Assembly (NCBI RefSeq): GCF_041379045.1
Contig: NZ_CP166871.1
Span: 1,178,001 to 1,242,000 of the forward strand
Direction: 5' to 3'
DNA length: 64,000 nt
Source: Thalassotalea ponticola
Lineage (GTDB): Bacteria; Pseudomonadota; Gammaproteobacteria; Enterobacterales; Alteromonadaceae
The first letter of the stretch is position 1. Each line of letters begins with the position of its first letter. Under the pieces are notes generated by a model. It worked only from the letters and a program-made list of their open reading frames with translations, had not been told where the DNA came from and made no database searches. The translations under genes were made by a program, and so were the position numbers. Positions 1 to 64,000 of this stretch are shown piece after piece.

Positions 1-775
1 TTACGTTTATTAACCGCTTCTCACTTTTTTTTGAATCGTCAACAAAGCTTGTAATTAAATCACCAATTACATTTTTACGGATATAGCCAGCTTTTTCCCA
101 AACATTAAACATTGCATTGATCATCGTATAGTAACGCCTCTGTGTATCTAGAGATTTAACAGTGGTTGTTCCATTGCCCTTGTGATGGTAATTTGTTCTC
201 CAATCGTTACGTAATGTATCAAGCCACTCAGCATTAAGATCTTTTATCTTTTGATCTAGGATACTTCTAGCACCATGAGCAATTGCTTTAATCGTCCGAT
301 GATGTACTTTTTTGACCTTATTACTTTTTAATTTTACTTTTTCTCGATCTTTTTCATACTGACCGCTTTCTAAATATTCACGTATTGTCATTCTTGCAAT
401 ACCAGAGCTATCAAGGGACTTAGCACGATCGAGATCGATTAGCTCCGAAACCATTTCTCTCACTTTGGGAAGGCTGATGGTACCTTTGGGATAATAACGA
501 CTATTCGTTCTCTTTTTCCAAGTGCCAAGTTTTTGCATACCTGAATTTGGGCTTCTAAAATAGAATGTCTTTTGTGTTTTTGTCAGTCTCAGAATTAAGC
601 TGTATCCACGGTCTGCAACATGAGCATCTTGCAGATCAATGACGCCACCTTCTATTAGTGGAAGTTTATCAATTCGATCTTCCTTAAACATAAACTTACG
701 AGACCCTGCGATATAAGTTTTAGTCACATAATTACTAAGTTCAAAATGTGACTTTTTGATTATTTTTTCTACCAT
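1..775 (-). CDS. Tyrosine-recombinase-like integrase, N-terminal part (runs off the left edge)
   Basis: An open frame of 258 codons reads leftward from an ATG at 775 and leaves the window without a stop. A GAGG Shine-Dalgarno lies 8 nt upstream of this ATG; an in-frame ATG at 793 is an alternative start. The visible protein has an Arm-type N-terminal section (about residues 40-120, with DRGYSLILRLTKTQKTFYF and a KLGTW strand) and then a helical SAM-like core-binding section (about 160-250). This is the usual order in phage or island integrases. The catalytic Arg/His/Arg/Tyr domain would lie outside the window, so enzyme activity cannot be judged. A tRNA half-gene 410 bp upstream of its start supports an integration-module role. 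The family call rests on architecture and context; I do not recognise a specific relative. Confidence 0.72.
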   Translation of the reverse strand, partial: MVEKIIKKSHFELSNYVTKTYIAGSRKFMFKEDRIDKLPLIEGGVIDLQDAHVADRGYSLILRLTKTQKTFYFRSPNSGMQKLGTWKKRTNSRYYPKGTISLPKVREMVSELIDLDRAKSLDSSGIARMTIREYLESGQYEKDREKVKLKSNKVKKVHHRTIKAIAHGARSILDQKIKDLNAEWLDTLRNDWRTNYHHKGNGTTTVKSLDTQRRYYTMINAMFNVWEKAGYIRKNVIGDLITSFVDDSKKSEKRLINV

Positions 776-1186
776 TTGTTCTACCTCAATCATTAATTGT
801 GGCGAACCCTAATAGTAAAAATTGATAAGATCTAATATGAAACTGCTTATATTTCGGTAACTTATTGATTTAGAAATTAATTAAACCTTAAAAAAATAAA
901 CCTAACCTATTGATCTTTATAAAAATATTTAAAATTACTAATATTCTTATAATTTACCACCCAAAATGAACATTTATACTCGCCATAGTAGACTCTATAG
1001 CAACTCTAAAGATGTATTTGCTGGTTAGGGTGTTTTTTTAGCTAATAGCTACTGCTAATAACTGGCTAATTAGCAAGCAGTTTTGAGATGGAGATCACTG
1101 TTTATACTAGGTTCAGCCTCATTCTACCTCTATCGACAAAAATCGATATTTACAACTATTTATATAGTTAGAAGAAGAATAGGCCC
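776..1186. other. AT-rich non-coding region between integrase and tRNA fragment
   Basis: No convincing gene is seen on either strand. The stretch is AT-rich with many short TAA and ATT runs. Its position between an integrase start and a tRNA half-gene is where recombinase arm sites and an int promoter would be expected, but I could not identify individual sites. Confidence 0.4.
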
Positions 1187-1225
1187 TTAGGAGGCACTTG
1201 CTCTATCCAGCTGAGCTACAGGGAC
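1187..1225 (-). pseudogene. 5' half of a tRNA-Arg(CCU), probable attachment-site remnant
   Basis: Read on the minus strand, this begins with an acceptor 5' strand GTCCCTG, a complete D arm (GCTC, loop AGCTGGATA, GAGC), the anticodon stem 5' strand AGTGC and the loop CTCCTAA with anticodon CCT. After the loop the next bases are GGGCC, which do not pair with AGTGC, and no variable region, T arm or CCA follows. The tRNA identity therefore stops at the anticodon loop. Integrases often recombine at such loops, and an integrase gene lies next to it, so this is best read as one att junction. An alternative is decay of an old tRNA gene. Confidence 0.7.
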
Positions 1226-1779
1226 ATACTCATGAGCATAGTTATGAGTTCATTGAGGTTCTCTGTGTTACGCGTTAGGGCAGGTAGACGACAGACTTGA
1301 ACCTGATAATAAACACCAATAAACATTACTTAGGTAATCTATTGTACAGAATAGCGATTAATGACAGCCGTGGTCAATAGCTAATCTTGGTCACATCAGT
1401 CGCTTTAGATTAACTGTGTCGTACCTTAACTTTGCCGTTCTATGGCTACCAATTGGTTAGCTGTTGATTTGTTAGGTGTTGGTTGCAACGTAGCGAGTTG
1501 CGTTAAAATACGGCTCTTTAACCGCAAATATCGGAAAAATGTATTTTCTTTGTTCAATTGGGATGGGTATTTATTGAACAGTTTGATAGGGTTAAGGGTG
1601 GCAGAGCTCAGTTGTAAAAGAGTTGATGAAGCCTCATTATATCTAGATATAATCACAACGCGGCTGAAGTGCTTTAGTCCAACAAAGGCGCACTAACGGG
1701 CAACCGACTAACGGCATGCTTTGAATACGGTAAACATTAACGCATGGCTATTATCACAAACAAAGAATAGACGAATAGT
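1226..1779. other. Non-coding region, no supported gene
   Basis: Two overlapping open frames of about 80 codons on opposite strands (1426-1696) have no clear ribosome binding site and no recognisable domain, so I do not call them. No terminator or complete tRNA is seen. The region presumably holds the promoter of the regulator that starts at 1780. Confidence 0.4.
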
Positions 1780-3117
1780 ATGAGCAGTAATTTGGTTTTG
1801 ATAGTCAGCGATAATAACATTGATCGCCATACTGGCGTTTTCGCGAATGTTGAGTGTGAGCTATCGTCGCGAGTCCAGTTTGAATACAGTCAGTCAATCG
1901 AAACCGCATTAGTGAAAATTAAACGGCAGTCGGTGGTTATGGTGGTTAGTCAATTTACCCACCGGCAAGCTCATCTTGACTATATCAGCCAAGTGCGCTT
2001 GGTAAATCCAACTATCCCAGTGTTTGCCTTGGCTGAAAATGCAAATGTTGATGACGCGGTATCGTTAATTAAAGCGGGCGCAACCGACTACCTTACATCG
2101 CCTGTTTCATCGTCGCGAATGGCCGCAATTATCAAGCAACACATCGTGCAAGAAAATTCTCAGCCAGCCTGGCCTATTGCCTGTGATGCCAATAGCAAGC
2201 ACTTATTGGCACTTGCTCGCAAAGTGGCACTTAGCGATGTGTCGGTTATGATTCTGGGGCCAAGTGGCTCGGGAAAAGAAGTGTTGGCGCGTTACATTCA
2301 TCAGCATTCAGCACGCAGTGATAAACCGTTTATCGCCATTAATTGTGCGGCGATCCCTGAAAGCATGTTAGAGGCAACCTTATTTGGTTATCAAAAAGGC
2401 GCCTTCACCGGGGCGGTAACAGCCTCTGCGGGTAAGTTTGAACAAGCTCAAGGCGGAACGATTCTACTGGACGAAATAACCGAAATGGACTTGAGTTTGC
2501 AAGCAAAAATGTTGCGCGTTATTCAAGAGCGGGAAGTTGAGCGACTGGGTTCGAGCAAAACTATCCAACTTAACGTACGTATTTTAGCGACGTCGAATCG
2601 ACAATTAAAACAAGCGGTAGTAGCGGGGGAATTTCGAGAAGATCTCTATTACCGACTGAATGTCTTCCCGTTAACCTGGCTACCGTTAAAACAACGCAAA
2701 GGCGACATTATTCCCATGGCCGAGGCGTTTTTACACAAACACGCTGGCAACCACTCACTTTACTTAAGTGAGCAAAGTCAGCAAAAGCTATTGTTTCACG
2801 ACTGGCCAGGTAATGTTCGCGAGCTCGATAACGTGATGCAACGGGCATTGATATTGAAGCAGTCGAACCGCATTGAAGCATCTCAAATCATTATTGACGA
2901 CAACGAGTTTTGTCAGCTTAGCGATGATACCCAAACAGTGGATACCGACAATTTACAGCGCGAGTTGCGACAGCAAGAGTTTCAAATGATCCAGCAGGCG
3001 CTAAAATCAGAGCAAGGTTCGCGCAAAGAAGTTGCCAAGCGGCTGGGCATTAGCGAACGCACATTGCGCTATAAATTAGCAAAAATGCGTGAAAGTGGGG
3101 TCGAGTTATTGTTATAG
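1780..3117 (+). CDS. Sigma-54-dependent activator, NtrC/FlrC type, with degenerate receiver domain
   Basis: This 445-residue cytoplasmic protein has the receiver/AAA+/Fis layout of NtrC-family enhancer-binding proteins that drive RNA polymerase-sigma54. Residues 1-120 keep the fold pattern of a receiver (LIVSDNN at 7-13, KAGATDYL at 98-105). However, the expected phosphoacceptor Asp is missing (VVSQFT at 55-60) and the conserved Lys before Pro is Ser (TSP at 106-108). The AAA+ domain is intact: Walker A GPSGSGKE at 160-167, sigma54-contact loop GAFTGA at 207-212, Walker B ILLDE at 228-232, REDLYYRLNVF at 286-296 and WPGNVREL at 342-349. A Fis-type helix-turn-helix lies at about 414-436. No partner kinase or flagellar gene is nearby, so control by phosphorylation looks unlikely. 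The start is the ATG that gives a normal receiver N terminus. Confidence 0.88.
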   Translation: MSSNLVLIVSDNNIDRHTGVFANVECELSSRVQFEYSQSIETALVKIKRQSVVMVVSQFTHRQAHLDYISQVRLVNPTIPVFALAENANVDDAVSLIKAGATDYLTSPVSSSRMAAIIKQHIVQENSQPAWPIACDANSKHLLALARKVALSDVSVMILGPSGSGKEVLARYIHQHSARSDKPFIAINCAAIPESMLEATLFGYQKGAFTGAVTASAGKFEQAQGGTILLDEITEMDLSLQAKMLRVIQEREVERLGSSKTIQLNVRILATSNRQLKQAVVAGEFREDLYYRLNVFPLTWLPLKQRKGDIIPMAEAFLHKHAGNHSLYLSEQSQQKLLFHDWPGNVRELDNVMQRALILKQSNRIEASQIIIDDNEFCQLSDDTQTVDTDNLQRELRQQEFQMIQQALKSEQGSRKEVAKRLGISERTLRYKLAKMRESGVELLL

Positions 3118-3241
3118 TTAACCTTTTTCAGCAAAGCCTGCGTACAAGCAAGCGCTAAAACCTTGTCTGGCTGGCAAATTACATTGACGATGTATCGTGA
3201 TAACAATATCTATGTGCTGTAGGTATATAGGATAATATTTA

Positions 3242-4018
3242 ATGAAATCAAACAGTAGTATAGTGTTCTTGGTGTTTCTAGGGTTGTTGTTAACAGCCTG
3301 TGCATCACCGACAACCGAGCGTGTCGAGCCGCTGCAAACGGATGCCGAAAATAAAGACTCTCGCGATCCGTTAGAGCCGATTAACCGTGCTTTTTGGGTA
3401 TTCAATTGGGATTATGCCGATAAATATGTGGTTAAGCCTGTAGCTCAAGCCTATAGCAATTATGTTCCAAGCCCAATACGAAGTGGCTTGCTCAATACGG
3501 CATATAATTTAAATGAGCCATATACTGCTTTGAATAACGCATTACAATTTAAATTTCAGCGCGCAGGGGTCGCCACGGGGCGTTTTGTCCTTAATTCAAC
3601 CGTTGGCTTGTTTGGTTGGTTCGATGTGGCAAAGCACGCCGGCTTGTATCGCGACAAAGAAGAGTTTGGTGAAGTGCTCGGTTACTACGGAGTGCCCGAC
3701 GGTCCATTTTTAATGCTGCCAGGCCTTGGCCCGAGCTCGGTACGAGATGAAGTAGGCGATGCGGTTGACCGATACTACTGGCCTTTAGCGATCATCGATT
3801 TCTGGCCAAATATGGCGCGTTGGATAGTGATTTCCCTCGAAGCGCGCAGTCAACTTGCCGATCAAGAGGCATTGCTGAACGAATCCTTGGATCCTTATGA
3901 ATTTGTCAAGGAAGCGTATTTTCAGAATATGCAGTACAAGCTTTACGACGGCAATCCGCCCGTGGTTATCGATGAAGAAAAAGAAGATGAGTTAGACGAC
4001 TTACTCGAAGAGCTATAA
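3242..4018 (+). CDS. mlaA: MlaA/VacJ outer-membrane lipoprotein of phospholipid retrieval
   Basis: The 258-residue product is a lipoprotein: the signal peptide ends in the lipobox LTAC with lipidated Cys at residue 20. It carries MlaA hallmarks in order: DPLEPINRAFWVFN soon after the Cys, TGRFVLNSTVGLFGWFDVA in the middle, and the LGYYGVPDGPFLMLPGLGPSSVRD stretch that begins at GYYGVPDGPFLMLPGLG. In the Mla pathway this protein takes mislocalised phospholipids from the outer leaflet of the outer membrane and passes them to periplasmic MlaC. The C-terminal tail is very acidic. The mlaBCDEF genes are not in this window. It stands alone behind a 124-bp gap from the sigma-54 regulator, on the same strand; a regulatory link is not shown. 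Confidence 0.93.
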   Translation: MKSNSSIVFLVFLGLLLTACASPTTERVEPLQTDAENKDSRDPLEPINRAFWVFNWDYADKYVVKPVAQAYSNYVPSPIRSGLLNTAYNLNEPYTALNNALQFKFQRAGVATGRFVLNSTVGLFGWFDVAKHAGLYRDKEEFGEVLGYYGVPDGPFLMLPGLGPSSVRDEVGDAVDRYYWPLAIIDFWPNMARWIVISLEARSQLADQEALLNESLDPYEFVKEAYFQNMQYKLYDGNPPVVIDEEKEDELDDLLEEL

Positions 4019-4087
4019 GCTGACTGTTAACGCAGCTACACTGGCTTAAACGTCTCATTCGTTACTCAATAGCTACCTGACATGCAT

Positions 4088-4116
4088 CTGCGTTAGCGGA
4101 TTGACCGCTAACGCAG
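4088..4116. repeat. Perfect 12-bp inverted repeat hairpin downstream of mlaA
   Basis: CTGCGTTAGCGG and its exact reverse complement are separated by the 5-nt loop ATTGA. No T-run follows on either strand, so it is not a standard intrinsic terminator, although it lies between two convergent genes. Confidence 0.6.
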
Positions 4117-4293
4117 TCAGGCACTAGTACCCATTTCGCTTCTCTTCCCGCTGTCAATCCAGTCAATAGCACATCGCGTCAATTTTTAGCGCTATTAACC
4201 CAATACACAACAGCGTTGTGATAACGATTTAAACATCTGTGTTCTTGCCACTTAGAATTTGAGCCAGAATGAGAATGTTGCGCGATGTTGATT

Positions 4294-4617
4294 TTAGTCG
4301 TTGTCAGTTGTTGAACGACGGCGTTTAAATTGCGCGACGGCTTCGTCAATGTGCTGACTTAGGAACATCAAAGACAGCGGTCGTAAAATCACAAAGTAAC
4401 ACACTAACAACAGAATTAACGGCAGCACAAAAAGCCAAGAGTCAACGCGTGCTAACAACATAAATGGCGGGATCAAAATTAACAACTTTAAAATATTTAA
4501 CAATAACTTTGTCGGCGCGGTCATTTTGTGATTGGCAAGCTCGATTATTTGTTGCTTTTCGGCGAAATTAAAGTCTTTTAATTGTTCAAACTGATTACTG
4601 GAAAAATAGAATTTCAT
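4294..4617 (-). CDS. Small two-helix membrane protein of unknown function
   Basis: The 107-residue protein begins MKFYFSSNQFEQLKDFNFAEKQ, a soluble stretch, then has two closely spaced hydrophobic segments (about residues 38-56 and 61-83) and a charged C-terminal tail with RRRS. The layout recalls short Alteromonadales membrane proteins annotated only as DUF6170-like; I am not certain of that family. It is divergent from ribH, with 183 bp between the two starts. The function is unknown. Confidence 0.7.
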   Translation of the reverse strand: MKFYFSSNQFEQLKDFNFAEKQQIIELANHKMTAPTKLLLNILKLLILIPPFMLLARVDSWLFVLPLILLLVCYFVILRPLSLMFLSQHIDEAVAQFKRRRSTTDND

Positions 4618-4800
4618 AATGTTTCGACTAAACTAACGTAGGCAGTATTGTAGCAAAGGGCGATGCTAAGGCAAAGTCATCAAACGCCGATTAATATGTT
4701 GTAAGGATGCGCAATTTAATCATTTTTTACCAATTTTTGAGTACCTAAATCGGTTGCGTTTTGCTACAATTGCGACAATTTTTTTCATAGGTTAATAAAA

Positions 4801-5265
4801 ATGAACGTAATTGAAGGAACTTTTGTCGCTGAAGGTAAAAAATTTGCCATCGTTGTTTCTCGCTTTAATAGCTTTGTTGTTGAAAGTTTACTTGACGGCG
4901 CTGTCGATGCTTTGAAGCGTCACGGTAGCGTAAATGACCAAGACATCACCGTTGTGCGTGTACCTGGTGCCTATGAGCTACCAGTGGCGGCAAAAAAATT
5001 GGCTAAAAAAGGCGAGTATGATGCCGTTATTGCCATCGGTGCTGTAATTCGTGGCGGTACGCCACATTTTGACTTTGTTGCGGGCGAATGCAACAAAGGA
5101 TTAGCGCAAGTTGCCATGGAATTTGATATTCCAGTTGCTTTTGGTGTTATTACCGTTGACTCAATCGAGCAAGCAATCGAGCGTTCAGGTACCAAAGCAG
5201 GAAACAAAGGTGCGGAAGCCGCTCTTAGTGCTCTTGAAATGGTAAATGTTTTAGAACAAATATAG
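4801..5265 (+). CDS. ribH: 6,7-dimethyl-8-ribityllumazine synthase
   Basis: The 154-residue protein condenses 5-amino-6-ribitylaminouracil with 3,4-dihydroxy-2-butanone 4-phosphate, the penultimate step of riboflavin synthesis. The substrate loop VPGAYELP (54-61) and the phosphate/catalytic segment [11 protein letters not shown] with the general-acid His89 are present. Length and start match the family. It heads the ribH-nusB-thiL-pgpA block common in gammaproteobacteria. The nusB Shine-Dalgarno lies at its stop codon, so translation is probably coupled. The other rib genes are not adjacent, and no FMN riboswitch was seen upstream. Confidence 0.97.
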
Positions 5266-5274
5266 GTGACCACG

Positions 5275-5694
5275 TTGGCTAAACCATCTCCTAGACGAAA
5301 GGCGCGTGAAATTGCCGTTCAAGCAATTTATTCGTGGCAATTAACAGGCAACGATATCAGTGATATTGAAGCAAATTTCATTGCCGATAATGCAAAACGT
5401 CGCTTTGAAATTGATTTTTTCTCAAAATTGGTTCGCGGTGTTGCCGCAAATGTTGGTGAGCTTGACGATGCAATTAGACCGCACGTTGCTCGCCCGTTAG
5501 AAGAAGTCGATCAAGTTGAGAAAGCCATTCTGCGCGTCGGTATTTATGAACTGCGCGATTGCAAAGACATTCCTTACCGCGTTGTTATTAATGAGGCTAT
5601 TGAGTTGGCCAAAGCGTTTGCCGCCGATGACAGTCACAAATTTGTCAACGGTGTGTTAGACAAAGTGGTCGCATCGCTTCGTCCAAACGAATAA
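5275..5694 (+). CDS. nusB: Transcription antitermination factor NusB
   Basis: NusB binds boxA RNA with S10 (NusE) to form the antitermination complex on rRNA operons. The protein shows the family pattern RRKAREIAVQAIYSW near the N terminus, VEKAILRVGIYEL in the middle, and VVINEAIELAKAF...DSHKFVNGVLDKV at the end. I prefer the TTG at 5275 as start: an AGGTG Shine-Dalgarno (5264-5268) sits 6 nt upstream, and the N terminus then matches the short form seen in enterobacteria. A GTG at 5266 would add three residues but lacks its own ribosome site. It follows ribH directly. Confidence 0.95.
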   Translation: MAKPSPRRKAREIAVQAIYSWQLTGNDISDIEANFIADNAKRRFEIDFFSKLVRGVAANVGELDDAIRPHVARPLEEVDQVEKAILRVGIYELRDCKDIPYRVVINEAIELAKAFAADDSHKFVNGVLDKVVASLRPNE

Positions 5695-5709
5695 GGTTTT
5701 GGCAGTCGT

Positions 5710-6669
5710 ATGAAAGAGTTTGAGCTGATAAGGCGTTATTTCACTGATCAGCCTGTGACTCGCAAAGACGTTGTCATGGGGATTGGTGACGATTGCGCAC
5801 TTATTGATAACGGTGGTGATAGCTATGTTGCTATTACTACCGATACACTTGTTGCCGGCGTTCACTTTCCCAAAGAAACGTCGCCGAGGGCAATTGGCCA
5901 CAAGGCTGTTGCGGTGAATCTGAGTGATTTAGCTGCCATGGGTGCTGTTCCCAGTTGGATCTCAATCGCCATTACGTTACCTGCCATCAACGAACATTGG
6001 CTACAAGAGTTTACGCAAGGTATTTTTGAATTGACTGAATATTACAACGTTCAGTTAATTGGCGGAGATACAACGCAAGGACCTCTTAGTATCACCATTA
6101 CCGCCCAGGGGATGGTTGCCAAAGACAAAGTACTTTATCGCAGTGGTGCCAAAAATGGCGATTATGTGTTTGTTACCAATACAATAGGTGATGCCGGCTT
6201 GGCTTTGGCAGCCATCAATGGTGATATTCACTTGTCAGAGAAGGATTTTGAGTCGGTAAAACGCAAATTGGATTTCCCTAAGCCTCAGGTACTGGTTGCG
6301 CAAATGGTACGCGAGTTTGCCACAGCAGCAATCGACGTATCAGACGGTCTATTGGCTGACTTACATCACTTGTGTGAAGCATCGGCATTGGGTATCAACC
6401 TTGATTTAGACAATGTGCCGTTGTCTGACGTATTAGTCAATAACGTCAGTAAAGAGCAAGCATTGCGCCTAGCACTTACCAGCGGCGATGACTATCAACT
6501 CATCTTTACCGTGTCGGCCACCAATAAAGTTGCCGTTGAAACAGCAATGACCCATGCTGCTGTTGACTATACCTGCCTGGGACAACTCAACCCGTCAAAA
6601 CAGATTAATTTGTTTTTTGAAGGTGAAGCGTTTGAAGTCGCGAGCAATGGTTTTCAACATTTTTCTTAA
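5710..6669 (+). CDS. thiL: Thiamine-monophosphate kinase
   Basis: ThiL phosphorylates thiamine monophosphate to thiamine pyrophosphate, using ATP. The 319-residue protein has the expected N-terminal metal-binding motif GIGDDCA (24-30), TTDTLVAGVHF (43-53), the NLSDLAAMGA helix, and GGDTTQG; the second half has AIDVSDGLLADLHHL and TSGDDYQLIFT. These are the Mg2+/nucleotide motifs of the PurM/ThiL fold. It lies 15 bp downstream of nusB and 14 bp upstream of the pgpA start, so it is almost surely in the same transcript. Confidence 0.96.
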   Translation: MKEFELIRRYFTDQPVTRKDVVMGIGDDCALIDNGGDSYVAITTDTLVAGVHFPKETSPRAIGHKAVAVNLSDLAAMGAVPSWISIAITLPAINEHWLQEFTQGIFELTEYYNVQLIGGDTTQGPLSITITAQGMVAKDKVLYRSGAKNGDYVFVTNTIGDAGLALAAINGDIHLSEKDFESVKRKLDFPKPQVLVAQMVREFATAAIDVSDGLLADLHHLCEASALGINLDLDNVPLSDVLVNNVSKEQALRLALTSGDDYQLIFTVSATNKVAVETAMTHAAVDYTCLGQLNPSKQINLFFEGEAFEVASNGFQHFS

Positions 6670-6683
6670 CCAAGTAGGTGCTC

Positions 6684-7157
6684 ATGAGTCAAAATAACCC
6701 GCGTCAGCTATTCAACCTTCGTCATCCTGTGCATTTTTTGGCTCTGGGGTTTGGCACTGGACTCGCGCCAAAAGCGCCTGGCACGGTAGGTACCCTAGCA
6801 GCCTTACCATTTATTCTACTGCTGTCTCAGTTGTCAGTTAATGTTTATGTTATCGCTACGGTGGTCATGGCCATTGTCGGTGTCTGGATATGTGCGAAAG
6901 CTTCCGCCGATGCCAAAGTTCACGATCACGGTGCCATAGTATGGGACGAAGTAGTTGGATACACTATAACCATGGCGGCGATACCAGTCAGTTGGCAGTC
7001 GCTGTTAGTCGGCTTTGTAATTTTTCGAATTTTTGACATTGTAAAGCCGTGGCCAATATCGGTTATCGACAAAAAAATAGACGGTGGCTTTGGTATTATG
7101 CTCGATGATATCGTCGCAGGCATCTTAGCACTAGCTCTTATGCATCTGATTTTTTAG
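6684..7157 (+). CDS. pgpA: Phosphatidylglycerophosphatase A
   Basis: PgpA removes the phosphate from phosphatidylglycerophosphate in the inner membrane to give phosphatidylglycerol. The 157-residue protein shows the signature GFGTGLAPKAPGTVGTL (22-38), several membrane helices, VWDEVVGY, and the C-terminal DDIVAG segment. I chose the ATG at 6684 because an AGG Shine-Dalgarno (6676-6678) has good spacing to it; a GTG two codons upstream overlaps that Shine-Dalgarno. It is the last gene of the ribH block, and a strong terminator follows. Confidence 0.95.
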   Translation: MSQNNPRQLFNLRHPVHFLALGFGTGLAPKAPGTVGTLAALPFILLLSQLSVNVYVIATVVMAIVGVWICAKASADAKVHDHGAIVWDEVVGYTITMAAIPVSWQSLLVGFVIFRIFDIVKPWPISVIDKKIDGGFGIMLDDIVAGILALALMHLIF

Positions 7158-7215
7158 ACGACCGTTAAGGCGATGAGAAGATAACTGTATCTGGTTGAAC
7201 ATCTGTGAACAAAGT

Positions 7216-7238
7216 GGCGCGTTAAGCGCCTTTTTTTT
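7216..7238 (+). terminator. Intrinsic terminator after pgpA
   Basis: A GGCGC/GCGCC stem with loop GTTAA is followed directly by eight T residues. It is placed to end the ribH-nusB-thiL-pgpA transcript. Confidence 0.9.
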
Positions 7239-7699
7239 GCCCGTTAGCTGAACGTAAACGGCTTAGCAAAGACATATTGATAAGCCAAGGTTATGTTAAT
7301 CAAGCTCTAACAATGTTGTCGTCAATTAAGTTAAAACAATGATTAAGGCTATTCATATACTGCCTGTAACACGCGCACACACGCTTAGCGTTGTTTTTAT
7401 TACCCACGCAAGCCAAAGGGCGATTTGAAACCCTGAAAGCGCCAATATGCAGACGTGGAGTGGCATCGCAATATTATGAATGTCTTTTTACTGGCTCAGC
7501 GTTAACACCATTTGCCAGGTAACTCGCAGACACAGTGCGGTCTGAGCTTTAATGACTACCGATTGCCAAACTCAACGTATAGGCTAGGGCGTATTGCCTT
7601 AGAAGGAATATTGCATTAGAGGGGATCTGGAGCGAGTCTGATAGCAAACATACAGCCGCAGAATTCGCATAAGCTTGATTGTTCTGATGTGTTCAATAA
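7239..7699. other. Non-coding region between pgpA terminator and POT gene terminator
   Basis: About 460 bp between convergent transcription units. No open frame with a ribosome site, no RNA gene and no clear repeat was recognised here. Confidence 0.5.
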
Positions 7700-7725
7700 A
7701 AAACGGAAGCAAGAGCTTCCGTTTT
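7700..7725 (-). terminator. Intrinsic terminator of the POT transporter gene
   Basis: An 11-bp perfect stem (AAAACGGAAGC with its complement) surrounds a 4-nt loop. On the minus strand it runs into a T-rich tail, just downstream of the transporter stop codon. Confidence 0.85.
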
Positions 7726-7754
7726 GTTTATCTATCGATTAAGAACCGGATTTT

Positions 7755-9236
7755 TTAGTGTTGTTCTTTAATGCCGTCACGAGTTGCCGTAACAGACAGT
7801 TCTTCTTCGATTTTTTCAGTCAAGTCGTGCGCAGATGAGTCTTCTGCACCGTGCATCCAATCGACTAGCTTATCACTGATCAACCACAAGATGATACCAG
7901 CAACAAAGGCCATAATAGCAACGCCAGCAAACGCTTGAAGAGGTCCAGTTTCACCAACCATCTGACCAACCCAAGCTGCTAAGTAGTTACCAACACCCGA
8001 GAAGAAGAACCACATACCCATAAGTAATGAGGTGTACTTCAGTGGTGCTAACTTGGTCACCATTGATAAACCAATTGGCGACAAGCACAGCTCACCCATA
8101 GTGTGGAAAAGGTAAGCGAGAACTAACCAAATGACACTGGCTTTGGCGGTTTCTGAATCACCAATTTGCAATGCTGCCATAACCATTGAAACAAAGCCAA
8201 GGCCAAGGAAGAACATACCCAAAGCAAATTTTCTCGGCGAGTTAGGCTCGGCATCACCCATTTTTAACCACATCGCGGCGAAGATTGGCGCTAGGATGAT
8301 TACGAAGATCGGGTTAACAGTTTGCAACCATGATGCAGGCATTTCCCAACCAAAGAACACTAAGTCGGTTTTGTACTTGGCAAACAAGTTCATCGAACCC
8401 GCTGCTTGTTCAAAACCCAACCAGAAAATAATGGTAAAGAACGACATGATAAGTACAACTTTAACACGGTCACGCTCTTCAGAGGTAAGCGGTGCATTTG
8501 TGTTTACGTTACTTAGGTTGGCTTTCTTTGCCGCCGGCTCAACACCAACATTACCGAGGTATTTATTTGATAGTGCAAGTTGTAGCAAGACACCTAATAA
8601 CATACCCACACCAGCAGTTAAGAAACCGTATTGGTAGTGAATTTTTTCACCGATGGTGCCGACTACAAGGTAACCCAAAATAGAGCCTAAGTTGATACCC
8701 ATGTAGAAAATGGTAAATGCCGCATCACGGCGCTTATCACCTTCTTCGTACAAGTCACCAACCATGGTCGAAATGTTTGGCTTGAAGAAACCGTTACCGA
8801 TGATCAGTAAGACAAGACCGATCCACAAAAACGTCAACTCCATGCCTTCAATCATGGCGTGCGGTGTACCTAGGGCAAACTGACCTAGCATCATAAAGAT
8901 ACCACCGACGATAATGGATTTTCGCTGACCCCATACGTTATCAGCCATCCAGCCACCAAGAACTGGTGTTACGTAAACCCAAAACGCGTAAATACCTAAA
9001 ATACCTAGCGCTTTAGATTGTACCGCGGTGTTTAATTGATTTTCAGCATCGGCCGCAGTAGGGTCGATACCAAAGTAGGCCATATCCCAACCAAAACTTG
9101 ACGCGAAGGCGACAAGGTAAAGAACAAAGATACCACGCATACCGTAGTAACTCATACGCTCCCACATTTCGGTACCGAAAAGCAAAAACAGCCCTTTCGG
9201 ATGACCAAATGCAGTGCCTGTATTCGTGTTAGACAT
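7755..9236 (-). CDS. Proton-dependent oligopeptide transporter (POT/PTR2 family)
   Basis: The 493-residue inner-membrane protein belongs to the MFS-type POT family, which imports di- and tripeptides with protons. The ExxERxxYYG proton-coupling motif is present at residues 23-32 (EMWERMSYYG). About 12-14 hydrophobic segments follow, with the family stretch GNGFFKPNISTMVGDLYEEG beginning near residue 145. The C-terminal tail is short and charged. It resembles DtpA-type transporters, but the exact paralogue cannot be fixed here. It is a single-gene unit with its own terminator. Confidence 0.93.
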   Translation of the reverse strand: MSNTNTGTAFGHPKGLFLLFGTEMWERMSYYGMRGIFVLYLVAFASSFGWDMAYFGIDPTAADAENQLNTAVQSKALGILGIYAFWVYVTPVLGGWMADNVWGQRKSIIVGGIFMMLGQFALGTPHAMIEGMELTFLWIGLVLLIIGNGFFKPNISTMVGDLYEEGDKRRDAAFTIFYMGINLGSILGYLVVGTIGEKIHYQYGFLTAGVGMLLGVLLQLALSNKYLGNVGVEPAAKKANLSNVNTNAPLTSEERDRVKVVLIMSFFTIIFWLGFEQAAGSMNLFAKYKTDLVFFGWEMPASWLQTVNPIFVIILAPIFAAMWLKMGDAEPNSPRKFALGMFFLGLGFVSMVMAALQIGDSETAKASVIWLVLAYLFHTMGELCLSPIGLSMVTKLAPLKYTSLLMGMWFFFSGVGNYLAAWVGQMVGETGPLQAFAGVAIMAFVAGIILWLISDKLVDWMHGAEDSSAHDLTEKIEEELSVTATRDGIKEQH

Positions 9237-10052
9237 TTAAACTTCCTTAACTAACAATCTTGTTAAATTTAAAATCCCGCCATGTTATACCCCAGTGCAA
9301 ACCTTAATTGCAAGAAAAGATCGGTAACTGATAACAATTGTTCGCAATGTTTGTTTATTGTTCGTACGCACTTGAGGGTTATTTAACCACTTTGCTTCTT
9401 CGGACTGAGTGCTACAGCATTTTGAGGTGACTGTCTCGCGGTTAATGCAAGCCTGTTACTGCGTTGCGCGAAAACGTTTTGCCGCCGATCACGGATTTGA
9501 TCTCGGTGCGGTTAGTTTTTCGTCACTGGTGTTTGATCAAAAAAATTTTTTTCTACTACACTGAAATAAAAGCGGTTGATAAATACAAACTCGATTGCGC
9601 CGCCGTAGATAAACTAAAAACTCAAGACAACAATAACGACACAATATGATAGATGTTTTTCGCTATATCAGCGACCAAATTGTTCCGGGTAAAACAACGC
9701 GTCACCATGCCATCCTTATTGCAATAGCGCAGCCTAGGGTTCGCCTCGTTGTCAGCCGTGTAAGCCAGATACTTGCTCTTGTCACCTGTCTATATCGAGA
9801 TAGCGTTGAATTGCGCTTGTCATCGACAATCGCGTTAAACCGTCTGTATCCAAGCAACATCGACAACCATTTGAGTAACCCCCATCCGTTTTCGATAGTG
9901 TTCTATATTGCTATGTTGAGTCGTCTCACGTTGTCGTTTGATAACCGTCAACAAACCGTGAGCACAATAAATGGCAATGATCGGCTGCTAACAAAGTTCG
10001 CCACCATCGAAGCTCTTAGCTCATTGCAACCTGTCATAAGAAGATACCCTAT
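9237..10052. other. 816-bp region without a supported gene upstream of wecB
   Basis: Two overlapping plus-strand open frames (61 codons from 9464; 136 codons from 9646, whose stop overlaps the wecB ATG) lack Shine-Dalgarno sites, recognisable domains and normal composition. I leave them uncalled. The region probably holds the promoters of the divergent POT gene and of wecB. Confidence 0.45.
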
Positions 10053-11195
10053 ATGAAAGTATTGACCGTATTTGGCACTCGACCAGAAGCAATAAAAATG
10101 GCCCCGTTGGCGCTGGCATTAAACGATGACTCGCGTTTTGACCACAAGCTTTGTATTACCGCCCAGCATCGTGAAATGCTCGATCAAGTACTCGAGGCTT
10201 TTGAGTTAACGGCTGATTTTGATCTCAATGTGATGAAGCCAGGGCAAAGTTTAACCGATGTGACCAGCGCAATACTTTGTGGTATGGAGCAGGTGTTTTC
10301 AAAGTTTAAACCCGATATTGTTTTGGTACACGGCGACACAGCGACCACACTGGCTGCTAGCTTAGCCGCGTATTATCAACAAATCAGTGTTGCCCATATA
10401 GAGGCGGGATTGCGTACCGGAAATGTATACTCGCCGTGGCCTGAAGAGGGCAACCGCAAGCTCACCGCTGCTCTGGCTTCGCTGCACTTTGCGCCGACAC
10501 AAACATCAGCTACCAATTTACGCAAGGAAAATATTGCCGATCAACGCATTCACATTACCGGTAATACGGTGATTGATGCATTGTATTACGTATTGGACAA
10601 AATTAACGATGATCAGCACCGTAGCCTTGGTTTGAGTGAGCAATTTGCGTTTCTCAATGCGGATCGAAAAATGATTTTAGTGACCGGGCACCGAAGAGAG
10701 AGTTTTGGTGGTGGTTTTGAGCGAATTTGCCAGGCACTGGCGCACATTGCACGAGATTTTCCTCAACTCGATATTGTCTATCCTGTGCATTTAAACCCCA
10801 ATGTCAGAGCACCTGTTAATCGGTTATTGTCCAATTCTCCCAATATTTACCTGATAGAGCCCGTCGACTATGTGCCGTTTGTTTATTTGATGAGTAAGTC
10901 TTATCTCATTTTAACCGACTCTGGTGGTATTCAAGAAGAAGCGCCATCGCTCGGCAAGCCGGTATTAGTGATGCGTGACACCAGTGAAAGGCCCGAAGCG
11001 ATAGAAGCGGGAACGGTGCGCTTGGTGGGCACCGATGCGAGTGAAATATATAAACAAATAAGTGAGTTGTTAAGTAGTTCTGATGCCTATCAAGCGATGA
11101 GTTACAGCCACAATCCATATGGCGATGGCAAGGCATGTGAACGCATTATTGAGGTGTTAGCTAACCTGACATCCACTGCAGATTTAAATAAGTAA
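10053..11195 (+). CDS. wecB: UDP-N-acetylglucosamine 2-epimerase, non-hydrolysing
   Basis: WecB interconverts UDP-GlcNAc and UDP-ManNAc in the cytoplasm. The 380-residue protein starts with the Rossmann segment [15 protein letters not shown] (6-20) and carries [30 protein letters not shown] with the conserved His-Arg pair, and [16 protein letters not shown] near the C terminus. These are catalytic and UDP-binding motifs of the GT-B-like epimerases. wecC starts 14 bp downstream, so the two form an operon that makes UDP-ManNAcA for a surface polysaccharide. No glycosyltransferases or flippases lie nearby, so the polysaccharide cannot be named. Confidence 0.95.
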
Positions 11196-11209
11196 TAGGG
11201 GATTGCATT

Positions 11210-12484
11210 ATGTTTAACACCGTTTCGATGATAGGTCTTGGCTATATTGGTCTTCCAACAGCGGCTGTATTTGCATCCAAAGGCATAAACGTTATCGGCG
11301 TTGACGTAAACGAGCGCACGGTAAACACGGTAAACCGAGGTGAGATTCACATAGTCGAGCCTGACCTCGAGGTAATGGTGCGTGACACCGTCGCCAGTGG
11401 CACGTTGCGAGCCACCACCGTACCCGAGCCTGCTGATGCGTTCATTATTGCCGTACCCACCCCATTTGCCCAAGGCTACAAGCCGGATTTGTCGTATATT
11501 GAATCGGCGGCGAAGATGATTTCAGCCGTATTAAAACCAGGTGATTTGGTTATTCTAGAATCGACATCACCGGTTGGTGCGACCGAACAATTGACCCAGT
11601 GGTTAGCCGATCTTCGACCAGATTTGGCGCTGCCCGATACCAATGGTACTCGCAGTGACATTCACATTGCCTATTGTCCCGAACGGGTGTTACCTGGCCA
11701 TGTGATCAGCGAGCTGGTGTCAAATGATCGCTTAATTGGCGGTATGAGTGAGGCGTGTTCGCAATTGGCGGTTCAATTGTATAAAACCTTTGTTGAAGGG
11801 GAGTGTGTTATTACCAATGCTCGTACGGCCGAAATGGCCAAGCTGACGGAAAATAGCTTTCGCGACGTGAACATTGCCTTTGCCAATGAATTATCGGTGA
11901 TCTGCGATCAACTCGATATTAATGTGTGGCAACTGATTGAGCTTGCCAACCGTCATCCTCGAGTCAATATTTTACAACCGGGACCGGGGGTAGGAGGCCA
12001 TTGTATTGCCGTTGACCCGTGGTTTATAGTTAGTAAAACACCGGAGCTTGCACGCCTTATTGAAACCGCGCGCAACGTTAACGATGACAAACCGTTTTGG
12101 ATATTGAGTAAAGTTGAACAGGCGATTTCAGACATTGTACATCACACCGCGAAAACGGTGGGCGAAATTAAAATCGCCTGTTTTGGTGTCGCCTTTAAAG
12201 CCAATATTGATGACTTACGCGAAAGTCCTGCTCTAGAAATCAGTCAGATGTTGGCATCGAAGTATCCAAGCCAAGTACACATTGTCGAGCCTAATATTGA
12301 CGCCTTGCCTGAACAGCTTGTCGCCCATGGCGCTGCGCTCGATACACTTGAACAGGCAATTGAACGCTGTGACGTTCTGGTGATGCTGGTTGATCACCAA
12401 CAATTTAAAACACTACAGCCAACTTTGCGCGACGATCAAAGCCTTATTGACAGTAAAGGCATTTGGTGCGGTGGAAAACTGTGA
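11210..12484 (+). CDS. wecC: UDP-N-acetyl-D-mannosamine dehydrogenase
   Basis: WecC oxidises UDP-ManNAc to UDP-ManNAcA with two NAD+. The 424-residue protein has the N-terminal NAD site GLGYIGLPTAAVFA (9-22) and the catalytic Cys in GPGVGGHCIAVDPWF (about residue 265). Its C-terminal UDP-binding domain includes FGVAFKANIDDLRESPALEI. The length is normal. It follows wecB closely and is the partner enzyme of the same pathway. UDP-N-acetylgalactosamine dehydrogenases (WbpA-like) are the main alternative, but the wecB neighbour and the VPTPF...KPDLSYIESA segment favour WecC. Confidence 0.93.
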   Translation: MFNTVSMIGLGYIGLPTAAVFASKGINVIGVDVNERTVNTVNRGEIHIVEPDLEVMVRDTVASGTLRATTVPEPADAFIIAVPTPFAQGYKPDLSYIESAAKMISAVLKPGDLVILESTSPVGATEQLTQWLADLRPDLALPDTNGTRSDIHIAYCPERVLPGHVISELVSNDRLIGGMSEACSQLAVQLYKTFVEGECVITNARTAEMAKLTENSFRDVNIAFANELSVICDQLDINVWQLIELANRHPRVNILQPGPGVGGHCIAVDPWFIVSKTPELARLIETARNVNDDKPFWILSKVEQAISDIVHHTAKTVGEIKIACFGVAFKANIDDLRESPALEISQMLASKYPSQVHIVEPNIDALPEQLVAHGAALDTLEQAIERCDVLVMLVDHQQFKTLQPTLRDDQSLIDSKGIWCGGKL

Positions 12485-12514
12485 TAAATCGCCCATTAAC
12501 AGTAGATATTTTTG

Positions 12515-12603
12515 CTCAGGGAGGAGACAATAGCAGACCGAGCAACAACGGCGTTACGCAATTGCGCTAAATCAGCGAATATTGCTGTTGTCGCCCCTCC
12601 AGC
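12515..12603. repeat. Imperfect inverted repeat of about 21 bp between wecC and galE
   Basis: The arm at 12515-12535 (GGAGGAGACAATAGCA core) matches the reverse complement of 12583-12603 (GGAGGGGCGACAACAGCA core) with a few mismatches; 47 bp lie between. It could fold into a long stem or be a small decayed element. No T-run follows. Confidence 0.4.
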
Positions 12604-12676
12604 TAAACATAGCGGTCTAAAAATTTTTATAAAGATGTAAAGGTCATTGCTTATCTATGACTAATAAGGGTGTTTT

Positions 12677-13687
12677 ATGAGTTTATTAATAACGGGTGGT
12701 ACCGGATACATCGGTAGCCATACTGTGGTTGAGTTACTAAATGCGGGAGATGATGTGGTGGTGGTAGACAACCTATCAAATTCATCGACCAAGTCACTTG
12801 ACCGAGTGGAGCAAATTACTGGCAAGCGCCCAGTGTTTATCAAAGCCGATATCTGCGATAAACAGGCGATGCAAGACGTTTTCTCAACATACGATATTGA
12901 TACTGTGATTCACTTTGCTGGTTTGAAGGCCGTAGGTGAATCAACTCAAATGCCACTCGAGTATTATCACAACAATGTCACCGGTACGCTGGTATTGCTC
13001 GATGTGATGAAACAGTTTGACGTTAAAAAGCTTGTTTTTAGCTCGTCGGCCACGGTATACGGTGAACACAATGTGTCTCCACTGGTTGAGAGCATGCCCA
13101 CCTCGGCAACCAATCCATATGGTCAAACCAAGCTGATGATTGAACACATTTTATTTGATCTTGCTAATAGCGACGCCGATTGGTCGATTATTTCCTTGCG
13201 CTATTTCAACCCTATCGGTGCGCATGTATCAGGTTTGATTGGCGAAAATCCAAACGGTATTCCCAATAACTTATTGCCCTTTGTTGCACAAGTCGCGGTA
13301 GGGCGTTTACCACAGTTGAGCGTATTTGGCGATGATTACGACACCATCGACGGAACGGGTGTACGTGATTACATCCACGTTGTCGACTTAGCAACAGCTC
13401 ACTTAAAAGCGGTTGCGGCATTATCTAAAGTCAATGGCTGTATGGCCATTAATGTTGGCACGGGTAACGGTACCTCGGTATTGCAAATCGTCAACAAATT
13501 TAAAGAAGTGAGTGGTGTGGATATCGCTTATCAGATCAGCCCTCGCCGCCCTGGAGATATTGCCACCGTATTTGCAAATGCCGATTTGGCCAATGAGTTC
13601 TTACATTGGCATGCAGAGCGCGATCTTGACGACATGATCCGAGACACGTGGCGTTGGCAGTCACAAAACCCCAACGGTTTTGAATAA
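12677..13687 (+). CDS. galE: UDP-glucose 4-epimerase
   Basis: GalE interconverts UDP-glucose and UDP-galactose with bound NAD+. This 336-residue short-chain dehydrogenase has the nucleotide motif GGTGYIGSHTVVEL (7-20), the Ser in SSSATVYG, and the active-site pair Tyr148/Lys152 in NPYGQTKLMIEH. It also has SLRYFNPIGAH and RDYIHVVDLA. The C-terminal segment with SPRRPGDIATVFAN matches the family. It lies 192 bp after wecC and shares the nucleotide-sugar theme, but the gap leaves open whether it is in the same transcript. Confidence 0.95.
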   Translation: MSLLITGGTGYIGSHTVVELLNAGDDVVVVDNLSNSSTKSLDRVEQITGKRPVFIKADICDKQAMQDVFSTYDIDTVIHFAGLKAVGESTQMPLEYYHNNVTGTLVLLDVMKQFDVKKLVFSSSATVYGEHNVSPLVESMPTSATNPYGQTKLMIEHILFDLANSDADWSIISLRYFNPIGAHVSGLIGENPNGIPNNLLPFVAQVAVGRLPQLSVFGDDYDTIDGTGVRDYIHVVDLATAHLKAVAALSKVNGCMAINVGTGNGTSVLQIVNKFKEVSGVDIAYQISPRRPGDIATVFANADLANEFLHWHAERDLDDMIRDTWRWQSQNPNGFE

Positions 13688-13690
13688 CCG

Positions 13691-14326
13691 TTACGAAAAC
13701 TCGAGTTGCAGACCGGCCACCTCAAGGTGGTTCGGTTTCGATTCAATCACTTCTGGCTCAGAAAAAAAGTAGCCTTGAAATAAGTCAAATCCCAAGTGTT
13801 TAGCTTGTTGGTATTGGCTATCACTTTCAATCTTTTCCGCCAACAATTGAATGTGCTGATAATCGGTTAATTGCTCTAGTAGGTGCTGAATATCTTGCGT
13901 AGACGATTGCTTTACATCGACTTTGATTATTTGAATGTAGGGGAAAAACTGAGACCAGTCGTTTTGGTGAATAAAGTCGTCAAGGGCGATGACGTAACCT
14001 TTGCTGTGCAACATTTTACACAGTGCGAGCAGTTCGGTTGTCGGTGCTTCAGTTTCTAATATTTCAACCACAATGTGCTTTGGTTGAAACTGTAATACGA
14101 TGTCGCTTTTTAATAGCTCGGTAGTAAAGTTAATAAACGCAGGCTTTTGTTGGGTAAAGGTTTTGCTTTGCCGGCTTTGCAAAGCTGTCTGCAACAGCGC
14201 TTGCGTTGCTTCTAACGCATTGACCTCGGGAAAGGCGTTGACCAAACTATCTCGGAATAAGAGTTCATAGGCGATGATCTGTTGATCTTTGTTGACAATT
14301 GCTTGTCGAGCAGCAAAGCGTGACAT
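13691..14326 (-). CDS. Stand-alone EAL-domain protein (YuxH-like EAL part without HDOD)
   Basis: The 211-residue protein begins with the start typical of EAL-HDOD proteins (RQAIVNKDQQIIAYELLFRD, EAL position YELL at 20-23). It continues through INFTTELL, VEILE, ALDDFIHQNDW, IIKVDV, LLAEKIES and a final QGYFFSEP. The usual catalytic landmarks are partly altered (EVL becomes EIL, and the DDF loop lacks the GYS continuation). The HDOD domain that normally follows is absent. It may hydrolyse or only bind cyclic di-GMP; the sequence does not settle this. It is convergent with galE, with 3 bp between the stops. Confidence 0.82.
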   Translation of the reverse strand: MSRFAARQAIVNKDQQIIAYELLFRDSLVNAFPEVNALEATQALLQTALQSRQSKTFTQQKPAFINFTTELLKSDIVLQFQPKHIVVEILETEAPTTELLALCKMLHSKGYVIALDDFIHQNDWSQFFPYIQIIKVDVKQSSTQDIQHLLEQLTDYQHIQLLAEKIESDSQYQQAKHLGFDLFQGYFFSEPEVIESKPNHLEVAGLQLEFS

Positions 14327-14468
14327 ACGTATTGTTATTATCCCATTTTAATAGTTATTTTTTAACGCGCTTGTTATCTAAGCTAACACAGCTGTGATCT
14401 GCTGTTAACCTTTATTTGGCTCAACACTGCCATCTTGCTTATGCGCTAGATGTTAACGCTCAAAACGA

Positions 14469-14496
14469 CCCCTATAGGCCGAGCGACCTATAGGGG
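14469..14496 (-). terminator. Hairpin terminator after putP
   Basis: A perfect 10-bp stem CCCCTATAGG/CCTATAGGGG with an 8-nt loop is followed on the minus strand by TCGTTTTG. It lies 8 bp beyond the putP stop codon. Confidence 0.75.
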
Positions 14497-14503
14497 AGTA
14501 TGA

Positions 14504-15988
14504 TTATTTATTAGCGATGTGATTTTGCATTAGTTGGTTAAACACCACTTCACTTTGCTTGTCTTTGTGTTGAGTTACACGGCTAACCAATATGCCCATA
14601 ACCGCGGCCGTTAAAAAGCCCGGGATCATTTCGTAAATAGCAAAAATACCGGCAAACGCCTCATTTAACATCGGCCAGATAAACACCACAACGGCGCCCG
14701 AGATGATCGACGCCATAGCGCCGAAACGGTTGTATTTTTGCCAGTACAGAGCCAACAGAACCGTAGGGCCAAAGGCACTGCCAAACCCTGCCCACGCATA
14801 ACTGACTAAGCCTAGAATACTGCTTTGTGGATCAAGCGCCAGTGTCATGGCAACCACCGCAATGAATAATAGCGCAAAGCGCGATATCCAAACTAACTGT
14901 TTCTCTGAGGCTTTTTGTTTGGCGATATGCTTGTAAAAATCTTCAACAATAACGCTTGAACAAACGAGCAATTGCGAGTCAATGGTACTCATTATCGCCG
15001 ATAAAATGGCGGCAATGATAACTCCGGCAACCCACGGGTTTAACAACGCCTTAGACAAGAAAATAAATACCGTTTCGGGGTTGGCTAATGGCGCGTTTGC
15101 GTAATAGGCAATACCGACAAGCCCTAAAGCCAAAGCGCCAAGTAGCGATAAAATCATCCAAATCATGGCGATATTTCGCGACATTGGAATGTCGTTAACA
15201 CTGCGAATGGCCATAAACCGAGACAGAATGTGCGGCTGGCCAAAGTACCCTAAGCCCCACGCCATTAATGACAAAAAGCCAAGCCAACTAAAATCACTAA
15301 ATAATTGCGCGTAATCGGGGTTGGTATTGAGTAATATTTGATTAGTTTGTTCTAGGCCACCCAACTCATTGATGGTGACGATAGGCAAAATGATCAACGC
15401 CAATAACATCAGACAACCTTGGAAAAAGTCAGTCCAGCTAACGGCTAAAAAGCCACCTAAAAAGGTATAAGACACAATAACTACGGCACCTATTATCAGT
15501 GCGGTTAAATAATCTAAGGCAAATACTTTCTCAAATAAAATAGCACCGCCTACTAAGCCTGACGACACGTAAAAGGTAAAAAACACCAAAATAGTTAATG
15601 CCGATACAAAGCGCAGGGTATGCGCATTGTCGGCAAATCTGTTCTCGAAAAACTCAGGTATGGTATGGGAGTTATTAGCAAATTCAGTGAACGTGCGAAG
15701 ACGCGGAGCCACCAACAGCCAGTTTAAAATAGCGCCAATAACCAAACCAACCCCAATCCACACTTCGGATACACCCGACAAGTAGATGGCACCTGGAAGG
15801 CCAAGCAGTAACCAGCCACTCATATCCGATGCGCCAACACTGAGTGCGGTAACAGCGGGGCCGAGTTGGCGACCACCTAAAATGTAATCACTCAGTGTTG
15901 TGGTTGCTTTGTAGGCTATATAACCAATAAATAACGTGGTTAGAAGGTAACCAATAAAGGTTATCATCATTGGGGTTTCAAGAGACAT
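14504..15988 (-). CDS. putP: Sodium/proline symporter
   Basis: The 494-residue inner-membrane protein is a sodium:solute symporter of the SSS family with about 13 hydrophobic segments. The N-terminal ILGGRQLGPAVTALSVGASDMSGWLLLGLPGA region, beginning at LGGRQLGPAV, is the PutP signature with the sodium-site residues. WGLGYFGQPHILSRFMAIRS and the SAIMSTIDSQLLV segment are also typical. It imports proline with Na+, fitting a marine lifestyle. It is a single-gene unit; no putA is adjacent. Confidence 0.93.
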   Translation of the reverse strand: MSLETPMMITFIGYLLTTLFIGYIAYKATTTLSDYILGGRQLGPAVTALSVGASDMSGWLLLGLPGAIYLSGVSEVWIGVGLVIGAILNWLLVAPRLRTFTEFANNSHTIPEFFENRFADNAHTLRFVSALTILVFFTFYVSSGLVGGAILFEKVFALDYLTALIIGAVVIVSYTFLGGFLAVSWTDFFQGCLMLLALIILPIVTINELGGLEQTNQILLNTNPDYAQLFSDFSWLGFLSLMAWGLGYFGQPHILSRFMAIRSVNDIPMSRNIAMIWMILSLLGALALGLVGIAYYANAPLANPETVFIFLSKALLNPWVAGVIIAAILSAIMSTIDSQLLVCSSVIVEDFYKHIAKQKASEKQLVWISRFALLFIAVVAMTLALDPQSSILGLVSYAWAGFGSAFGPTVLLALYWQKYNRFGAMASIISGAVVVFIWPMLNEAFAGIFAIYEMIPGFLTAAVMGILVSRVTQHKDKQSEVVFNQLMQNHIANK

Positions 15989-16066
15989 AAAATTATCATT
16001 TCAAGCCGGCATTGCGGCATTTTATTAGCGTGTGCAGATAGTAGCAACTTTGTGCTTTTCATACTA

Positions 16067-16239
16067 GGGCGTGTTGACCTTTGTTTGTATTTTCTACATT
16101 GCCCTTTGGGCTGAGGCTAACATCGTTTTACTCGCGTTAAAACTGATGAATTTAGATGACTAAACAACATAATTTTTGCCTTGATTAAAACGATTTTTTT
16201 ATCTCTCAGTAGAATGATTAAACAAAGATAAACACGCCC
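16067..16239. mobile_element. MITE-like element with TA target duplication
   Basis: The 173-bp segment has terminal inverted repeats that match at 18 of 20 positions (outer bases GGGCGTGTT at both ends, inner bases CTTTGTTT). It is bordered on both sides by TA (16065-16066 and 16240-16241). It contains no open frame and has a second internal inverted pair, CATCGTTTTA with TAAAACGATT. TA duplication is typical of IS630/Tc1 relatives and some IS5-type groups. The parent transposase is not in the window, and no second copy was noticed here. Confidence 0.7.
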
Positions 16240-16339
16240 TAAAGCCAATTAGTATGTACTTACCGAGTCAGTACAAATGGCAATATCAGTTTACATTGTC
16301 ACTTCCATTCGGTGCTTGATGTGAGTTGCTCTGTTTGGG

Positions 16340-17074
16340 TTAAATCAGCCACTCTATATGCTTATCAATAACCTGTTGCCATTTGTCGAGAGGCTCATTT
16401 TGATGAGCAAAAATAATTACTCTGCCATTGTCGTATTGGCGCGATACACCCTTGCTGTGTCGATAGTTAAATTGTGCTGTTTGCTTTAAGTGATCACTCG
16501 GGCCAATAATCAATACGGTTACGTCAGCGTAAATGCCAGAAAAGACTAAGTGAATCGAGTTCATACCATCAAAAAAACACTCCTCAGCGGCAACCAACTC
16601 TAGCTTGGCATCGACCAAGGCGTTAGTGTGAAACGATACGCCAACCGCTTTACTCAAACGGTTTATGTCTGCAAGCGGATAAGCTTTACCGTGCTGTTTA
16701 GCATGGTCAATCAAGTCTTGGCCGTCGTGTAACACGTGGGCAATGGCATAATCGGCGACCGTGCGGTATTGGTGATGCAACAACACATAGCTGGTACTGA
16801 GGCCTATGATAGCCACCACTGAAGCGGCCAAGGCGAGATACCAGCGAGATTGACGTTGCTTGCGGTGATTGGTCAAGCGCTGCTGCAAAATGATTCGCTG
16901 GGCGAGATTGTCGGGCGTGTCGATGTGCAGTGCTTTGGTTATGTCGCCATTAAGCGCGTTGAGCTCGCGAGCGAGTTGACCGATATTCGGCTTAGCCTCA
17001 ATCGCCTGTTGTACCTCGTTATCAACGCCAACAGGATCTGCGTACAAGCGCTTGCGTATGCTAATTTCATCCAT
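16340..17074 (-). CDS. DUF3379 membrane protein, probable anti-sigma factor
   Basis: The protein (244 residues from the chosen start) has a soluble N-terminal part with coiled-coil-like stretches (about 10-80) and one transmembrane helix near 81-103. A periplasmic C-terminal domain follows. It matches the DUF3379 family usually encoded behind an ECF sigma factor. The start at 17074 (MDEISIRKRLYADP) is preferred because AAGGGG lies 8 nt upstream and the ATGGATGA overlap couples it to the sigma gene. By position and topology it probably holds the sigma factor at the membrane until an unknown envelope signal arrives. The role is inferred, not shown. Confidence 0.78.
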   Translation of the reverse strand: MDEISIRKRLYADPVGVDNEVQQAIEAKPNIGQLARELNALNGDITKALHIDTPDNLAQRIILQQRLTNHRKQRQSRWYLALAASVVAIIGLSTSYVLLHHQYRTVADYAIAHVLHDGQDLIDHAKQHGKAYPLADINRLSKAVGVSFHTNALVDAKLELVAAEECFFDGMNSIHLVFSGIYADVTVLIIGPSDHLKQTAQFNYRHSKGVSRQYDNGRVIIFAHQNEPLDKWQQVIDKHIEWLI

Positions 17075-17582
17075 GTTGATGCCCCTTAACTTGTTGGTTT
17101 TGTTCAATCGCGTCTTTGAGTTGTTTACGCGCCCGAAACAGACGCGTCATCACCGTGTTCTTGTTGAGCTCGAGAATGTCAGATATCTCGGTGGTACTAT
17201 AGCCCCACAACACCTGCAGTATCAGTGGTTCTCGGTATTCTATGGCAAGGCTCGCAATGCGCTGTTGGAGCCAATGTTGTTCTTGGTTTCGTTCGTTATT
17301 GGTACCGAGTTGATCAATAATCTGAGTTTCATCATACTCGCCCATCGGCAGCTGTTTGCGCTCAAAGCGGCGTGCATTTTCGCGTCGCAAAATGGTGATT
17401 AACCACGACTTTGCAGCGCGCTCATCAGCTAGAGAATCGAGGCTGCGCCACGCCCGAAGAAAGGTTTCTTGAACTAAGTCTTCGGCTACTGATTTATCGT
17501 GCACCAACCAAAATGCATAGCGAAATAAATCGCTGTGCAGGGCGTAGACGAGTGCTTCAAAGCGTTGTTGTTTATTGGCCAT
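17067..17582 (-). CDS. ECF-type RNA polymerase sigma factor
   Basis: The 171-residue protein has a sigma region 2 (about 12-75, with DLFRYAFWLV...DLVQETFLRAWRSL and KSWLITILRRENAR) and a sigma region 4 helix-turn-helix (about 115-160, with EYREPLILQVLWGYSTTEIS and NTVMTRLFRARKQL). There is no region 1 or 3, as usual for extracytoplasmic-function sigma factors. It overlaps the DUF3379 gene by 8 nt, the arrangement of a sigma/anti-sigma pair. The regulon is unknown. The Bat operon lies just upstream on the same strand, but hairpins and 280 bp separate them. Confidence 0.9.
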   Translation of the reverse strand: MANKQQRFEALVYALHSDLFRYAFWLVHDKSVAEDLVQETFLRAWRSLDSLADERAAKSWLITILRRENARRFERKQLPMGEYDETQIIDQLGTNNERNQEQHWLQQRIASLAIEYREPLILQVLWGYSTTEISDILELNKNTVMTRLFRARKQLKDAIEQNQQVKGHQHG

Positions 17583-17659
17583 TAAGCGTTCTTGCTCGGG
17601 TATTTAGGTTACAGACCTGATGTAGAGAGAATTGCATTCATCAACGGCCTAAATTTTTA

Positions 17660-17752
17660 GCGGGCACGGCGTTAATATTAGCGTTGCCCGCAGCAAGCCC
17701 TGAAAATTGATGTTCAACAATTCAATGCCTGTGTGGCTATAGCGCAGGCATT
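17660..17752. repeat. Two consecutive hairpins between batD and the ECF sigma gene
   Basis: One hairpin has the 7-bp arms GCGGGCA (17660-17666) and TGCCCGC (17685-17691); the other has the 8-bp arms AATGCCTG (17724-17731) and CAGGCATT (17745-17752). Neither is followed by a clear T-run. They may slow or end transcription coming from batD. Confidence 0.35.
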
Positions 17753-17864
17753 GGATATATTCACTGCCATATACTATCCACTGTGGTTTTATTCGCGATC
17801 GCAGCAGAGATGATAATCAGTGCTGCGACAGCATTCTCCCTTTGATCAAAGACACCCCGCAGAT

Positions 17865-19508
17865 TTAATTGGGATTTAATGCAAAGGCGGTGCGTTGTGT
17901 TTTTTCTTGCTGTTTATTGATGACAGATATCAATTTGATTAATTCATCGCCTTGCCATGGTTGTTTGCTCGAACCGTAGTAACAGCGTTGTAGCAACATA
18001 ATTTGTTGCTCGAATTGTTCGTTTTGTAAAAACTGACTAAGCTGCTCAACATTGCTAAAGTGTTGATCGGCAAATAGCTCATTACCCCAATTTGGCAACA
18101 GTTTTAACACTTCAATACCGTTATTTTGCCGACAAGCTGCGAGCAATTTTAAATAGTACTGCGTCCCTGGTGATGTAAATGGGGCTTTGCCAGAACGCCA
18201 TTTACCTTTTAATTTTGCTGAGTAAAGCCAAGCAAAACTGGTTATTAACCAGAGGCTTAAAAATACCCATTGCCAAATGCTCGACGCTGCAGTGACTGGC
18301 TCTTTGGCGCTGGTCGATACAGCGACATTGGTCACAGGTGTTGTCGCAACCGGTTGACCGACAACGACAATGCGCTTGGCCGGCAGCGAGGCGATTTCTT
18401 GACGATTGAGTTTGGTATTCCACCACGGCAAGTCAATCGCAGGTAATTCAAACTCTCCAGCTTGGGTAGGTACTAAGGCAAAGTCTTGAATTTTTTGACT
18501 CACCAATAGACCGCTGTTAATACCACTTTTTGTCTGCGCTTGATCAGGGTAGACCTTGATCCCATCTGGCGTATTAAACTCAAGCTCAGGGATCTGCTCG
18601 GCACTTAACGCGGCGGCGGTAATTTTTATTGTGCGGGTGATAGGCTCACCAACTTTGTAGCTTTGCTCTTGCTCAGGCCATTGTTCTTCAATCAACAATA
18701 ATTCACTGGGTAACCACTCTCCTTGAAAATCGCTTGGCGCCGGTTTTACCGTGATGTTGATCTCTTCGCCTTTGACGCGCACCGGCTTACCTAAAGCTGC
18801 GCTTGAAAACAATGCCCGTCGCTGAGGACTGTTAACACTTACTTCGCCTGAAAACACCGTTGAGTGTAAAACATGCTCACCTGACTTTTGTGGCTTTATG
18901 GCGTAGGTTTTTTCGATAATCCGATAGCGCTTGCCGTTGATAATATCGATGTCTTCTTTGTTGTCGCCAATTTGTATCACCTCTGCACCAGTCATTTGCG
19001 GATCGGCTAAGTTACCGCGCAACAGTTCAGTGGCAAGGTGTAAACGCAACGTAAGGGTAAATTGTTGTTGAACGTAGACCTCTGATTTAGACACTTCCGC
19101 GGTAATGAAAATGTCTTGTTGGCTCGAGTCATCGCGCTCACTTACCGGTAATACTTGTAAGGCGATAGCTTGCGTTTTTGCCCCATTGACGTTTAATTCA
19201 GGAATAGTAACCATACCGGCGCGACGAGGAACCAATAACGTAGACCACTGCGTTGTGCGCGTGGTTTTAAAGTTCACCATGCGCGTTTGGCTACTCACCG
19301 ATGTACCGCCGAGGATAAAATCCTTAGCCAATACCGATGCATCAAAGGCATCAGCACTGAGTGAATCATCAGCAATAACACTCAATACGATCGCTTCATC
19401 AACAATCGCTGGATTTTTATCGACACTGGCCGTAACGGTCAGCGCATTGACTAGGGGACTTGAGAAATATACCAAAAGCGCAATAAACGGCAGGGCTCGT
19501 TTTACCAT
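17865..19508 (-). CDS. batD: BatD-family oxygen-tolerance protein
   Basis: The 547-residue protein has a signal peptide (residues 1-22, ending near VNAL), a large periplasmic beta-rich region with repeated Ig-like segments, and one transmembrane helix near 410-430. A cytoplasmic tail follows. This is the layout of BatD, the last member of Bacteroides-type aerotolerance operons that are also widespread in gammaproteobacteria. The molecular role is not established; it is thought to act with the von Willebrand proteins BatA and BatB at the membrane. Its start overlaps the batB-batC stop by 7 nt, so expression is coupled. Confidence 0.88.
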   Translation of the reverse strand: MVKRALPFIALLVYFSSPLVNALTVTASVDKNPAIVDEAIVLSVIADDSLSADAFDASVLAKDFILGGTSVSSQTRMVNFKTTRTTQWSTLLVPRRAGMVTIPELNVNGAKTQAIALQVLPVSERDDSSQQDIFITAEVSKSEVYVQQQFTLTLRLHLATELLRGNLADPQMTGAEVIQIGDNKEDIDIINGKRYRIIEKTYAIKPQKSGEHVLHSTVFSGEVSVNSPQRRALFSSAALGKPVRVKGEEINITVKPAPSDFQGEWLPSELLLIEEQWPEQEQSYKVGEPITRTIKITAAALSAEQIPELEFNTPDGIKVYPDQAQTKSGINSGLLVSQKIQDFALVPTQAGEFELPAIDLPWWNTKLNRQEIASLPAKRIVVVGQPVATTPVTNVAVSTSAKEPVTAASSIWQWVFLSLWLITSFAWLYSAKLKGKWRSGKAPFTSPGTQYYLKLLAACRQNNGIEVLKLLPNWGNELFADQHFSNVEQLSQFLQNEQFEQQIMLLQRCYYGSSKQPWQGDELIKLISVINKQQEKTQRTAFALNPN

Positions 19509-21469
19509 TGTTCTTTTACTCCAATACTGCTGCGATGTTGGCGACGTTGTTGATATTCGAGTCGCATCTTGTTGCGTAATAATTGCTGAGGATCATCCGT
19601 TACGCGTCTGAGTAACTGTTCATATTTTTGTTGTTGCTCTAAATTTGTTTGACGCTGTTGAGCTGATAAGGCGGCGTCCTGCTGCTGACCGTCCTGTTGT
19701 TGACCGTCTTGCTGCTGACCGTCTTGCTGCTGACCGTCCTGTTGTTGACCGTCCTGTTGTTGACCGTCTTGCTTCTGACCGTCTTGCTGCTGACCATCTT
19801 GCTGCTGACCGTCTTGCTGCTGACCGTCTTGCTGCTGACCGTCTTGCTGCTGACCATCTTGCTGCTGACCACCTTGCTGCTGACCGTCTTGCTGCTGACC
19901 ATCTTGCTGCTGACCGTTTTGCTGCTGACCATCTTGCTGCTGACCATCTTGCTGTTGACCATCTTGCTGTTGACCGTCTTGTTGCTGACCGTCTTGTTGC
20001 TGACCGTCTTGCTGCTGACCGTCTTGCCGCTGACCGTCTTGCTGCTGACCGTCTTGCTGCTGACCGTCTTGCTGTTGACCGTCTTGTTGTTGCTCGTTTT
20101 GTTGTTTTAACAGTGACTCGACTAACGCTTTATTGGCTTTTGCATCTCGGTGCTCGGCATCGATATCAAGCGCTTGATTATAGGCGTCAATAGCTTGTTG
20201 TAATTGACCCAACTTGGCTAACGCATTACCTTGATTATACTTCGCGTCAGCACTTGAACCTTGGCTAAAAGCCTTGGCTGCCTGTTCGTACTGTTCAGCG
20301 CGATAATAGCTGCTGCCTTGCCACAACGGGTCGTTAAATGTTGTCGCTGCTTGTTGGTATTGCTGTTGGTTGAACTTCTGTTGTCCTTGTTGGTCTTTGG
20401 TTTGCCATAAATCATCCCACAACGAGGCTGACGCTGGTGGACTCAACAATAGTGCGCTAACCATCAGAGCGCTGAATACCGGCGTCAATAATACCCCTTT
20501 TTGAAAATAGCGAAGTAACAAGGGCATCGCCAATAACAATAAGTAGGGGCCAAACTCTTGCCATTGATCGCCTTGATTTTGTTGTTGTGTTTGCAATGAC
20601 TTTTGTGCCTCTAGTTTGCGCAGTGAACTCAGCTTTTCCAGATCGCTATCGTCTTTGGCAAAAGCGGTGTAAACACCACCTGAGTTGCGAGCAAGTGACG
20701 CCAGTCGGCTTTGGGTTAGTTTAGGGATAACGATATCGCCTTGTCTGTCTTTCATTAACTCGCCATTGGCTAAGGTAATGGGCGCACCTTGTAAGGTACC
20801 AACGCCGAGAATGTTGAGTCGATGCTCAGTGTCAGCGATAAACTCATTGATATCATCCACTTCGCCATGGCTAATACCGTCGGTAAACCAAAATATATCG
20901 CCTTCGCTGTGACCGGCATTGTTGAGCATTTCATCGGCCAACAGTAACGCCGGAAGCGGGTTAGAGCCGAGCTCAGGCATGATCTCTGGGCTTAGTGACG
21001 GCAGTAACAAGTTGATGTTATTGATATCCGCTGTTAGCGGACTGATGGTAAAGGCGTCGCCAGCATAGGCGATTAAACCGATCTCACCTTCATTAATTTT
21101 TCCGACTAAATCCATCGCCTTAAAACGAGCCATGGTCAATCGATTGGGGGTGATATCGGTGGCGAGCATCGATAAACTCATATCCATTATCAACACCGAA
21201 CCACGCTCAACTTGGTACACTGGTTGAGGTAACTTTTGCCAAGTGGGACCGGCTAAGGCGAAAATAATTAAACTTCCGGCAACCGCAGCTCCGACTAGCG
21301 ATACCGACTTTTGTTGCTCGGCACTGAGTAAATACTTGGCTAAGTGCGGTGGCAATATTTTATGCCAGGTACTACTCGACACCACCAACTTTCGCGCTTG
21401 CCACAAAAGCCATGCCAAGGCGATAAAGGCGAGTAGCCAAAATGGCCTGAGAAAATGAAAATCAGCCAT
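19502..21469 (-). CDS. Fused BatB-BatC protein: VWA domain, TPRs and DGQQQ repeats
   Basis: The 655-residue protein joins two units often encoded separately. N-terminal membrane helices (about 8-25 and 57-74) precede a von Willebrand A domain whose metal site DMSLS is at 96-100. A further membrane segment near 320-345 leads to TPR-type repeats (SSYYRAEQYEQAAKAF; AKYNQGNALAKLGQLQQAID). Residues about 458-597 are roughly 28 tandem copies of a Gln-rich pentapeptide, QQQDG, with only a few variants (QRQDG, QQQNG, QQQGG, QKQDG). The tail has a short basic helix. In the MoxR/Bat system these proteins are thought to assemble with BatA at the inner membrane. The start overlaps batA by 8 nt. Confidence 0.9.
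   Translation of the reverse strand: MADFHFLRPFWLLAFIALAWLLWQARKLVVSSSTWHKILPPHLAKYLLSAEQQKSVSLVGAAVAGSLIIFALAGPTWQKLPQPVYQVERGSVLIMDMSLSMLATDITPNRLTMARFKAMDLVGKINEGEIGLIAYAGDAFTISPLTADINNINLLLPSLSPEIMPELGSNPLPALLLADEMLNNAGHSEGDIFWFTDGISHGEVDDINEFIADTEHRLNILGVGTLQGAPITLANGELMKDRQGDIVIPKLTQSRLASLARNSGGVYTAFAKDDSDLEKLSSLRKLEAQKSLQTQQQNQGDQWQEFGPYLLLLAMPLLLRYFQKGVLLTPVFSALMVSALLLSPPASASLWDDLWQTKDQQGQQKFNQQQYQQAATTFNDPLWQGSSYYRAEQYEQAAKAFSQGSSADAKYNQGNALAKLGQLQQAIDAYNQALDIDAEHRDAKANKALVESLLKQQNEQQQDGQQQDGQQQDGQQQDGQRQDGQQQDGQQQDGQQQDGQQQDGQQQDGQQQDGQQQNGQQQDGQQQDGQQQGGQQQDGQQQDGQQQDGQQQDGQQQDGQQQDGQKQDGQQQDGQQQDGQQQDGQQQDGQQQDGQQQDAALSAQQRQTNLEQQQKYEQLLRRVTDDPQQLLRNKMRLEYQQRRQHRSSIGVKEQW
19679..20097 (-). 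repeat. 15-bp coding tandem repeat array (about 28 units) in batB-batC
   Basis: The array repeats a 15-bp word, written on the plus strand as CTGCTGACCGTCTTG with small changes. It encodes QQQDG pentapeptides in frame. Since 15 is a multiple of three, gain or loss of units keeps the reading frame. Synonymous variants (CTG or TTG, GTC or ATC) are mixed along the array. Confidence 0.95.
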
Positions 21470-22487
21470 CGATATTCCCCTCTTTGCGATCAGCTGTCAC
21501 CGTGAGACTTACCGGTGAAAATTGCACTTTGATAAATGCAACAAGCACTAATAAACAAGCCAGTGCCAACGGGTAGAAATACAGCGCGGTTAACGGGCGC
21601 ATTTGTTGTGCTTCTTGGCTTATGGGCTCAAGCTGGTCGAGCTGTTGGTAAATGCTCGCCATTGAGGCGCCGTCTTTGGCGCGAAAATAACTGCCCGAGG
21701 TTTGCTCAGCGATCTGTTTTAATAATTGTTCGTCTAGGTCGCGAGACGGGTTAACTGTTCTCGAACCAAATAGTGAACGCTCAATCATTACCTCAGCACC
21801 GATGCCAATGGTATATACGGTAACATCAAAACCTTTTGCCAAATCTAGTGCTTGCTCTGGGCTGATTTTTCCCGACGTATTTTGCCCATCGGTGAGCAAC
21901 ACCAATACTCTATTTGATTCGCCTTTGCCAACAAAGCGCTTAACCGCTAAGGCAATGGCATCACCAATGGCGGTGCGCTGACCGACTAAGCCGATAACAG
22001 CTTCGTCGAGCATTTGCTTTACCGTGTTAGTATCAAATGTCATCGGTGTTTGCATGTAGGCATCATCGGCAAATAAAATTAAACCTAAGCGATCGCCTTG
22101 GCGACGTTCGATAAAATCGCCTAACAGTTGTTTTAACATGGCCAAGCGATTGACTTGCTGATTGTTAACTTGCATGTCTTCAATTTTCATACTGCCTGAT
22201 AAGTCAACGGCGATGATCATTTCACGACTTTCATTTGGCATGGTGATCGGATCACCAAGCCATTGCGGTCGCATGCAGGCGACAACCAGCAAGGTCCAGA
22301 TAATGGCGAGCCAAATGGGCGATAGCCTACCCGTTGTAGTGAAGTGCGTTGATGAGCGCTCCATCGCCGCTAGCGATACTGGTACCTTAAGAGCGGCAGC
22401 TGCGTGTGTCTTTGCCGGTACAAGCCAATAAACCACAAGTGGAGCAACTAGCAAAACCGCTAAGTAAGGCCAAGCAAACTCAATCAC
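21462..22487 (-). CDS. batA: BatA-type von Willebrand A membrane protein
   Basis: The 341-residue protein has two N-terminal membrane helices (about 5-23 and 57-73) and a VWA domain with the metal-ion-dependent adhesion site DLSGS at 95-99. LLTDGQNTSGK supplies a further metal ligand. A C-terminal membrane helix lies near 305-325. BatA proteins are partners of MoxR AAA+ ATPases. The gene overlaps the DUF4381 gene by 4 nt and the batB-batC gene by 8 nt, which places it inside a six-gene operon. Confidence 0.92.
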   Translation of the reverse strand: MIEFAWPYLAVLLVAPLVVYWLVPAKTHAAAALKVPVSLAAMERSSTHFTTTGRLSPIWLAIIWTLLVVACMRPQWLGDPITMPNESREMIIAVDLSGSMKIEDMQVNNQQVNRLAMLKQLLGDFIERRQGDRLGLILFADDAYMQTPMTFDTNTVKQMLDEAVIGLVGQRTAIGDAIALAVKRFVGKGESNRVLVLLTDGQNTSGKISPEQALDLAKGFDVTVYTIGIGAEVMIERSLFGSRTVNPSRDLDEQLLKQIAEQTSGSYFRAKDGASMASIYQQLDQLEPISQEAQQMRPLTALYFYPLALACLLVLVAFIKVQFSPVSLTVTADRKEGNIDG

Positions 22488-22987
22488 AATGTTGTCTCCC
22501 TAGTCGCGGTTGAACGGCGCTTGTTTACCCATGCCCCGGTGATATTGACATGCTCTAACCAAAATAGTGCGGCTTGTTGCATGGCGTGCCCGTATTTTTG
22601 GTCGGCTTTCGGATGGTACTGATGGGTAAGGGCGTTTTGTGCTTTATGCAAAAACGTCTGTTGATGTTTTTGCGGCAGTTTATCGGTTAATGCGGTGAGT
22701 AATTGCTCAGCGTAGTAGGGCGCAAAATCTCGGCGATCAAAGTAGTGCATAGCCACCCACTTTAAGATGCGCATTGAGTCAATAATGGCAGGTTTTTCGA
22801 GCTGCTCTAATTCGATCACCGCTTGCTGATAGGGACGCAAATAACGGTGCTTGGTGAGTAGGCGAAAAGCAAGCCAACACAACGCGGCGACAACAACAAA
22901 CAGTAACAACCACCAACCGGGGGCGATGGGAAAGGAAGATATTTGTTCAGGTAAGTGAATGTCGTTTAAATTTGCTAGCGGATCCAT
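22484..22987 (-). CDS. DUF4381 membrane protein of the MoxR/Bat operon
   Basis: The 167-residue protein begins with a short segment DPLANLNDIHLPEQISSFPIA, in which LANLNDIHLPE is typical of DUF4381. One membrane helix follows at about 26-45, then a cytoplasmic helical domain with ILKWVAMHYFDRRDFAPYY. The family occurs almost only between DUF58 and batA genes, as here. The function is unknown. It overlaps the DUF58 gene by 13 nt and batA by 4 nt. Confidence 0.85.
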   Translation of the reverse strand: MDPLANLNDIHLPEQISSFPIAPGWWLLLFVVVAALCWLAFRLLTKHRYLRPYQQAVIELEQLEKPAIIDSMRILKWVAMHYFDRRDFAPYYAEQLLTALTDKLPQKHQQTFLHKAQNALTHQYHPKADQKYGHAMQQAALFWLEHVNITGAWVNKRRSTATRETTL

Positions 22988-23976
22988 GTTTCTAGCCCCT
23001 GTTTTAATTGCTGTTCAAGCAGTTCATTGGCACTGATATGGGTGACACGGGCACCCGCGCGTTGGTAATAAGCGCGCTTTTGCTTGTGTATATCAGTGGC
23101 GCGTTGCTTGTACTGTTGAGCGATTGTTTTGTCGCCGAGTAACAGCGGTTGACTGTGTTCGCCGTCGGTGATCATCACCGAACTCTTTTGGCCGACAGCC
23201 GGAAGTCGATGCTCAAGCGGATCGTCGACGTGGCAAACAACCAGCTCACAGTGTTGATTTATGTTGCGCAAGGCAAGCATCACATCGTCATTGACGTGGT
23301 AGCCGTCGGTGATGACATACACTAGGGCACCGGGTTTGGCCAATTGACACAAGCGATTGATGTTATCGATAAAGTATTGCTGTTGATAGGCTGGTTTGTG
23401 ATGCCATAAATCAAGCCCTTGCTGATGCAATTCGTCAAGGGCATGTAGGTAATGTAAGACCCCATGTTGTCGGCTTTGCGGTTTTAATTCGACATGGTTT
23501 TGCTCGTGAAACACCAGTCCGCCAACGCGATCGCCACGGCTGTTGGCGTGCCATGCGATCAACGCACCAAGGTGACAGGCTTGTACCGATTTAAACATCA
23601 GCTCAGAGCCAAAATACATGGTCTGTCCCAAATCGACGGCAATCAGAACAGGACGTTCAACTTCTTCTTTGAATAATTTGGTATGGGTTTTTCCGGTACG
23701 AGCGGTAACGCGCCAGTCGATCGCTCGAATGTCGTCACCCGCTTGGTAGTGACGCACTTCATCAAACTCCATACCACGCCCCTTACTGCGCGCCAGATAG
23801 TTACCACTTAAATGACTTTGCACATTTTTACGCGGTGCTAAGTTGATCAGGGAAACCTTACTTCGATAGGCCAGTAATTGGTCAATACTCAGATGGATGC
23901 CATCGCCGCCTAATAGTTCAAGGCGATGTTTGGCATCTTGTTCAAACGATGTTGTATCGGATTTTTTCCACCACAT
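22975..23976 (-). CDS. DUF58 protein of the MoxR/Bat operon
   Basis: The 333-residue soluble protein has the DUF58 signature SGNYLARSKGRGMEFDEVR starting near residue 57, followed by YQAGDDIRAIDWRVTARTGK and a degenerate VWA-like fold with VLIAVDLGQTMYFG. In related operons DUF58 proteins are probable MoxR clients or adaptors. Its Asp-x-Gly-x-Thr metal motif differs from the classical DxSxS, so metal binding is uncertain. It is the second gene after moxR, 42 bp downstream. Confidence 0.9.
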   Translation of the reverse strand: MWWKKSDTTSFEQDAKHRLELLGGDGIHLSIDQLLAYRSKVSLINLAPRKNVQSHLSGNYLARSKGRGMEFDEVRHYQAGDDIRAIDWRVTARTGKTHTKLFKEEVERPVLIAVDLGQTMYFGSELMFKSVQACHLGALIAWHANSRGDRVGGLVFHEQNHVELKPQSRQHGVLHYLHALDELHQQGLDLWHHKPAYQQQYFIDNINRLCQLAKPGALVYVITDGYHVNDDVMLALRNINQHCELVVCHVDDPLEHRLPAVGQKSSVMITDGEHSQPLLLGDKTIAQQYKQRATDIHKQKRAYYQRAGARVTHISANELLEQQLKQGLETWIR

Positions 23977-24018
23977 GTTAGATTCACTTCATCTAATCGC
24001 TTTTGTCGACACAAGCGC

Positions 24019-24975
24019 TTATGCTAATGCCACACACTCCAGAATTTTATCTAATACTTGATCGGTAGTAATACCGTCGGCTTCGGCCTGATAAGTCAGT
24101 AATAAACGGTGTCTCAGGGTGTTGTGAAATACCGCTTGAATGTCTTCTGGGCTGACAAAATCTCGACCGTTCAGCCAAGCGCGAGCACGAGCACAACGCT
24201 CGAGAGCTATGGTTGCTCTCGGGCTGGCACCATAGGCTAACCACTTCGCTAAATTGTCATCGTATTTCTCGCCTTGGCGGGTCGCCATAATTAAATCGAC
24301 AATGTATTGTTCTAAGCTATCGGCAAGGTATATGTCGAGTACTTGTTTGCGCGCCTTAAAAATGTCCCGCTGGGTTAAATTAATACGGGCAAGCGCTTCA
24401 TCGTCTCGGGCCTCTTGGCGATTGAGGCGCAAAATGGCCAACTCGGCCTGAGCATCTGGATAATCAATGTTGAGGTGCATTAAAAATCTGTCCAGTTGAG
24501 CTTCTGGCAACGGGTATGTTCCTTCTTGCTCTAGCGGGTTTTGGGTTGCCATAACCAAAAATAGCTCAGGTAACTTATAGGTGGTTTTTCCCACGGTTAC
24601 TTGTCTTTCTGCCATCGCTTCGAGTAGCGCAGATTGAACTTTCGCCGGCGCGCGGTTGATTTCATCGGCGAGAATTAAATTTTCAAATAACGGCCCTTGC
24701 TGAAATACAAAACTGCCATCTTCTGGACGATAAATATCGGTACCGGTTAAATCGGCGGGCAGTAAATCTGGGGTAAATTGAATGCGGTGAAAACTGGCAT
24801 CAACGCCATTGGCTAATGCATTAATAGCGCGTGTTTTTGCTAAACCCGGTGGACCCTCTACAATTAAGTGACCATCAGCTAATAACGCAATGAGCAGGCT
24901 TTCAACCAATTCGTGTTGGCCAACAATTTGCTGGCTTAGGTGTTGCTTTAATTTAGAAAATTGTTCGATTGCCAT
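24019..24975 (-). CDS. MoxR-family AAA+ ATPase
   Basis: The 318-residue protein has Walker A GPPGLAKT (41-48), the FTPDLLPADLTGTDIY segment, Walker B ENLILADEINRAP (98-110) and sensor 1 VMATQNPLEQEGTYPLPEAQ, starting at MATQNP. The arginine-finger and sensor-2 regions follow, with YGASPRATIALERCARARA starting at GASPRA. MoxR ATPases act as chaperones that mature or remodel VWA partners. It leads the operon moxR, DUF58, DUF4381, batA, batB-batC, batD, which is linked in other bacteria to envelope stress and oxygen tolerance. Confidence 0.94.
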   Translation of the reverse strand: MAIEQFSKLKQHLSQQIVGQHELVESLLIALLADGHLIVEGPPGLAKTRAINALANGVDASFHRIQFTPDLLPADLTGTDIYRPEDGSFVFQQGPLFENLILADEINRAPAKVQSALLEAMAERQVTVGKTTYKLPELFLVMATQNPLEQEGTYPLPEAQLDRFLMHLNIDYPDAQAELAILRLNRQEARDDEALARINLTQRDIFKARKQVLDIYLADSLEQYIVDLIMATRQGEKYDDNLAKWLAYGASPRATIALERCARARAWLNGRDFVSPEDIQAVFHNTLRHRLLLTYQAEADGITTDQVLDKILECVALA

Positions 24976-25241
24976 AGTAATTATAATGTTCCTTCAAAGG
25001 CGTAGCCGCAATACCCAGATACCTCAACTTGTACATGGCATTGGCTACATCGATTGTATAGCTAATGCGTATATTGGACTAATGTTATTAAAAATCAACT
25101 CTTTTAAAAGTGATGATTTGTCGTTAGAATCAAATGATTATCAGGTCAGACCACTGTGAAGAGTTAACGGGTTCTGGGTTTGACTGCAAAATTATTAAAT
25201 AATTCACCTTAACATATTTGCGACAGTTAAAAGGAACAAGC

Positions 25242-26552
25242 ATGGCAAAAATGCAAAACTTGAAGACGGCATCTGGCGAACGCATTGCCGTGGTCACCGG
25301 TCTTAGAACGCCATTTGTAAAACAAGCAACGGACTTTCACGGCGTGCCGGCGCTTGATTTAGGAGCGATGGTGGTCAATGAAATGATAGCCCGCACAGAT
25401 ATCGATCCCGCCCTTATTGAGCAATTGGTGTTTGGTCAAGTTGTGCAGATGCCAAAAGCGCCCAATATAGCGCGTGAAATCGTCTTGGCAACGCAAATGA
25501 ACGTCAACACCGATGCCTACAGCGTCTCGCGTGCCTGTGCGACGAGCTTTCAATCTACGGTTAACGTTGCCGAGTCGATTTTGCTCGGCAATATCGATAT
25601 TGGTATTGCCGGTGGCGCTGATTCGATGTCTGTACCGCCCATTGGTGTGTCGCAAAAAATGGCTCGCACGCTACTTGATTTATCGAAAGCCAAAACCATG
25701 GCCCAGCGCGCCAAATTGTTAACCAGTTTGCGCTTTAAAGACTTGTTGCCCGTACCACCAGCGGTTGCTGAATACTCCACCGGTTTATCTATGGGGCAAA
25801 CCGCAGAGCAAATGGCTAAAACTCACGGTATCACTCGTCAGCAACAAGATGAATTAGCGCATCGCTCTCACTCACTAGCCGCGAAAACGTGGGCCGATGG
25901 TTTGATGTCCGAGCAAGTGATGGTCGCTCATCCTGAGCCGTATAAAAAAGCAGTTGAGCAAGATAACTGCTTTAGAGCTGACTCTGAACTGGCCAGTTAC
26001 GCCAGGTTACGCCCAGTGTTTGACCGCAAACACGGTACGGTAACCGCGGCCAACTCAACCGCCTTAACCGATGGTGCGTCGGCGGTAATTTTGATGCGAG
26101 AAGGGCGAGCCAAAGAACTGGGGTTAGATGTACTGGGTTATATTCGCAGTTACGCCTTTAGCGCTATTGACGTGTGGGAAGATATGCTCATGGGCCCGTC
26201 GTACGCAACGCCAATCGCCCTAGACCGCGCCGGTTTAACCTTAGCTGATATGGATTTAGTGGAAATGCATGAAGCATTTGCGGCGCAAACCTTAGCAAAT
26301 GTGAAGATGTTTGCCAGCGACCGATTTGCCAAGCAAAAGCTGGGACGTGACAAAGCCATTGGCGAGATTGATATGGATAAGTTTAACGTACTCGGCGGTT
26401 CGCTTGCCTATGGCCACCCGTTTGCGGCGACCGGAACTCGGTTAATCACCCAAACCTTACACGAATTAAAACGCCGCGGTGGTGGCTTGGGATTAACCAC
26501 GGCCTGTGCTGCCGGAGGTCTTGGTGCGGCAATGGTTTTAGAAGCAGAATAA
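25242..26552 (+). CDS. fadI: 3-ketoacyl-CoA thiolase, beta subunit of the FadIJ complex
   Basis: FadI cleaves 3-ketoacyl-CoA to acetyl-CoA and a shortened acyl-CoA. The chosen ATG at 25242 has AAAGGAA upstream and gives [25 protein letters not shown], whose core is [14 protein letters not shown]; a TTG 24 bp earlier lacks a ribosome site. The nucleophilic Cys lies in [12 protein letters not shown], the His in [17 protein letters not shown] and the second Cys in [13 protein letters not shown]. Length (436 residues) and the N terminus match FadI rather than FadA. fadJ follows 14 bp downstream. Confidence 0.95.
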
Positions 26553-26566
26553 TTGAGGTAATCGAC

Positions 26567-28699
26567 ATGGAAAACAATACAACACAACAATCAGCATTTA
26601 CCTTAATTGAGCAAGACAATGGCATTGCCCATTTAAAAATTGACGTCGTCGACGAAAGCATGAATGTGCTCAAAGCCGAGTTTATTGAACAAATTGAAGC
26701 GGTACTAGAGCAGATCAGAGGGTCGGCGATTAAAGGCTTAGTGGTTTACAGTGGTAAAGATAATTCCTTTGTCGCGGGTGCCGATATCAGCATGCTTGAT
26801 GCGTGTCAAAGTGCTGAAGAAGCGAGTGCCATTGCAACCAGCGGACAGCTGATTTTCAACCAATTAGAGCAGTTGTCGATTCCCGTTGTCGCCGCGATTA
26901 ACGGTCCCTGCTTAGGCGGTGGTCTTGAGCTGGCGATGGCTTGTCATTGGCGCGTTGCCAGTGATTCTGCGAAAACGGTATTGGGCTTGCCTGAGGTGCA
27001 ACTGGGTTTGTTACCTGGCAGTGGTGGCACTCAGCGCTTGCCTAAATTGGTTGGCTTGCAAAAAGCGTTAGATATGATGCTAACGGGCAAACAATTGCGA
27101 GCCAAACAAGCGTTAAAAGCTGGTTTAGTTGACGATGTAGTACCACAGACCATATTGATTGAAGTTGCAGAGCAATTGGCTTTATCGGCTAAATCACGGC
27201 CGCAACGCAAGACCTCAATAACCGATAAAGCATTGGAGTCGAATGCGTTGGGGCGCCGCTTGGTGTTTGAGCAAGCCAGCAAAACTGTATTGGCTAAAAC
27301 TCAAGGTAACTATCCGGCGCCATTGAAAATCATCGAGTGTATTCGCACCGGTATTGAACAAGGAACTGATAAAGGACTTGCCATTGAAGCTAAGTATTTT
27401 GGCGAGCTAACACAAACGCCTGAGTCAAAACAGTTGCGAAATATTTTCTTTGCCACAACACAGATGAAAAAAGAGCAGGGCGTTGAAGGCGTCGCAGCCG
27501 GCGAGGTGCATAAGGTTGGGATATTAGGTGGCGGACTCATGGGGGGCGGTATCGCCTATGTGAGTGTCAATAACGCCAAAACGCCAGTGCGTATTAAAGA
27601 CATTAATCATCAGGGGATCGGTCATGCGCTTAAATACAGCTTTGACATTTTAAATAAAAAAGTCAAACGTCGCTTCCTCTCCAAAGCGTTGATGCAACAA
27701 CAAATGAACCGGATAACAGGTACCCTTGACTACAGCGGTTTTAACAAGGTTGACATGGTTATCGAAGCGGTATTTGAAGACCTTGAGTTAAAGCAAAAAA
27801 TGGTTGCCGATGTCGAAGCACATGGTAAGCAAGGCGTCATTTTTGCAAGTAATACGTCGTCACTGCCAATAAATCAAATTGCCGCCAAGGCAAAAAATCC
27901 TGAAAACGTGATTGGTCTGCACTATTTTTCTCCGGTGGACAAAATGCCGTTGGCAGAAATCATTGCTCATGAAAAGACGTCAGATGAAACCATATCAACC
28001 ACTGTCGCTTATGCCAAACGACAAGGTAAGACACCGATAGTGGTGAAAGACAAAGCCGGTTTCTATGTCAATCGCATCCTCGCCCCTTATGTCAATGAAG
28101 CGGCCAATATGCTGTTGCAAGGTGAGCCCATTGATAAGATTGATAAAGCCTTGGTTAAATTCGGCTTTCCGGTCGGTCCGATAAAATTACTGGATGAAGT
28201 TGGTATTGATATTGGCGCAAAAATTAGCCCAATTTTAGAAGCTGAATTAGGTGAGCGCTTTAAGGCACCTGACGCGTTTAACAAGCTGATCGATGACAAC
28301 CGCAAAGGCAAGAAAACCAACAAAGGCTTTTACGATTACCAAAGTAAGAAAGCATCGGGCAAGAATGTTGACGAAAGCGTTTACAGCCTGCTCGGCGTAA
28401 CGCCAAGCAGTCGGTTGTCATCACAGGACATCTGTCAACGCAGTGTATTATTGATGGTTAATGAAGCGGTGCGATGTTTGGATGAAGGCATTATTCGCAA
28501 CCCTCGCGATGGTGATATTGGCGCTATCTTTGGCATAGGTTTCCCACCCTTTGTCGGCGGGCCATTTAGATACCTTGATAGCTTGGGTGCACAAACCGTA
28601 GTCGATAAGCTCAATCAGTACAAAGCCAGCTACGGCGAACATTTTGAACCATGTGAGGCGTTGGTTGAAATGGCGAAAAGCAATCGTACATGCTATTGA
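26567..28699 (+). CDS. fadJ: Fatty-acid oxidation complex alpha subunit
   Basis: The 710-residue multifunctional enzyme combines an N-terminal enoyl-CoA hydratase/isomerase (residues about 1-200; oxyanion loop [15 protein letters not shown], catalytic Glu in [20 protein letters not shown], starting at LPEVQLG) with a 3-hydroxyacyl-CoA dehydrogenase. The dehydrogenase has the NAD site [16 protein letters not shown] and the substrate His in [17 protein letters not shown], starting at GLHYFSP. With FadI it carries out the hydration, oxidation and thiolysis steps of beta-oxidation. Order and spacing make fadI-fadJ an operon. A strong terminator follows. Confidence 0.95.
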
Positions 28700-28788
28700 T
28701 GTAGGTTTTGTATCGCCAATACTGAAAATGCTTTAACAAAAAAGTGATATGTTAATGAGATGTGTAAATCGGCTATCTCGTTAAGCGC

Positions 28789-28823
28789 AAAGCCCCTAGG
28801 CGATTATCGCACAGGGGCTTTTT
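28789..28823 (+). terminator. Intrinsic terminator after fadJ
   Basis: The stem AAAGCCCCT/AGGGGCTTT encloses a 15-nt loop and runs into a short T-tract on the plus strand. It lies 90 bp after the fadJ stop. Confidence 0.85.
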
Positions 28824-28982
28824 AATGAGCGGGGAGTTTACTAAACGCACATGGAGGTTGTTAGCACCGCGTTAACAATATGTGACGAAAAATCACTCAA
28901 TATCACTTTAGTGTAATTATTCTATTTGCTACAATTAACGCAACAGTCTTGTCACAGTTGTGTGTATTTGTGGTAGCAGAGT

Positions 28983-29180
28983 ATGATGTTGTTAGTTATT
29001 TTATCGTTAGTGTGTGCAGTGTTTTTTTATTGCCAAGCGTTTAGTTGTGGTATGGGGCGTAAACGCTGGGCAACCGCTGGATTATTGTTTGGTCCGTTTA
29101 TCTGGCCGATGTTTTGCATTGAACGACGCATGCAACTGCGCAAGCAACGAGCACGTCATCACGTCGTCTTTGGTGCGTAA
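28983..29180 (+). CDS. Small membrane protein of unknown function
   Basis: The 65-residue product has one or two hydrophobic segments (about 2-20 and 30-45) around a GMGRKRWATAG turn, and a strongly basic C-terminal tail (RRMQLRKQRARHH). The pattern RKRWA-GLLFGPFIWPMF recalls short inner-membrane proteins of Alteromonadales, but I do not recognise a named family. The preceding 280 bp after fadJ contain the terminator and AT-rich sequence that could hold its promoter. Evidence is limited to its hydrophobic pattern and position. Confidence 0.55.
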   Translation: MMLLVILSLVCAVFFYCQAFSCGMGRKRWATAGLLFGPFIWPMFCIERRMQLRKQRARHHVVFGA

Positions 29181-29257
29181 CTCGACAATTTTTTTGCGTC
29201 AAGCGTTGGTGATGGGGTATGTATCTCGCTTTGAGCGCGTTACTTGCTTTGCCTAGC

Positions 29258-32062
29258 TCAGTCTTCAGCCCAAAGCTTTTCTGCTGACTTAAACGGTGTT
29301 TGAGTGTGAAAGTGATCAATATCCACAATGACTTTATTGTCATTGTGGAGCGCCTTCAGTTCATCTTCGTGCTTCACTGACGCTAGACAAATTCGATCTG
29401 GCGATGCTTGGCTTGCGAGACGTTGCTGAATAAACGCACTGATGTCGTCAAGTTGCAAAGACTCAATGCTTTCAATCAGGCGCTGTTTTTGGTCAAAGTT
29501 GATATCGCCATTGCATATGCTCATCCAATAGCGCTGGCTTTTAATACGGCCGTTAGTATCTTTTTCTTGTAGTTGGCCGACAATACCTTGTTTGAGCATG
29601 GTCCATTCTTGTGCGGTAATGTTGTTGTCAAACCCATCAATAAACTCATCTATTGCGCTAAATAGCTGTTCGGTTGGAGTATCTGGCGATTGAATATAAA
29701 AGGCGATACCGGGAAAGCGATTCATTGGCATATAACCGACTCCAACGAGGTAACCGTATTGCTTTTCGGTGCGCATGCGCTGAAAAAAGTGCGGTGATAA
29801 CAAATGACTGGTGAGCATGGTCATCGCCATAGTGTGATTGTCAACATCGGCCATCGGGTAATAAACAACGCTTGCGTAATCGTGATCAGCCAATATTTGG
29901 GGCATCAGTAGGCTACCTTGACCATGACAGTCGACGACGTTACAAATCACCTTAGCGTTGGCATCGACGTATTCACCGAGTTTGTTATCGATCAATGAGG
30001 TTATTGATTGAGCATGCGATACATTCCAGTTGCCGTAAATAAACGATTCAATGGTCAGCTTGTTAAAATACAAAGCGCAAAATTCAGTAAAATCGCGAAA
30101 ACTAGTTTGCTCTAGTGCATCCGCTAGGTCATTACCAGAGGGGCTCGACGGTTTCATCAACGCATTGAGCTTGGAGAACAGTTGAGAAATCGATTTGCTT
30201 TTTTCTGCATTGCGCCAATGTGTCACCAGCTGATGTTTAAACAATTCAAAGCGCGGTTTTGCCAGCGAGTGATCCTTTAGTGCCAAGAGTAGTTTTTCCA
30301 ACAGCAGCGGTTGTTTTTCATTGATGCCAGACAATTGCAATGTCATGCCACCTTGATGAGGGTATAAATGGTAGTGAATACCTGCAAGCTCAGCATCGTA
30401 ATTTTGTTCCAATACCGAGTCGCTAAACAGTTCGACGAATAAACGCGTCATAGCAATGTGTTGCTTGTTTTTTATCGCTTCCTTGGAGTCGATACCGATA
30501 ATGATTTGCCCCTTGGGTACATGAAAAGATTTATCCTGCTTGAACCACACCTTGAAGCCGGGTCTTTGGCTGATCAGTCGAGGGATGTTCATGTCATCCT
30601 CAATGCGGATCACCGTTGGAGAATCTACGATATAAGGATTGGCATCCGGTAAGCTGAGCGACTCAGGTATGCTTGCTGATTGCCATGTTTGTTGTTGCTT
30701 AGGGGTGATTGGTGTGATGCTATACGGCACTTGATACCAATGACTTATGGTATCGGTTACCACATCCGGATTAATGTGAATAACGCGCATGTTACAGTGC
30801 GTTAACGCGTTTAAGTACTCTTGTGTCAGCGGTAGGTTAAAGCGCTTCATGACGTAGTCGCCGTACATGTAATCGTCACTGGGGTAGTGATGCATGGCGA
30901 TGACTAACTGATTGACCGAATCCAGTGGTTTGAGCTTTTCTTGGTACTGAAAGGCAAACTCTAAGATGGCCTTTTTTTCGTTGAAGTATTGCTCGATTAA
31001 CCCGTCTTGCTTTATTAACTTAATGTAAGCAAAGATAAGTTCGATGATGTCATCTGTGTGCTCTTGTCCCGCTTCGGTTAAGCGAACGCTGATATTAAAA
31101 TCTTTAAAATTGGAGCCGTTTATCCCACCACCGGCGCTCAAACCAAGCGCCCACTGTTTGTCTTTGAGTATCGACAAAATACTTCCTGGTCCTTCGTGGC
31201 CGAGCAAATAGGCTAAGTAACTGGCCGGTTTAAATCGATAGTCTTTGTCGATACCCGGTAAAGCAAAACTTAAAATCAGTTTGCGTTCTTGTTTGAGTGG
31301 GCGAATGGCAATATGAATACCTAAGTGTTCGGGTAAGTAAAGTGGCTCGGTAATCGGGGGTTTTTCACCGTTACCTGCGGCAATATCAGAAAATTTTTCA
31401 ACCACAAGAGCGCTGAGCTCGTCTAGCGATTGTGGTCCCTCTAACACTAAGGTCATTCGGTTGGCGCGGTAGTGTTGCGTAAAAAAATCGCTGACTTCAT
31501 CTTTTAAATCACTGTCGATGCGATCGGCGAGGGTGTCACAGTTGCCAACGCTAAATTTGCTAAATGGATGCGCTGGATTGATGGTTTCTTTGTGTACGTC
31601 GTAGATGCGACGCATTTCATCTTTGAGTTTTAATTTAAACTCAGAGTCAATATTGAGTCGCTCCTTGTCGATATACTCTTGTGCTAGCAGTGGTTCGCTA
31701 AAAAAGCGACTAAATCGGTCAAGCGCTTGTTCGAAATATTGAGCATTGATATCGAAGAAAAATGCGGTGTGCTCAGTACCTGTCCACGCATTGTTAGAGC
31801 CACTGTGTTGCGCTAGAAATTGTTGGTATTCACCACTGTCGGGATATTTTTTGGTGCCTAAAAACAGCATGTGTTCGAGAAAATGAGCCATCCCTTGACG
31901 ATCGTCTGGGTCGTCAAAATGGCCAACGTTGACCGCAAGCGCCGCAGCACAGCGATTAGACTCGCTATTGTGTATCACCATCACTCTCAGTCCATTGGCA
32001 AGCGTGAATGGATGATATTGTTTGCTATCGTTCGGGCTTGTTTTCAAATGCTGCTCCATCAA
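29258..32062 (-). CDS. M16-family zinc metallopeptidase (insulysin/protease III type)
   Basis: The 934-residue protein has the inverted zinc motif HxxEH (HFLEH, residues 60-64), with the downstream Glu expected about 75 residues later. It shows the four-domain length of insulysin-like M16A peptidases such as E. coli PtrA. The C-terminal half has the inactive domain with RTEKQYGYLVGVGYMP. There is no obvious signal peptide at the N terminus (MMEQHLKTSPND), unlike PtrA, so it may be cytoplasmic. These enzymes degrade small peptides inside a closed chamber. It is a single gene, convergent with the small membrane protein gene. Confidence 0.92.
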   Translation of the reverse strand: MMEQHLKTSPNDSKQYHPFTLANGLRVMVIHNSESNRCAAALAVNVGHFDDPDDRQGMAHFLEHMLFLGTKKYPDSGEYQQFLAQHSGSNNAWTGTEHTAFFFDINAQYFEQALDRFSRFFSEPLLAQEYIDKERLNIDSEFKLKLKDEMRRIYDVHKETINPAHPFSKFSVGNCDTLADRIDSDLKDEVSDFFTQHYRANRMTLVLEGPQSLDELSALVVEKFSDIAAGNGEKPPITEPLYLPEHLGIHIAIRPLKQERKLILSFALPGIDKDYRFKPASYLAYLLGHEGPGSILSILKDKQWALGLSAGGGINGSNFKDFNISVRLTEAGQEHTDDIIELIFAYIKLIKQDGLIEQYFNEKKAILEFAFQYQEKLKPLDSVNQLVIAMHHYPSDDYMYGDYVMKRFNLPLTQEYLNALTHCNMRVIHINPDVVTDTISHWYQVPYSITPITPKQQQTWQSASIPESLSLPDANPYIVDSPTVIRIEDDMNIPRLISQRPGFKVWFKQDKSFHVPKGQIIIGIDSKEAIKNKQHIAMTRLFVELFSDSVLEQNYDAELAGIHYHLYPHQGGMTLQLSGINEKQPLLLEKLLLALKDHSLAKPRFELFKHQLVTHWRNAEKSKSISQLFSKLNALMKPSSPSGNDLADALEQTSFRDFTEFCALYFNKLTIESFIYGNWNVSHAQSITSLIDNKLGEYVDANAKVICNVVDCHGQGSLLMPQILADHDYASVVYYPMADVDNHTMAMTMLTSHLLSPHFFQRMRTEKQYGYLVGVGYMPMNRFPGIAFYIQSPDTPTEQLFSAIDEFIDGFDNNITAQEWTMLKQGIVGQLQEKDTNGRIKSQRYWMSICNGDINFDQKQRLIESIESLQLDDISAFIQQRLASQASPDRICLASVKHEDELKALHNDNKVIVDIDHFHTQTPFKSAEKLWAED

Positions 32063-32239
32063 AATATGATTTTTATTGACTAATCACAGCAAACGATTAG
32101 CATACACCCACTATAATAAGGCCGTTTTGTTTAATAATATAGCTAAATGCAAATTATTTCTGAACTATTGAGTGACCGTCACCGTAAAACAACAACAGTT
32201 ACGACGTCGTCCAATCGGCCAAACTAAGCATCGTAAACT

Positions 32240-32719
32240 ATGAATATATACATCATGCGTCACGCGGAAGCAGAAAACACCCTCGGTGACGATCAACATC
32301 GGTCACTGACACCAGATGGTTTGCGCGATATTGAGCTGATCGCGCGCTGGATAGCGCAACAAGGCATTAAATTTGATGCCATCATCGCTAGCCCGTACAA
32401 GCGTGCGCAACAAACGGCACAGGCTCTCAAGGAGCACTTACACAGCCCAGTCACCATTAGCACCTTAGCCCTGTTAACACCTCATGGCAGCGCAACCGAC
32501 GTACACGACTACCTCGATGGCATTTTGGCGGTAAAACCGTGGAACAATGTGTTGCTGGTTTCTCACATGCCGCTAGTCAGTTACCTAACCGAAAAAATGT
32601 CAGTTGAGAATGTGGCTCCATTATTTCCCACAGCAAGTGTATTGCACATCGATTACAGCGTTGAGCGCATGAACGGGTCGGTCGCAGCGCACATCAGCCC
32701 CGAGAGGCTCGCTCACTAG
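32240..32719 (+). CDS. sixA: Phosphohistidine phosphatase SixA
   Basis: The 159-residue protein of the histidine phosphatase superfamily starts MNIYIMRHAEAEN with the RHG-type catalytic Arg7-His8. It has SPYKRAQQTA (second Arg) and SHMPLVSYL with the second active-site His. SixA removes phosphate from HPt domains of hybrid kinases and from PTS-Ntr proteins. The gene stands alone between the divergent M16 gene and the convergent smrB. Confidence 0.93.
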   Translation: MNIYIMRHAEAENTLGDDQHRSLTPDGLRDIELIARWIAQQGIKFDAIIASPYKRAQQTAQALKEHLHSPVTISTLALLTPHGSATDVHDYLDGILAVKPWNNVLLVSHMPLVSYLTEKMSVENVAPLFPTASVLHIDYSVERMNGSVAAHISPERLAH

Positions 32720-32876
32720 TTGTCACAAAACGCTCACAGTCGTTAATTACCAACAACAAAACAGCGATAACTGCAATCGATGAAAACCCGTGTCAGTAGA
32801 CAGCCTTGGCGTTATAGAGCCGCAATGGCAGCAGTGGTGAAAATCTTGCCCGCTCTATTGGGGCGCTAGTGGCTGG

Positions 32877-33422
32877 CTATTTACACATAAAATCATCTTG
32901 TAAATCAATGAGAACTAACAGAGCACCATCGCCACCAAACTCTAGTGGTGCTTGGTGAAACGCCATGATGTCGGGGTGTTGTACCAACCAATGCGGTACT
33001 TTGTTTTTTAATATGCGGTTGCCAATACCGTGAATAATACACGCGCAATTGACGTGTTGCTTTTTGCATTCGCCAAGAAGCGCCGCTATCTCTTGTTTGG
33101 ATTGTTGTTGGTTGAGACCGTGCAGGTCTAGGGTGATATCGGGATAATATTCACCGCGACGCAATCGTTTTACTTCAAAGCTATCGACGTCATCACGCAC
33201 GTATTTAACTGGGCCAGACGTTTCTAGATTCGGCTCAAATTGATCAGAGAAGTAAAATTGCTGTTTGTGTTGCTCAAGCGTTTGTTTTTTACGCGCCAAG
33301 GTGATCTTTTGTTTGCTGCGTTTGTCCGCAGTAACAATTTTATCTTGGGCAAGAGGTTTTACTTTCCCCATGGCTTGCATGAACAGGGCTTTGTCGTCGA
33401 GGTCTTGGTCGTTATCATTCAT
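32877..33422 (-). CDS. smrB: SmrB, Smr-domain endonuclease acting on collided ribosomes
   Basis: The 181-residue protein has a charged N-terminal helix and a C-terminal Smr domain with LDLHGLNQQQSKQEIA, CIIHGIGNRILKNKVPHWL and PLEFGGDGALLVLI. SmrB cuts mRNA between stalled and collided ribosomes during rescue. The DLHG and HGxG motifs, thought to form the active centre, are both intact. It is divergent from prmB with 104 bp between starts, the arrangement also found in E. coli. Confidence 0.93.
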   Translation of the reverse strand: MNDNDQDLDDKALFMQAMGKVKPLAQDKIVTADKRSKQKITLARKKQTLEQHKQQFYFSDQFEPNLETSGPVKYVRDDVDSFEVKRLRRGEYYPDITLDLHGLNQQQSKQEIAALLGECKKQHVNCACIIHGIGNRILKNKVPHWLVQHPDIMAFHQAPLEFGGDGALLVLIDLQDDFMCK

Positions 33423-33526
33423 AGCCTAATATTACTCTTGGGGACGTGTAAAAAACAGCGTGCCGTTGGCAAAATAGTTTATATTGTGTGTCATTATTAT
33501 AGAAAATCAGTTTTAGGGAGTTTACT

Positions 33527-34459
33527 TTGCTTGAAGTTAATGTGAAAGAGGTTATTGACGATTTAAAAACAGTTCATGACTTTTTGCGTTGGGCGGTTAG
33601 CCGCTTTAACGAAGCGGAAGTGTTTTTTGGCCACGGTACAGATAACGCATGGGATGAGGCGGTGGCACTAACCTTGTTTACCTTATATTTACCTAATGAT
33701 ATTGGTGATGGTGTACTACACACCCGGTTAACCAAAACAGAAAAGCAGCAGTTGATTGATATTTATTTACGCCGTATTGATGAACGCATCCCCGCATCCT
33801 ATATCACCAATTTGGCTTACTTTAACGGTTTACCGTTTTATGTTGACGAACGAGTATTGGTGCCGCGTTCACCAATAGGCGAGCTTATTGAACGTCAGTT
33901 TTTGGGCCTAGTAGAGCAGCCACCTCAACGCATACTGGACTTGTGTACGGGCAGCGGTTGTATAGCGATAGCCTGTGCCCATCAATTTTTTGATAGCGAG
34001 GTGGATGCCGTTGATTTATCGCCTGATGCATTGGACGTCGCGGCAATGAATATCCACAACCACGAATTAGATGACAGAGTTCACGCTATTCAATCCGATC
34101 TTTTTTCTAGCCTTTCTGGGCAAAAGTATGATTTGATAGTAACCAACCCTCCTTATGTAGACAGGGAAGACATCGATGATATGCCAGAGGAATTTCATCA
34201 CGAACCTGAGATGGGTTTAGGTAGTGGTGATGATGGCCTGGATTTAACTCGCAAGATTTTGAGTCAAGCCGCAGCGCACCTCAATGATGGTGGCGTGCTA
34301 ATTTGTGAGGTCGGCAACTCGATGGTGCATTTAATAGAACAATTTCCAAGCGTTGATTTTCATTGGATTGAGTTTGAACGCGGTGGACTGGGCGTATTTC
34401 AATTAACCAAACAACAATTGGTACACTATCAACCGCTTTTTGACGAGGCAGTAAAGTAG
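33527..34459 (+). CDS. prmB: 50S ribosomal protein L3 N5-glutamine methyltransferase
   Basis: PrmB methylates a glutamine of ribosomal protein L3 with S-adenosylmethionine. The 310-residue protein has an N-terminal helical domain, the SAM loop [15 protein letters not shown], and the NPPY catalytic motif (about residue 207, [13 protein letters not shown]) of Gln methyltransferases. It also has the linker [20 protein letters not shown], starting at NLAYFNG. The start is a TTG, supported by a TAGGGAGT Shine-Dalgarno ending 6 nt upstream. aroC starts 6 bp after its stop, an operon pair common in gammaproteobacteria. Confidence 0.94.
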
Positions 34460-34465
34460 CACATT

Positions 34466-35593
34466 ATGGCAGGCAACACATTTGGACAAATTTTTCGGGT
34501 TACCACCTTTGGTGAAAGTCACGGTTTAGCATTGGGTGCTATTGTTGACGGTTGTCCGCCCGGTATCGAATTAAGCGAAGACGATTTACAACGCGATTTA
34601 GACCGACGTAAACCAGGTACATCGCGTTTCACCACGGCAAGACGTGAGGCCGATAAGGTAAAGATCTTGTCTGGTGTCTTCGAAGGCAAAACCACAGGCA
34701 CGCCCATTGGTTTAATGATTGAAAATACCGATCAACGCTCGCAAGATTACTCTGAAATCTCGGCGTCATTTCGCCCCGGTCATGCCGATTATACCTATTT
34801 GCAAAAATACGGTATTCGCGATTACCGCGGTGGTGGCAGGTCGTCAGCTCGTGAAACCGCTATGCGCGTGGCCGCAGGTAGCATTGCTAAAAAGTACCTG
34901 CAACAGCAATGTGGCGTAGAGATAAAAGCGTGTGTGTATCAAATTGGCGATATCAAAGCAGAGCAATACGTTTGGTCAGAAGTAGCCAATAATCCGTTTT
35001 TCTTCCCTGATGCGAATAAAGTCGAACAACTTGATGAATTACTGCGCGGCATATTACGAGAAAAGGACTCAATAGGTGCCGGTGTTAAAGTTATCGCGTC
35101 GAATGTGCCCGTTGGCTTAGGTGAGCCGGTGTTTGATCGGCTTGACGCCGACTTGGCGCATGCATTAATGAGCATTAATGCTGTTAAAGGTGTTGAAATA
35201 GGTGATGGCTTTGACTGTATTGAGCAAAAGGGATCAGAGCATCGCGATGAGATGACACCGAGTGGTTTTTTGTCAAATTCTGCCGGTGGTGTGTTAGGAG
35301 GCATTTCATCGGGCCAAGATATTATTGCCAACATTGCATTAAAACCCACCTCAAGCATTGGTATTAGCGGTAAAACCATCGATGTCAATGGTAATCCATG
35401 TGATATTATTACCCGTGGTCGTCACGACCCCTGTGTCGGTATCCGAGCGGTACCTATTGCCGAGGCGATGGTTGCAATAACGTTGATGGACCATTACTTA
35501 CGCCATAAAGCACAAAATCACGGTGTTACCTGTACCACCCCTGATATTGCGGCGAGCTCGCCAACCACATCGGGATCTGACACGGTAAAATAA
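34466..35593 (+). CDS. aroC: Chorismate synthase
   Basis: AroC converts 5-enolpyruvylshikimate-3-phosphate to chorismate with reduced FMN, the last common step to aromatic amino acids, folate and quinones. The 375-residue protein has the signatures [19 protein letters not shown], starting at [26 protein letters not shown], starting at RPGHAD, and [21 protein letters not shown], starting at GGRSSARE. The C-terminal [17 protein letters not shown] is also present. It follows prmB at 6 bp. Length is a little above the E. coli enzyme because of a short Ser/Thr-rich tail. Confidence 0.96.
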
Positions 35594-35717
35594 CGATGAC
35601 GATTGCATAATCAAACGTTACTGCAGTTTGCTCGCGATTGAACGTTTGGAGTTTAAAACGCCAAACCGCGTTATCCCCAAAAGGTGGTCTGCAGTTTAGC
35701 GATGACAAGGAAAACGG

Positions 35718-36053
35718 ATGTATAAATCGCGCCTAGCCTGGGGCAACGTCATATTTTTGCTTGGCTTTACTGCCACACTTATACTGCTGCACGGTATCAG
35801 CCCAGATGATTCAACCTCTGCTGCTGGTGCCGTTGGCTTGCTTATCTTTGCGTTACTACCGTTACTGGCGCTCGCCGGCGTACTGGTTATGTCAGCCGTT
35901 ATTAAATTAACCACGGTCGCTCAGCTTACTCATGCCGGTTTAAACAATGTCATCGGCTATACCCTTCTAGCACTGGGGTGGTTAATTAGCATCGGGTTAG
36001 TCGCGGTCTGCCTGGTGATTGGCTACCTATGGATTAGCACGACAGCAAACTAA
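35718..36053 (+). CDS. Three-helix membrane protein of unknown function
   Basis: The 111-residue product has three hydrophobic segments (about 8-26, 35-62 and 78-106) and almost no soluble part. A Shine-Dalgarno-like AAGGAAA lies about 6 nt upstream of the ATG. I do not recognise the family. It follows aroC by 124 bp, in which CAAACGTT (35612-35619) and AACGTTTG (35641-35648) form an inverted pair, so it may be a separate unit. Confidence 0.55.
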   Translation: MYKSRLAWGNVIFLLGFTATLILLHGISPDDSTSAAGAVGLLIFALLPLLALAGVLVMSAVIKLTTVAQLTHAGLNNVIGYTLLALGWLISIGLVAVCLVIGYLWISTTAN

Positions 36054-36432
36054 CCAAGGGGCAATAACCAACTCACAAGGCTGTTCAGAGTTACCTGTAA
36101 TAACTGATGCTGCATATAGCGCACCAACGCATTAGGCAAAATGTGCTGGGTATAAACCCGATATAACATCCAAAACTGACGTAAATACGTTTTATAACAA
36201 CGAGTTAATCGACTCGTTTTTACCAATGAAGCGGACTTATCACTCTGGTTTTAACAACCCGATAATGGCAACTAACGAGTCGTATTACCCTTGCTGTCGC
36301 ACTCTGACCATAACGTTGTCAAATAATCCATACAGAATGTTTGTCCAATGCGGGGCAACAAACCCGCGAGAGGCTAGGCAAAAGCGTTGCTTTTCGCTAT
36401 GGTTGCGCCACTGTATTCTCAGGGGAAAGACT
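36054..36432. other. Non-coding region upstream of the acyl-CoA dehydrogenase
   Basis: An open frame in phase with the dehydrogenase extends back to 36226, but its residues do not resemble the family N terminus. It has no ribosome site, so I treat it as untranslated leader. No operator was recognised. Confidence 0.5.
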
Positions 36433-37581
36433 ATGCATATCGCATTAACAGAAGAACAGACCATGATCCAAGACATGGCACAAAAATTTGCCGAAAGTGA
36501 ATTAGCACCGGTCGCGGCTGAACTTGATCAGAGCAAAGACCTCGCACTGTTTAAAACCAATTTAGCCAAGTTAGCCGAACTCGGTTTTATGGGCTTAAAC
36601 GTCAAGTCCGAATACGGCGGTGTTGAGGCGGGCTCCGTTGCGTTTTCTTTGGCGATTACTGAATTAGCCAAAGCATGTGCCTCAACGGCGGTAACGACAT
36701 CGGTAACCAACATGGTCGCCGAAGTGATCCAAGCGGTAGGTAATGAGCAACAAAAACAAACCTATTTACCTAAATTTTGTAATGGTGAGTATTTAGCTGG
36801 CGGCTTTTGCCTTACCGAATCTGGCGCGGGTTCCGATCCGAGTGCAATGAAAACAACGGCGGTGAAAGACGGCGATGAGTACGTGTTAAACGGCTCAAAA
36901 ATCTACATCACCAGTGGTGAAATCGCCGGCTGTTTTGTGGTTTGGGCCGTTACTGATGCGACGGCGCGAAAAGGCAAGGGCATATCGTGCTTTATTGTTG
37001 ATGCGGGCACACCGGGTATGACCATCGGTAAACGCGAACACAAGATGGGACAACACGCCTCACCAACCAATGAAGTGCACTTTGATCAATGTCGCATTCC
37101 GGTAAGTGCGTTATTAGGTGAGGAAAACAAAGGGTTTGCCATTGCCGTTGGCGAGCTTGCCGGTGGTCGTATTGGCATAGGCTCATTGGCCTTGGGTATT
37201 GGTTTAGCGGCGCTTGATTATGCCAAACAATACTGCCAAGACAGGCAACAGTTTGGACAAAGCATTAGTCAATTTCAGGGGCCTCAGTGGATGCTGGCTG
37301 AACGGTATACGGACATGGAAGCCGCGCGCTTATTGCTAATGCAAGCAGCGTTTTTAAAAGATCAAGGCCAAGCATTCGCAACGTCTGCCTCGATGGCCAA
37401 ATTATTTGCCGCCGATAAAGCCAACAAAGCCGTATACGATGCATTGCAGTTACTCGGTGGTGCGGGCTACATTCAAGAGTACCCACTCGAGAGAATGGCG
37501 CGCGACGTGCGCATTACCTCAATTTATGAGGGTACCAGTGAAATTCAAAAGCTGATCATCGCCAGAGACATCTTTGCTTAA
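36433..37581 (+). CDS. Acyl-CoA dehydrogenase
   Basis: The 382-residue flavoenzyme introduces the trans-2 double bond into acyl-CoA and passes electrons to electron-transfer flavoprotein. The start at 36433 (MHIALTEEQTMIQDMAQKFAE) has AGGGGAAAG 5 nt upstream and matches the normal N terminus. Signatures include FCLTESGAGSDPSAMKTTA (FAD/substrate loop), RQQFGQSISQFQ, and the catalytic Glu in SIYEGTSEIQKLIIAR (about residue 366). It is closest in pattern to short- or branched-chain enzymes. It is far from fadIJ and stands alone, so the exact substrate is open. Confidence 0.92.
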   Translation: MHIALTEEQTMIQDMAQKFAESELAPVAAELDQSKDLALFKTNLAKLAELGFMGLNVKSEYGGVEAGSVAFSLAITELAKACASTAVTTSVTNMVAEVIQAVGNEQQKQTYLPKFCNGEYLAGGFCLTESGAGSDPSAMKTTAVKDGDEYVLNGSKIYITSGEIAGCFVVWAVTDATARKGKGISCFIVDAGTPGMTIGKREHKMGQHASPTNEVHFDQCRIPVSALLGEENKGFAIAVGELAGGRIGIGSLALGIGLAALDYAKQYCQDRQQFGQSISQFQGPQWMLAERYTDMEAARLLLMQAAFLKDQGQAFATSASMAKLFAADKANKAVYDALQLLGGAGYIQEYPLERMARDVRITSIYEGTSEIQKLIIARDIFA

Positions 37582-37839
37582 TTAAAGAGTGTCTTGACAC
37601 GACTAAAGCTATCGTGGCATGCGGGCGACCAAAGCTTGCTCGCATGCGCTTTAGCTGTGCCCTTGGCGCTGACACACACGCGGCGAAGCGTTGAACACCA
37701 CCGTGCGGTGATAAGCAATGCGGTGTTGCGCCTTAGTTTGAGTCTAAGTTATACCTTAATTCACTCATTATCGGCTTGAGATAGCGACAGCTTATCGTTA
37801 TATTAGCCGTTGTCTATTTACTCAAAGATGCGTTGTATT

Positions 37840-38625
37840 ATGAGTGTTGCTATTGATATCCACGAGTTGCAATTTCGCTGGTCAGAAAGTGCAGATCACC
37901 TCCTTGCCATTGACCGTTTAACCATAGCGCAAGGCGAAAAGGTGTTTTTATATGGCCCCAGTGGCAGTGGAAAAACCACGCTGCTGAGCTTACTCTGCGG
38001 TATTAACTCAGTACAGTCAGGGCAACTTACATTACTCAACACTGATCTGTCTTTGTTGACAGCTAGCCAACGCGATCAGTTTCGCGCTGACCACCTCGGT
38101 GTCATTTTTCAGATGTTTAATCTTATCCCGTACTTAACCAGTATCGAAAACGTGTTGCTGGCGGTGCAATTTTCCGCATCGCGCAAACAAAACGCGATAG
38201 CCAAGTCGGGGTCGCTGCTCAACGAGGCAAAACGCTTACTGAAGCATTTAGATATGGCTGATGATACGCTGCTCAACAAGCCGGTAAATCAACTCAGTAT
38301 TGGTCAGCAACAGCGGGTGGCTGTTGCCAGAGCGTTGATGGGATCGCCAAAAATTATTATTGCTGATGAGCCAACCTCGTCGCTTGACGCACAGCGATGT
38401 GAGGGCTTTTTACAGCTGCTGGCCAACGAGTGCCAAGCACTTGGGGCTACCTTGATCTTTGTCAGTCACGATTTGCGCTTACAACACGGCTTCGATCGCG
38501 TCTTTAGCTTAGTATCAAGCACTGAACACGCGGGTTTAACTCGGGTACGGTTAGAGCTCAAAGGGCAACCAATGACCGCTGACGACAACGCACTATCGCC
38601 GTTAAGCCCAGGTAATGACAGATGA
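37840..38625 (+). CDS. ABC transporter ATP-binding protein (MacB/LolD type)
   Basis: The protein (261 residues from 37840) has Walker A GPSGSGKTT, a Q-loop in GVIFQMFNLIPYLTSIENV, the ABC signature NQLSIGQQQRVAVARAL, Walker B IIIADEPTSSLD and an H-loop in FVSHDLRLQ. These are features of the MacB/LolD/FtsE class that works with FtsX-like permeases. An in-frame ATG at 37828 is a possible alternative start; neither has a clear ribosome site. The permease gene overlaps its stop by 4 nt. With the downstream DUF3299 gene it forms a three-gene operon, possibly metal-linked. Confidence 0.9.
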   Translation: MSVAIDIHELQFRWSESADHLLAIDRLTIAQGEKVFLYGPSGSGKTTLLSLLCGINSVQSGQLTLLNTDLSLLTASQRDQFRADHLGVIFQMFNLIPYLTSIENVLLAVQFSASRKQNAIAKSGSLLNEAKRLLKHLDMADDTLLNKPVNQLSIGQQQRVAVARALMGSPKIIIADEPTSSLDAQRCEGFLQLLANECQALGATLIFVSHDLRLQHGFDRVFSLVSSTEHAGLTRVRLELKGQPMTADDNALSPLSPGNDR

Positions 38626-40013
38626 CAATTACTAACCTTGCCCTAAAGAGTTTTCGCAACAGAAAAACCAGTATATTGCTTACCGTCTTGTCAATAGCGT
38701 TAAGCGTTGCTCTGCTACTGACTATTGAGAAAGTGCGGGTTCAAACGAAACAAAGTTTTACCAGTACCATATCCGCTACCGATTTAATTGTTGGCTCTAG
38801 AACCAGTCAAATTAACTTGCTCCTGTCATCGGTATTTCAAATGGGAACGCCAACTCAGGCAATTAGCTATCACTCTTATCAGCATTTTAGTGACCAGCCG
38901 ATGGTTAAGTGGAGTATCCCGTTTTCCCTTGGTGATAGTCACAAAAGTTACAAGGTGATCGGCACGACTGAACAGTTTTTTGAACATTACAAATACGGTG
39001 AACGACAATCACTGAATATGCGAAAAGGTCACTGGTTCGCGCAACCGACACACGTGGTACTCGGTGCTGATGTCGCCAAAAAATTGAATTACCAAGTCAG
39101 TGACACGGTGATTTTATCACACGGAAGTGGCAACAGTTATTTGCACCATCAACACCACCCCTTTACGGTGGTGGGGGTTTTGGCGCCAACGGCAACGCCC
39201 GTTGATCGCAGCTTGTTTATATCGCTCACCGGCATGGATAATTTACACCAGCAACAACCCCACAACGCTGTCCCAGCCGATCCGTTTGCGGTGCTGCAAG
39301 GCAATGATACAGCAGTTAATGTGCAACAAAACGGCACCAAGAGCCAAGACTCAAAACACCAGCACCTAGATCATCAACACCGATTAACGGACCACTCGCA
39401 TGAGCACGTCGAAGCCTTGAATAAAACGTCAACTTCGGCGGCTTTAGGCACTTATCCAACCAATAATATCAGTGGCTTTTACTTAGGGTTACATGAACGA
39501 CCATCGGTTTTGGCAATGATGCAAGGCATAAATCAATATGAAAATGAGCCATTATTAGCGATAATGCCGGGCGTGGCATTACTTGAATTATGGTCATTGC
39601 TCAGTATCGTTGAAAAAGCCTTAATCGCCATATCGCTGGTGGTGGTGGTAATTTCTTTGGCATCGATGTTGATTATTTTACTCAACAGTTTAAATCAGCG
39701 TCGTCGTGAAATGGCGGTGTTGCGTGCCATAGGTGCCAAACCGCGACATATATTTTCACTGCTGATGGTCGAAGCAGCATGTATGATAGTCGCGGGGATT
39801 GTCAGTGGTGTACTGTTGGTTTATGGCGCACTCGTCACACTCAAGCCCTTGGTGCTTGATCATTTTGGCGTATACCTTACCGCCAATATGTTATCACCCT
39901 ACGAGTGTTGGCTGTTGCTGGCCATAGCAACTACGGCAATGCTAATTAGCTTAGTACCGGGTTTTCAGTTATATCGTTACGCTTTAACCGATGGTATGTC
40001 GGTGCGTAATTAG
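38622..40013 (+). CDS. FtsX/MacB-type ABC permease with a His-rich periplasmic segment
   Basis: The 463-residue protein has one N-terminal membrane helix (about 14-32), a large periplasmic domain (about 35-320) and three C-terminal helices forming the FtsX domain, including RRREMAVLRAIGAKPRHIFSL, starting at RRREMAVLRAIGA. The periplasmic part contains a His cluster near residues 245-265 (HQHLDHQHRLTDHSHEH), unusual for this family and suggestive of zinc or other metal binding. The gene overlaps the ATPase gene. MacB-type exporters or lipoprotein extractors share this fold, so the transported substrate is uncertain. Confidence 0.88.
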   Translation: MTITNLALKSFRNRKTSILLTVLSIALSVALLLTIEKVRVQTKQSFTSTISATDLIVGSRTSQINLLLSSVFQMGTPTQAISYHSYQHFSDQPMVKWSIPFSLGDSHKSYKVIGTTEQFFEHYKYGERQSLNMRKGHWFAQPTHVVLGADVAKKLNYQVSDTVILSHGSGNSYLHHQHHPFTVVGVLAPTATPVDRSLFISLTGMDNLHQQQPHNAVPADPFAVLQGNDTAVNVQQNGTKSQDSKHQHLDHQHRLTDHSHEHVEALNKTSTSAALGTYPTNNISGFYLGLHERPSVLAMMQGINQYENEPLLAIMPGVALLELWSLLSIVEKALIAISLVVVVISLASMLIILLNSLNQRRREMAVLRAIGAKPRHIFSLLMVEAACMIVAGIVSGVLLVYGALVTLKPLVLDHFGVYLTANMLSPYECWLLLAIATTAMLISLVPGFQLYRYALTDGMSVRN

Positions 40014-40045
40014 TCGGTTATTGCGTATTCATAAAAGGTTTTCTC

Positions 40046-40744
40046 ATGACACAGTTTTCTCATAACACCATTTGCAGTGTTTTTTTAACCGCGCTATTGC
40101 TTATTGGAGTGGTAGCACAAGTAAAGGCAATGCCTTATCAAGTGATAACGTGGGATACGCTCAACGCCCATGTTGAGCGCAAACAGTTGAGTAATCCGTT
40201 TGCCGAGATGGAAATTGATGATATTCGCAAGATGCAGCAAATTGCGATCGTTCGAGATATTAAATCCAGTGGTGAGCAGGTCGATGCGCAAACCCAAGCG
40301 TTAGCGGATACCGCTTATAAACAATTAGTGCAAAACGGTCATGATGTCGAAGGGTTATTTAAAGCTCGCGAGCAAATTATTGCGCAGCGAGAGTTAGAGT
40401 TTTCATCGACAAACCCAGAACTTGATAATGCGCGTATCCAAATGCGTGGCTTTTTATTACCACTCGAGTTTGTCGGCAAAAAAGTGTCTGAATTTTTACT
40501 GGTGCCTTATGTCGGGGCATGCATTCACGAGCCACCGCCTGCCGCAAACCAAATTGTCTACGCCAAGTTAACAACGCCAATAGAACCACCTTCACTGGGG
40601 TTATTTACTCCCATCGAAGTGAAAGGGGTGATGACTTCAGAAACACTGTCGCCAGAGTTGAGCTTGGTAGATGGTGCTAAACAAATCCCAACCAGTTATG
40701 TGTTGAATGTCGACGATATTGAGTTTATTGATCTCGATGATTAA
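40046..40744 (+). CDS. DUF3299 periplasmic protein
   Basis: The 232-residue protein has a signal peptide (cleavage probably after VKA near residue 28) and a C-terminal DUF3299 domain: MRGFLLPLEFVGKKVSEFLLV, starting at MRGFLLPLEF, then PYVGACIHEPPPAANQIVYAK. The conserved CIHxPPP segment could bind metal, but this is inference. It is the third gene of the ABC operon, 32 bp after the permease. From memory, similar ATPase/permease/DUF3299 sets occur in Vibrio zinc-uptake loci called Zrg; that link needs checking. Confidence 0.83.
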   Translation: MTQFSHNTICSVFLTALLLIGVVAQVKAMPYQVITWDTLNAHVERKQLSNPFAEMEIDDIRKMQQIAIVRDIKSSGEQVDAQTQALADTAYKQLVQNGHDVEGLFKAREQIIAQRELEFSSTNPELDNARIQMRGFLLPLEFVGKKVSEFLLVPYVGACIHEPPPAANQIVYAKLTTPIEPPSLGLFTPIEVKGVMTSETLSPELSLVDGAKQIPTSYVLNVDDIEFIDLDD

Positions 40745-40750
40745 GGCAGG

Positions 40751-40777
40751 TGCAGTACACGTTTAAGGTGTACTGCA
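40751..40777. repeat. 10-bp perfect inverted repeat after the DUF3299 gene
   Basis: TGCAGTACAC and GTGTACTGCA are separated by 7 nt. It lies between convergent genes and probably acts as a terminator hairpin, although no T-run follows. Confidence 0.5.
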
Positions 40778-40820
40778 GAGCAACTGAGCGCGATGGTGAC
40801 ATACGTCTTGGAAGAGGGCG

Positions 40821-41117
40821 TTACTCTTCCTCTTCATCAATCTCAGCAGACTTACTCGGCTTCATTTGTTTGATGTCTTTACCGTCCATTAACAGTAACA
40901 AATCGGCAAACGCACTGCGCAATTTTTGCGTAAGAGCCCGTGGAAAACGGGTGTGATTACGCGTCGCAATCGCATCTCTTGCGTATATAGACTCTAACGC
41001 TCGTTCAATTGACTCAACATTTTCTAAGTTTAAATCTGGGCCGTTAAGGTCAAGTTCTTGTTGGTACTGTTGATAAAGCTCTACTACCGTTTGTTGCACG
41101 TCTGCGAGTCTTTCCAT
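40821..41117 (-). CDS. Small acidic cytoplasmic protein of unknown function
   Basis: The 98-residue protein is predicted helical with no membrane segment. It starts MERLADVQQTVVELYQQYQQE and ends in the acidic tail AEIDEEEE. A basic patch RFPRALTQKLR lies in the middle. An AAGGGG Shine-Dalgarno lies about 7 nt before its ATG. I do not recognise a family. It is convergent with the DUF3299 gene. Confidence 0.6.
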   Translation of the reverse strand: MERLADVQQTVVELYQQYQQELDLNGPDLNLENVESIERALESIYARDAIATRNHTRFPRALTQKLRSAFADLLLLMDGKDIKQMKPSKSAEIDEEEE

Positions 41118-41447
41118 GTTAACTTCCCCTTATTAAATTAAATGAGAAATGAATTGTTTAGCGATTAAATGTTAGACAATTTTATTGTTCTTCTACCATG
41201 TAAGAAAATGGCACTAATGTAAAGCACCTCTGGGGATTATTTTTAACTCGCGCGTTGTCCCCTACATTGGCAAAAAACATCTTGGTCAATTGAGTAGGGC
41301 ACCTGTGTGACCGACGAATCTTGGTTATTTAGATATTCAGCAAACGATTGACCTTCCTTGGCGAGCAAAAAGCAGATAGCTTGGCTTGTATAATAGATAG
41401 GCATTGGTTACATTGACCAGAAAATTGTCAACAGAGATACCGTTTGT
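41118..41447. other. Intergenic region between divergent genes
   Basis: About 330 bp separate the small acidic protein gene and the acetyltransferase gene. It should carry both promoters; I see no repeat, RNA gene or clear operator in it. Confidence 0.4.
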
Positions 41448-41939
41448 ATGTTAGAAAACACAATTCGCATCGAGTTAGCACAACTTGATAATCCGCAACA
41501 TCAAGATGATTTACTGATGCTGTTAGACGCTTACGCGCAAGACCCTATGGGAGGTGCGACACCGTTGTCAGCAACAACGAAGTCGACCCTTATTGCATCG
41601 ATGCAACAGCACCCTCAAGTATTTAGTTTATTGTGTTATGTAGATGATAAACCTGCAGCTATTTGCAATTGTGTGCTTGGCTTTTCTACGTTTAAAGCCA
41701 AGCCGTTGATCAACATTCATGACATCGCTGTGCTACCTCGCTATCGAGGGTTGGGGTTAAGTCACAAATTATTAGCCAGTGTTGAGCAACAGGCAATTGA
41801 GCGAGGTTGCTGTAAATTGACATTAGAAGTTTTGCACGGCAATGAGGTAGCCAAAGCAAGTTATGCCAAATTTGGTTTTAGTGGCTATGAACTTGACCCA
41901 ACGCTAGGACGCGCAGAATTCTGGGAAAAAAACCTTTAA
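41448..41939 (+). CDS. GNAT-family N-acetyltransferase
   Basis: The 163-residue protein has the GNAT fold with the acetyl-CoA loop RYRGLGLSHKLLASVEQQA (QxxGxG/A type), preceded by the strand INIHDIAVLP and followed by LTLEVLHGNEVAKASYAKFGF, starting at LTLEVLHGNE. The substrate cannot be predicted from sequence. It is a single gene. Confidence 0.9.
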   Translation: MLENTIRIELAQLDNPQHQDDLLMLLDAYAQDPMGGATPLSATTKSTLIASMQQHPQVFSLLCYVDDKPAAICNCVLGFSTFKAKPLINIHDIAVLPRYRGLGLSHKLLASVEQQAIERGCCKLTLEVLHGNEVAKASYAKFGFSGYELDPTLGRAEFWEKNL

Positions 41940-42116
41940 ATACACAGTGGCACAATTCCGGCAGTTAATGTTGGCCGAGCAATGTTGATAATGTCATTCA
42001 GCGGCTTTACACTGCGAACACACGGTTACTCAGCATGTGTTTAATTTGATTGGATATTGCGAGTTGTGCCGCTGAATGTTTGCGTTGTTAGCTGTGTTAA
42101 CGTTAAAACGCTTGAC

Positions 42117-42557
42117 TTAAAACGAGATAGGCTTGCGACCAGTACGCTCGTTTAGCGATGGCTTTTGTGACTTTTGCTCGTTTTGTGTCCTGCGTTTTTT
42201 GGTACTCTTTGAGTGCTGACTTTTTGCTGCTTTGCTAGCTTTCGTCGCTACATTTTCTCGCTTTGGTTTCGCTTTGCGCTCAGTGTTAACGTTTACTGGC
42301 TCAATCGACTCATTTGCTTCTGCGTCGTTGTCAGCGGATAAAATTGGCATAATGGCTTCGCCATTAAACTGCACAATATCTTCAGCGTAAACTTTTTTAC
42401 GCTTTTGATACTCCACTTGACCATTTAAAAATACATATCCTTCGGCGATTACCATTTTGGCTTCACCGCCACCACCGACTAGGTTGGCAATTTTTAGCAA
42501 TTTGTATAACTCGATAGGTTGTTGCTTTACCTCTATCGCCAAAACTTCTATTTCCAT
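42117..42557 (-). CDS. S4-domain RNA-binding protein, YbcJ-like with basic tail
   Basis: The first 70 residues are an S4-type RNA-binding domain like E. coli YbcJ (IELYKLLKIANLVGGGGEAK, then VIAEGYVFLNGQVEYQKRKKV, starting at GYVFLNG). The remaining 75 residues are a low-complexity Lys/Arg/Ser-rich tail (KRENVATKASKAAKSQHSKS and on) that is absent from the short YbcJ form. Such tails often bind RNA or ribosomes non-specifically. It is encoded next to the tRNA-Val cluster on the opposite strand. Confidence 0.85.
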   Translation of the reverse strand: MEIEVLAIEVKQQPIELYKLLKIANLVGGGGEAKMVIAEGYVFLNGQVEYQKRKKVYAEDIVQFNGEAIMPILSADNDAEANESIEPVNVNTERKAKPKRENVATKASKAAKSQHSKSTKKRRTQNEQKSQKPSLNERTGRKPISF

Positions 42558-42798
42558 GGGATACTCTTTTTCACATTTGTAGTTGTTAAGTGTATCACGA
42601 GGCGATTTACCAAGGCGAGGTTATTTGGCTTGCCAGCCGCACGGCTTTGCCGTTGTGATCTGCACCGATGGCTCAGATAGAGTTATTTTAATGCGGTTTT
42701 TTAACAGAATCATGCGTTCAAGTTTGAGCAAAAAAGCTCATGATTGCTGTAAAAATAAGCGAGCGATCAAATAATCACAAAATAAATTAAAGTTGCTG

Positions 42799-42826
42799 TT
42801 GACACTCTTTACGACTCGCCTATAAT
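42799..42826 (+). promoter_or_regulatory. Near-consensus sigma-70 promoter of the tRNA-Val cluster
   Basis: Consensus TTGACA (42799-42804) and TATAAT (42821-42826) are separated by 16 bp and followed by the GC-rich discriminator ACGCCCC. This combination is typical of strong, growth-rate and ppGpp-controlled stable RNA promoters. The first tRNA begins 15 nt after the -10 box. Confidence 0.93.
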
Positions 42827-42841
42827 ACGCCCCACAACGAC

Positions 42842-42917
42842 GGACGGTTAGCTCAGTTGGGAGAGCACCGCCCTTACAAGGCGGGGGTCACTGGTTCGAG
42901 CCCAGTACCGTCCACCA
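42842..42917 (+). tRNA. tRNA-Val (anticodon UAC), copy 1
   Basis: A 76-nt tRNA with complete acceptor (GGACGGT/ACCGTCC), D, anticodon (CCGCC, loop CTTACAA, GGCGG) and T arms (ACTGG, loop TTCGAGC, CCAGT) and encoded CCA. The anticodon TAC decodes GUA and GUG. Confidence 0.98.
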
Positions 42918-42940
42918 TCGTCGTTTACCATGTTTTGAAT

Positions 42941-43016
42941 GGACGGTTAGCTCAGTTGGGAGAGCACCGCCCTTACAAGGCGGGGGTCACTGGTTCGAGC
43001 CCAGTACCGTCCACCA
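42941..43016 (+). tRNA. tRNA-Val (anticodon UAC), copy 2
   Basis: Identical in all 76 nt to copy 1, with a 23-bp spacer before it. It shares the upstream promoter. Confidence 0.98.
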
Positions 43017-43042
43017 TTTCCTTCAAAACATATCTACTTGAT

Positions 43043-43118
43043 GGACGGTTAGCTCAGTTGGGAGAGCACCGCCCTTACAAGGCGGGGGTCACTGGTTCGA
43101 GCCCAGTACCGTCCACCA
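43043..43118 (+). tRNA. tRNA-Val (anticodon UAC), copy 3
   Basis: Identical in all 76 nt to copy 1. The spacer before it (26 bp) differs from the other spacers. Confidence 0.98.
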
Positions 43119-43134
43119 TCAAGTTGTTTTCCCT

Positions 43135-43210
43135 GGACGGTTAGCTCAGTTGGGAGAGCACCGCCCTTACAAGGCGGGGGTCACTGGTTCGAGCCCAGTA
43201 CCGTCCACCA
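43135..43210 (+). tRNA. tRNA-Val (anticodon UAC), copy 4
   Basis: Identical in all 76 nt to copy 1, after a 16-bp spacer. Confidence 0.98.
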
Positions 43211-43227
43211 TAATGTCGTTTTTCCCC

Positions 43228-43303
43228 GGACGGTTAGCTCAGTTGGGAGAGCACCGCCCTTACAAGGCGGGGGTCACTGGTTCGAGCCCAGTACCGTCCA
43301 CCA
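43228..43303 (+). tRNA. tRNA-Val (anticodon UAC), copy 5
   Basis: Identical in all 76 nt to copy 1. Its 17-bp upstream spacer is nearly the same as that before copy 6, so these two arose by recent duplication. Confidence 0.98.
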
Positions 43304-43320
43304 TAACGTCGTTTCTCCCC

Positions 43321-43396
43321 GGACGGTTAGCTCAGTTGGGAGAGCACCGCCCTTACAAGGCGGGGGTCACTGGTTCGAGCCCAGTACCGTCCACCA
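43321..43396 (+). tRNA. tRNA-Val (anticodon UAC), copy 6
   Basis: Identical in all 76 nt to copy 1. It is the last intact tRNA; the degenerate repeat array starts directly after its CCA. Confidence 0.98.
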
Positions 43397-43470
43397 TGTT
43401 ATTTTTTCTTTTGTTTGTTCAATAAATCGATATCAATCGATTGTTTGTCGTATTTGAAATTTAAGTTGTT

Positions 43471-43555
43471 GGTGAATAGGTCGTTGGTGAAAAGCACCGC
43501 CCGCTCATACCAAGCCCGCACCGAGTCACTGGTTCGAGCCCAGTACCGTCCACCA
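43471..43555 (+). pseudogene. Degenerate tRNA-Val copy, unit 1
   Basis: The 85-nt copy keeps AGCACCGCCC and the last 30 nt of tRNA-Val (T arm, acceptor 3' strand, CCA; only the base just before is changed). The 5' acceptor strand (GGTGAAT) no longer pairs with ACCGTCC and the anticodon stem-loop is replaced by GCTCATACCAAGCCCGC. It shares its 5' variant with unit 4. Confidence 0.85.
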
Positions 43556-43633
43556 TGTTATTTTTTCTTTCTTTTGTTTGTTCAATAAATCGATATCAAT
43601 CGATTGTTTGTCGTATTTGAAATTTAGGTTGTT

Positions 43634-43718
43634 GGTGACTAGCTAATTGGTGAACAGCACCGCCCGCTTATACCAAGCCCGCACCGAATCACTGGTTCGA
43701 GCCCAGTACCGTCCACCA
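43634..43718 (+). pseudogene. Degenerate tRNA-Val copy, unit 2
   Basis: 85 nt, with GGTGACTAGCTAATTGG in place of the tRNA 5' part, GCTTATACCAAGCCCGC in place of the anticodon arm, and an intact 3' third. Confidence 0.85.
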
Positions 43719-43790
43719 TATTATTTTTCTTGTACTGTTAATTAAATCGATATCAATCGACTGTTTTTCGTATCTGAAATTTAGGTAGTC

Positions 43791-43875
43791 GGTGACGAGC
43801 TAATTGGTGAGCAGCACCGCCCGCTTATACCAAGCCCGCACCAAGTCACTGGTTCGAGCCCAGTACCGTCCACCA
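43791..43875 (+). pseudogene. Degenerate tRNA-Val copy, unit 3
   Basis: 85 nt behind a type B spacer. It starts GGTGACGAGCTAATTGG and keeps the exact T arm, acceptor 3' strand and CCA. Confidence 0.85.
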
Positions 43876-43953
43876 TATTATTTTTTCTTTCTTTTGTTTG
43901 TTCAATAAATCGATATCAATCGATTGTTTGTCGTATTTGAAATTTAAGTTGTT

Positions 43954-44038
43954 GGTGAATAGGTCGTTGGTGAAAAGCACCGCCCGCTCATACCAAGCCC
44001 GCACCGAATCACTGGTTCGAGCCCAGTACCGTCCACCA
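43954..44038 (+). pseudogene. Degenerate tRNA-Val copy, unit 4
   Basis: 85 nt behind a type A spacer. It is almost identical to unit 1, including the rare GAATAGGTCGTTGG variant. Confidence 0.85.
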
Positions 44039-44116
44039 TATTATTTTTTCTTTCTTTTGTTTGTTCAATAAATCGATATCAATCGATTGTTTGTCGTATT
44101 TGAAATTTAGGTAATC

Positions 44117-44201
44117 GATGACTAGCTAATTGGTGATCAGCACCGCCCGCTTATACCAAGCCCTTACCAAATCACTGGTTCGAGCCCAGTACCGTCCACC
44201 A
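44117..44201 (+). pseudogene. Degenerate tRNA-Val copy, unit 5
   Basis: 85 nt behind a type A spacer, but its tRNA-like part (GATGACTAGC start, GCCCTTACCAAA variant) matches unit 6, which has a type B spacer. This marks it as a recombinant. Confidence 0.85.
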
Positions 44202-44274
44202 TATTATTTTTCTTTTGCTTGTTAATTAAATCGATATCAATCGACTGTTTTTCGTATCTGAAATTTAGGTAATC

Positions 44275-44359
44275 GATGACTAGCTAATTGGTGATCAGCA
44301 CCGCCCGCTTATACCAAGCCCTTACCAAATCACTGGTTCGAGCCCAGTACCGTCCACCA
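44275..44359 (+). pseudogene. Degenerate tRNA-Val copy, unit 6
   Basis: 85 nt behind a type B spacer, with the GCCCTTACCAAA variant. The 3' third is intact with CCA. Confidence 0.85.
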
Positions 44360-44432
44360 TATTATTTTTCTTTTGCTTGTTAATTAAATCGATATCAATC
44401 GACTGTTTTTCGTATCTGAAATTTAGGTAGTC

Positions 44433-44517
44433 GGTTACTAGCTAATTGGTGATCAGCACCGCCCGCTTATACCAAGCCCGCACCGAATCACTGGTTCGAG
44501 CCCAGTACCGTCCACCA
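44433..44517 (+). pseudogene. Degenerate tRNA-Val copy, unit 7
   Basis: 85 nt behind a type B spacer, starting GGTTACTAGC. This is the last copy with T arm and CCA. Confidence 0.85.
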
Positions 44518-44589
44518 TATTATTTTTCTTGTACTGTTAATTAAATCGATATCAATCGACTGTTTGTCGTATCTGAAATTTAGGTAGTC

Positions 44590-44619
44590 GGTGACTAGCT
44601 AATTGGTGATCAGCACCGC
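44590..44619 (+). pseudogene. Truncated tRNA-Val copy, unit 8
   Basis: Only the first 30 nt (GGTGACTAGC to AGCACCGC) remain. The similarity stops abruptly and unrelated sequence leads to gltX, which marks the array boundary. Confidence 0.8.
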
Positions 44620-44884
44620 ATGACTAATCAAATTCGAGTAAGGTGCGCCGAATTTACGGTGTTCATGCCAGTTTTAAGCACCGTTGATGACTCACGCTAT
44701 GACCTCGTTTACTTTAAGGTATATGACTGTTTGCTGTTTTCTCTGCTTGTGCTGTTATCGAGTGCTTTATAGGTGAATTTATTGGTTCTTGGTGCTAGAA
44801 TACCTGCCAATTTCTATAGACTGTATTTTCTTGATTTTGCGTTGGTTTATCTGCGCAAAAATTGAGCCACAAAGCGAGATAAAT

Positions 44885-46294
44885 ATGACGACAACCCGTT
44901 TTGCCCCAAGCCCTACAGGTTACTTACACGTTGGTGGTGCGCGTACCGCACTATACAGCTGGTTATACGCGAAAAAAACCGGCGGTGATTTTGTTTTACG
45001 TATCGAAGACACAGATTTAGAACGTTCTACACAAGAGTCTGTTGATGCCATTATGGATGGTATGAATTGGTTGAAATTGGACTGGGATCAAGGTCCGTTT
45101 TTTCAAACCCATCGTTTTGACCGTTACAAAGAAGTTATTGCTCAGTTGCTAGAGGCTGGTCATGCGTATCGCTGTTACTGTACACCTGAAGAAGTTGAGG
45201 CGATGCGTGAAGAAGCAATGGCAAAGGGAGAGAACCCGCGTTACAACGGCATGTGGCGTGATCGCACTGATCATCCAACCGATAAGCCGTTTGTTATCCG
45301 CTTTAAAAACCCACTAGACGGCAGCGTAGTGATTGATGACATAGTCAAAGGTCGTATTGAAATTGCCAATACGGAGTTAGACGACTTAATTATCGCTCGC
45401 TCAGATGGATCGCCGACGTATAACCTAACCGTTGTCGTTGACGATTGGGATATGGGCATTACCCATGTTATCCGCGGTGATGACCATGTGAATAACACCC
45501 CGCGCCAAATCAATATTTTAAAAGCACTAGGTGCTCCGCTTCCACAATACGCTCACATTCCAATGATCTTGGGTGATGACGGCAAGCGATTGTCTAAGCG
45601 TCACGGTGCGGTAAGCGTTATGCAATATCGCGACGAAGGCTATCTTCCAGAGGCACTGTTAAATTACTTAGTGCGCTTGGGTTGGTCACATGGCGATCAA
45701 GAGATTTTCTCTCGTGAAGAAATGATCAACTTGTTTGACTTAACTGGCTGTAATCGCGCACCAAGTGCGTTTAATACCGACAAGCTGATTTGGGTTAACC
45801 AGCACTACATTAAAACGTTGGATGCGCAGTATGTTGCCGAGCACTTGGATTGGCATATGGCAGATCAAAATATTGATACCACTAATGGTCCGGCATTAGC
45901 TGACGTAGTAAAAGTGCAAGCCGATCGCGTTAAAACTCTGAAAGAAATGGCGCAGATTTCTCGCTACTTTTATGAAGAGTACAGTGAGTTTGACGCCAAT
46001 GCAGCGAAAAAGCACCTACGCGGTGTGGCCAAGCAACCACTGGCATTAGTGCAAACTAAGTTAGCGGCATTAACCGATTGGACCGCTGAAAACATTCATG
46101 CCGCCATCAATGACAGTGCCGCAGAGCTTGAGGTGGGGATGGGTAAAGTAGGCATGCCACTTCGCGTTGCGGCAACTGGTGGTGGTAACTCACCATCTCT
46201 TGATGTGACATTGGCATTGCTTCAACAAGACCAAGTTGTGGCTCGCATTGACAAAGCGCTTGCGTTTATCGCCGAGCGTGAAGCCAATGCGTAA
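44885..46294 (+). CDS. gltX: Glutamyl-tRNA synthetase
   Basis: GltX charges tRNA-Glu with glutamate. The 469-residue class I enzyme starts [21 protein letters not shown], whose core is [14 protein letters not shown] with the HIGH-type motif; an in-frame extension to 44789 has no family similarity. The KMSKS-type motif is [12 protein letters not shown]. Also present are IEDTDLERS and the zinc-region residues CYCTPEEVE. Position beside a tRNA-Val cluster is conserved in E. coli and relatives. A 265-bp leader separates it from the truncated last repeat. Confidence 0.96.
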
Positions 46295-46317
46295 TCACAT
46301 CTGAACGCTGTGCTAAA

Positions 46318-46350
46318 AAAGGGCTATGAATGATAAATTCATAGCCCTTT
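46318..46350 (+). terminator. Intrinsic terminator after gltX
   Basis: A 14-bp perfect stem (AAAGGGCTATGAAT and its complement) with a 5-nt loop ends in TTTGTTG. It lies 24 bp after the gltX stop and may work in both directions. Confidence 0.85.
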
Positions 46351-46598
46351 GTTGTTTAGACGTGGTTGAGCTAAAAGCGAAAGTGACTAGAGCACGTCAC
46401 TTTACTATTTATCCGCTTTAAAGCCGCTCGACATACCCGTCGGTGTTGTTACTCGAATTGATTAACTAATTGCTGACGATCTAACAGCGACCGATAACAA
46501 CGAGTTAGCTGCATATCTCTGGTAAGTTAGTTTTATATCCTGAACCCAAAGTTACAGAATCGGTGACTGCGTTTAATATCCAACCTGATGGTGAGATG

Positions 46599-46615
46599 GA
46601 GGGGCATAGCCCCTC
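46599..46615 (-). terminator. Hairpin after the beta-barrel protein gene
   Basis: A GAGGGGC/GCCCCTC stem with loop ATA sits directly beyond the stop codon of the 46619 gene on the minus strand. There is no T-run, so its strength is doubtful. Confidence 0.5.
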
Positions 46616-46618
46616 GAA

Positions 46619-47278
46619 TTAAAATGACCAATGAATCGATACTTCATATGAATCGATGTCATCTTGCCATTCATAACCTAAGCCGAATGAGATATTCGAA
46701 AACAGGTGAAATTGCGAACCCAGGTTAACAAAAACGTCGTTGTCCCACACCTCGCGATAACCTATCGAACCAGAAAGTTCGACTGAATCGGAAATCATAG
46801 AGCGAAGCCCCGTTGAAAATAACACGCCATTATCACTGACACTACTTTCGAGGCCTCTGGTCGATACCTCTATCTCTTCGCGGTTATAAGCCAAAATATT
46901 GACCCAATCGGTATTATCAAATACTCGATACTTATAACCAAGCCCAACGCGTAAATCATCCAGCGTTGAATCTACTGTTGCTCGTTGCGTCACGTCATCC
47001 ATGACTACGAAAGAGCTAAAGCTGTCTTTTACCCTTTTGTATGAACCGGTAAACAGCACGTTTTCACTGAGCAATGCCGTCGCGTGAATACGAAAACCTT
47101 TGTAGCTATCACTGTTACTTAGCTCGGTTTGTGTGTACGATGCACCAACCTGATCCCATGGTATTTGCGTGCTTGCACATGCGTGCCCGATATTCAGAGA
47201 TAATACTGTCGCGGCAATAAAAGATGCTTTGATTTCCATTCTCATTTCGTTTTTGACTCCTGTATTTTGGTCATTCAT
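46619..47278 (-). CDS. Small outer-membrane beta-barrel-like protein of unknown function
   Basis: The protein has a signal peptide (ATVLSLNIGHACA, cleavage near residue 35 of the longest form) and a mature part of about 185 residues rich in alternating strands. It ends in SIHWSF, with the C-terminal Phe typical of outer-membrane barrels. The pattern of 8-10 strands resembles OmpA-like or OmpW-like small barrels. The true start may be at 47245 (MRMEIKASFIAATVL). No family was recognised. Neighbouring genes give no clue to its role. Confidence 0.68.
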   Translation of the reverse strand: MNDQNTGVKNEMRMEIKASFIAATVLSLNIGHACASTQIPWDQVGASYTQTELSNSDSYKGFRIHATALLSENVLFTGSYKRVKDSFSSFVVMDDVTQRATVDSTLDDLRVGLGYKYRVFDNTDWVNILAYNREEIEVSTRGLESSVSDNGVLFSTGLRSMISDSVELSGSIGYREVWDNDVFVNLGSQFHLFSNISFGLGYEWQDDIDSYEVSIHWSF

Positions 47279-47530
47279 GTCAAATTTAAACTTCCATATT
47301 CACCTTATTTTTTTTGCGTAAAAATGTCAATAAATTTATATAAAACAATGGTTTATGTTGAGTTGTTGAAGGGGTGTTCTATGAGGTGTGCAGGGGGAAG
47401 GTGATAAACCAAATATCAGCAAAAGTGAATCGGCGAGAGTGAACCGAGCAGGCATTTGATGCGCTTGCTACCATGTTGACCTGACTTTTGCTCACTAACG
47501 GGCACAAGTAGACCGAAAGCGACCGTATGG

Positions 47531-47983
47531 TTAACGCCTTTGCTCATTGATGACACGGAAATACTGTTGCACGGCATGACTTCTAAACAGGTAATACCAT
47601 AATCCTGAAATCGCCGAGATAGCGATGATAATACCGATAAAGCTATCGTAGCAGAGCAGCGTGATGACAACCGCCCAAAAGGTAAAAAGAGCCCCATTTG
47701 CCCAGCGCTTTCCTTTTGCTATCGACAAACAGACATACGACATAATGGCGGCAAACACTAGCAACGCCGGAGCCATACCTGTTGACCAGAATTCAGAGTA
47801 TGAGAGTTTATTGCCGTTCAATGCGTACGTTGCATTCGGCCAAGGCCAAAATCCTAGCGTTAATACCGACAAAAACGCAATCGCAGTGACGCCATAGAGG
47901 AACTTAAAAAATTTTGGCATTTTATTCATAGATAAAAATAAGGTTTTTAAGTTGGCTAGTAGATTTTGCATAGGTTTATACAT
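47531..47983 (-). CDS. Four-helix membrane protein of unknown function
   Basis: The 150-residue product has four hydrophobic segments (about 27-45, 70-90, 95-112 and 113-131) and a basic C terminus. The start is uncertain: MNKMPKFFKFLYG (from 47929) is an alternative. Neither start has a good ribosome site. I do not recognise a family. Confidence 0.5.
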   Translation of the reverse strand: MYKPMQNLLANLKTLFLSMNKMPKFFKFLYGVTAIAFLSVLTLGFWPWPNATYALNGNKLSYSEFWSTGMAPALLVFAAIMSYVCLSIAKGKRWANGALFTFWAVVITLLCYDSFIGIIIAISAISGLWYYLFRSHAVQQYFRVINEQRR

Positions 47984-48175
47984 ACATAATTGGGTTGAAC
48001 CTGAGTGTTATTATTTCTCCTCAGGACTGTACCGATTGGCGTTACGTGCGCTAAGCGGTCATATTCCTTGCATCTATGTTCATCGTAACGATATAGACAA
48101 CAAAGTCAATTACTGTCACGGTTTGATGTTTTCACTATTTTACCTAGCTTTTAAGTGCTTGCGTAAATAGCTTGG

Positions 48176-49378
48176 CTAAGGCGCCTTCTTTTGATCGACA
48201 GACAATCGTTTATCGTGTTCTTGCTGTCTTAGCGTGGCCATAAATTTCGATTCGTTTGGTATCGATATTTGGGCTAGGGCCTGTTCTACGAAACCGCGTA
48301 AAAACGAGGCAGGGAAGCTGGCTCTAAATTTTACGAACTTGTCTTTGACAATAAACAAGTAGGTTGAACTGAATATATCTTCTTTACCTGCTTCGCTGAT
48401 CACGCCGTCAAAATACGCGCCTTGAATAGGCGTTGGCTGAGTGTCTAAATCTAGGCTAATAAATTGCGTTTGCTCAGCGTTAAAAGCCAGTGTCGGCTGC
48501 TCTGTATGCTCACTGATATATCGCTCAATTTCCGCTTGTACATTAGCGATCTCTTTATTTAATACCTGTTGGCTATTGTGCCAGCTGATCTCGCGAATGG
48601 GGTAAACAAATACGTCGACATAGTCGGCGACAAACTGCTGATGATTATAGCGCATGGTGGCACCTAACAGCGGGTTTCGATAAATGTACTTGTAGCTGGC
48701 GGCAAACTGATCAATCTGTTCGCCGAGGGTAAAGTCATCTTGATAATTACTCGATTGCAGTTTTGCAGCTAAAAATTGCGGGCCAAACCACTGGTGTTGC
48801 TGTGCGTCATTTAAAAACCGACTAACAACACTATCGGCAAATTGTGTGTTTCCTTGCTCAGGGGAATGAAACAAACTGACCGTATTGTTATGTGGCAGCT
48901 CGTAGCGTTGTGAGACCAGTTTTTGGTTGCGCCAATAAAGATTCATTTCAACGTGTATTTGGCTTTGCATGTCAATCGGGAGCAACATTAACGTCGCACC
49001 GGCAAGGGCGGCTTTGCCGATGTCTTCAACCGTTTCTTGGTAAAACCCGGCGGCGGCAATTTCCAATTGGTATTCTATGTTACTATCGCGCGGATAAACC
49101 TGTTGAAATTTATTGGCGCGTTGGAAACTGTTTAAGTAATGTGCCCAATCTACAGGCGCATACTGACAGTGATTGAGTACCGATGATTGCGCAAACTGGT
49201 CGCATTCATGTTGCAATGCGTCACTTGGTCGTGCGGCAAATAATGAAATGGGTGGCAACGACTTATTGTCGATGTGACTGGTCGATACATTATTTGACGT
49301 TGGTGTGTTAACACAGGCTGATAGTAAAACGGTTATCGCTAGCGGCAAGGCAGCGTTGGCAAATCGAGATGCGCCCAC
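48176..49378 (-). CDS. Large lipoprotein of unknown function
   Basis: The 400-residue protein has a lipoprotein signal ending in the lipobox LLSAC with Cys at residue 22. The mature part has no domain I recognise. Cys59 and Cys71 (HECDQF, NHCQYA) could form a disulfide. The region near residue 125-150 (IGKAALAGATLMLLPIDMQSQ) is amphipathic and may insert into a membrane. It is divergent from the DEAD-box helicase gene, with 157 bp between starts. Confidence 0.72.
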   Translation of the reverse strand: MGASRFANAALPLAITVLLSACVNTPTSNNVSTSHIDNKSLPPISLFAARPSDALQHECDQFAQSSVLNHCQYAPVDWAHYLNSFQRANKFQQVYPRDSNIEYQLEIAAAGFYQETVEDIGKAALAGATLMLLPIDMQSQIHVEMNLYWRNQKLVSQRYELPHNNTVSLFHSPEQGNTQFADSVVSRFLNDAQQHQWFGPQFLAAKLQSSNYQDDFTLGEQIDQFAASYKYIYRNPLLGATMRYNHQQFVADYVDVFVYPIREISWHNSQQVLNKEIANVQAEIERYISEHTEQPTLAFNAEQTQFISLDLDTQPTPIQGAYFDGVISEAGKEDIFSSTYLFIVKDKFVKFRASFPASFLRGFVEQALAQISIPNESKFMATLRQQEHDKRLSVDQKKAP

Positions 49379-49535
49379 AGGTTTTCTCTTCCTTTTTATT
49401 TATAAGGGTAACGCGAATAATATTTTTATGTCACGTAAAACATCGTTAAAATAGACATATTTATACGATTTAATGCCCTTAACCTGCGTGAATTACTTTA
49501 TAATTAGGGCAATTGATTATATTGGAGTGATTTTT

Positions 49536-50870
49536 TTGGCATTTGAACAATTTAAACTGGATCAGCGATTACTAAAAGCCGTTAACCATTTGGGCTTTGA
49601 TCAACCAACAGATATTCAGCAACAAGCCATTCCTGCCGCAATGCAAGGCCAAGACCTAATAGCCTCGTCAAAAACTGGCTCAGGTAAAACACTGGCTTAT
49701 TTGTTGCCTGCCATCCAGCGTTTACTTAGACAAAAAGCGTTATCGAAAAAAGATCCACGGGTACTTATTTTGACACCGACTCGAGAACTGGCGAAACAAG
49801 TGTTTTCGCAGTTGCGTACGGTCACTTCGGGCACCCGTTTTAAAAATGCCTTGATTCTCGGCGGTGAAAACTTTAACGACCAAGTTAAGGTATTAGATAA
49901 ATACCCTGATGTGGTCGTGGCGACCCCTGGTCGTTTAGCAGATCACTTAGCCAAAGGACTGTTTTATTTAAATGGTTTAGAGTTATTAATTCTCGATGAA
50001 GCAGATCGGATGCTCGACATGGGCTTTGCTGAACAGTTAAAACAAATTAACTTAGCCGCCGATCACCGCAAACGCCAAACCTTGTTGTTCTCTGCCACGT
50101 TAGAACATGAACAAGTGAATATTTTTGCCGATGATTTACTCAAATCGCCAAAGAGAATTGCCGTAGGTGCAATTACCAATGAACACACTGATATTACCCA
50201 GCGTTTTGTTTTATCGGATCATTTAGATCACAAGCAGGCGTTGCTAGAGCACTTTTTAACGTCAGAAAATATCAGCCAAGCCATTATCTTTACCGCAACG
50301 CGCAGCGACACCGAGCGCTTATCTGTGTTACTCAATGAACACAATATTGATGCCATCGGCTTAAGTGGCGATTTAAAACAATCGCAGCGCAATCAAATCA
50401 TGGAAAGTTTTGCCAAAGGTCAGCACAAAGTTTTAGTGACAACCGATCTCGCGTCTCGGGGATTAGATTTAAGCAACGTGTCGCATGTCTTTAATTTTGA
50501 TATGCCAAAGCATCCCGAAGAATACGTACATCGCATTGGCAGAACAGGGCGCGCAGGGGCGAAAGGCGATGCAATTTCGTTTGTGGGCCCTAAAGATTGG
50601 TACAGCTACTTAAATATTAAAGCCTTGTTGCAGCAAGACATGCCATTTTCATCGGTTGAGGGCTTAGAAGCTAAATTTAGTGGTTTAAAGGCGAAGAAGA
50701 AAGTCGCCCAAAAGTCAGCTACGAAGCAACATAGTCAAAGTAAACAGGTTAAGAAAAAACAGCCTAAGGTGAAGAAGAAAATTACCTTTGTCGACGAAGG
50801 TTTTGCCGACCTGCCGATGGTGAAAAAGAAAACTGGGAAACTAACGGATCGTGACGACGAAGAACAGTAA
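49536..50870 (+). CDS. DEAD-box RNA helicase
   Basis: The 444-residue protein contains the helicase motifs in order: Q motif (FDQPTDIQQQAIP), Walker A ASSKTGSGKT, PTRELA, TPGRLADHL, LDEADRMLDMG, SAT, the TDLASRGLDL segment and HRIGRTGRAG. A Lys-rich tail of about 75 residues follows, as in SrmB/RhlE-type helicases that help ribosome assembly or RNA decay. I place the start at a TTG (49536), because TTGGAGTGA lies just upstream and the N terminus AFEQFKLDQRLLKAV then matches the family. The closest E. coli relative by layout is SrmB. Confidence 0.92.
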   Translation: MAFEQFKLDQRLLKAVNHLGFDQPTDIQQQAIPAAMQGQDLIASSKTGSGKTLAYLLPAIQRLLRQKALSKKDPRVLILTPTRELAKQVFSQLRTVTSGTRFKNALILGGENFNDQVKVLDKYPDVVVATPGRLADHLAKGLFYLNGLELLILDEADRMLDMGFAEQLKQINLAADHRKRQTLLFSATLEHEQVNIFADDLLKSPKRIAVGAITNEHTDITQRFVLSDHLDHKQALLEHFLTSENISQAIIFTATRSDTERLSVLLNEHNIDAIGLSGDLKQSQRNQIMESFAKGQHKVLVTTDLASRGLDLSNVSHVFNFDMPKHPEEYVHRIGRTGRAGAKGDAISFVGPKDWYSYLNIKALLQQDMPFSSVEGLEAKFSGLKAKKKVAQKSATKQHSQSKQVKKKQPKVKKKITFVDEGFADLPMVKKKTGKLTDRDDEEQ

Positions 50871-50910
50871 ACAGTTAACATTGCTGACCAGTTAAGGTTA
50901 TAGGAAACGG

Positions 50911-50948
50911 AAAAGCCGCTTTAGTCATTTAGCTAAAGCGGCTTTTTT
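50911..50948 (+). terminator. Intrinsic terminator after the DEAD-box helicase gene
   Basis: A 14-bp stem (AAAAGCCGCTTTAG and its complement) with an 8-nt loop runs into a TTTTTT tract. Confidence 0.9.
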
Positions 50949-51056
50949 GTAGCGATAACATCTGCCACAATCGTCATCGTGATCGCACATGCGTTACGGC
51001 AGTACTGCGACAATCCGTTTTCATCGCGTTATAAAAAATAACTAAATGATATTGCA

Positions 51057-51075
51057 AATGCGAATGGTTCGCATT
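51057..51075. promoter_or_regulatory. Fur-box-like operator upstream of the siderophore receptor
   Basis: AATGCGAA and TTCGCATT form a perfect 8-bp inverted repeat around TGG. Together with the flanking ATTGCA it resembles Fur sites of gammaproteobacteria. It lies about 107 bp before the chosen receptor start, so iron repression is likely. Confidence 0.7.
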
Positions 51076-51181
51076 ACACTTTGTTGCGTTTTCAATAATA
51101 ACTCAACATTTGTACCAATTAGAGCATTGATTTTATGCGATGCATCAAAGTGTTAGTGCTTTTTGGTACCAAGGACTTAAA

Positions 51182-53278
51182 ATGAAATTTGCTATCTCTG
51201 CTATTACATCTGCCTTGTTCAGCACAGGGGCTGTGGCCACAACTACTGTAGCTGACGTAGAGCGCATTACCGTTGAAGGGCAATACTTATCAGTCAATCA
51301 ATCCAACTCGATTAAAACACCGACACCGGTTATCGATGTACCACAAAGCTTGACCATTATCTCTGCTGAGCAAATTGCTGAGCGAGGTATTACCCAAATT
51401 AGTCAGATTGTTGATTACACGCCAGGCTTGAACACCTCTCAAGGAGAGGGACATCGAGACTCTGTCGTATTTCGCGGGGTGCGTTCAACCGCAGATTTTT
51501 TCATTGATGGTAACCGCGACGATGTGCAGTATTACCGCTCGTTGTACAATATTGAACAAGTAGAAATATTGCGCGGCCCTAACGCTTTGTTGTTTGGTCG
51601 TGGCGGTACCGGCGGTATTTTAAATAGGGTAACCAAAAAAGCCCAACTTGGGGAAAGTGAAACCGGTTACCAGGCGTCAGTTACATCGTTTGGTGGCTAC
51701 AATGCGCAGCTAGATAGCAATATCGCCATTAGCAACAACGCCGCATTGCGCATTAATGGTATGTACGAGCAACTGGAAAATCACCGCGACTTTTTTGATG
51801 GTGAACGAATCGGTTTAAATCCAACCTTACACTTTGAGTTTAATGATCATACCAATATCGATTTGTCGTATGAGTATGTTAACCATCATCGCTTTATCGA
51901 TCGCGGTATTGCAACAGACGACAATGGCAAGCCAATAGAGGATTTAAAAGATGTGGTATTTGCCGATCGCGACAACAATTACCACGATGTCGAAGCACAT
52001 GTATTTAGAGCATCGCTCGAACATAACCTTTCGGCAGGTCTGAAGCTAAACGTCAGTGGTCAATACGGTGATTTCGATAAGCTTTACTCTAACTTCTACG
52101 CCAGTGATTACGACCAGCAAACCAACATAGTCACTCTAGATGGCTATATTGACGGCACCCAACGAGACAGTCTGACGTTATCAACCAACTTAGTTGGCGA
52201 ATTTGATACAGTTGGCATTGAACATACGATTATTTTTGGTGGTGAATATATTGCTACTCATTCGGATCAATATCGTTTCAACCCTGTATTTAGTTCAACC
52301 GGCTCTGACAAAGAAGACTTTATCGCGTCGCGTCCGATTGCTTTGCAAAACTTTGTCGGCACCAACGCATACGGTGAACAGGTCAGTGTTGAATTTAGCG
52401 ACTTGAATGATGACACGCGAGTGGATCTTGACGTGCTGTCATTTTACTTACAAGACGAGTTAGCGCTCAGCGAGCACCTGAACTTAGTCTTAGGAGCCCG
52501 ATTTGATCGATTCGATATCGAAGTGTTTAACGCTGATCCGAATGTATTAGAAACTCGAAAACGCGTTGACGAACAAGTGTCACCTCGCGCAGGATTAATA
52601 TATAAACCTGCCGATAATGTATCCTTCTATGTCAGTTATAGTGAGTCGTTCTTACCGCGTAGTGGCGAGCAATATACTGACATTAATGGCAACGACGACA
52701 AACTCGAACCCGATACTTACAGCAACCAAGAATTGGGTTTTAAGTGGGATGTTCACCCGCAGTTAAGTATTACCGCTGCGGTGTTTGAAAATAGCCAGAG
52801 CTCACCACAAACTGCGGACAATGATCCGGCGACTCTCGATGTGATTGACTCAGAAATATCGGGTGCTGAGCTGCAAATGAGTGGCCTGTTAACTGACCAA
52901 TGGTATGTGTCAGCAAGTTACAGCTACCTCGACGGTGAAATTGTTGATCGCAATGGCTCAACGGGCAGAACTCCGCGAGAATTGCCTGAAAATACGGCGT
53001 CAATTTATACGCATTATGAATTTAGCGACGTATTTGGTGCGGGCATTGGCGCGACATATCAAGGCGAGAGTTACATCGACAATGGCAACGCGGCTAAATT
53101 ACCAAGTTACACGCGTATTGATGCATCCGCTTATTACAAGTTTTCTGATCACATGCGGATACAAGTGAATGTTGAAAACTTAACGGATACAAGCTATTTT
53201 CCCAACGCGCATTCCATTCATCAGGTAACCGTTGGCGCACCACTGAATGCAAAACTCAGCTTAATCGGTAGCTTTTAA
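51182..53278 (+). CDS. TonB-dependent siderophore receptor
   Basis: The 698-residue outer-membrane receptor has a signal peptide (MKFAISAITSALFSTGAVA) and a TonB box-like ERITVEG. The plug domain runs from about residue 45 to 165 (TPVIDVPQSLTIISAEQI; VVFRGVRSTADFFIDGNRDD; IEQVEILRGPNALLFGRGGTG), and a 22-strand barrel ends in KLSLIGSF with a C-terminal Phe. The plug is typical of Fiu/catecholate-type receptors. The start at 51182 was chosen because the upstream extension lacks signal character. Its Fur-like box points to iron control. No TonB, ABC uptake or esterase gene is adjacent. Confidence 0.93.
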   Translation: MKFAISAITSALFSTGAVATTTVADVERITVEGQYLSVNQSNSIKTPTPVIDVPQSLTIISAEQIAERGITQISQIVDYTPGLNTSQGEGHRDSVVFRGVRSTADFFIDGNRDDVQYYRSLYNIEQVEILRGPNALLFGRGGTGGILNRVTKKAQLGESETGYQASVTSFGGYNAQLDSNIAISNNAALRINGMYEQLENHRDFFDGERIGLNPTLHFEFNDHTNIDLSYEYVNHHRFIDRGIATDDNGKPIEDLKDVVFADRDNNYHDVEAHVFRASLEHNLSAGLKLNVSGQYGDFDKLYSNFYASDYDQQTNIVTLDGYIDGTQRDSLTLSTNLVGEFDTVGIEHTIIFGGEYIATHSDQYRFNPVFSSTGSDKEDFIASRPIALQNFVGTNAYGEQVSVEFSDLNDDTRVDLDVLSFYLQDELALSEHLNLVLGARFDRFDIEVFNADPNVLETRKRVDEQVSPRAGLIYKPADNVSFYVSYSESFLPRSGEQYTDINGNDDKLEPDTYSNQELGFKWDVHPQLSITAAVFENSQSSPQTADNDPATLDVIDSEISGAELQMSGLLTDQWYVSASYSYLDGEIVDRNGSTGRTPRELPENTASIYTHYEFSDVFGAGIGATYQGESYIDNGNAAKLPSYTRIDASAYYKFSDHMRIQVNVENLTDTSYFPNAHSIHQVTVGAPLNAKLSLIGSF

Positions 53279-53308
53279 AACGCGACTGCCTTGAGCGCAG
53301 TGATGAAT

Positions 53309-53338
53309 AAAAAAAGAGCTCACATGAGCTCTTTTTTT
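53309..53338. terminator. Bidirectional terminator between the receptor and hpf
   Basis: AAAGAGCTCA/TGAGCTCTTT with a 2-nt loop is flanked by A and T runs on both sides. It can end both the receptor and the convergent hpf transcript. Confidence 0.88.
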
Positions 53339-53397
53339 ATATATAGCCCGTTTGCATTACAGGGCTTACGTTGAAAACTAAAAATTTTATGTCGCGG

Positions 53398-53709
53398 TTA
53401 GGCCGCTTTAACTTTACTGTGTAAGTTGGCCTTTAACACGCCTTTTCTGTGTTGCAAAGCAGACTCGAGTTTTTTAACACAGCTACCAATGGCAATGTAT
53501 AGATCATCGTCTTCTGCAGAAACGGCTATTTGCATGTTTTCATAGTTGGTTACCGCTTCAATTTTTTGTGTGTTCTTGTCTACTTTTAGAATAACTTCGA
53601 GAGCGACTAAGCTAGGAAAATGGTTCGCGATTTTTGCGAATTTTTGGTGAATGACATCGTTGATGGCTTCAGTAACTTCAATGTGATGGCCTGAAATTGT
53701 AATTTTCAT
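53398..53709 (-). CDS. hpf: Ribosome hibernation promoting factor (short HPF)
   Basis: The 103-residue protein has the HPF/YfiA fold pattern: MKITISGHHIEVTEAINDVI, then KFAKIANHF, VILKVDKNTQKIEA, and DDDLYIAIGSCVKKLESALQ. Its length matches the short HPF class, which drives 100S dimer formation with Rmf in stationary phase. The C terminus ends in KVKAA rather than a long YfiA tail, so I favour hpf over raiA. In E. coli hpf lies by rpoN; here it is isolated. The promoter may lie in the 309-bp AT-rich stretch upstream, where nothing else was recognised. Confidence 0.88.
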   Translation of the reverse strand: MKITISGHHIEVTEAINDVIHQKFAKIANHFPSLVALEVILKVDKNTQKIEAVTNYENMQIAVSAEDDDLYIAIGSCVKKLESALQHRKGVLKANLHSKVKAA

Positions 53710-54018
53710 ACATGTCTCCTAATTGTCGATAAAAGCGATGTATTTCGCTCTTAACTTTAGGATGGGGTTATTCATTTAAAGTTACAAGAGTTTTTTGTTA
53801 AAAAAATATAAAAAAATTATAAGGTCAACAAAATCAGAATGTTATACGTGTTGTCTTGACGTGGTGAGTTGGCAAAGTGCACAGTTTTTGATTGTTAAAT
53901 ATTCTGATGTTCGGGAGTCAAATTGCGCGTATTGTCAGGTGATAAGTATGGCAAGATGAGATGGCGAATCTAACGTCAGTGATTCGCCCCGAATGAATGA
54001 CAGTCTGAGGTTTGATGA
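53710..54018. other. AT-rich intergenic region upstream of hpf
   Basis: About 309 bp without a gene. It is rich in A and T runs near the hpf start and otherwise featureless to my reading. Confidence 0.4.
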
Positions 54019-54219
54019 TTACTGCCGACAAGGTTTAAATTGATTGGTTAACGGATCGTAGTGATAGCCAATATCACTCATTTTATCGTATAGCTGATCT
54101 TCATCGAGATCATAACGCGAAATCAATTGATCAATGGAGCCACACTCTAAGCGCAGTCGCTCGTTAATAATACCCAGTACAATTGAACCGTTCATAGATA
54201 AAAGCTGATTAATTTCCAC
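54019..54219 (-). CDS. DUF4250 small protein
   Basis: The 66-residue protein matches the DUF4250 pattern: MNGSIVLGIINERLRLECGS near the start, then LISRYDLDEDQLYDKMSDIGYHYD, starting at SRYDLDED, and a final NQFKPC. The layout suggests a compact helical domain of unknown function. An AGGAGT Shine-Dalgarno precedes the ATG. It is a single gene between hpf and a terminator. Confidence 0.75.
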   Translation of the reverse strand: MEINQLLSMNGSIVLGIINERLRLECGSIDQLISRYDLDEDQLYDKMSDIGYHYDPLTNQFKPCRQ

Positions 54220-54303
54220 TGCATTACTCCTGTTAACGTATCGTTAAGGTTATTAGTTTACGATCAAAGCGGGTTAACAAGGTTAAGTATAGCAGTGTCC
54301 ATA

Positions 54304-54332
54304 ACAAAAACGCCGCAGTAGCGGCGTTTTTG
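54304..54332. terminator. Bidirectional terminator between ybiT and the DUF4250 gene
   Basis: An 11-bp perfect stem AAAAACGCCGC/GCGGCGTTTTT surrounds AGTA. The stem has A runs before and T runs after, so it is functional in either direction. It lies 50 bp beyond the ybiT stop. Confidence 0.85.
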
Positions 54333-54381
54333 TTAAATCTTTACTAATTACTTACTAAGTTATTGAATAATTCGTAATTTA

Positions 54382-55971
54382 TTAGTCTTGCTTGGTTTTT
54401 AAGTAGTCGTCATATGTACCGTGAAAGTCAACGTAACCATCGCTGTTTAACTCGATAACACGGGTGGCAATTGACGAGACAAATTCGCGGTCGTGTGAGA
54501 CGAAAACAATGCTGCCCTCAAACTTTTCTAGAGCCATGTTTAGCGCTTCAATTGATTCCATGTCCATGTGGTTGGTCGGTTCATCAAGGACTAAAATATT
54601 GGGCTTTTGCATCATCATTTTGCCAAATAACATACGACCTTGCTCACCACCGGATAACACTTTAACTGATTTCTTAATATCGTCTTGACTAAACAACAAG
54701 CGACCTAAGAAACTGCGTACGACTTGCTCGTCATCACCTTCTTGTTTCCATTGGCTCATCCAGTCAAACAAGCTCATATCAACGCTAAAATCTTCCGCGT
54801 GATCCTGTGCATAATAGGCAATATTGTGGTTTTCGGACCACTTGAATTCGCCACTATCCGGTGTCAGTTCACCCATTAAAGTGCGCAAAAATGTGGTTTT
54901 ACCCACCCCGTTTTCCCCAATGACGGCAATTTTTTCGCCAACTTCGGCCATTAGGCTAATGTTTTTTAACACGCTATTATCGTCAAAACTCTTGCTCAAA
55001 TTTTCAATTTCAAGCACGTTTCTAAACAGCGGTTTTTCTTGTTCAAAGCGAATAAACGGGTTAACTCGGCTCGACGCTTTCACTTCTTCTAACTGAATTT
55101 TATCAATTTGTTTCGCGCGTGATGTCGCTTGCTTGGCTTTAGATGCATTGGCCGAGAAGCGACGAACAAAGTCTTGTAACTCAGAAATTTGCGCTTTCTT
55201 CTTAGCGTTATCAGCCATCAGGCGCGCGCGAGCTTGGGTCGCAGCGAGCATGTACTCATCATAGTTGCCAGGGTAAATGCGCAGTTCACCGTAGTCTAAG
55301 TCAGCCATATGAGTACAGACGCTATTTAAAAAGTGACGGTCATGGGAAATGATGATCATCGTTGAGTTGCGCTCGTTCAACACGTCTTCAAGCCAACTGA
55401 TGGTATGGATATCCAAGTTGTTGGTTGGCTCGTCGAGGAGCAGAATATCAGGATCAGAAAACAGCGCTTGTGCCAGAAGTACCCTCAATTTCCAACCCGG
55501 TGCAATGTCACTCATTTTGCCGTAGTGCTGGCTCACCTCAATGCCTACGCCAATCAGCAATTCACCAGCGCGGCTTTCTGCGGTGTAACCGTCCATTTCA
55601 GCGTATTGCGTTTCTAGGTCGGCAACGCGCATACCGTCTTCTTCACTCATTTCCGCTTGAGCGTAGATCGCGTCGCGCTCTTCTTTTACCGCCCAAAGTT
55701 CGGTGTGACCCATGATCACGGTATCGATAACCGAATAGTTTTCAAAGGCAAACTGATCTTGTTTTAGTTTACCTACGCGTTCGTTGGCATCAATCTTGAC
55801 ATTGCCGGCACTCGGTTCTAAATCACCGCCTAAAATTTTCATGAAGGTTGACTTACCACAACCGTTAGCGCCAATTAAGCCGTAGCGATTGCCACCACCG
55901 AATTTAACGGAAATGTTTTCAAATAAAGGTTTTGCACCAAACTGCATGGTGATATTAGCTGTCGTGATCAA
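54382..55971 (-). CDS. ybiT: ABC-F family ATPase, YbiT type
   Basis: The 529-residue cytoplasmic protein carries two ABC domains joined by a charged linker, with no membrane part, as in ABC-F translation factors. Motifs are doubled: Walker [10 protein letters not shown] and GENGVGKTT, Walker [13 protein letters not shown] and [13 protein letters not shown]-loops ISHDRHF and VSHDREF. The sequence around [20 protein letters not shown] is that of E. coli YbiT. The start is a TTG at 55971 with AAGGA 8 nt upstream, giving an N terminus like YbiT; an ATG 30 nt earlier gives residues foreign to the family. YbiT modulates ribosome function in stress, but its exact role is unsettled. Confidence 0.92.
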
Positions 55972-56059
55972 AATAGGGTCCTTAAGACAAATGCACCGCA
56001 AAAATTAGCGGTGCATTATAGAGGAAATAAGCCAAAAACGCATGACTTTCGTCGGTTTA

Positions 56060-58348
56060 TTAGCGTTTTTTACCTGGCTTTTTAAACTGATTATTACTGA
56101 AACGGGTCAAACCCGACTTGCGGTTGTCACCGCGTTTGTGCGCTGGTTTTTGTCCGTATGAGGTTTTATTGCCTTTGGCGTTGTTTTTACCTTGGCGATA
56201 ACCAACGCTTTGTTCACCGCGAGTTTCGTGCGGCACCAGACACTCGGGGCCGTTGCCAATGAGCTTGCGCGCCAACCCCATTTTGGTTAATGCTTCGCGA
56301 ATCAACCCCCAGTTATTTGGATCGTGATAGCGCAATATCGCTTTGTGCAAGCGTCGCTGAATGGTGCCTTTGGGCACAGCAACCGAGCTATTTTCCTTGC
56401 GGATTTTATTTAACGAGTCAATCTCGGTATGGTAAATCGTCGTCGCATTAGCCAGTGGCGATGGATAAAAATTTTGCACTTGGTCAAGCTTAAAATTGTT
56501 TTGCTTTAACCACAGCGCTAAATTAATCATGTCTTTATCTGTGGTGCCAGGGTGCGCAGAGATAAAATACGGAATGAGGTACTGCTTTTTACCGGCCAAT
56601 TTAGAGTAATGATCAAACATCTCTTTAAACTTGTGGTAAGAGCCCATACCCGGTTTCATCATTTTCGCCAACGGGCCTTCTTCGGTATGTTCTGGAGCAA
56701 TTTTTAAATACCCGCCAACGTGATGGCTGGCGAGCTCTTTAACGTATTCGGGATCTTGAATGGCAAGGTCGTAGCGAACACCAGAAGCAATCAGAATTTT
56801 TTTAATGCCTTTGACTTTTCGCGCTTTGCGATACAGCTCAATCGTCGGCGTGTGATCGGTATCCATATGACCACAAATGTCTGGCCACACACAACTTGGA
56901 CGGCGGCAGGTAGCTTCTGCTTTTGGACTTTTACAACGCAATTGATACATATTTGCCGTCGGTCCGCCGAGATCGGAGATCACCCCGGTAAAGCCTGGAA
57001 CTTTCTGCTTGATGTCTTCAATTTCATCCAAAATGGACTGGTGCGAGCGCGATTGAATGATGCGACCTTCGTGCTCGGTTATTGAGCAAAAAGAGCAACC
57101 GCCAAAGCAACCTCGCATAATATTAATGGAGGTTTTGATCATCTCATAGGCGGGAATTTTCGCTTCGCCATAACTCGGATGCGGTACCCGCGCATACGGC
57201 AGACCAAAAACGCCATCCATTTCATCTTCGCCAAGCGGCAGGGCAGGTGGGTTTAACCAGATGATGCGATCGCCATGGCTTTGCACTAACGCTCTTGCAC
57301 TTGCGGGGTTTACTTCTTGATGGAAAATACGCGATGCATGGGCATAGAGTGCTTTGTTGTGACTTACTTGTTCAAAAGACGGTAGCTTCACGTAAGTGAA
57401 TTCCCACGGTTTGACTTTTTTGTCCCAACTTTTGTTTTGATATTCACTGATTTGAATCGGTACCGCTTCACGACTTAGATCAACAGATTGCACCGAGCTT
57501 TTACCACCGTTTACTATGGTCACCCCAGAGGCAGTTTGCTCATCTGCTTTATCGCAGTTAGATGGCACCATGTCTTGATACGGGCTGGCAATGGGATCGA
57601 TTTTACCCGGTTTATCAATGGCGCGAGAGTCAACGCCACGCCAACCCGGTAGGGCGGTTTTACTGAGAAAGGCGGTGCCTCTAACATCGCGAATGTCGTT
57701 AACGTCTTCACCGCGGGCGATGCGATGGGCAACTTCAATTAACGGGCGCTCAGCGTTACCGTAAATAAGCAAATCAGCTTTGGCATCAAACAGTACAGAG
57801 CGGCGCACTTTATCTGACCAGTAATCGTAATGAGCAATACGGCGCAAGCTGGCTTCAATACCGCCCAAAATCACCGGCACATCTTTGTAGGCTTCTTTAC
57901 AACGCTGGGAATACACTAGTGTTGCGCGGTCAGGGCGTTTACCACCTTCGTTATCTGGGGTGTAGGCATCGTCGTGACGCAAGCGTCGCTCAGCGGTATA
58001 ACGATTGATCATTGAGTCCATGTTACCGGCGGTAATGCCAAAGAACAGGTTGGGTTTACCCAGCGTCATAAACGCATCTTTAGAGTGCCAATCGGGTTGC
58101 GCAATAATACCGACGCGAAAGCCTTGAGACTCAAGCATACGGCCAATAATCGCCATACCAAATGACGGGTGATCGACGTAGGCGTCACCGGTGACCAAAA
58201 TAATGTCGCAGCTATCCCATCCAAGCTGATCCATCTCTTGGCGTGACATTGGTAAAAATGGCGCGGGGCCATAGCATTCTGCCCAGTATTTAGGGTAATC
58301 AAACAGCTTGGTTTTAGGTAACGGGATCATCTCAGTGTATGGTCTCAC
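56060..58348 (-). CDS. ygiQ: YgiQ-type radical SAM protein
   Basis: The 762-residue protein matches E. coli YgiQ along its full length: N-terminal segment [18 protein letters not shown], the [20 protein letters not shown] region, GGIEASLRR, and the radical SAM cluster motif CxxxCxxC (CFGGCSFC, around residue 410). Then follow [14 protein letters not shown] and [13 protein letters not shown]. It uses a 4Fe-4S cluster and S-adenosylmethionine, but the reaction is unknown. A basic C-terminal tail rich in Lys, Gly and Asn is variable in the family. It is a single gene. Confidence 0.95.
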
Positions 58349-58543
58349 AGCAGGCGAGGCATGATTTGGCCGCGCAACGATAAGTATAGTTGGCGGATTA
58401 TAACAGACAACGGGGTAAAAATGCGGTTAATAAATGTACGTACTCATCGTTAACCGAGCTTTTATGCATACTAGCAATTGCGCTTATTGTATGATTTTTG
58501 TTTTAATAGCACCGATAAATTTAACAATACGATGTAGGACACT

Positions 58544-61012
58544 ATGAAATACACTTTGTTAGCAGCCTCGGTAAGCTTATTACTGAGTGCTTGCGTAAGT
58601 ACAACAACATCGACGCAACCTGAGTCGGCAGCGACGCAAAATAGCGCAATACCACAACAAGTCAAAGGTGACGAGGTTGTTAACCCAAATATCGATACCC
58701 AAATCACTCTAGAAAAAGTGATGTCTGATCCAGATTGGATGGGACGTGCGCCCGAGCAATGGTATTGGGGCGATGACAGCAACACCATTTTTTACCAGCA
58801 AAAGCGCGAAGGCAATCCAACCCGAGACTTGTTCAGCAAGTCATTAGCAGAGCAAGGTAATGGCGATAAGGTTAATTACACCACCTTGCACAAAGTGGCT
58901 GATAAAGGCGCGGTGCAAAGTGCAGATGGCAGCAAAGAATTGTACGTGTTTAAAGGCAATGTGTTTTTAAAAGATCTACAAGCTAAATCGGTTAGTCAAC
59001 TCACTCATACATCGGCGGTAGAAACTCAGCCGATGTTTTTAACCAATGGCGATATTGCGTATCGCGCAGGTAATGTGTTTTACAGCTTAAACTTAACCAC
59101 TGGTCAGTTACGCGAGCTTGCTAACCTAAAAATGACCAACACCCCAGGTAAAGCAAAAGCAAAAACCTATATTGCCAAAGAGCAACACAAACTGATTAAA
59201 TTTGTTGCCCTGCAAGAGCGCAACGCGACAATCGCCGCTGACAAAGAGCAAGACATTCGAGACGTTAACGACACCATTGCCACATCAACATTCTATTTTG
59301 GTGAAGGCAAACGCGTGGTGCAAGCGCAATTATCACCTACTGGCGATAAACTGATTGTCTCTGTGGCCAAAGATATGCCGTGGAGCAAGCCAGAAGATAT
59401 CATGCCAAACTACATCACCAGTGATGCGATGATTGACCCACAACGCGTGCGCTATCGCGTATCTGACAATCGTCAATATCAAGAACAAGTGTATTTGCTT
59501 GATCTTGTTAACGATGCACAGTACTTGCTAGGCTTTGATAGCCTACCGGGGTTTGACGAAGATGTACTGGCATCGGTTCGCAAAGAAAATTACGCCCGTG
59601 ATGGCAAAACCTATGAGTCGAAAAAAGCACCTCGTAATATTCATTTGATGCAATATCAGCAAGCTATTAAATGGCACAAAGACGGCGAACACGTAGCCGT
59701 TATGTTGGAAGCGTGGGACAACAAAGATCGTTGGATTGCGACCATCGACTTTGACAACAAAACGCTAGTTAACCAACACCGTTTACACGACGACGCGTGG
59801 ATTAACTGGGACTTTAATGACTTTGGTTGGTTTAACAACTCGGCAACACTTTACTACTTATCTGAAGAGTCTGGCTATGGTCATTTATACGTAAAACCAA
59901 TTGACGGTAAAGCCAAAGCATTAACTTCTGGTCGTTATGAAGTTCGTCAATTAACCAAAACTCAAGACGAAAGCAGTTTTTATTTCCAAGCCAATAAAAA
60001 GCACCCTGGTATTTACGAGGTGTATAAGGTCGATGTTGATACGGCTAAAGTAACCGCGGTGACTGACTTAGGCGGAAACAACTCGTACGCATTATCTCCT
60101 GATGAAACCAAGCTGCTTATTGAGCACTCTACCACCACCATGCCACCAGAGTTATACGTGCAAAACTTGCGCACTAAAATGGCGCCAACACGTGTTACCT
60201 ACACGGTGAGTGATGAGTTTTTAGCCATGCCTTGGACTGCGCCAACGGTTGTTGAAATTCCGTCAAAACACAGCGAACAAGGCATTTACTCACGTGTCTA
60301 TCAACCAAAAGAGCAAACCGGCCCTAATGCTGGCAAAGCGGTAATGTTTGTACACGGTGCCGGTTACTTACAAAACTCACACCTAGGTTGGTCGGGTTAC
60401 TTCCGTGAATTTATGTTCCACTCAATGCTGGTGCAACAAGGCTATACCGTAATTGATATGGACTATCGCGCATCAAAAGGTTACGGCCGTGACTGGCGCA
60501 CAGCAATTTACCGTCACATGGGTAAACCTGAAGTTGAAGATATGCTTACCGGAGTAGACTGGTTAGTTGCTAACGCTGATATCGATAAAGATAAAGTGGG
60601 TGTTTACGGCGGTTCTTACGGTGGTTTCTTAACCTTGATGGCGCTGTTTAAAGAGCCGGACACCTTCGCCGCTGGCTCGGCGTTGCGTTTGGTATCTGAC
60701 TGGACATCGTATAACCATGGTTATACCTCAAACATTCTTAATACTCCGGGCGATGACCCGATTGCCTTTGAGCGCAGTTCACCAATTTACTTTGCTGAAG
60801 GCTTAACTAAGCCGTTGTTAATTAACGCACCAATGGTTGATGATAACGTATTCTTCCAAGACAGCGTGCGTTTGGTTCAGCGCTTGATTGAGCTTGAAAA
60901 AGAAAATTGGGAAACCGCTATTTACCCAGTTGAGCCGCACGGTTTTGTACAGCCGAGCAGTTGGTTAGATGAATACCGCCGTATTTACAAACTATTTGAA
61001 ACTCATTTATAG
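58544..61012 (+). CDS. S9 prolyl-oligopeptidase-family lipoprotein peptidase
   Basis: The 822-residue protein has a lipoprotein signal ending in LLSAC with Cys at residue 17, so it is anchored to an envelope membrane. The first 550 residues form a beta-propeller-like region with DPP-IV type repeats. The C-terminal alpha/beta hydrolase has the nucleophile Ser in GVYGGSYGGFLTLM (about residue 690), the Asp in MVDDNVFFQDS and the His in VEPHGF. Such enzymes cut dipeptides or small peptides from the N terminus. It is a single gene between ygiQ and nadA, with its own terminator. Confidence 0.92.
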   Translation: MKYTLLAASVSLLLSACVSTTTSTQPESAATQNSAIPQQVKGDEVVNPNIDTQITLEKVMSDPDWMGRAPEQWYWGDDSNTIFYQQKREGNPTRDLFSKSLAEQGNGDKVNYTTLHKVADKGAVQSADGSKELYVFKGNVFLKDLQAKSVSQLTHTSAVETQPMFLTNGDIAYRAGNVFYSLNLTTGQLRELANLKMTNTPGKAKAKTYIAKEQHKLIKFVALQERNATIAADKEQDIRDVNDTIATSTFYFGEGKRVVQAQLSPTGDKLIVSVAKDMPWSKPEDIMPNYITSDAMIDPQRVRYRVSDNRQYQEQVYLLDLVNDAQYLLGFDSLPGFDEDVLASVRKENYARDGKTYESKKAPRNIHLMQYQQAIKWHKDGEHVAVMLEAWDNKDRWIATIDFDNKTLVNQHRLHDDAWINWDFNDFGWFNNSATLYYLSEESGYGHLYVKPIDGKAKALTSGRYEVRQLTKTQDESSFYFQANKKHPGIYEVYKVDVDTAKVTAVTDLGGNNSYALSPDETKLLIEHSTTTMPPELYVQNLRTKMAPTRVTYTVSDEFLAMPWTAPTVVEIPSKHSEQGIYSRVYQPKEQTGPNAGKAVMFVHGAGYLQNSHLGWSGYFREFMFHSMLVQQGYTVIDMDYRASKGYGRDWRTAIYRHMGKPEVEDMLTGVDWLVANADIDKDKVGVYGGSYGGFLTLMALFKEPDTFAAGSALRLVSDWTSYNHGYTSNILNTPGDDPIAFERSSPIYFAEGLTKPLLINAPMVDDNVFFQDSVRLVQRLIELEKENWETAIYPVEPHGFVQPSSWLDEYRRIYKLFETHL

Positions 61013-61037
61013 TCAAAACGTAGTTTAAACGGTTAAT

Positions 61038-61079
61038 AAAGGCGCTCTCTAGTTACGGCTAGACGGCGCCTTTTGTTTC
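61038..61079 (+). terminator. Terminator after the S9 peptidase gene
   Basis: The arms AAAGGCGC and GCGCCTTTT enclose about 20 nt, followed by TTTTGTTTC. It lies 25 bp after the stop codon. Confidence 0.75.
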
Positions 61080-61148
61080 TATTTGGCCGGCAATCTCTTA
61101 TAATAACGACCATATTACAACTATTGACTTAACACGAGTTTTAATACC

Positions 61149-62207
61149 ATGTTAGAAACCACTTTGGCTGTTGATTTTGATTACACATTTCCTCCTAAGC
61201 CAGCGCCGTTAAACGATGCCGAAAAAGCTGACTATAAAAACAAGATAAAACAGCTTCTGAAAGAAAAAAATGCGGTATTAGTTGCCCATTACTACACCGA
61301 CCCTGAAATCCAAGCACTCGCGGAAGAAACCGGAGGCTGTGTGGCTGATTCGTTAGAAATGGCTCGCTTTGGTAATCAACATCCGGCGGACACGCTTATT
61401 GTTGCCGGTGTTAAATTCATGGGTGAGACGGCTAAAGTGCTAACCCCTGAAAAGACCGTATTGATGCCAACGCTTGAAGCGACTTGCTCATTAGACTTAG
61501 GCTGTCCTATTGAAGAATTTAATAAATTTTGCGATCAACACCCAGAGCGCACAGTTGTGGTTTATGCCAATACCTCAACTGAAGTTAAAGCCCGCGCCGA
61601 TTGGATTGTGACCTCAAGTTGTGCATTAGAAATTGTTGAGCACTTAGACGAGCAGGGCGAAACCATTTTATGGGGACCAGACAAGCACTTGGGTTCATAC
61701 ATTCAAAAGCAGACGGGTGCCGACATGATCATGTGGGATGGCGCTTGTATCGTTCACGACGAATTTAAAACCAAGGCGCTCCAAGACATGAAAGCCTTGC
61801 ATCCTGATGCCGCTGTTTTGGTACACCCCGAATCACCAGCATCGGTGGTTGAGTTAGCCGATTGCGTGGGCTCTACCAGCCAGTTGATAAAAGCCGCACA
61901 AGAGCTACCGAACAATAAGTTTATCGTGGCAACCGATCGCGGTATTTTCTATAAAATGCAGCAACTTTGTCCTGAAAAAGAATTTTTTGAAGCACCAACT
62001 GCTGGTGAAGGGGCAACGTGTCGCAGCTGTGCCCATTGTCCTTGGATGGCAATGAACGGCTTAAAGGCCATTCACGATGCACTAATTGACCCTACCGGTC
62101 GCGAAGTGTTTGTCGATATGGACTTGCGCGATGGCGCGTTAAAGTCACTTAATCGCATGTTGGACTTTTCTGCAAAGCTCAAGTTATCTCAAACGAATAA
62201 CACCTAA
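61149..62207 (+). CDS. nadA: Quinolinate synthase
   Basis: NadA condenses iminoaspartate with dihydroxyacetone phosphate to give quinolinate, the NAD precursor. The 352-residue protein has [17 protein letters not shown] near the N terminus and the three Cys ligands of the 4Fe-4S cluster in [16 protein letters not shown] and [11 protein letters not shown]. It also has the [10 protein letters not shown] and [10 protein letters not shown] segments typical of the family. nadB is not adjacent. Length and start are normal. Confidence 0.95.
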
Positions 62208-62239
62208 TGATGTCAACAACTCGATAGTTGATTAAAAAC

Positions 62240-62273
62240 AGTACAAACGGTGAATAGTTTTGCCGTTTGTACT
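62240..62273 (-). terminator. 11-bp hairpin downstream of nadA with T-run on the minus strand
   Basis: AGTACAAACGG and its exact complement enclose a 12-nt loop. On the minus strand it is followed by GTTTTTAATC, so it is better placed to stop antisense transcription; on the plus strand it may still help end nadA. Confidence 0.5.
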
Positions 62274-62458
62274 TGCACCATAACCAAATATTCCCTAACA
62301 TACCGACAACTTATTCGATATCAGCGAATAGGTTGATAATACGTGAAGACAACACGGAATAAAATTACACGACAATTCTATATAATGTGAGTTGTTTGAG
62401 TTGCTGCTAAGTGGAAATACCACGCCCGGCGTGCTCAGCCAAATCACTAATCAAATTA

Positions 62459-62546
62459 GGTGACGTGTCCGAGTGGCTGAAGGAGCACGCCTGGAAAGTG
62501 TGTATACGGCAACGTATCGAGAGTTCGAATCTCTCCGTCACCGCCA
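62459..62546 (+). tRNA. tRNA-Ser (anticodon GGA)
   Basis: An 88-nt class II tRNA with acceptor GGTGACG/CGTCACC, anticodon loop CTGGAAA (anticodon GGA), a long variable arm (TATACGGCAACGTATC) and T arm GAGAG, loop TTCGAAT, CTCTC. CCA is encoded. It decodes UCC and UCU. A TATAAT box lies at 62381-62386, but no good -35 element was found. Confidence 0.97.
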
Positions 62547-62899
62547 TTTTTAATTTAACAGATCTCCGTCAGTTATAATTCATTGTTTTGTATATCGACC
62601 AAGTCTGTTTGCAAACATTTGGTCACTCTCCTTATTAAATCTTTTGCTTACCACAATATCCTTTTACTTGCGCAGGTAACTGGTTGATTACTATCGATAG
62701 CTAGCCGTTATCGAACTCTTCATTTTTATGCATACGTATGCATTCGCTTATTTTTTGCTCTGTTTATTTTCCTGTGTTAACAATGTATTAACATTATTCT
62801 GAGGTTTAACTTCGGGTTGATGTTGCTCACTACAAAAAACAATAAAAGCTTGGAAGCGTCGTAAAAATGACTGAAGGGATAATTTTTTGGGGATAGAAT
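62547..62899. other. AT-rich region upstream of the TonB receptor
   Basis: About 350 bp without a gene. It holds a perfect 16-bp palindrome (listed separately) and AT-rich sequence fitting a promoter region of the downstream receptor. Confidence 0.45.
62728..62743. promoter_or_regulatory. Perfect 16-bp palindrome, candidate operator
   Basis: ATGCATACGTATGCAT is its own reverse complement. It lies about 157 bp before the receptor start, where sugar- or ligand-responsive repressors commonly bind. The regulator is not in the window. Confidence 0.5.
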
Positions 62900-64000
62900 A
62901 TGTTTAAGCTAAACGCAGTTTCTCGTGTGCTGCTGGCCTGTGGTTCGTTGGCGTGTTCGGGGCAATTACTTGCCGAACAAGTAGAGCCGATAGACGATGA
63001 AAGCCAACAAGATGAGATAGAAATCATTGAAGTTACCGGCTTCAAAAGTTCTTTAATTCAATCGATTAATCAAAAACGTTGGGCCGATACGGTCTCTGAA
63101 CAAATAACCGCGGATGACTTAGGGGGACTGCCAGACGTGTCTATGGCCGATGCGTTAACGCGTTTACCTGGGATTGCAGCGGTTCGTACCGGTGGTCAAG
63201 CTGCAGAAATAAACATTCGTGGCCTCGGTGGCGGTTTTGTCTCATCCACGCTTAATGGTCGAGAGCAGGTCTCCACTTCAGGAAGCCGGTCTATCGAATA
63301 CGATCAATACCCCTCCGAGCTTATTTCATCGGCGGCGGTGTATAAATCGTCAAAAGCATCGCTTATTGAGGGCGGCGTCGCGGGTACCGTTGAACTTAAA
63401 ACCGCAAGTCCATTAGCCAATGAAGAGCAACATACCTTTAACGTAAATCTGCGCGGTATGTACAACGATCGCGCCAAGGAAGTTGCTGATGCCGAGGAGT
63501 ATGGGCATCGTTTCAGTTTCTCATACCAAGGCAAATTTCTCGATGAAACCCTAGGCGTATCGATGGGCTATGCCCGCTTGTACCAACCCGGTGTTGCAAC
63601 CCAGTTTATTGGTTTTGCATATAATGCAGATCAAGACATTGACTTTCTCGCCAACGATACAGACGGGCCAGTCGATTCCCCTGAAAATGAATACTTGAGT
63701 GAAGGCTTCGAGTTACAACATCTAGGTGGTGAGGAAACTCGTAATGGTTATGTAGGAGCCATAGAATGGGCACCTAATGACACCTTCATAGTGCGAGCTG
63801 ATGCATTTGTGTCGAAATTCGATAGCGAGTCATTTGCCCGAGGTTTTAGGGTGAAATTTGACGGTGAAACGGCGGCCATCGCCAATCCAGTAATCGTCGA
63901 TAACTCTATGATAGGCGGTACCATTAACCGTAAAAGCAAAGGTAATAATACCCGAGTTGAATTGGTTAATGATGACAATCAAGACTTCGATGAAGTTCAA
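62900..64000 (+). CDS. TonB-dependent receptor, N-terminal part (runs off the right edge)
   Basis: The frame opens at an ATG (62900) with GGGGAT upstream and runs 367 codons to the window end without a stop. The product has a signal peptide (MFKLNAVSRVLLACGSLACS to about residue 25), an acidic linker and a TonB-box-like IEVTGFKSSL. The plug includes LPDVSMADALTRLPGI, EINIRGLGGGFVSSTLNGRE, starting at NIRGLGGG, and SLIEGGVAGTVELKT. The plug pattern (SMADALTRLPGI, LNGRE, SKASLIEGGVAGTV) is that of oligosaccharide-type receptors common in Alteromonadales. The substrate cannot be told, because the neighbouring downstream genes are outside the window. Confidence 0.9.
   Translation, partial: MFKLNAVSRVLLACGSLACSGQLLAEQVEPIDDESQQDEIEIIEVTGFKSSLIQSINQKRWADTVSEQITADDLGGLPDVSMADALTRLPGIAAVRTGGQAAEINIRGLGGGFVSSTLNGREQVSTSGSRSIEYDQYPSELISSAAVYKSSKASLIEGGVAGTVELKTASPLANEEQHTFNVNLRGMYNDRAKEVADAEEYGHRFSFSYQGKFLDETLGVSMGYARLYQPGVATQFIGFAYNADQDIDFLANDTDGPVDSPENEYLSEGFELQHLGGEETRNGYVGAIEWAPNDTFIVRADAFVSKFDSESFARGFRVKFDGETAAIANPVIVDNSMIGGTINRKSKGNNTRVELVNDDNQDFDEVQ

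Follow-up and report, generated by a model that had tools for sequence, protein, structure and literature searches.

Behind six identical tRNA-Val genes in the window (the whole 64,000-nt stretch of DNA analysed here) lies a tandem array of degenerate tRNA-Val units that, judged from its sequence, is of the rtT kind in plan and falls outside the Rfam RtT family. We tentatively interpret the array as a variant of rtT-type RNA modules that would form part of tRNA transcripts and be kept uniform by recombination, a reading that is possible and short of probable, with a putative function. The interpretation draws on the same layout at tRNA-Arg, tRNA-fMet and tRNA-Lys clusters, on inserts that are alike in unrelated flanks, on spacers at chance level beside a conserved module core, on fMet units with a split T loop and a hairpin before the insert, on a perfect-consensus promoter without a plus-strand terminator before gltX, and on the same plan in E. 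coli rtT. Counted against it are the diverged loop of the window, the different insert of the Lys units, weak folding, fMet units that lack a sufficient hairpin, a core likeness owed to the Colwellia-like members, strong terminators in one Arg array, and patchy presence. The array and its neighbours are laid out as follows:

42799..42826, + strand: sigma-70 promoter match, TTGACA-16-TATAAT, 12/12 (promoter scan)
42842..43396, + strand: six identical 76-nt tRNA-Val(TAC) genes, anticodon UAC, at 42842-42917, 42941-43016, 43043-43118, 43135-43210, 43228-43303 and 43321-43396 (ARAGORN, Rfam, tail count)
43397..43555, + strand: unit 1, 159 bp, module from GCACC at 43494-43555, tail at 43526-43555
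43425-43442, + strand: AT-rich inverted repeat of unit 1, AATCGAT-ATCA-ATCGATT, placed by eye
43556..43718, + strand: unit 2, 163 bp
43719..43875, + strand: unit 3, 157 bp
43876..44038, + strand: unit 4, 163 bp
44039..44201, + strand: unit 5, 163 bp
44202..44359, + strand: unit 6, 158 bp
44360..44517, + strand: unit 7, 158 bp
44518..44619, + strand: partial unit 8, 102 bp, breaking off within the module, after AGCACCGC
44885..46294, + strand: downstream gene, within the ORF 44789-46294, start codon set by eye; from its sequence, presumably the glutamyl-tRNA synthetase gene gltX

The alignment and a tail count bear out the layout given by the first-pass annotation, namely six intact tRNA-Val genes and seven units of 157-163 bp with 85-nt tRNA-like copies and an exact 30-nt tail. 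The tail, TCACTGGTTCGAGCCCAGTACCGTCCACCA, occurs 13 times, at the six gene ends and the seven complete-unit ends, and the 85-nt copies align without gaps. In these copies, 2-4 of the 7 positions of the acceptor 5' strand are paired, in agreement with the earlier estimate of about three. All 41 variable columns of the alignment lie outside the last 30 nt (P ~6e-5 under random placement). Besides the tail, the AT-rich AAATCGATATCAATCGA hairpin, CGTATYTGAAATTTA and AGCACCGCCCGCTYATACCAAGCCC are nearly invariant, giving four near-constant blocks per unit, while the pairwise identity between units is 79.8-96.2%. By eye, some units appear mosaic, and every unit has an AT-rich inverted repeat followed by a T-rich stretch.

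TRF detects the array independently (period 163, 7.8 copies). The tRNA and covariance-model scans that the first-pass annotation had called for recovered the six real tRNA-Val genes only: ARAGORN, and Rfam at its gathering score, recognised no unit, so that the units fail the cloverleaf test for a functional tRNA gene, and overlooked tRNA genes are thereby ruled out. Below the gathering score, at E up to 10 in 42500-45000, HPnc0260 matched on the minus strand at 43358-43469 (E 0.038), overlapping the start of unit 1. The whole genome assembles into a single 3.35-Mb contig, as do those of several unit-bearing relatives, which makes an assembly error unlikely; we rejected chance or an assembly artefact as the origin of the array on the strength of TRF, the single contigs, the tail counts and the loci of the relatives. 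The terminator scan scored no plus-strand terminator between the tRNA-Val genes and gltX. Pieces of the window units folded no better than shuffled sequence (z -1.36 and -0.01), and other pieces gave z values of 0.92 (cold-shock unit), -2.53 (Met), -2.44 (G010 Arg), -1.41 (Arg of the window's genome, G000) and -1.98 (real tRNA).

The comparison with relatives, also called for earlier, used a 482-base stretch of the array against 59 genomes, 48 of which matched, many in the tRNA part only. We took the 30 Val loci that best matched the unit of the window, its own locus included, and the unit-bearing share among them is no prevalence. An exact search for further occurrences of each tRNA's own terminal 10 nt gave 42 in 14 of these 30 loci, while a reversed-tail control gave 1 in 85,747 bases; one locus (L016) is doubtful, as its extra tail ends 16 nt from a contig start and may be a cut-off real tRNA, leaving a sure count of 13/30. 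The other 16 loci lack an exact-tail unit, and some of them carry altered units by eye. Units are present in named records such as Thalassotalea sp. 1_MG-2023, whose core is of the Colwellia type, Colwellia chukchiensis and a Colwellia sp.

Among nine representatives, the Val spacers are alike at the chance level (0.496 vs 0.479 when shuffled), whereas the module core of 28-29 nt is alike at 0.692 (vs 0.477 shuffled) and the tail at 0.893. The module measures 60-62 nt in these genomes, and the core shares 43-57% identity with the real tRNA. It is the Colwellia-like representatives, at 0.82-0.93 to one another, that drive the core likeness; the core of the window's genome compares with the others at 0.53-0.76 and that of G028 with the rest at 0.50-0.60. 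The nine omit G015, G010 and G042, which fitted the module pattern, and G012, which the pattern search did not cover, and the Val units of G008, G005, G006 and G007 do not fit the pattern. The first-pass annotation had reasoned that a neutral, strain-specific expansion without a conserved spacer or transcripts would make a function unlikely; between relatives the spacer is indeed not conserved, but the module between spacer and tail is. Two further arrangements were observed behind tRNA-Val genes. In G018 (L017, 1669-1930), four units spaced by 74 bp join a T-arm-like piece with the apparent end of another tRNA (..CTTCAGACCGAACCA) to the Val tail, and in G009 (L005, ~1560-1960), tandem repeats of ~118 bp have the same spacer words (TCGATA, TCTGAAATTTA) and no tRNA tail. 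The idea that TCTGAAATTTA marks a mobile-element end was dropped: TMTGRAATTTA has 14 matches in the window's own genome, four of them in the array, vs 17 control matches, and a terminator-like hairpin precedes 1 of the six non-array sites that were read.

To compare the tails with real genes, we used 36 units from 12 loci that were found without use of their own tail, and scored the 22 nt before CCACCA. The mean number of differences was 1.00 from the tRNA of the same genome and 2.77 from those of other genomes, although three differences from the own gene remain in 4/5 C. chukchiensis and 5/5 G042 units. This nearness fits a putative gene conversion by, or unequal exchange with, the real genes, or a recent origin, and together with the mosaic units it supports the part of the earlier explanation that invoked recombination anchored at the 3' end. 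(A 16-nt comparison of 42 units, with 0.57 mismatches to the own and 1.72 to other tRNAs, was discarded as circular because those units had been chosen by their own tail.) The other part, selection on a T-arm/CCA module, finds no support as a general rule: fMet units are split in the T loop, and the Val units of G005 and some of those of G008 have a disrupted T arm and retain the altered loop. The constant tail is thus explicable by recombination without selection on the T arm.

Units also occur at other genes. The extra-tail test covered the tRNA types Val, Arg ACG, Lys, Met, Tyr, Asp, Glu, Gly, Leu TAA and Cys. In the window's genome it found exact extra tails at tRNA-Arg(ACG) (5), at tRNA-Met of the fMet type by sequence (2) and at tRNA-Lys (5), which at ≤1 mismatch become 7, 5 and 5, and it found none at the Gly, Cys, Leu(TAA), Glu, Asp and second Met clusters; G002, G004 and G026 have no Arg units by this test. 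Among 395 genomes, 20 (from 9 of 52 genera) have fMet units with a split T loop, and the control matched none; 20 is a lower bound as the pattern is strict, and G059, G307 and G317 among these carry another kind of insert. Of 21 scored fMet units, 13 have a hairpin of at least 5 pairs directly before the insert, in differing registers and using the same copied strand, which suggests that a hairpin is kept there; the other 8 fall short of the criterion, one through a parsing error (G017Met 241). The scan scored eight terminators in the Arg array of G010, against 1.8 for shuffled sequence: one follows the last tRNA, and each unit has one of its own. With a strong terminator before each of them, these units may be little transcribed. 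A related species, G004, has units behind a cold-shock protein (csp) gene (Pfam CSD, E 1e-29; L058, 1138-1600). These are tandem copies of the 3' end of the gene, with three inserts GCTAATACAAGAGC located 3' of it, of which inserts 1 and 2 are followed by the gene's last codons, its stop and an apparent terminator, while the third breaks off right after; the insert in the csp coding end is the same loop insert as in the pseudo-tRNA units. By the scan's criteria the csp array has no terminator. Elsewhere in the window's genome, an orphan tRNA-Pro 3' end (L054, G000:C1:1670701) lies ~18.8 kb from an intact tRNA-Pro(GGG) (G000:C1:1689488) and has the same 25-nt end, as an integrated element would leave.

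The inserts, about 8-15 nt long in these arrays, replace the anticodon loop in Val and Arg units and split the T loop after GTTC in fMet units. Arrays at Arg, fMet, Val and csp genes, taken from different species of the genus, have inserts with CTAATACAAGA in common, in unrelated flanks. In the window's genome, the Arg and Met inserts both have it, some Arg copies reading CTAATATAAGA, and exact sharing is confined to these two; the window's own Val loop is GCTYATACCAAG, a diverged form, and the Lys units have a different insert, GTTAACGCAA. In pairs, the inserts share 11 nt (Met/Arg), 13 nt (Met/csp, Met/Val, Arg/csp, Arg/Val) or 15 nt (csp/Val), the compared inserts (Met and Arg from the window's genome, csp from G004, Val from G008) having been hand-picked after the likeness was noticed; a common 11-mer turned up 9 times when random window pairs of insert size were drawn 100000 times. 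Val, Met, Arg and Lys units follow a loose common loop consensus; rows that were chance tails, such as position 6369 of L040, were excluded from the reading of the units. A weaker case of sharing is seen in a second genus (G017), with CTCTTTACAG in Val and CTCTTTGCAAAA in Met units.

Of the 17 exact CTAATAYAAGA sites in the window's own genome, 14 belong to array units, 7 to Arg and 7 to Met, and the idea of a genome-wide site was rejected for this genome. Across 395 genomes of the family, GCTAATACAAGWRC occurs at 90 places, 30 of them in the 15 genomes of the genus, where the 25 places that were read are all in arrays, and 60 in the 380 others, where they are scattered singles, never two per contig, near the control level (controls: about 48 in all, 2 within the genus). 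A looser pattern, CGCTNATNCMAR, stayed below twice its controls in 8/10 genomes among the matches listed, and one pair of its matches in G010 led to the Arg array (L133). By eye, we considered and set aside a derivation of the loop from the Val anticodon loop, which leaves the fMet T-loop site unexplained, and a pairing of the loop with the Tyr anticodon.

The first-pass annotation knew of no named system with this layout, which overlooked the rtT repeats behind tyrV in E. coli (Rfam RF00391 RtT, RttR RNA). These are likewise tandem units beside tRNA genes that end in the tRNA 3' end with CCA, and likewise consist of copied tRNA sequence with one loop, the T loop, split by an insert. They differ in the insert, which in rtT is ~60 nt long and hairpin-rich, whereas that of the present arrays is ~8-15 nt (short and in the anticodon loop in the window's Val units, short and in the T loop in fMet units), and in location, as rtT sits behind tyrT-tyrV while the present arrays lie at several tRNA families and a csp gene. 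In our positive control, E. coli K-12 tyrT-tyrV, there were four exact extra tRNA-Tyr tails and four RtT matches at 133-138 bits. The RtT model (gathering score 45 bits) had no match in 42500-45000 of the window at E up to 10. On 11 loci at E up to 0.5, it matched K-12 and a G028 locus (L128) only, and no locus of the window's genus; the G028 unit scored 26.2 bits, below the threshold of 45 (E 0.33), and the Lys unit of G026 was not reported. By eye, the Arg units of G028 and this Lys unit have long, multi-hairpin inserts in the T loop, as rtT does, and these include a CCC-loop-GGG hairpin.

To our knowledge, the role of rtT has been unclear ever since the repeats were described. Two other RNAs bear comparison. 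3'ETS-leuZ, a spacer RNA of an E. coli tRNA precursor that titrates small RNAs, resembles the array in being a spacer of a tRNA transcript that acts in trans, as we suppose here for the units; we know of no tandem array of pseudo-tRNAs in it. YrlA (Y RNA-like, RF02553) is a tRNA-like RNA module, and differs in that its only matches in the window are sub-threshold, across neighbouring real tRNAs and none to the units. Our literature search found no account of the present arrays, a weak negative, as most subscription papers lie outside its reach. For Actinobacillus, RtT candidates are reported next to tRNA-Asn and tRNA-Lys genes, and rtT RNA is described as being freed from tRNA operons when the tRNAs are processed (PMC4986893); read counts are given for four RtT copies in an E. 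coli O157:H7 strain (PMC5331693), and a tandem GA motif in RtT is mentioned (PMC7657543). E. coli SK1144 (L113), by the exact test, has no extra tRNA-Tyr tails of the kind seen in K-12 (L114), and a desaturase gene lies directly behind its second tRNA-Tyr gene.

For an rtT-type module, we propose the following course. As we read the sequence, the 3' end of a gene would have been duplicated, downstream of the identical tRNA genes here and between them in other clusters; the copy would have kept little of its 5' part, and a short element would have taken the place of one hairpin loop, GCTYATACCAAG here and the portable CGCTAATACAAGARC in the other arrays of the genus. Unequal recombination would then multiply the unit and hold its tail close to the real tRNA gene. 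The units would be transcribed from the tRNA promoter, and ordinary tRNA processing enzymes could release them as small RNAs with a tRNA-like 3' end. Selection might act on the loop because a shared partner, either a protein or a small RNA, binds there, and the array might serve as a decoy or sponge whose dose tracks tRNA synthesis; no partner of the loop came to light. A bolder version, more speculative again, is that one portable loop (CGCUAAUACAAGARC in the genus, with relatives in sister genera) was adopted into degenerate tRNA-Val, -Arg and -fMet and cold-shock 3' ends, with a related form at tRNA-Lys, the arrays forming genus-wide, transcript-embedded tandem decoys for one RNA-binding partner and rtT belonging to a larger class as one of its branches.

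Chief among the rivals is a by-product of recombination that has no function: identical tandem tRNA genes recombine unequally and leave 3'-end copies behind, gene conversion keeps the shared end, and templated DNA repair carried the loop between arrays on one or a few occasions. The nearness of the tails to the tRNA of their own genome, the mosaic units seen by eye, the patchy presence and copy number, and the several identical genes in the affected clusters all agree with it, but the non-tRNA core is alike between genera where the spacers are at chance, units of four tRNA families (Val, Met, Arg and Lys) repeat a loose loop consensus, and the csp array is no tRNA locus. The conserved core and the csp array are not readily explained in this way, and we consider such a by-product somewhat unlikely. 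The sharing of an 11-15-nt core by four unrelated gene ends would also be expected of a selfish sequence, with loop and hairpin as the mark of a small mobile element whose targets are the 3' ends of strongly transcribed genes and which, like integrative elements at tRNA genes, rebuilds the end of the gene that it enters. The units do restore a gene 3' end, together with a terminator in the Arg and csp arrays (by eye, and by scan for G010 Arg). However, the Val module pattern has no match in viral contigs, nor have window units 2-3 in phages and plasmids; the inserts are short with no duplicated target seen, the gene sequence runs on at both sides of the insert, and the test for an integrative attachment array yielded no recombinase by eye among ORFs of ≥80 aa from 38000 to 50000. 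We regard a mobile element as distinctly unlikely. Taken together, the arrays look more like a recurring RNA part, of putative function, than random debris.

There are two further rivals. Units acting as serial terminators or pause sites would insulate gltX from the strong tRNA promoter, a role that the terminators of the G010 Arg array and the inverted repeat before a T-rich stretch in every window unit would suit; as the scan found no plus-strand terminator in the window array and none in the csp array, and as the kept module and loop and the sharing of the loop are left unexplained, this is very unlikely. The loop could also be a boxA-like Nus factor site that shields long untranslated tRNA transcripts from Rho. 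The Val loop of C. chukchiensis reads TGCTCTTTACAAC, which we take to be boxA minus one A, and the similarity over 34 inserts, picked by hand as were the modules compared, exceeds that to shuffled motifs (p 0.0075). This excess is carried by 12 inserts from outside the genus (p 0.0015), but in the window's genus the 22 inserts do not go beyond shuffled motifs (p 0.10), nor do the 20 inserts outside Val (p 0.16), and the intact tRNA-Lys loop scores 8.0, above 31/34 inserts. The window's genome has 9 canonical TGCTCTTTAACA, of which the 4 that were read lie in apparent rRNA operons, and a pattern linking boxA to a 16S start found nothing in 5 genomes. A boxA-like site therefore appears highly improbable.

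If the rtT-type reading is right, many arrays of the rtT plan behind several tRNA families would turn an oddity of E. coli into a comparative system, built of sequence that ARAGORN and Rfam overlook. The short common loop shows where to look, and a binding partner could be sought with the 15-nt loop. Apart from the array, TRF detects a 15-bp tandem repeat of 27.5 copies at 19675-20086 of the window, which on the minus strand gives rise to the (QQQDG)n tract of a 655-aa ORF; by eye, this ORF resembles a VWA/TPR protein.
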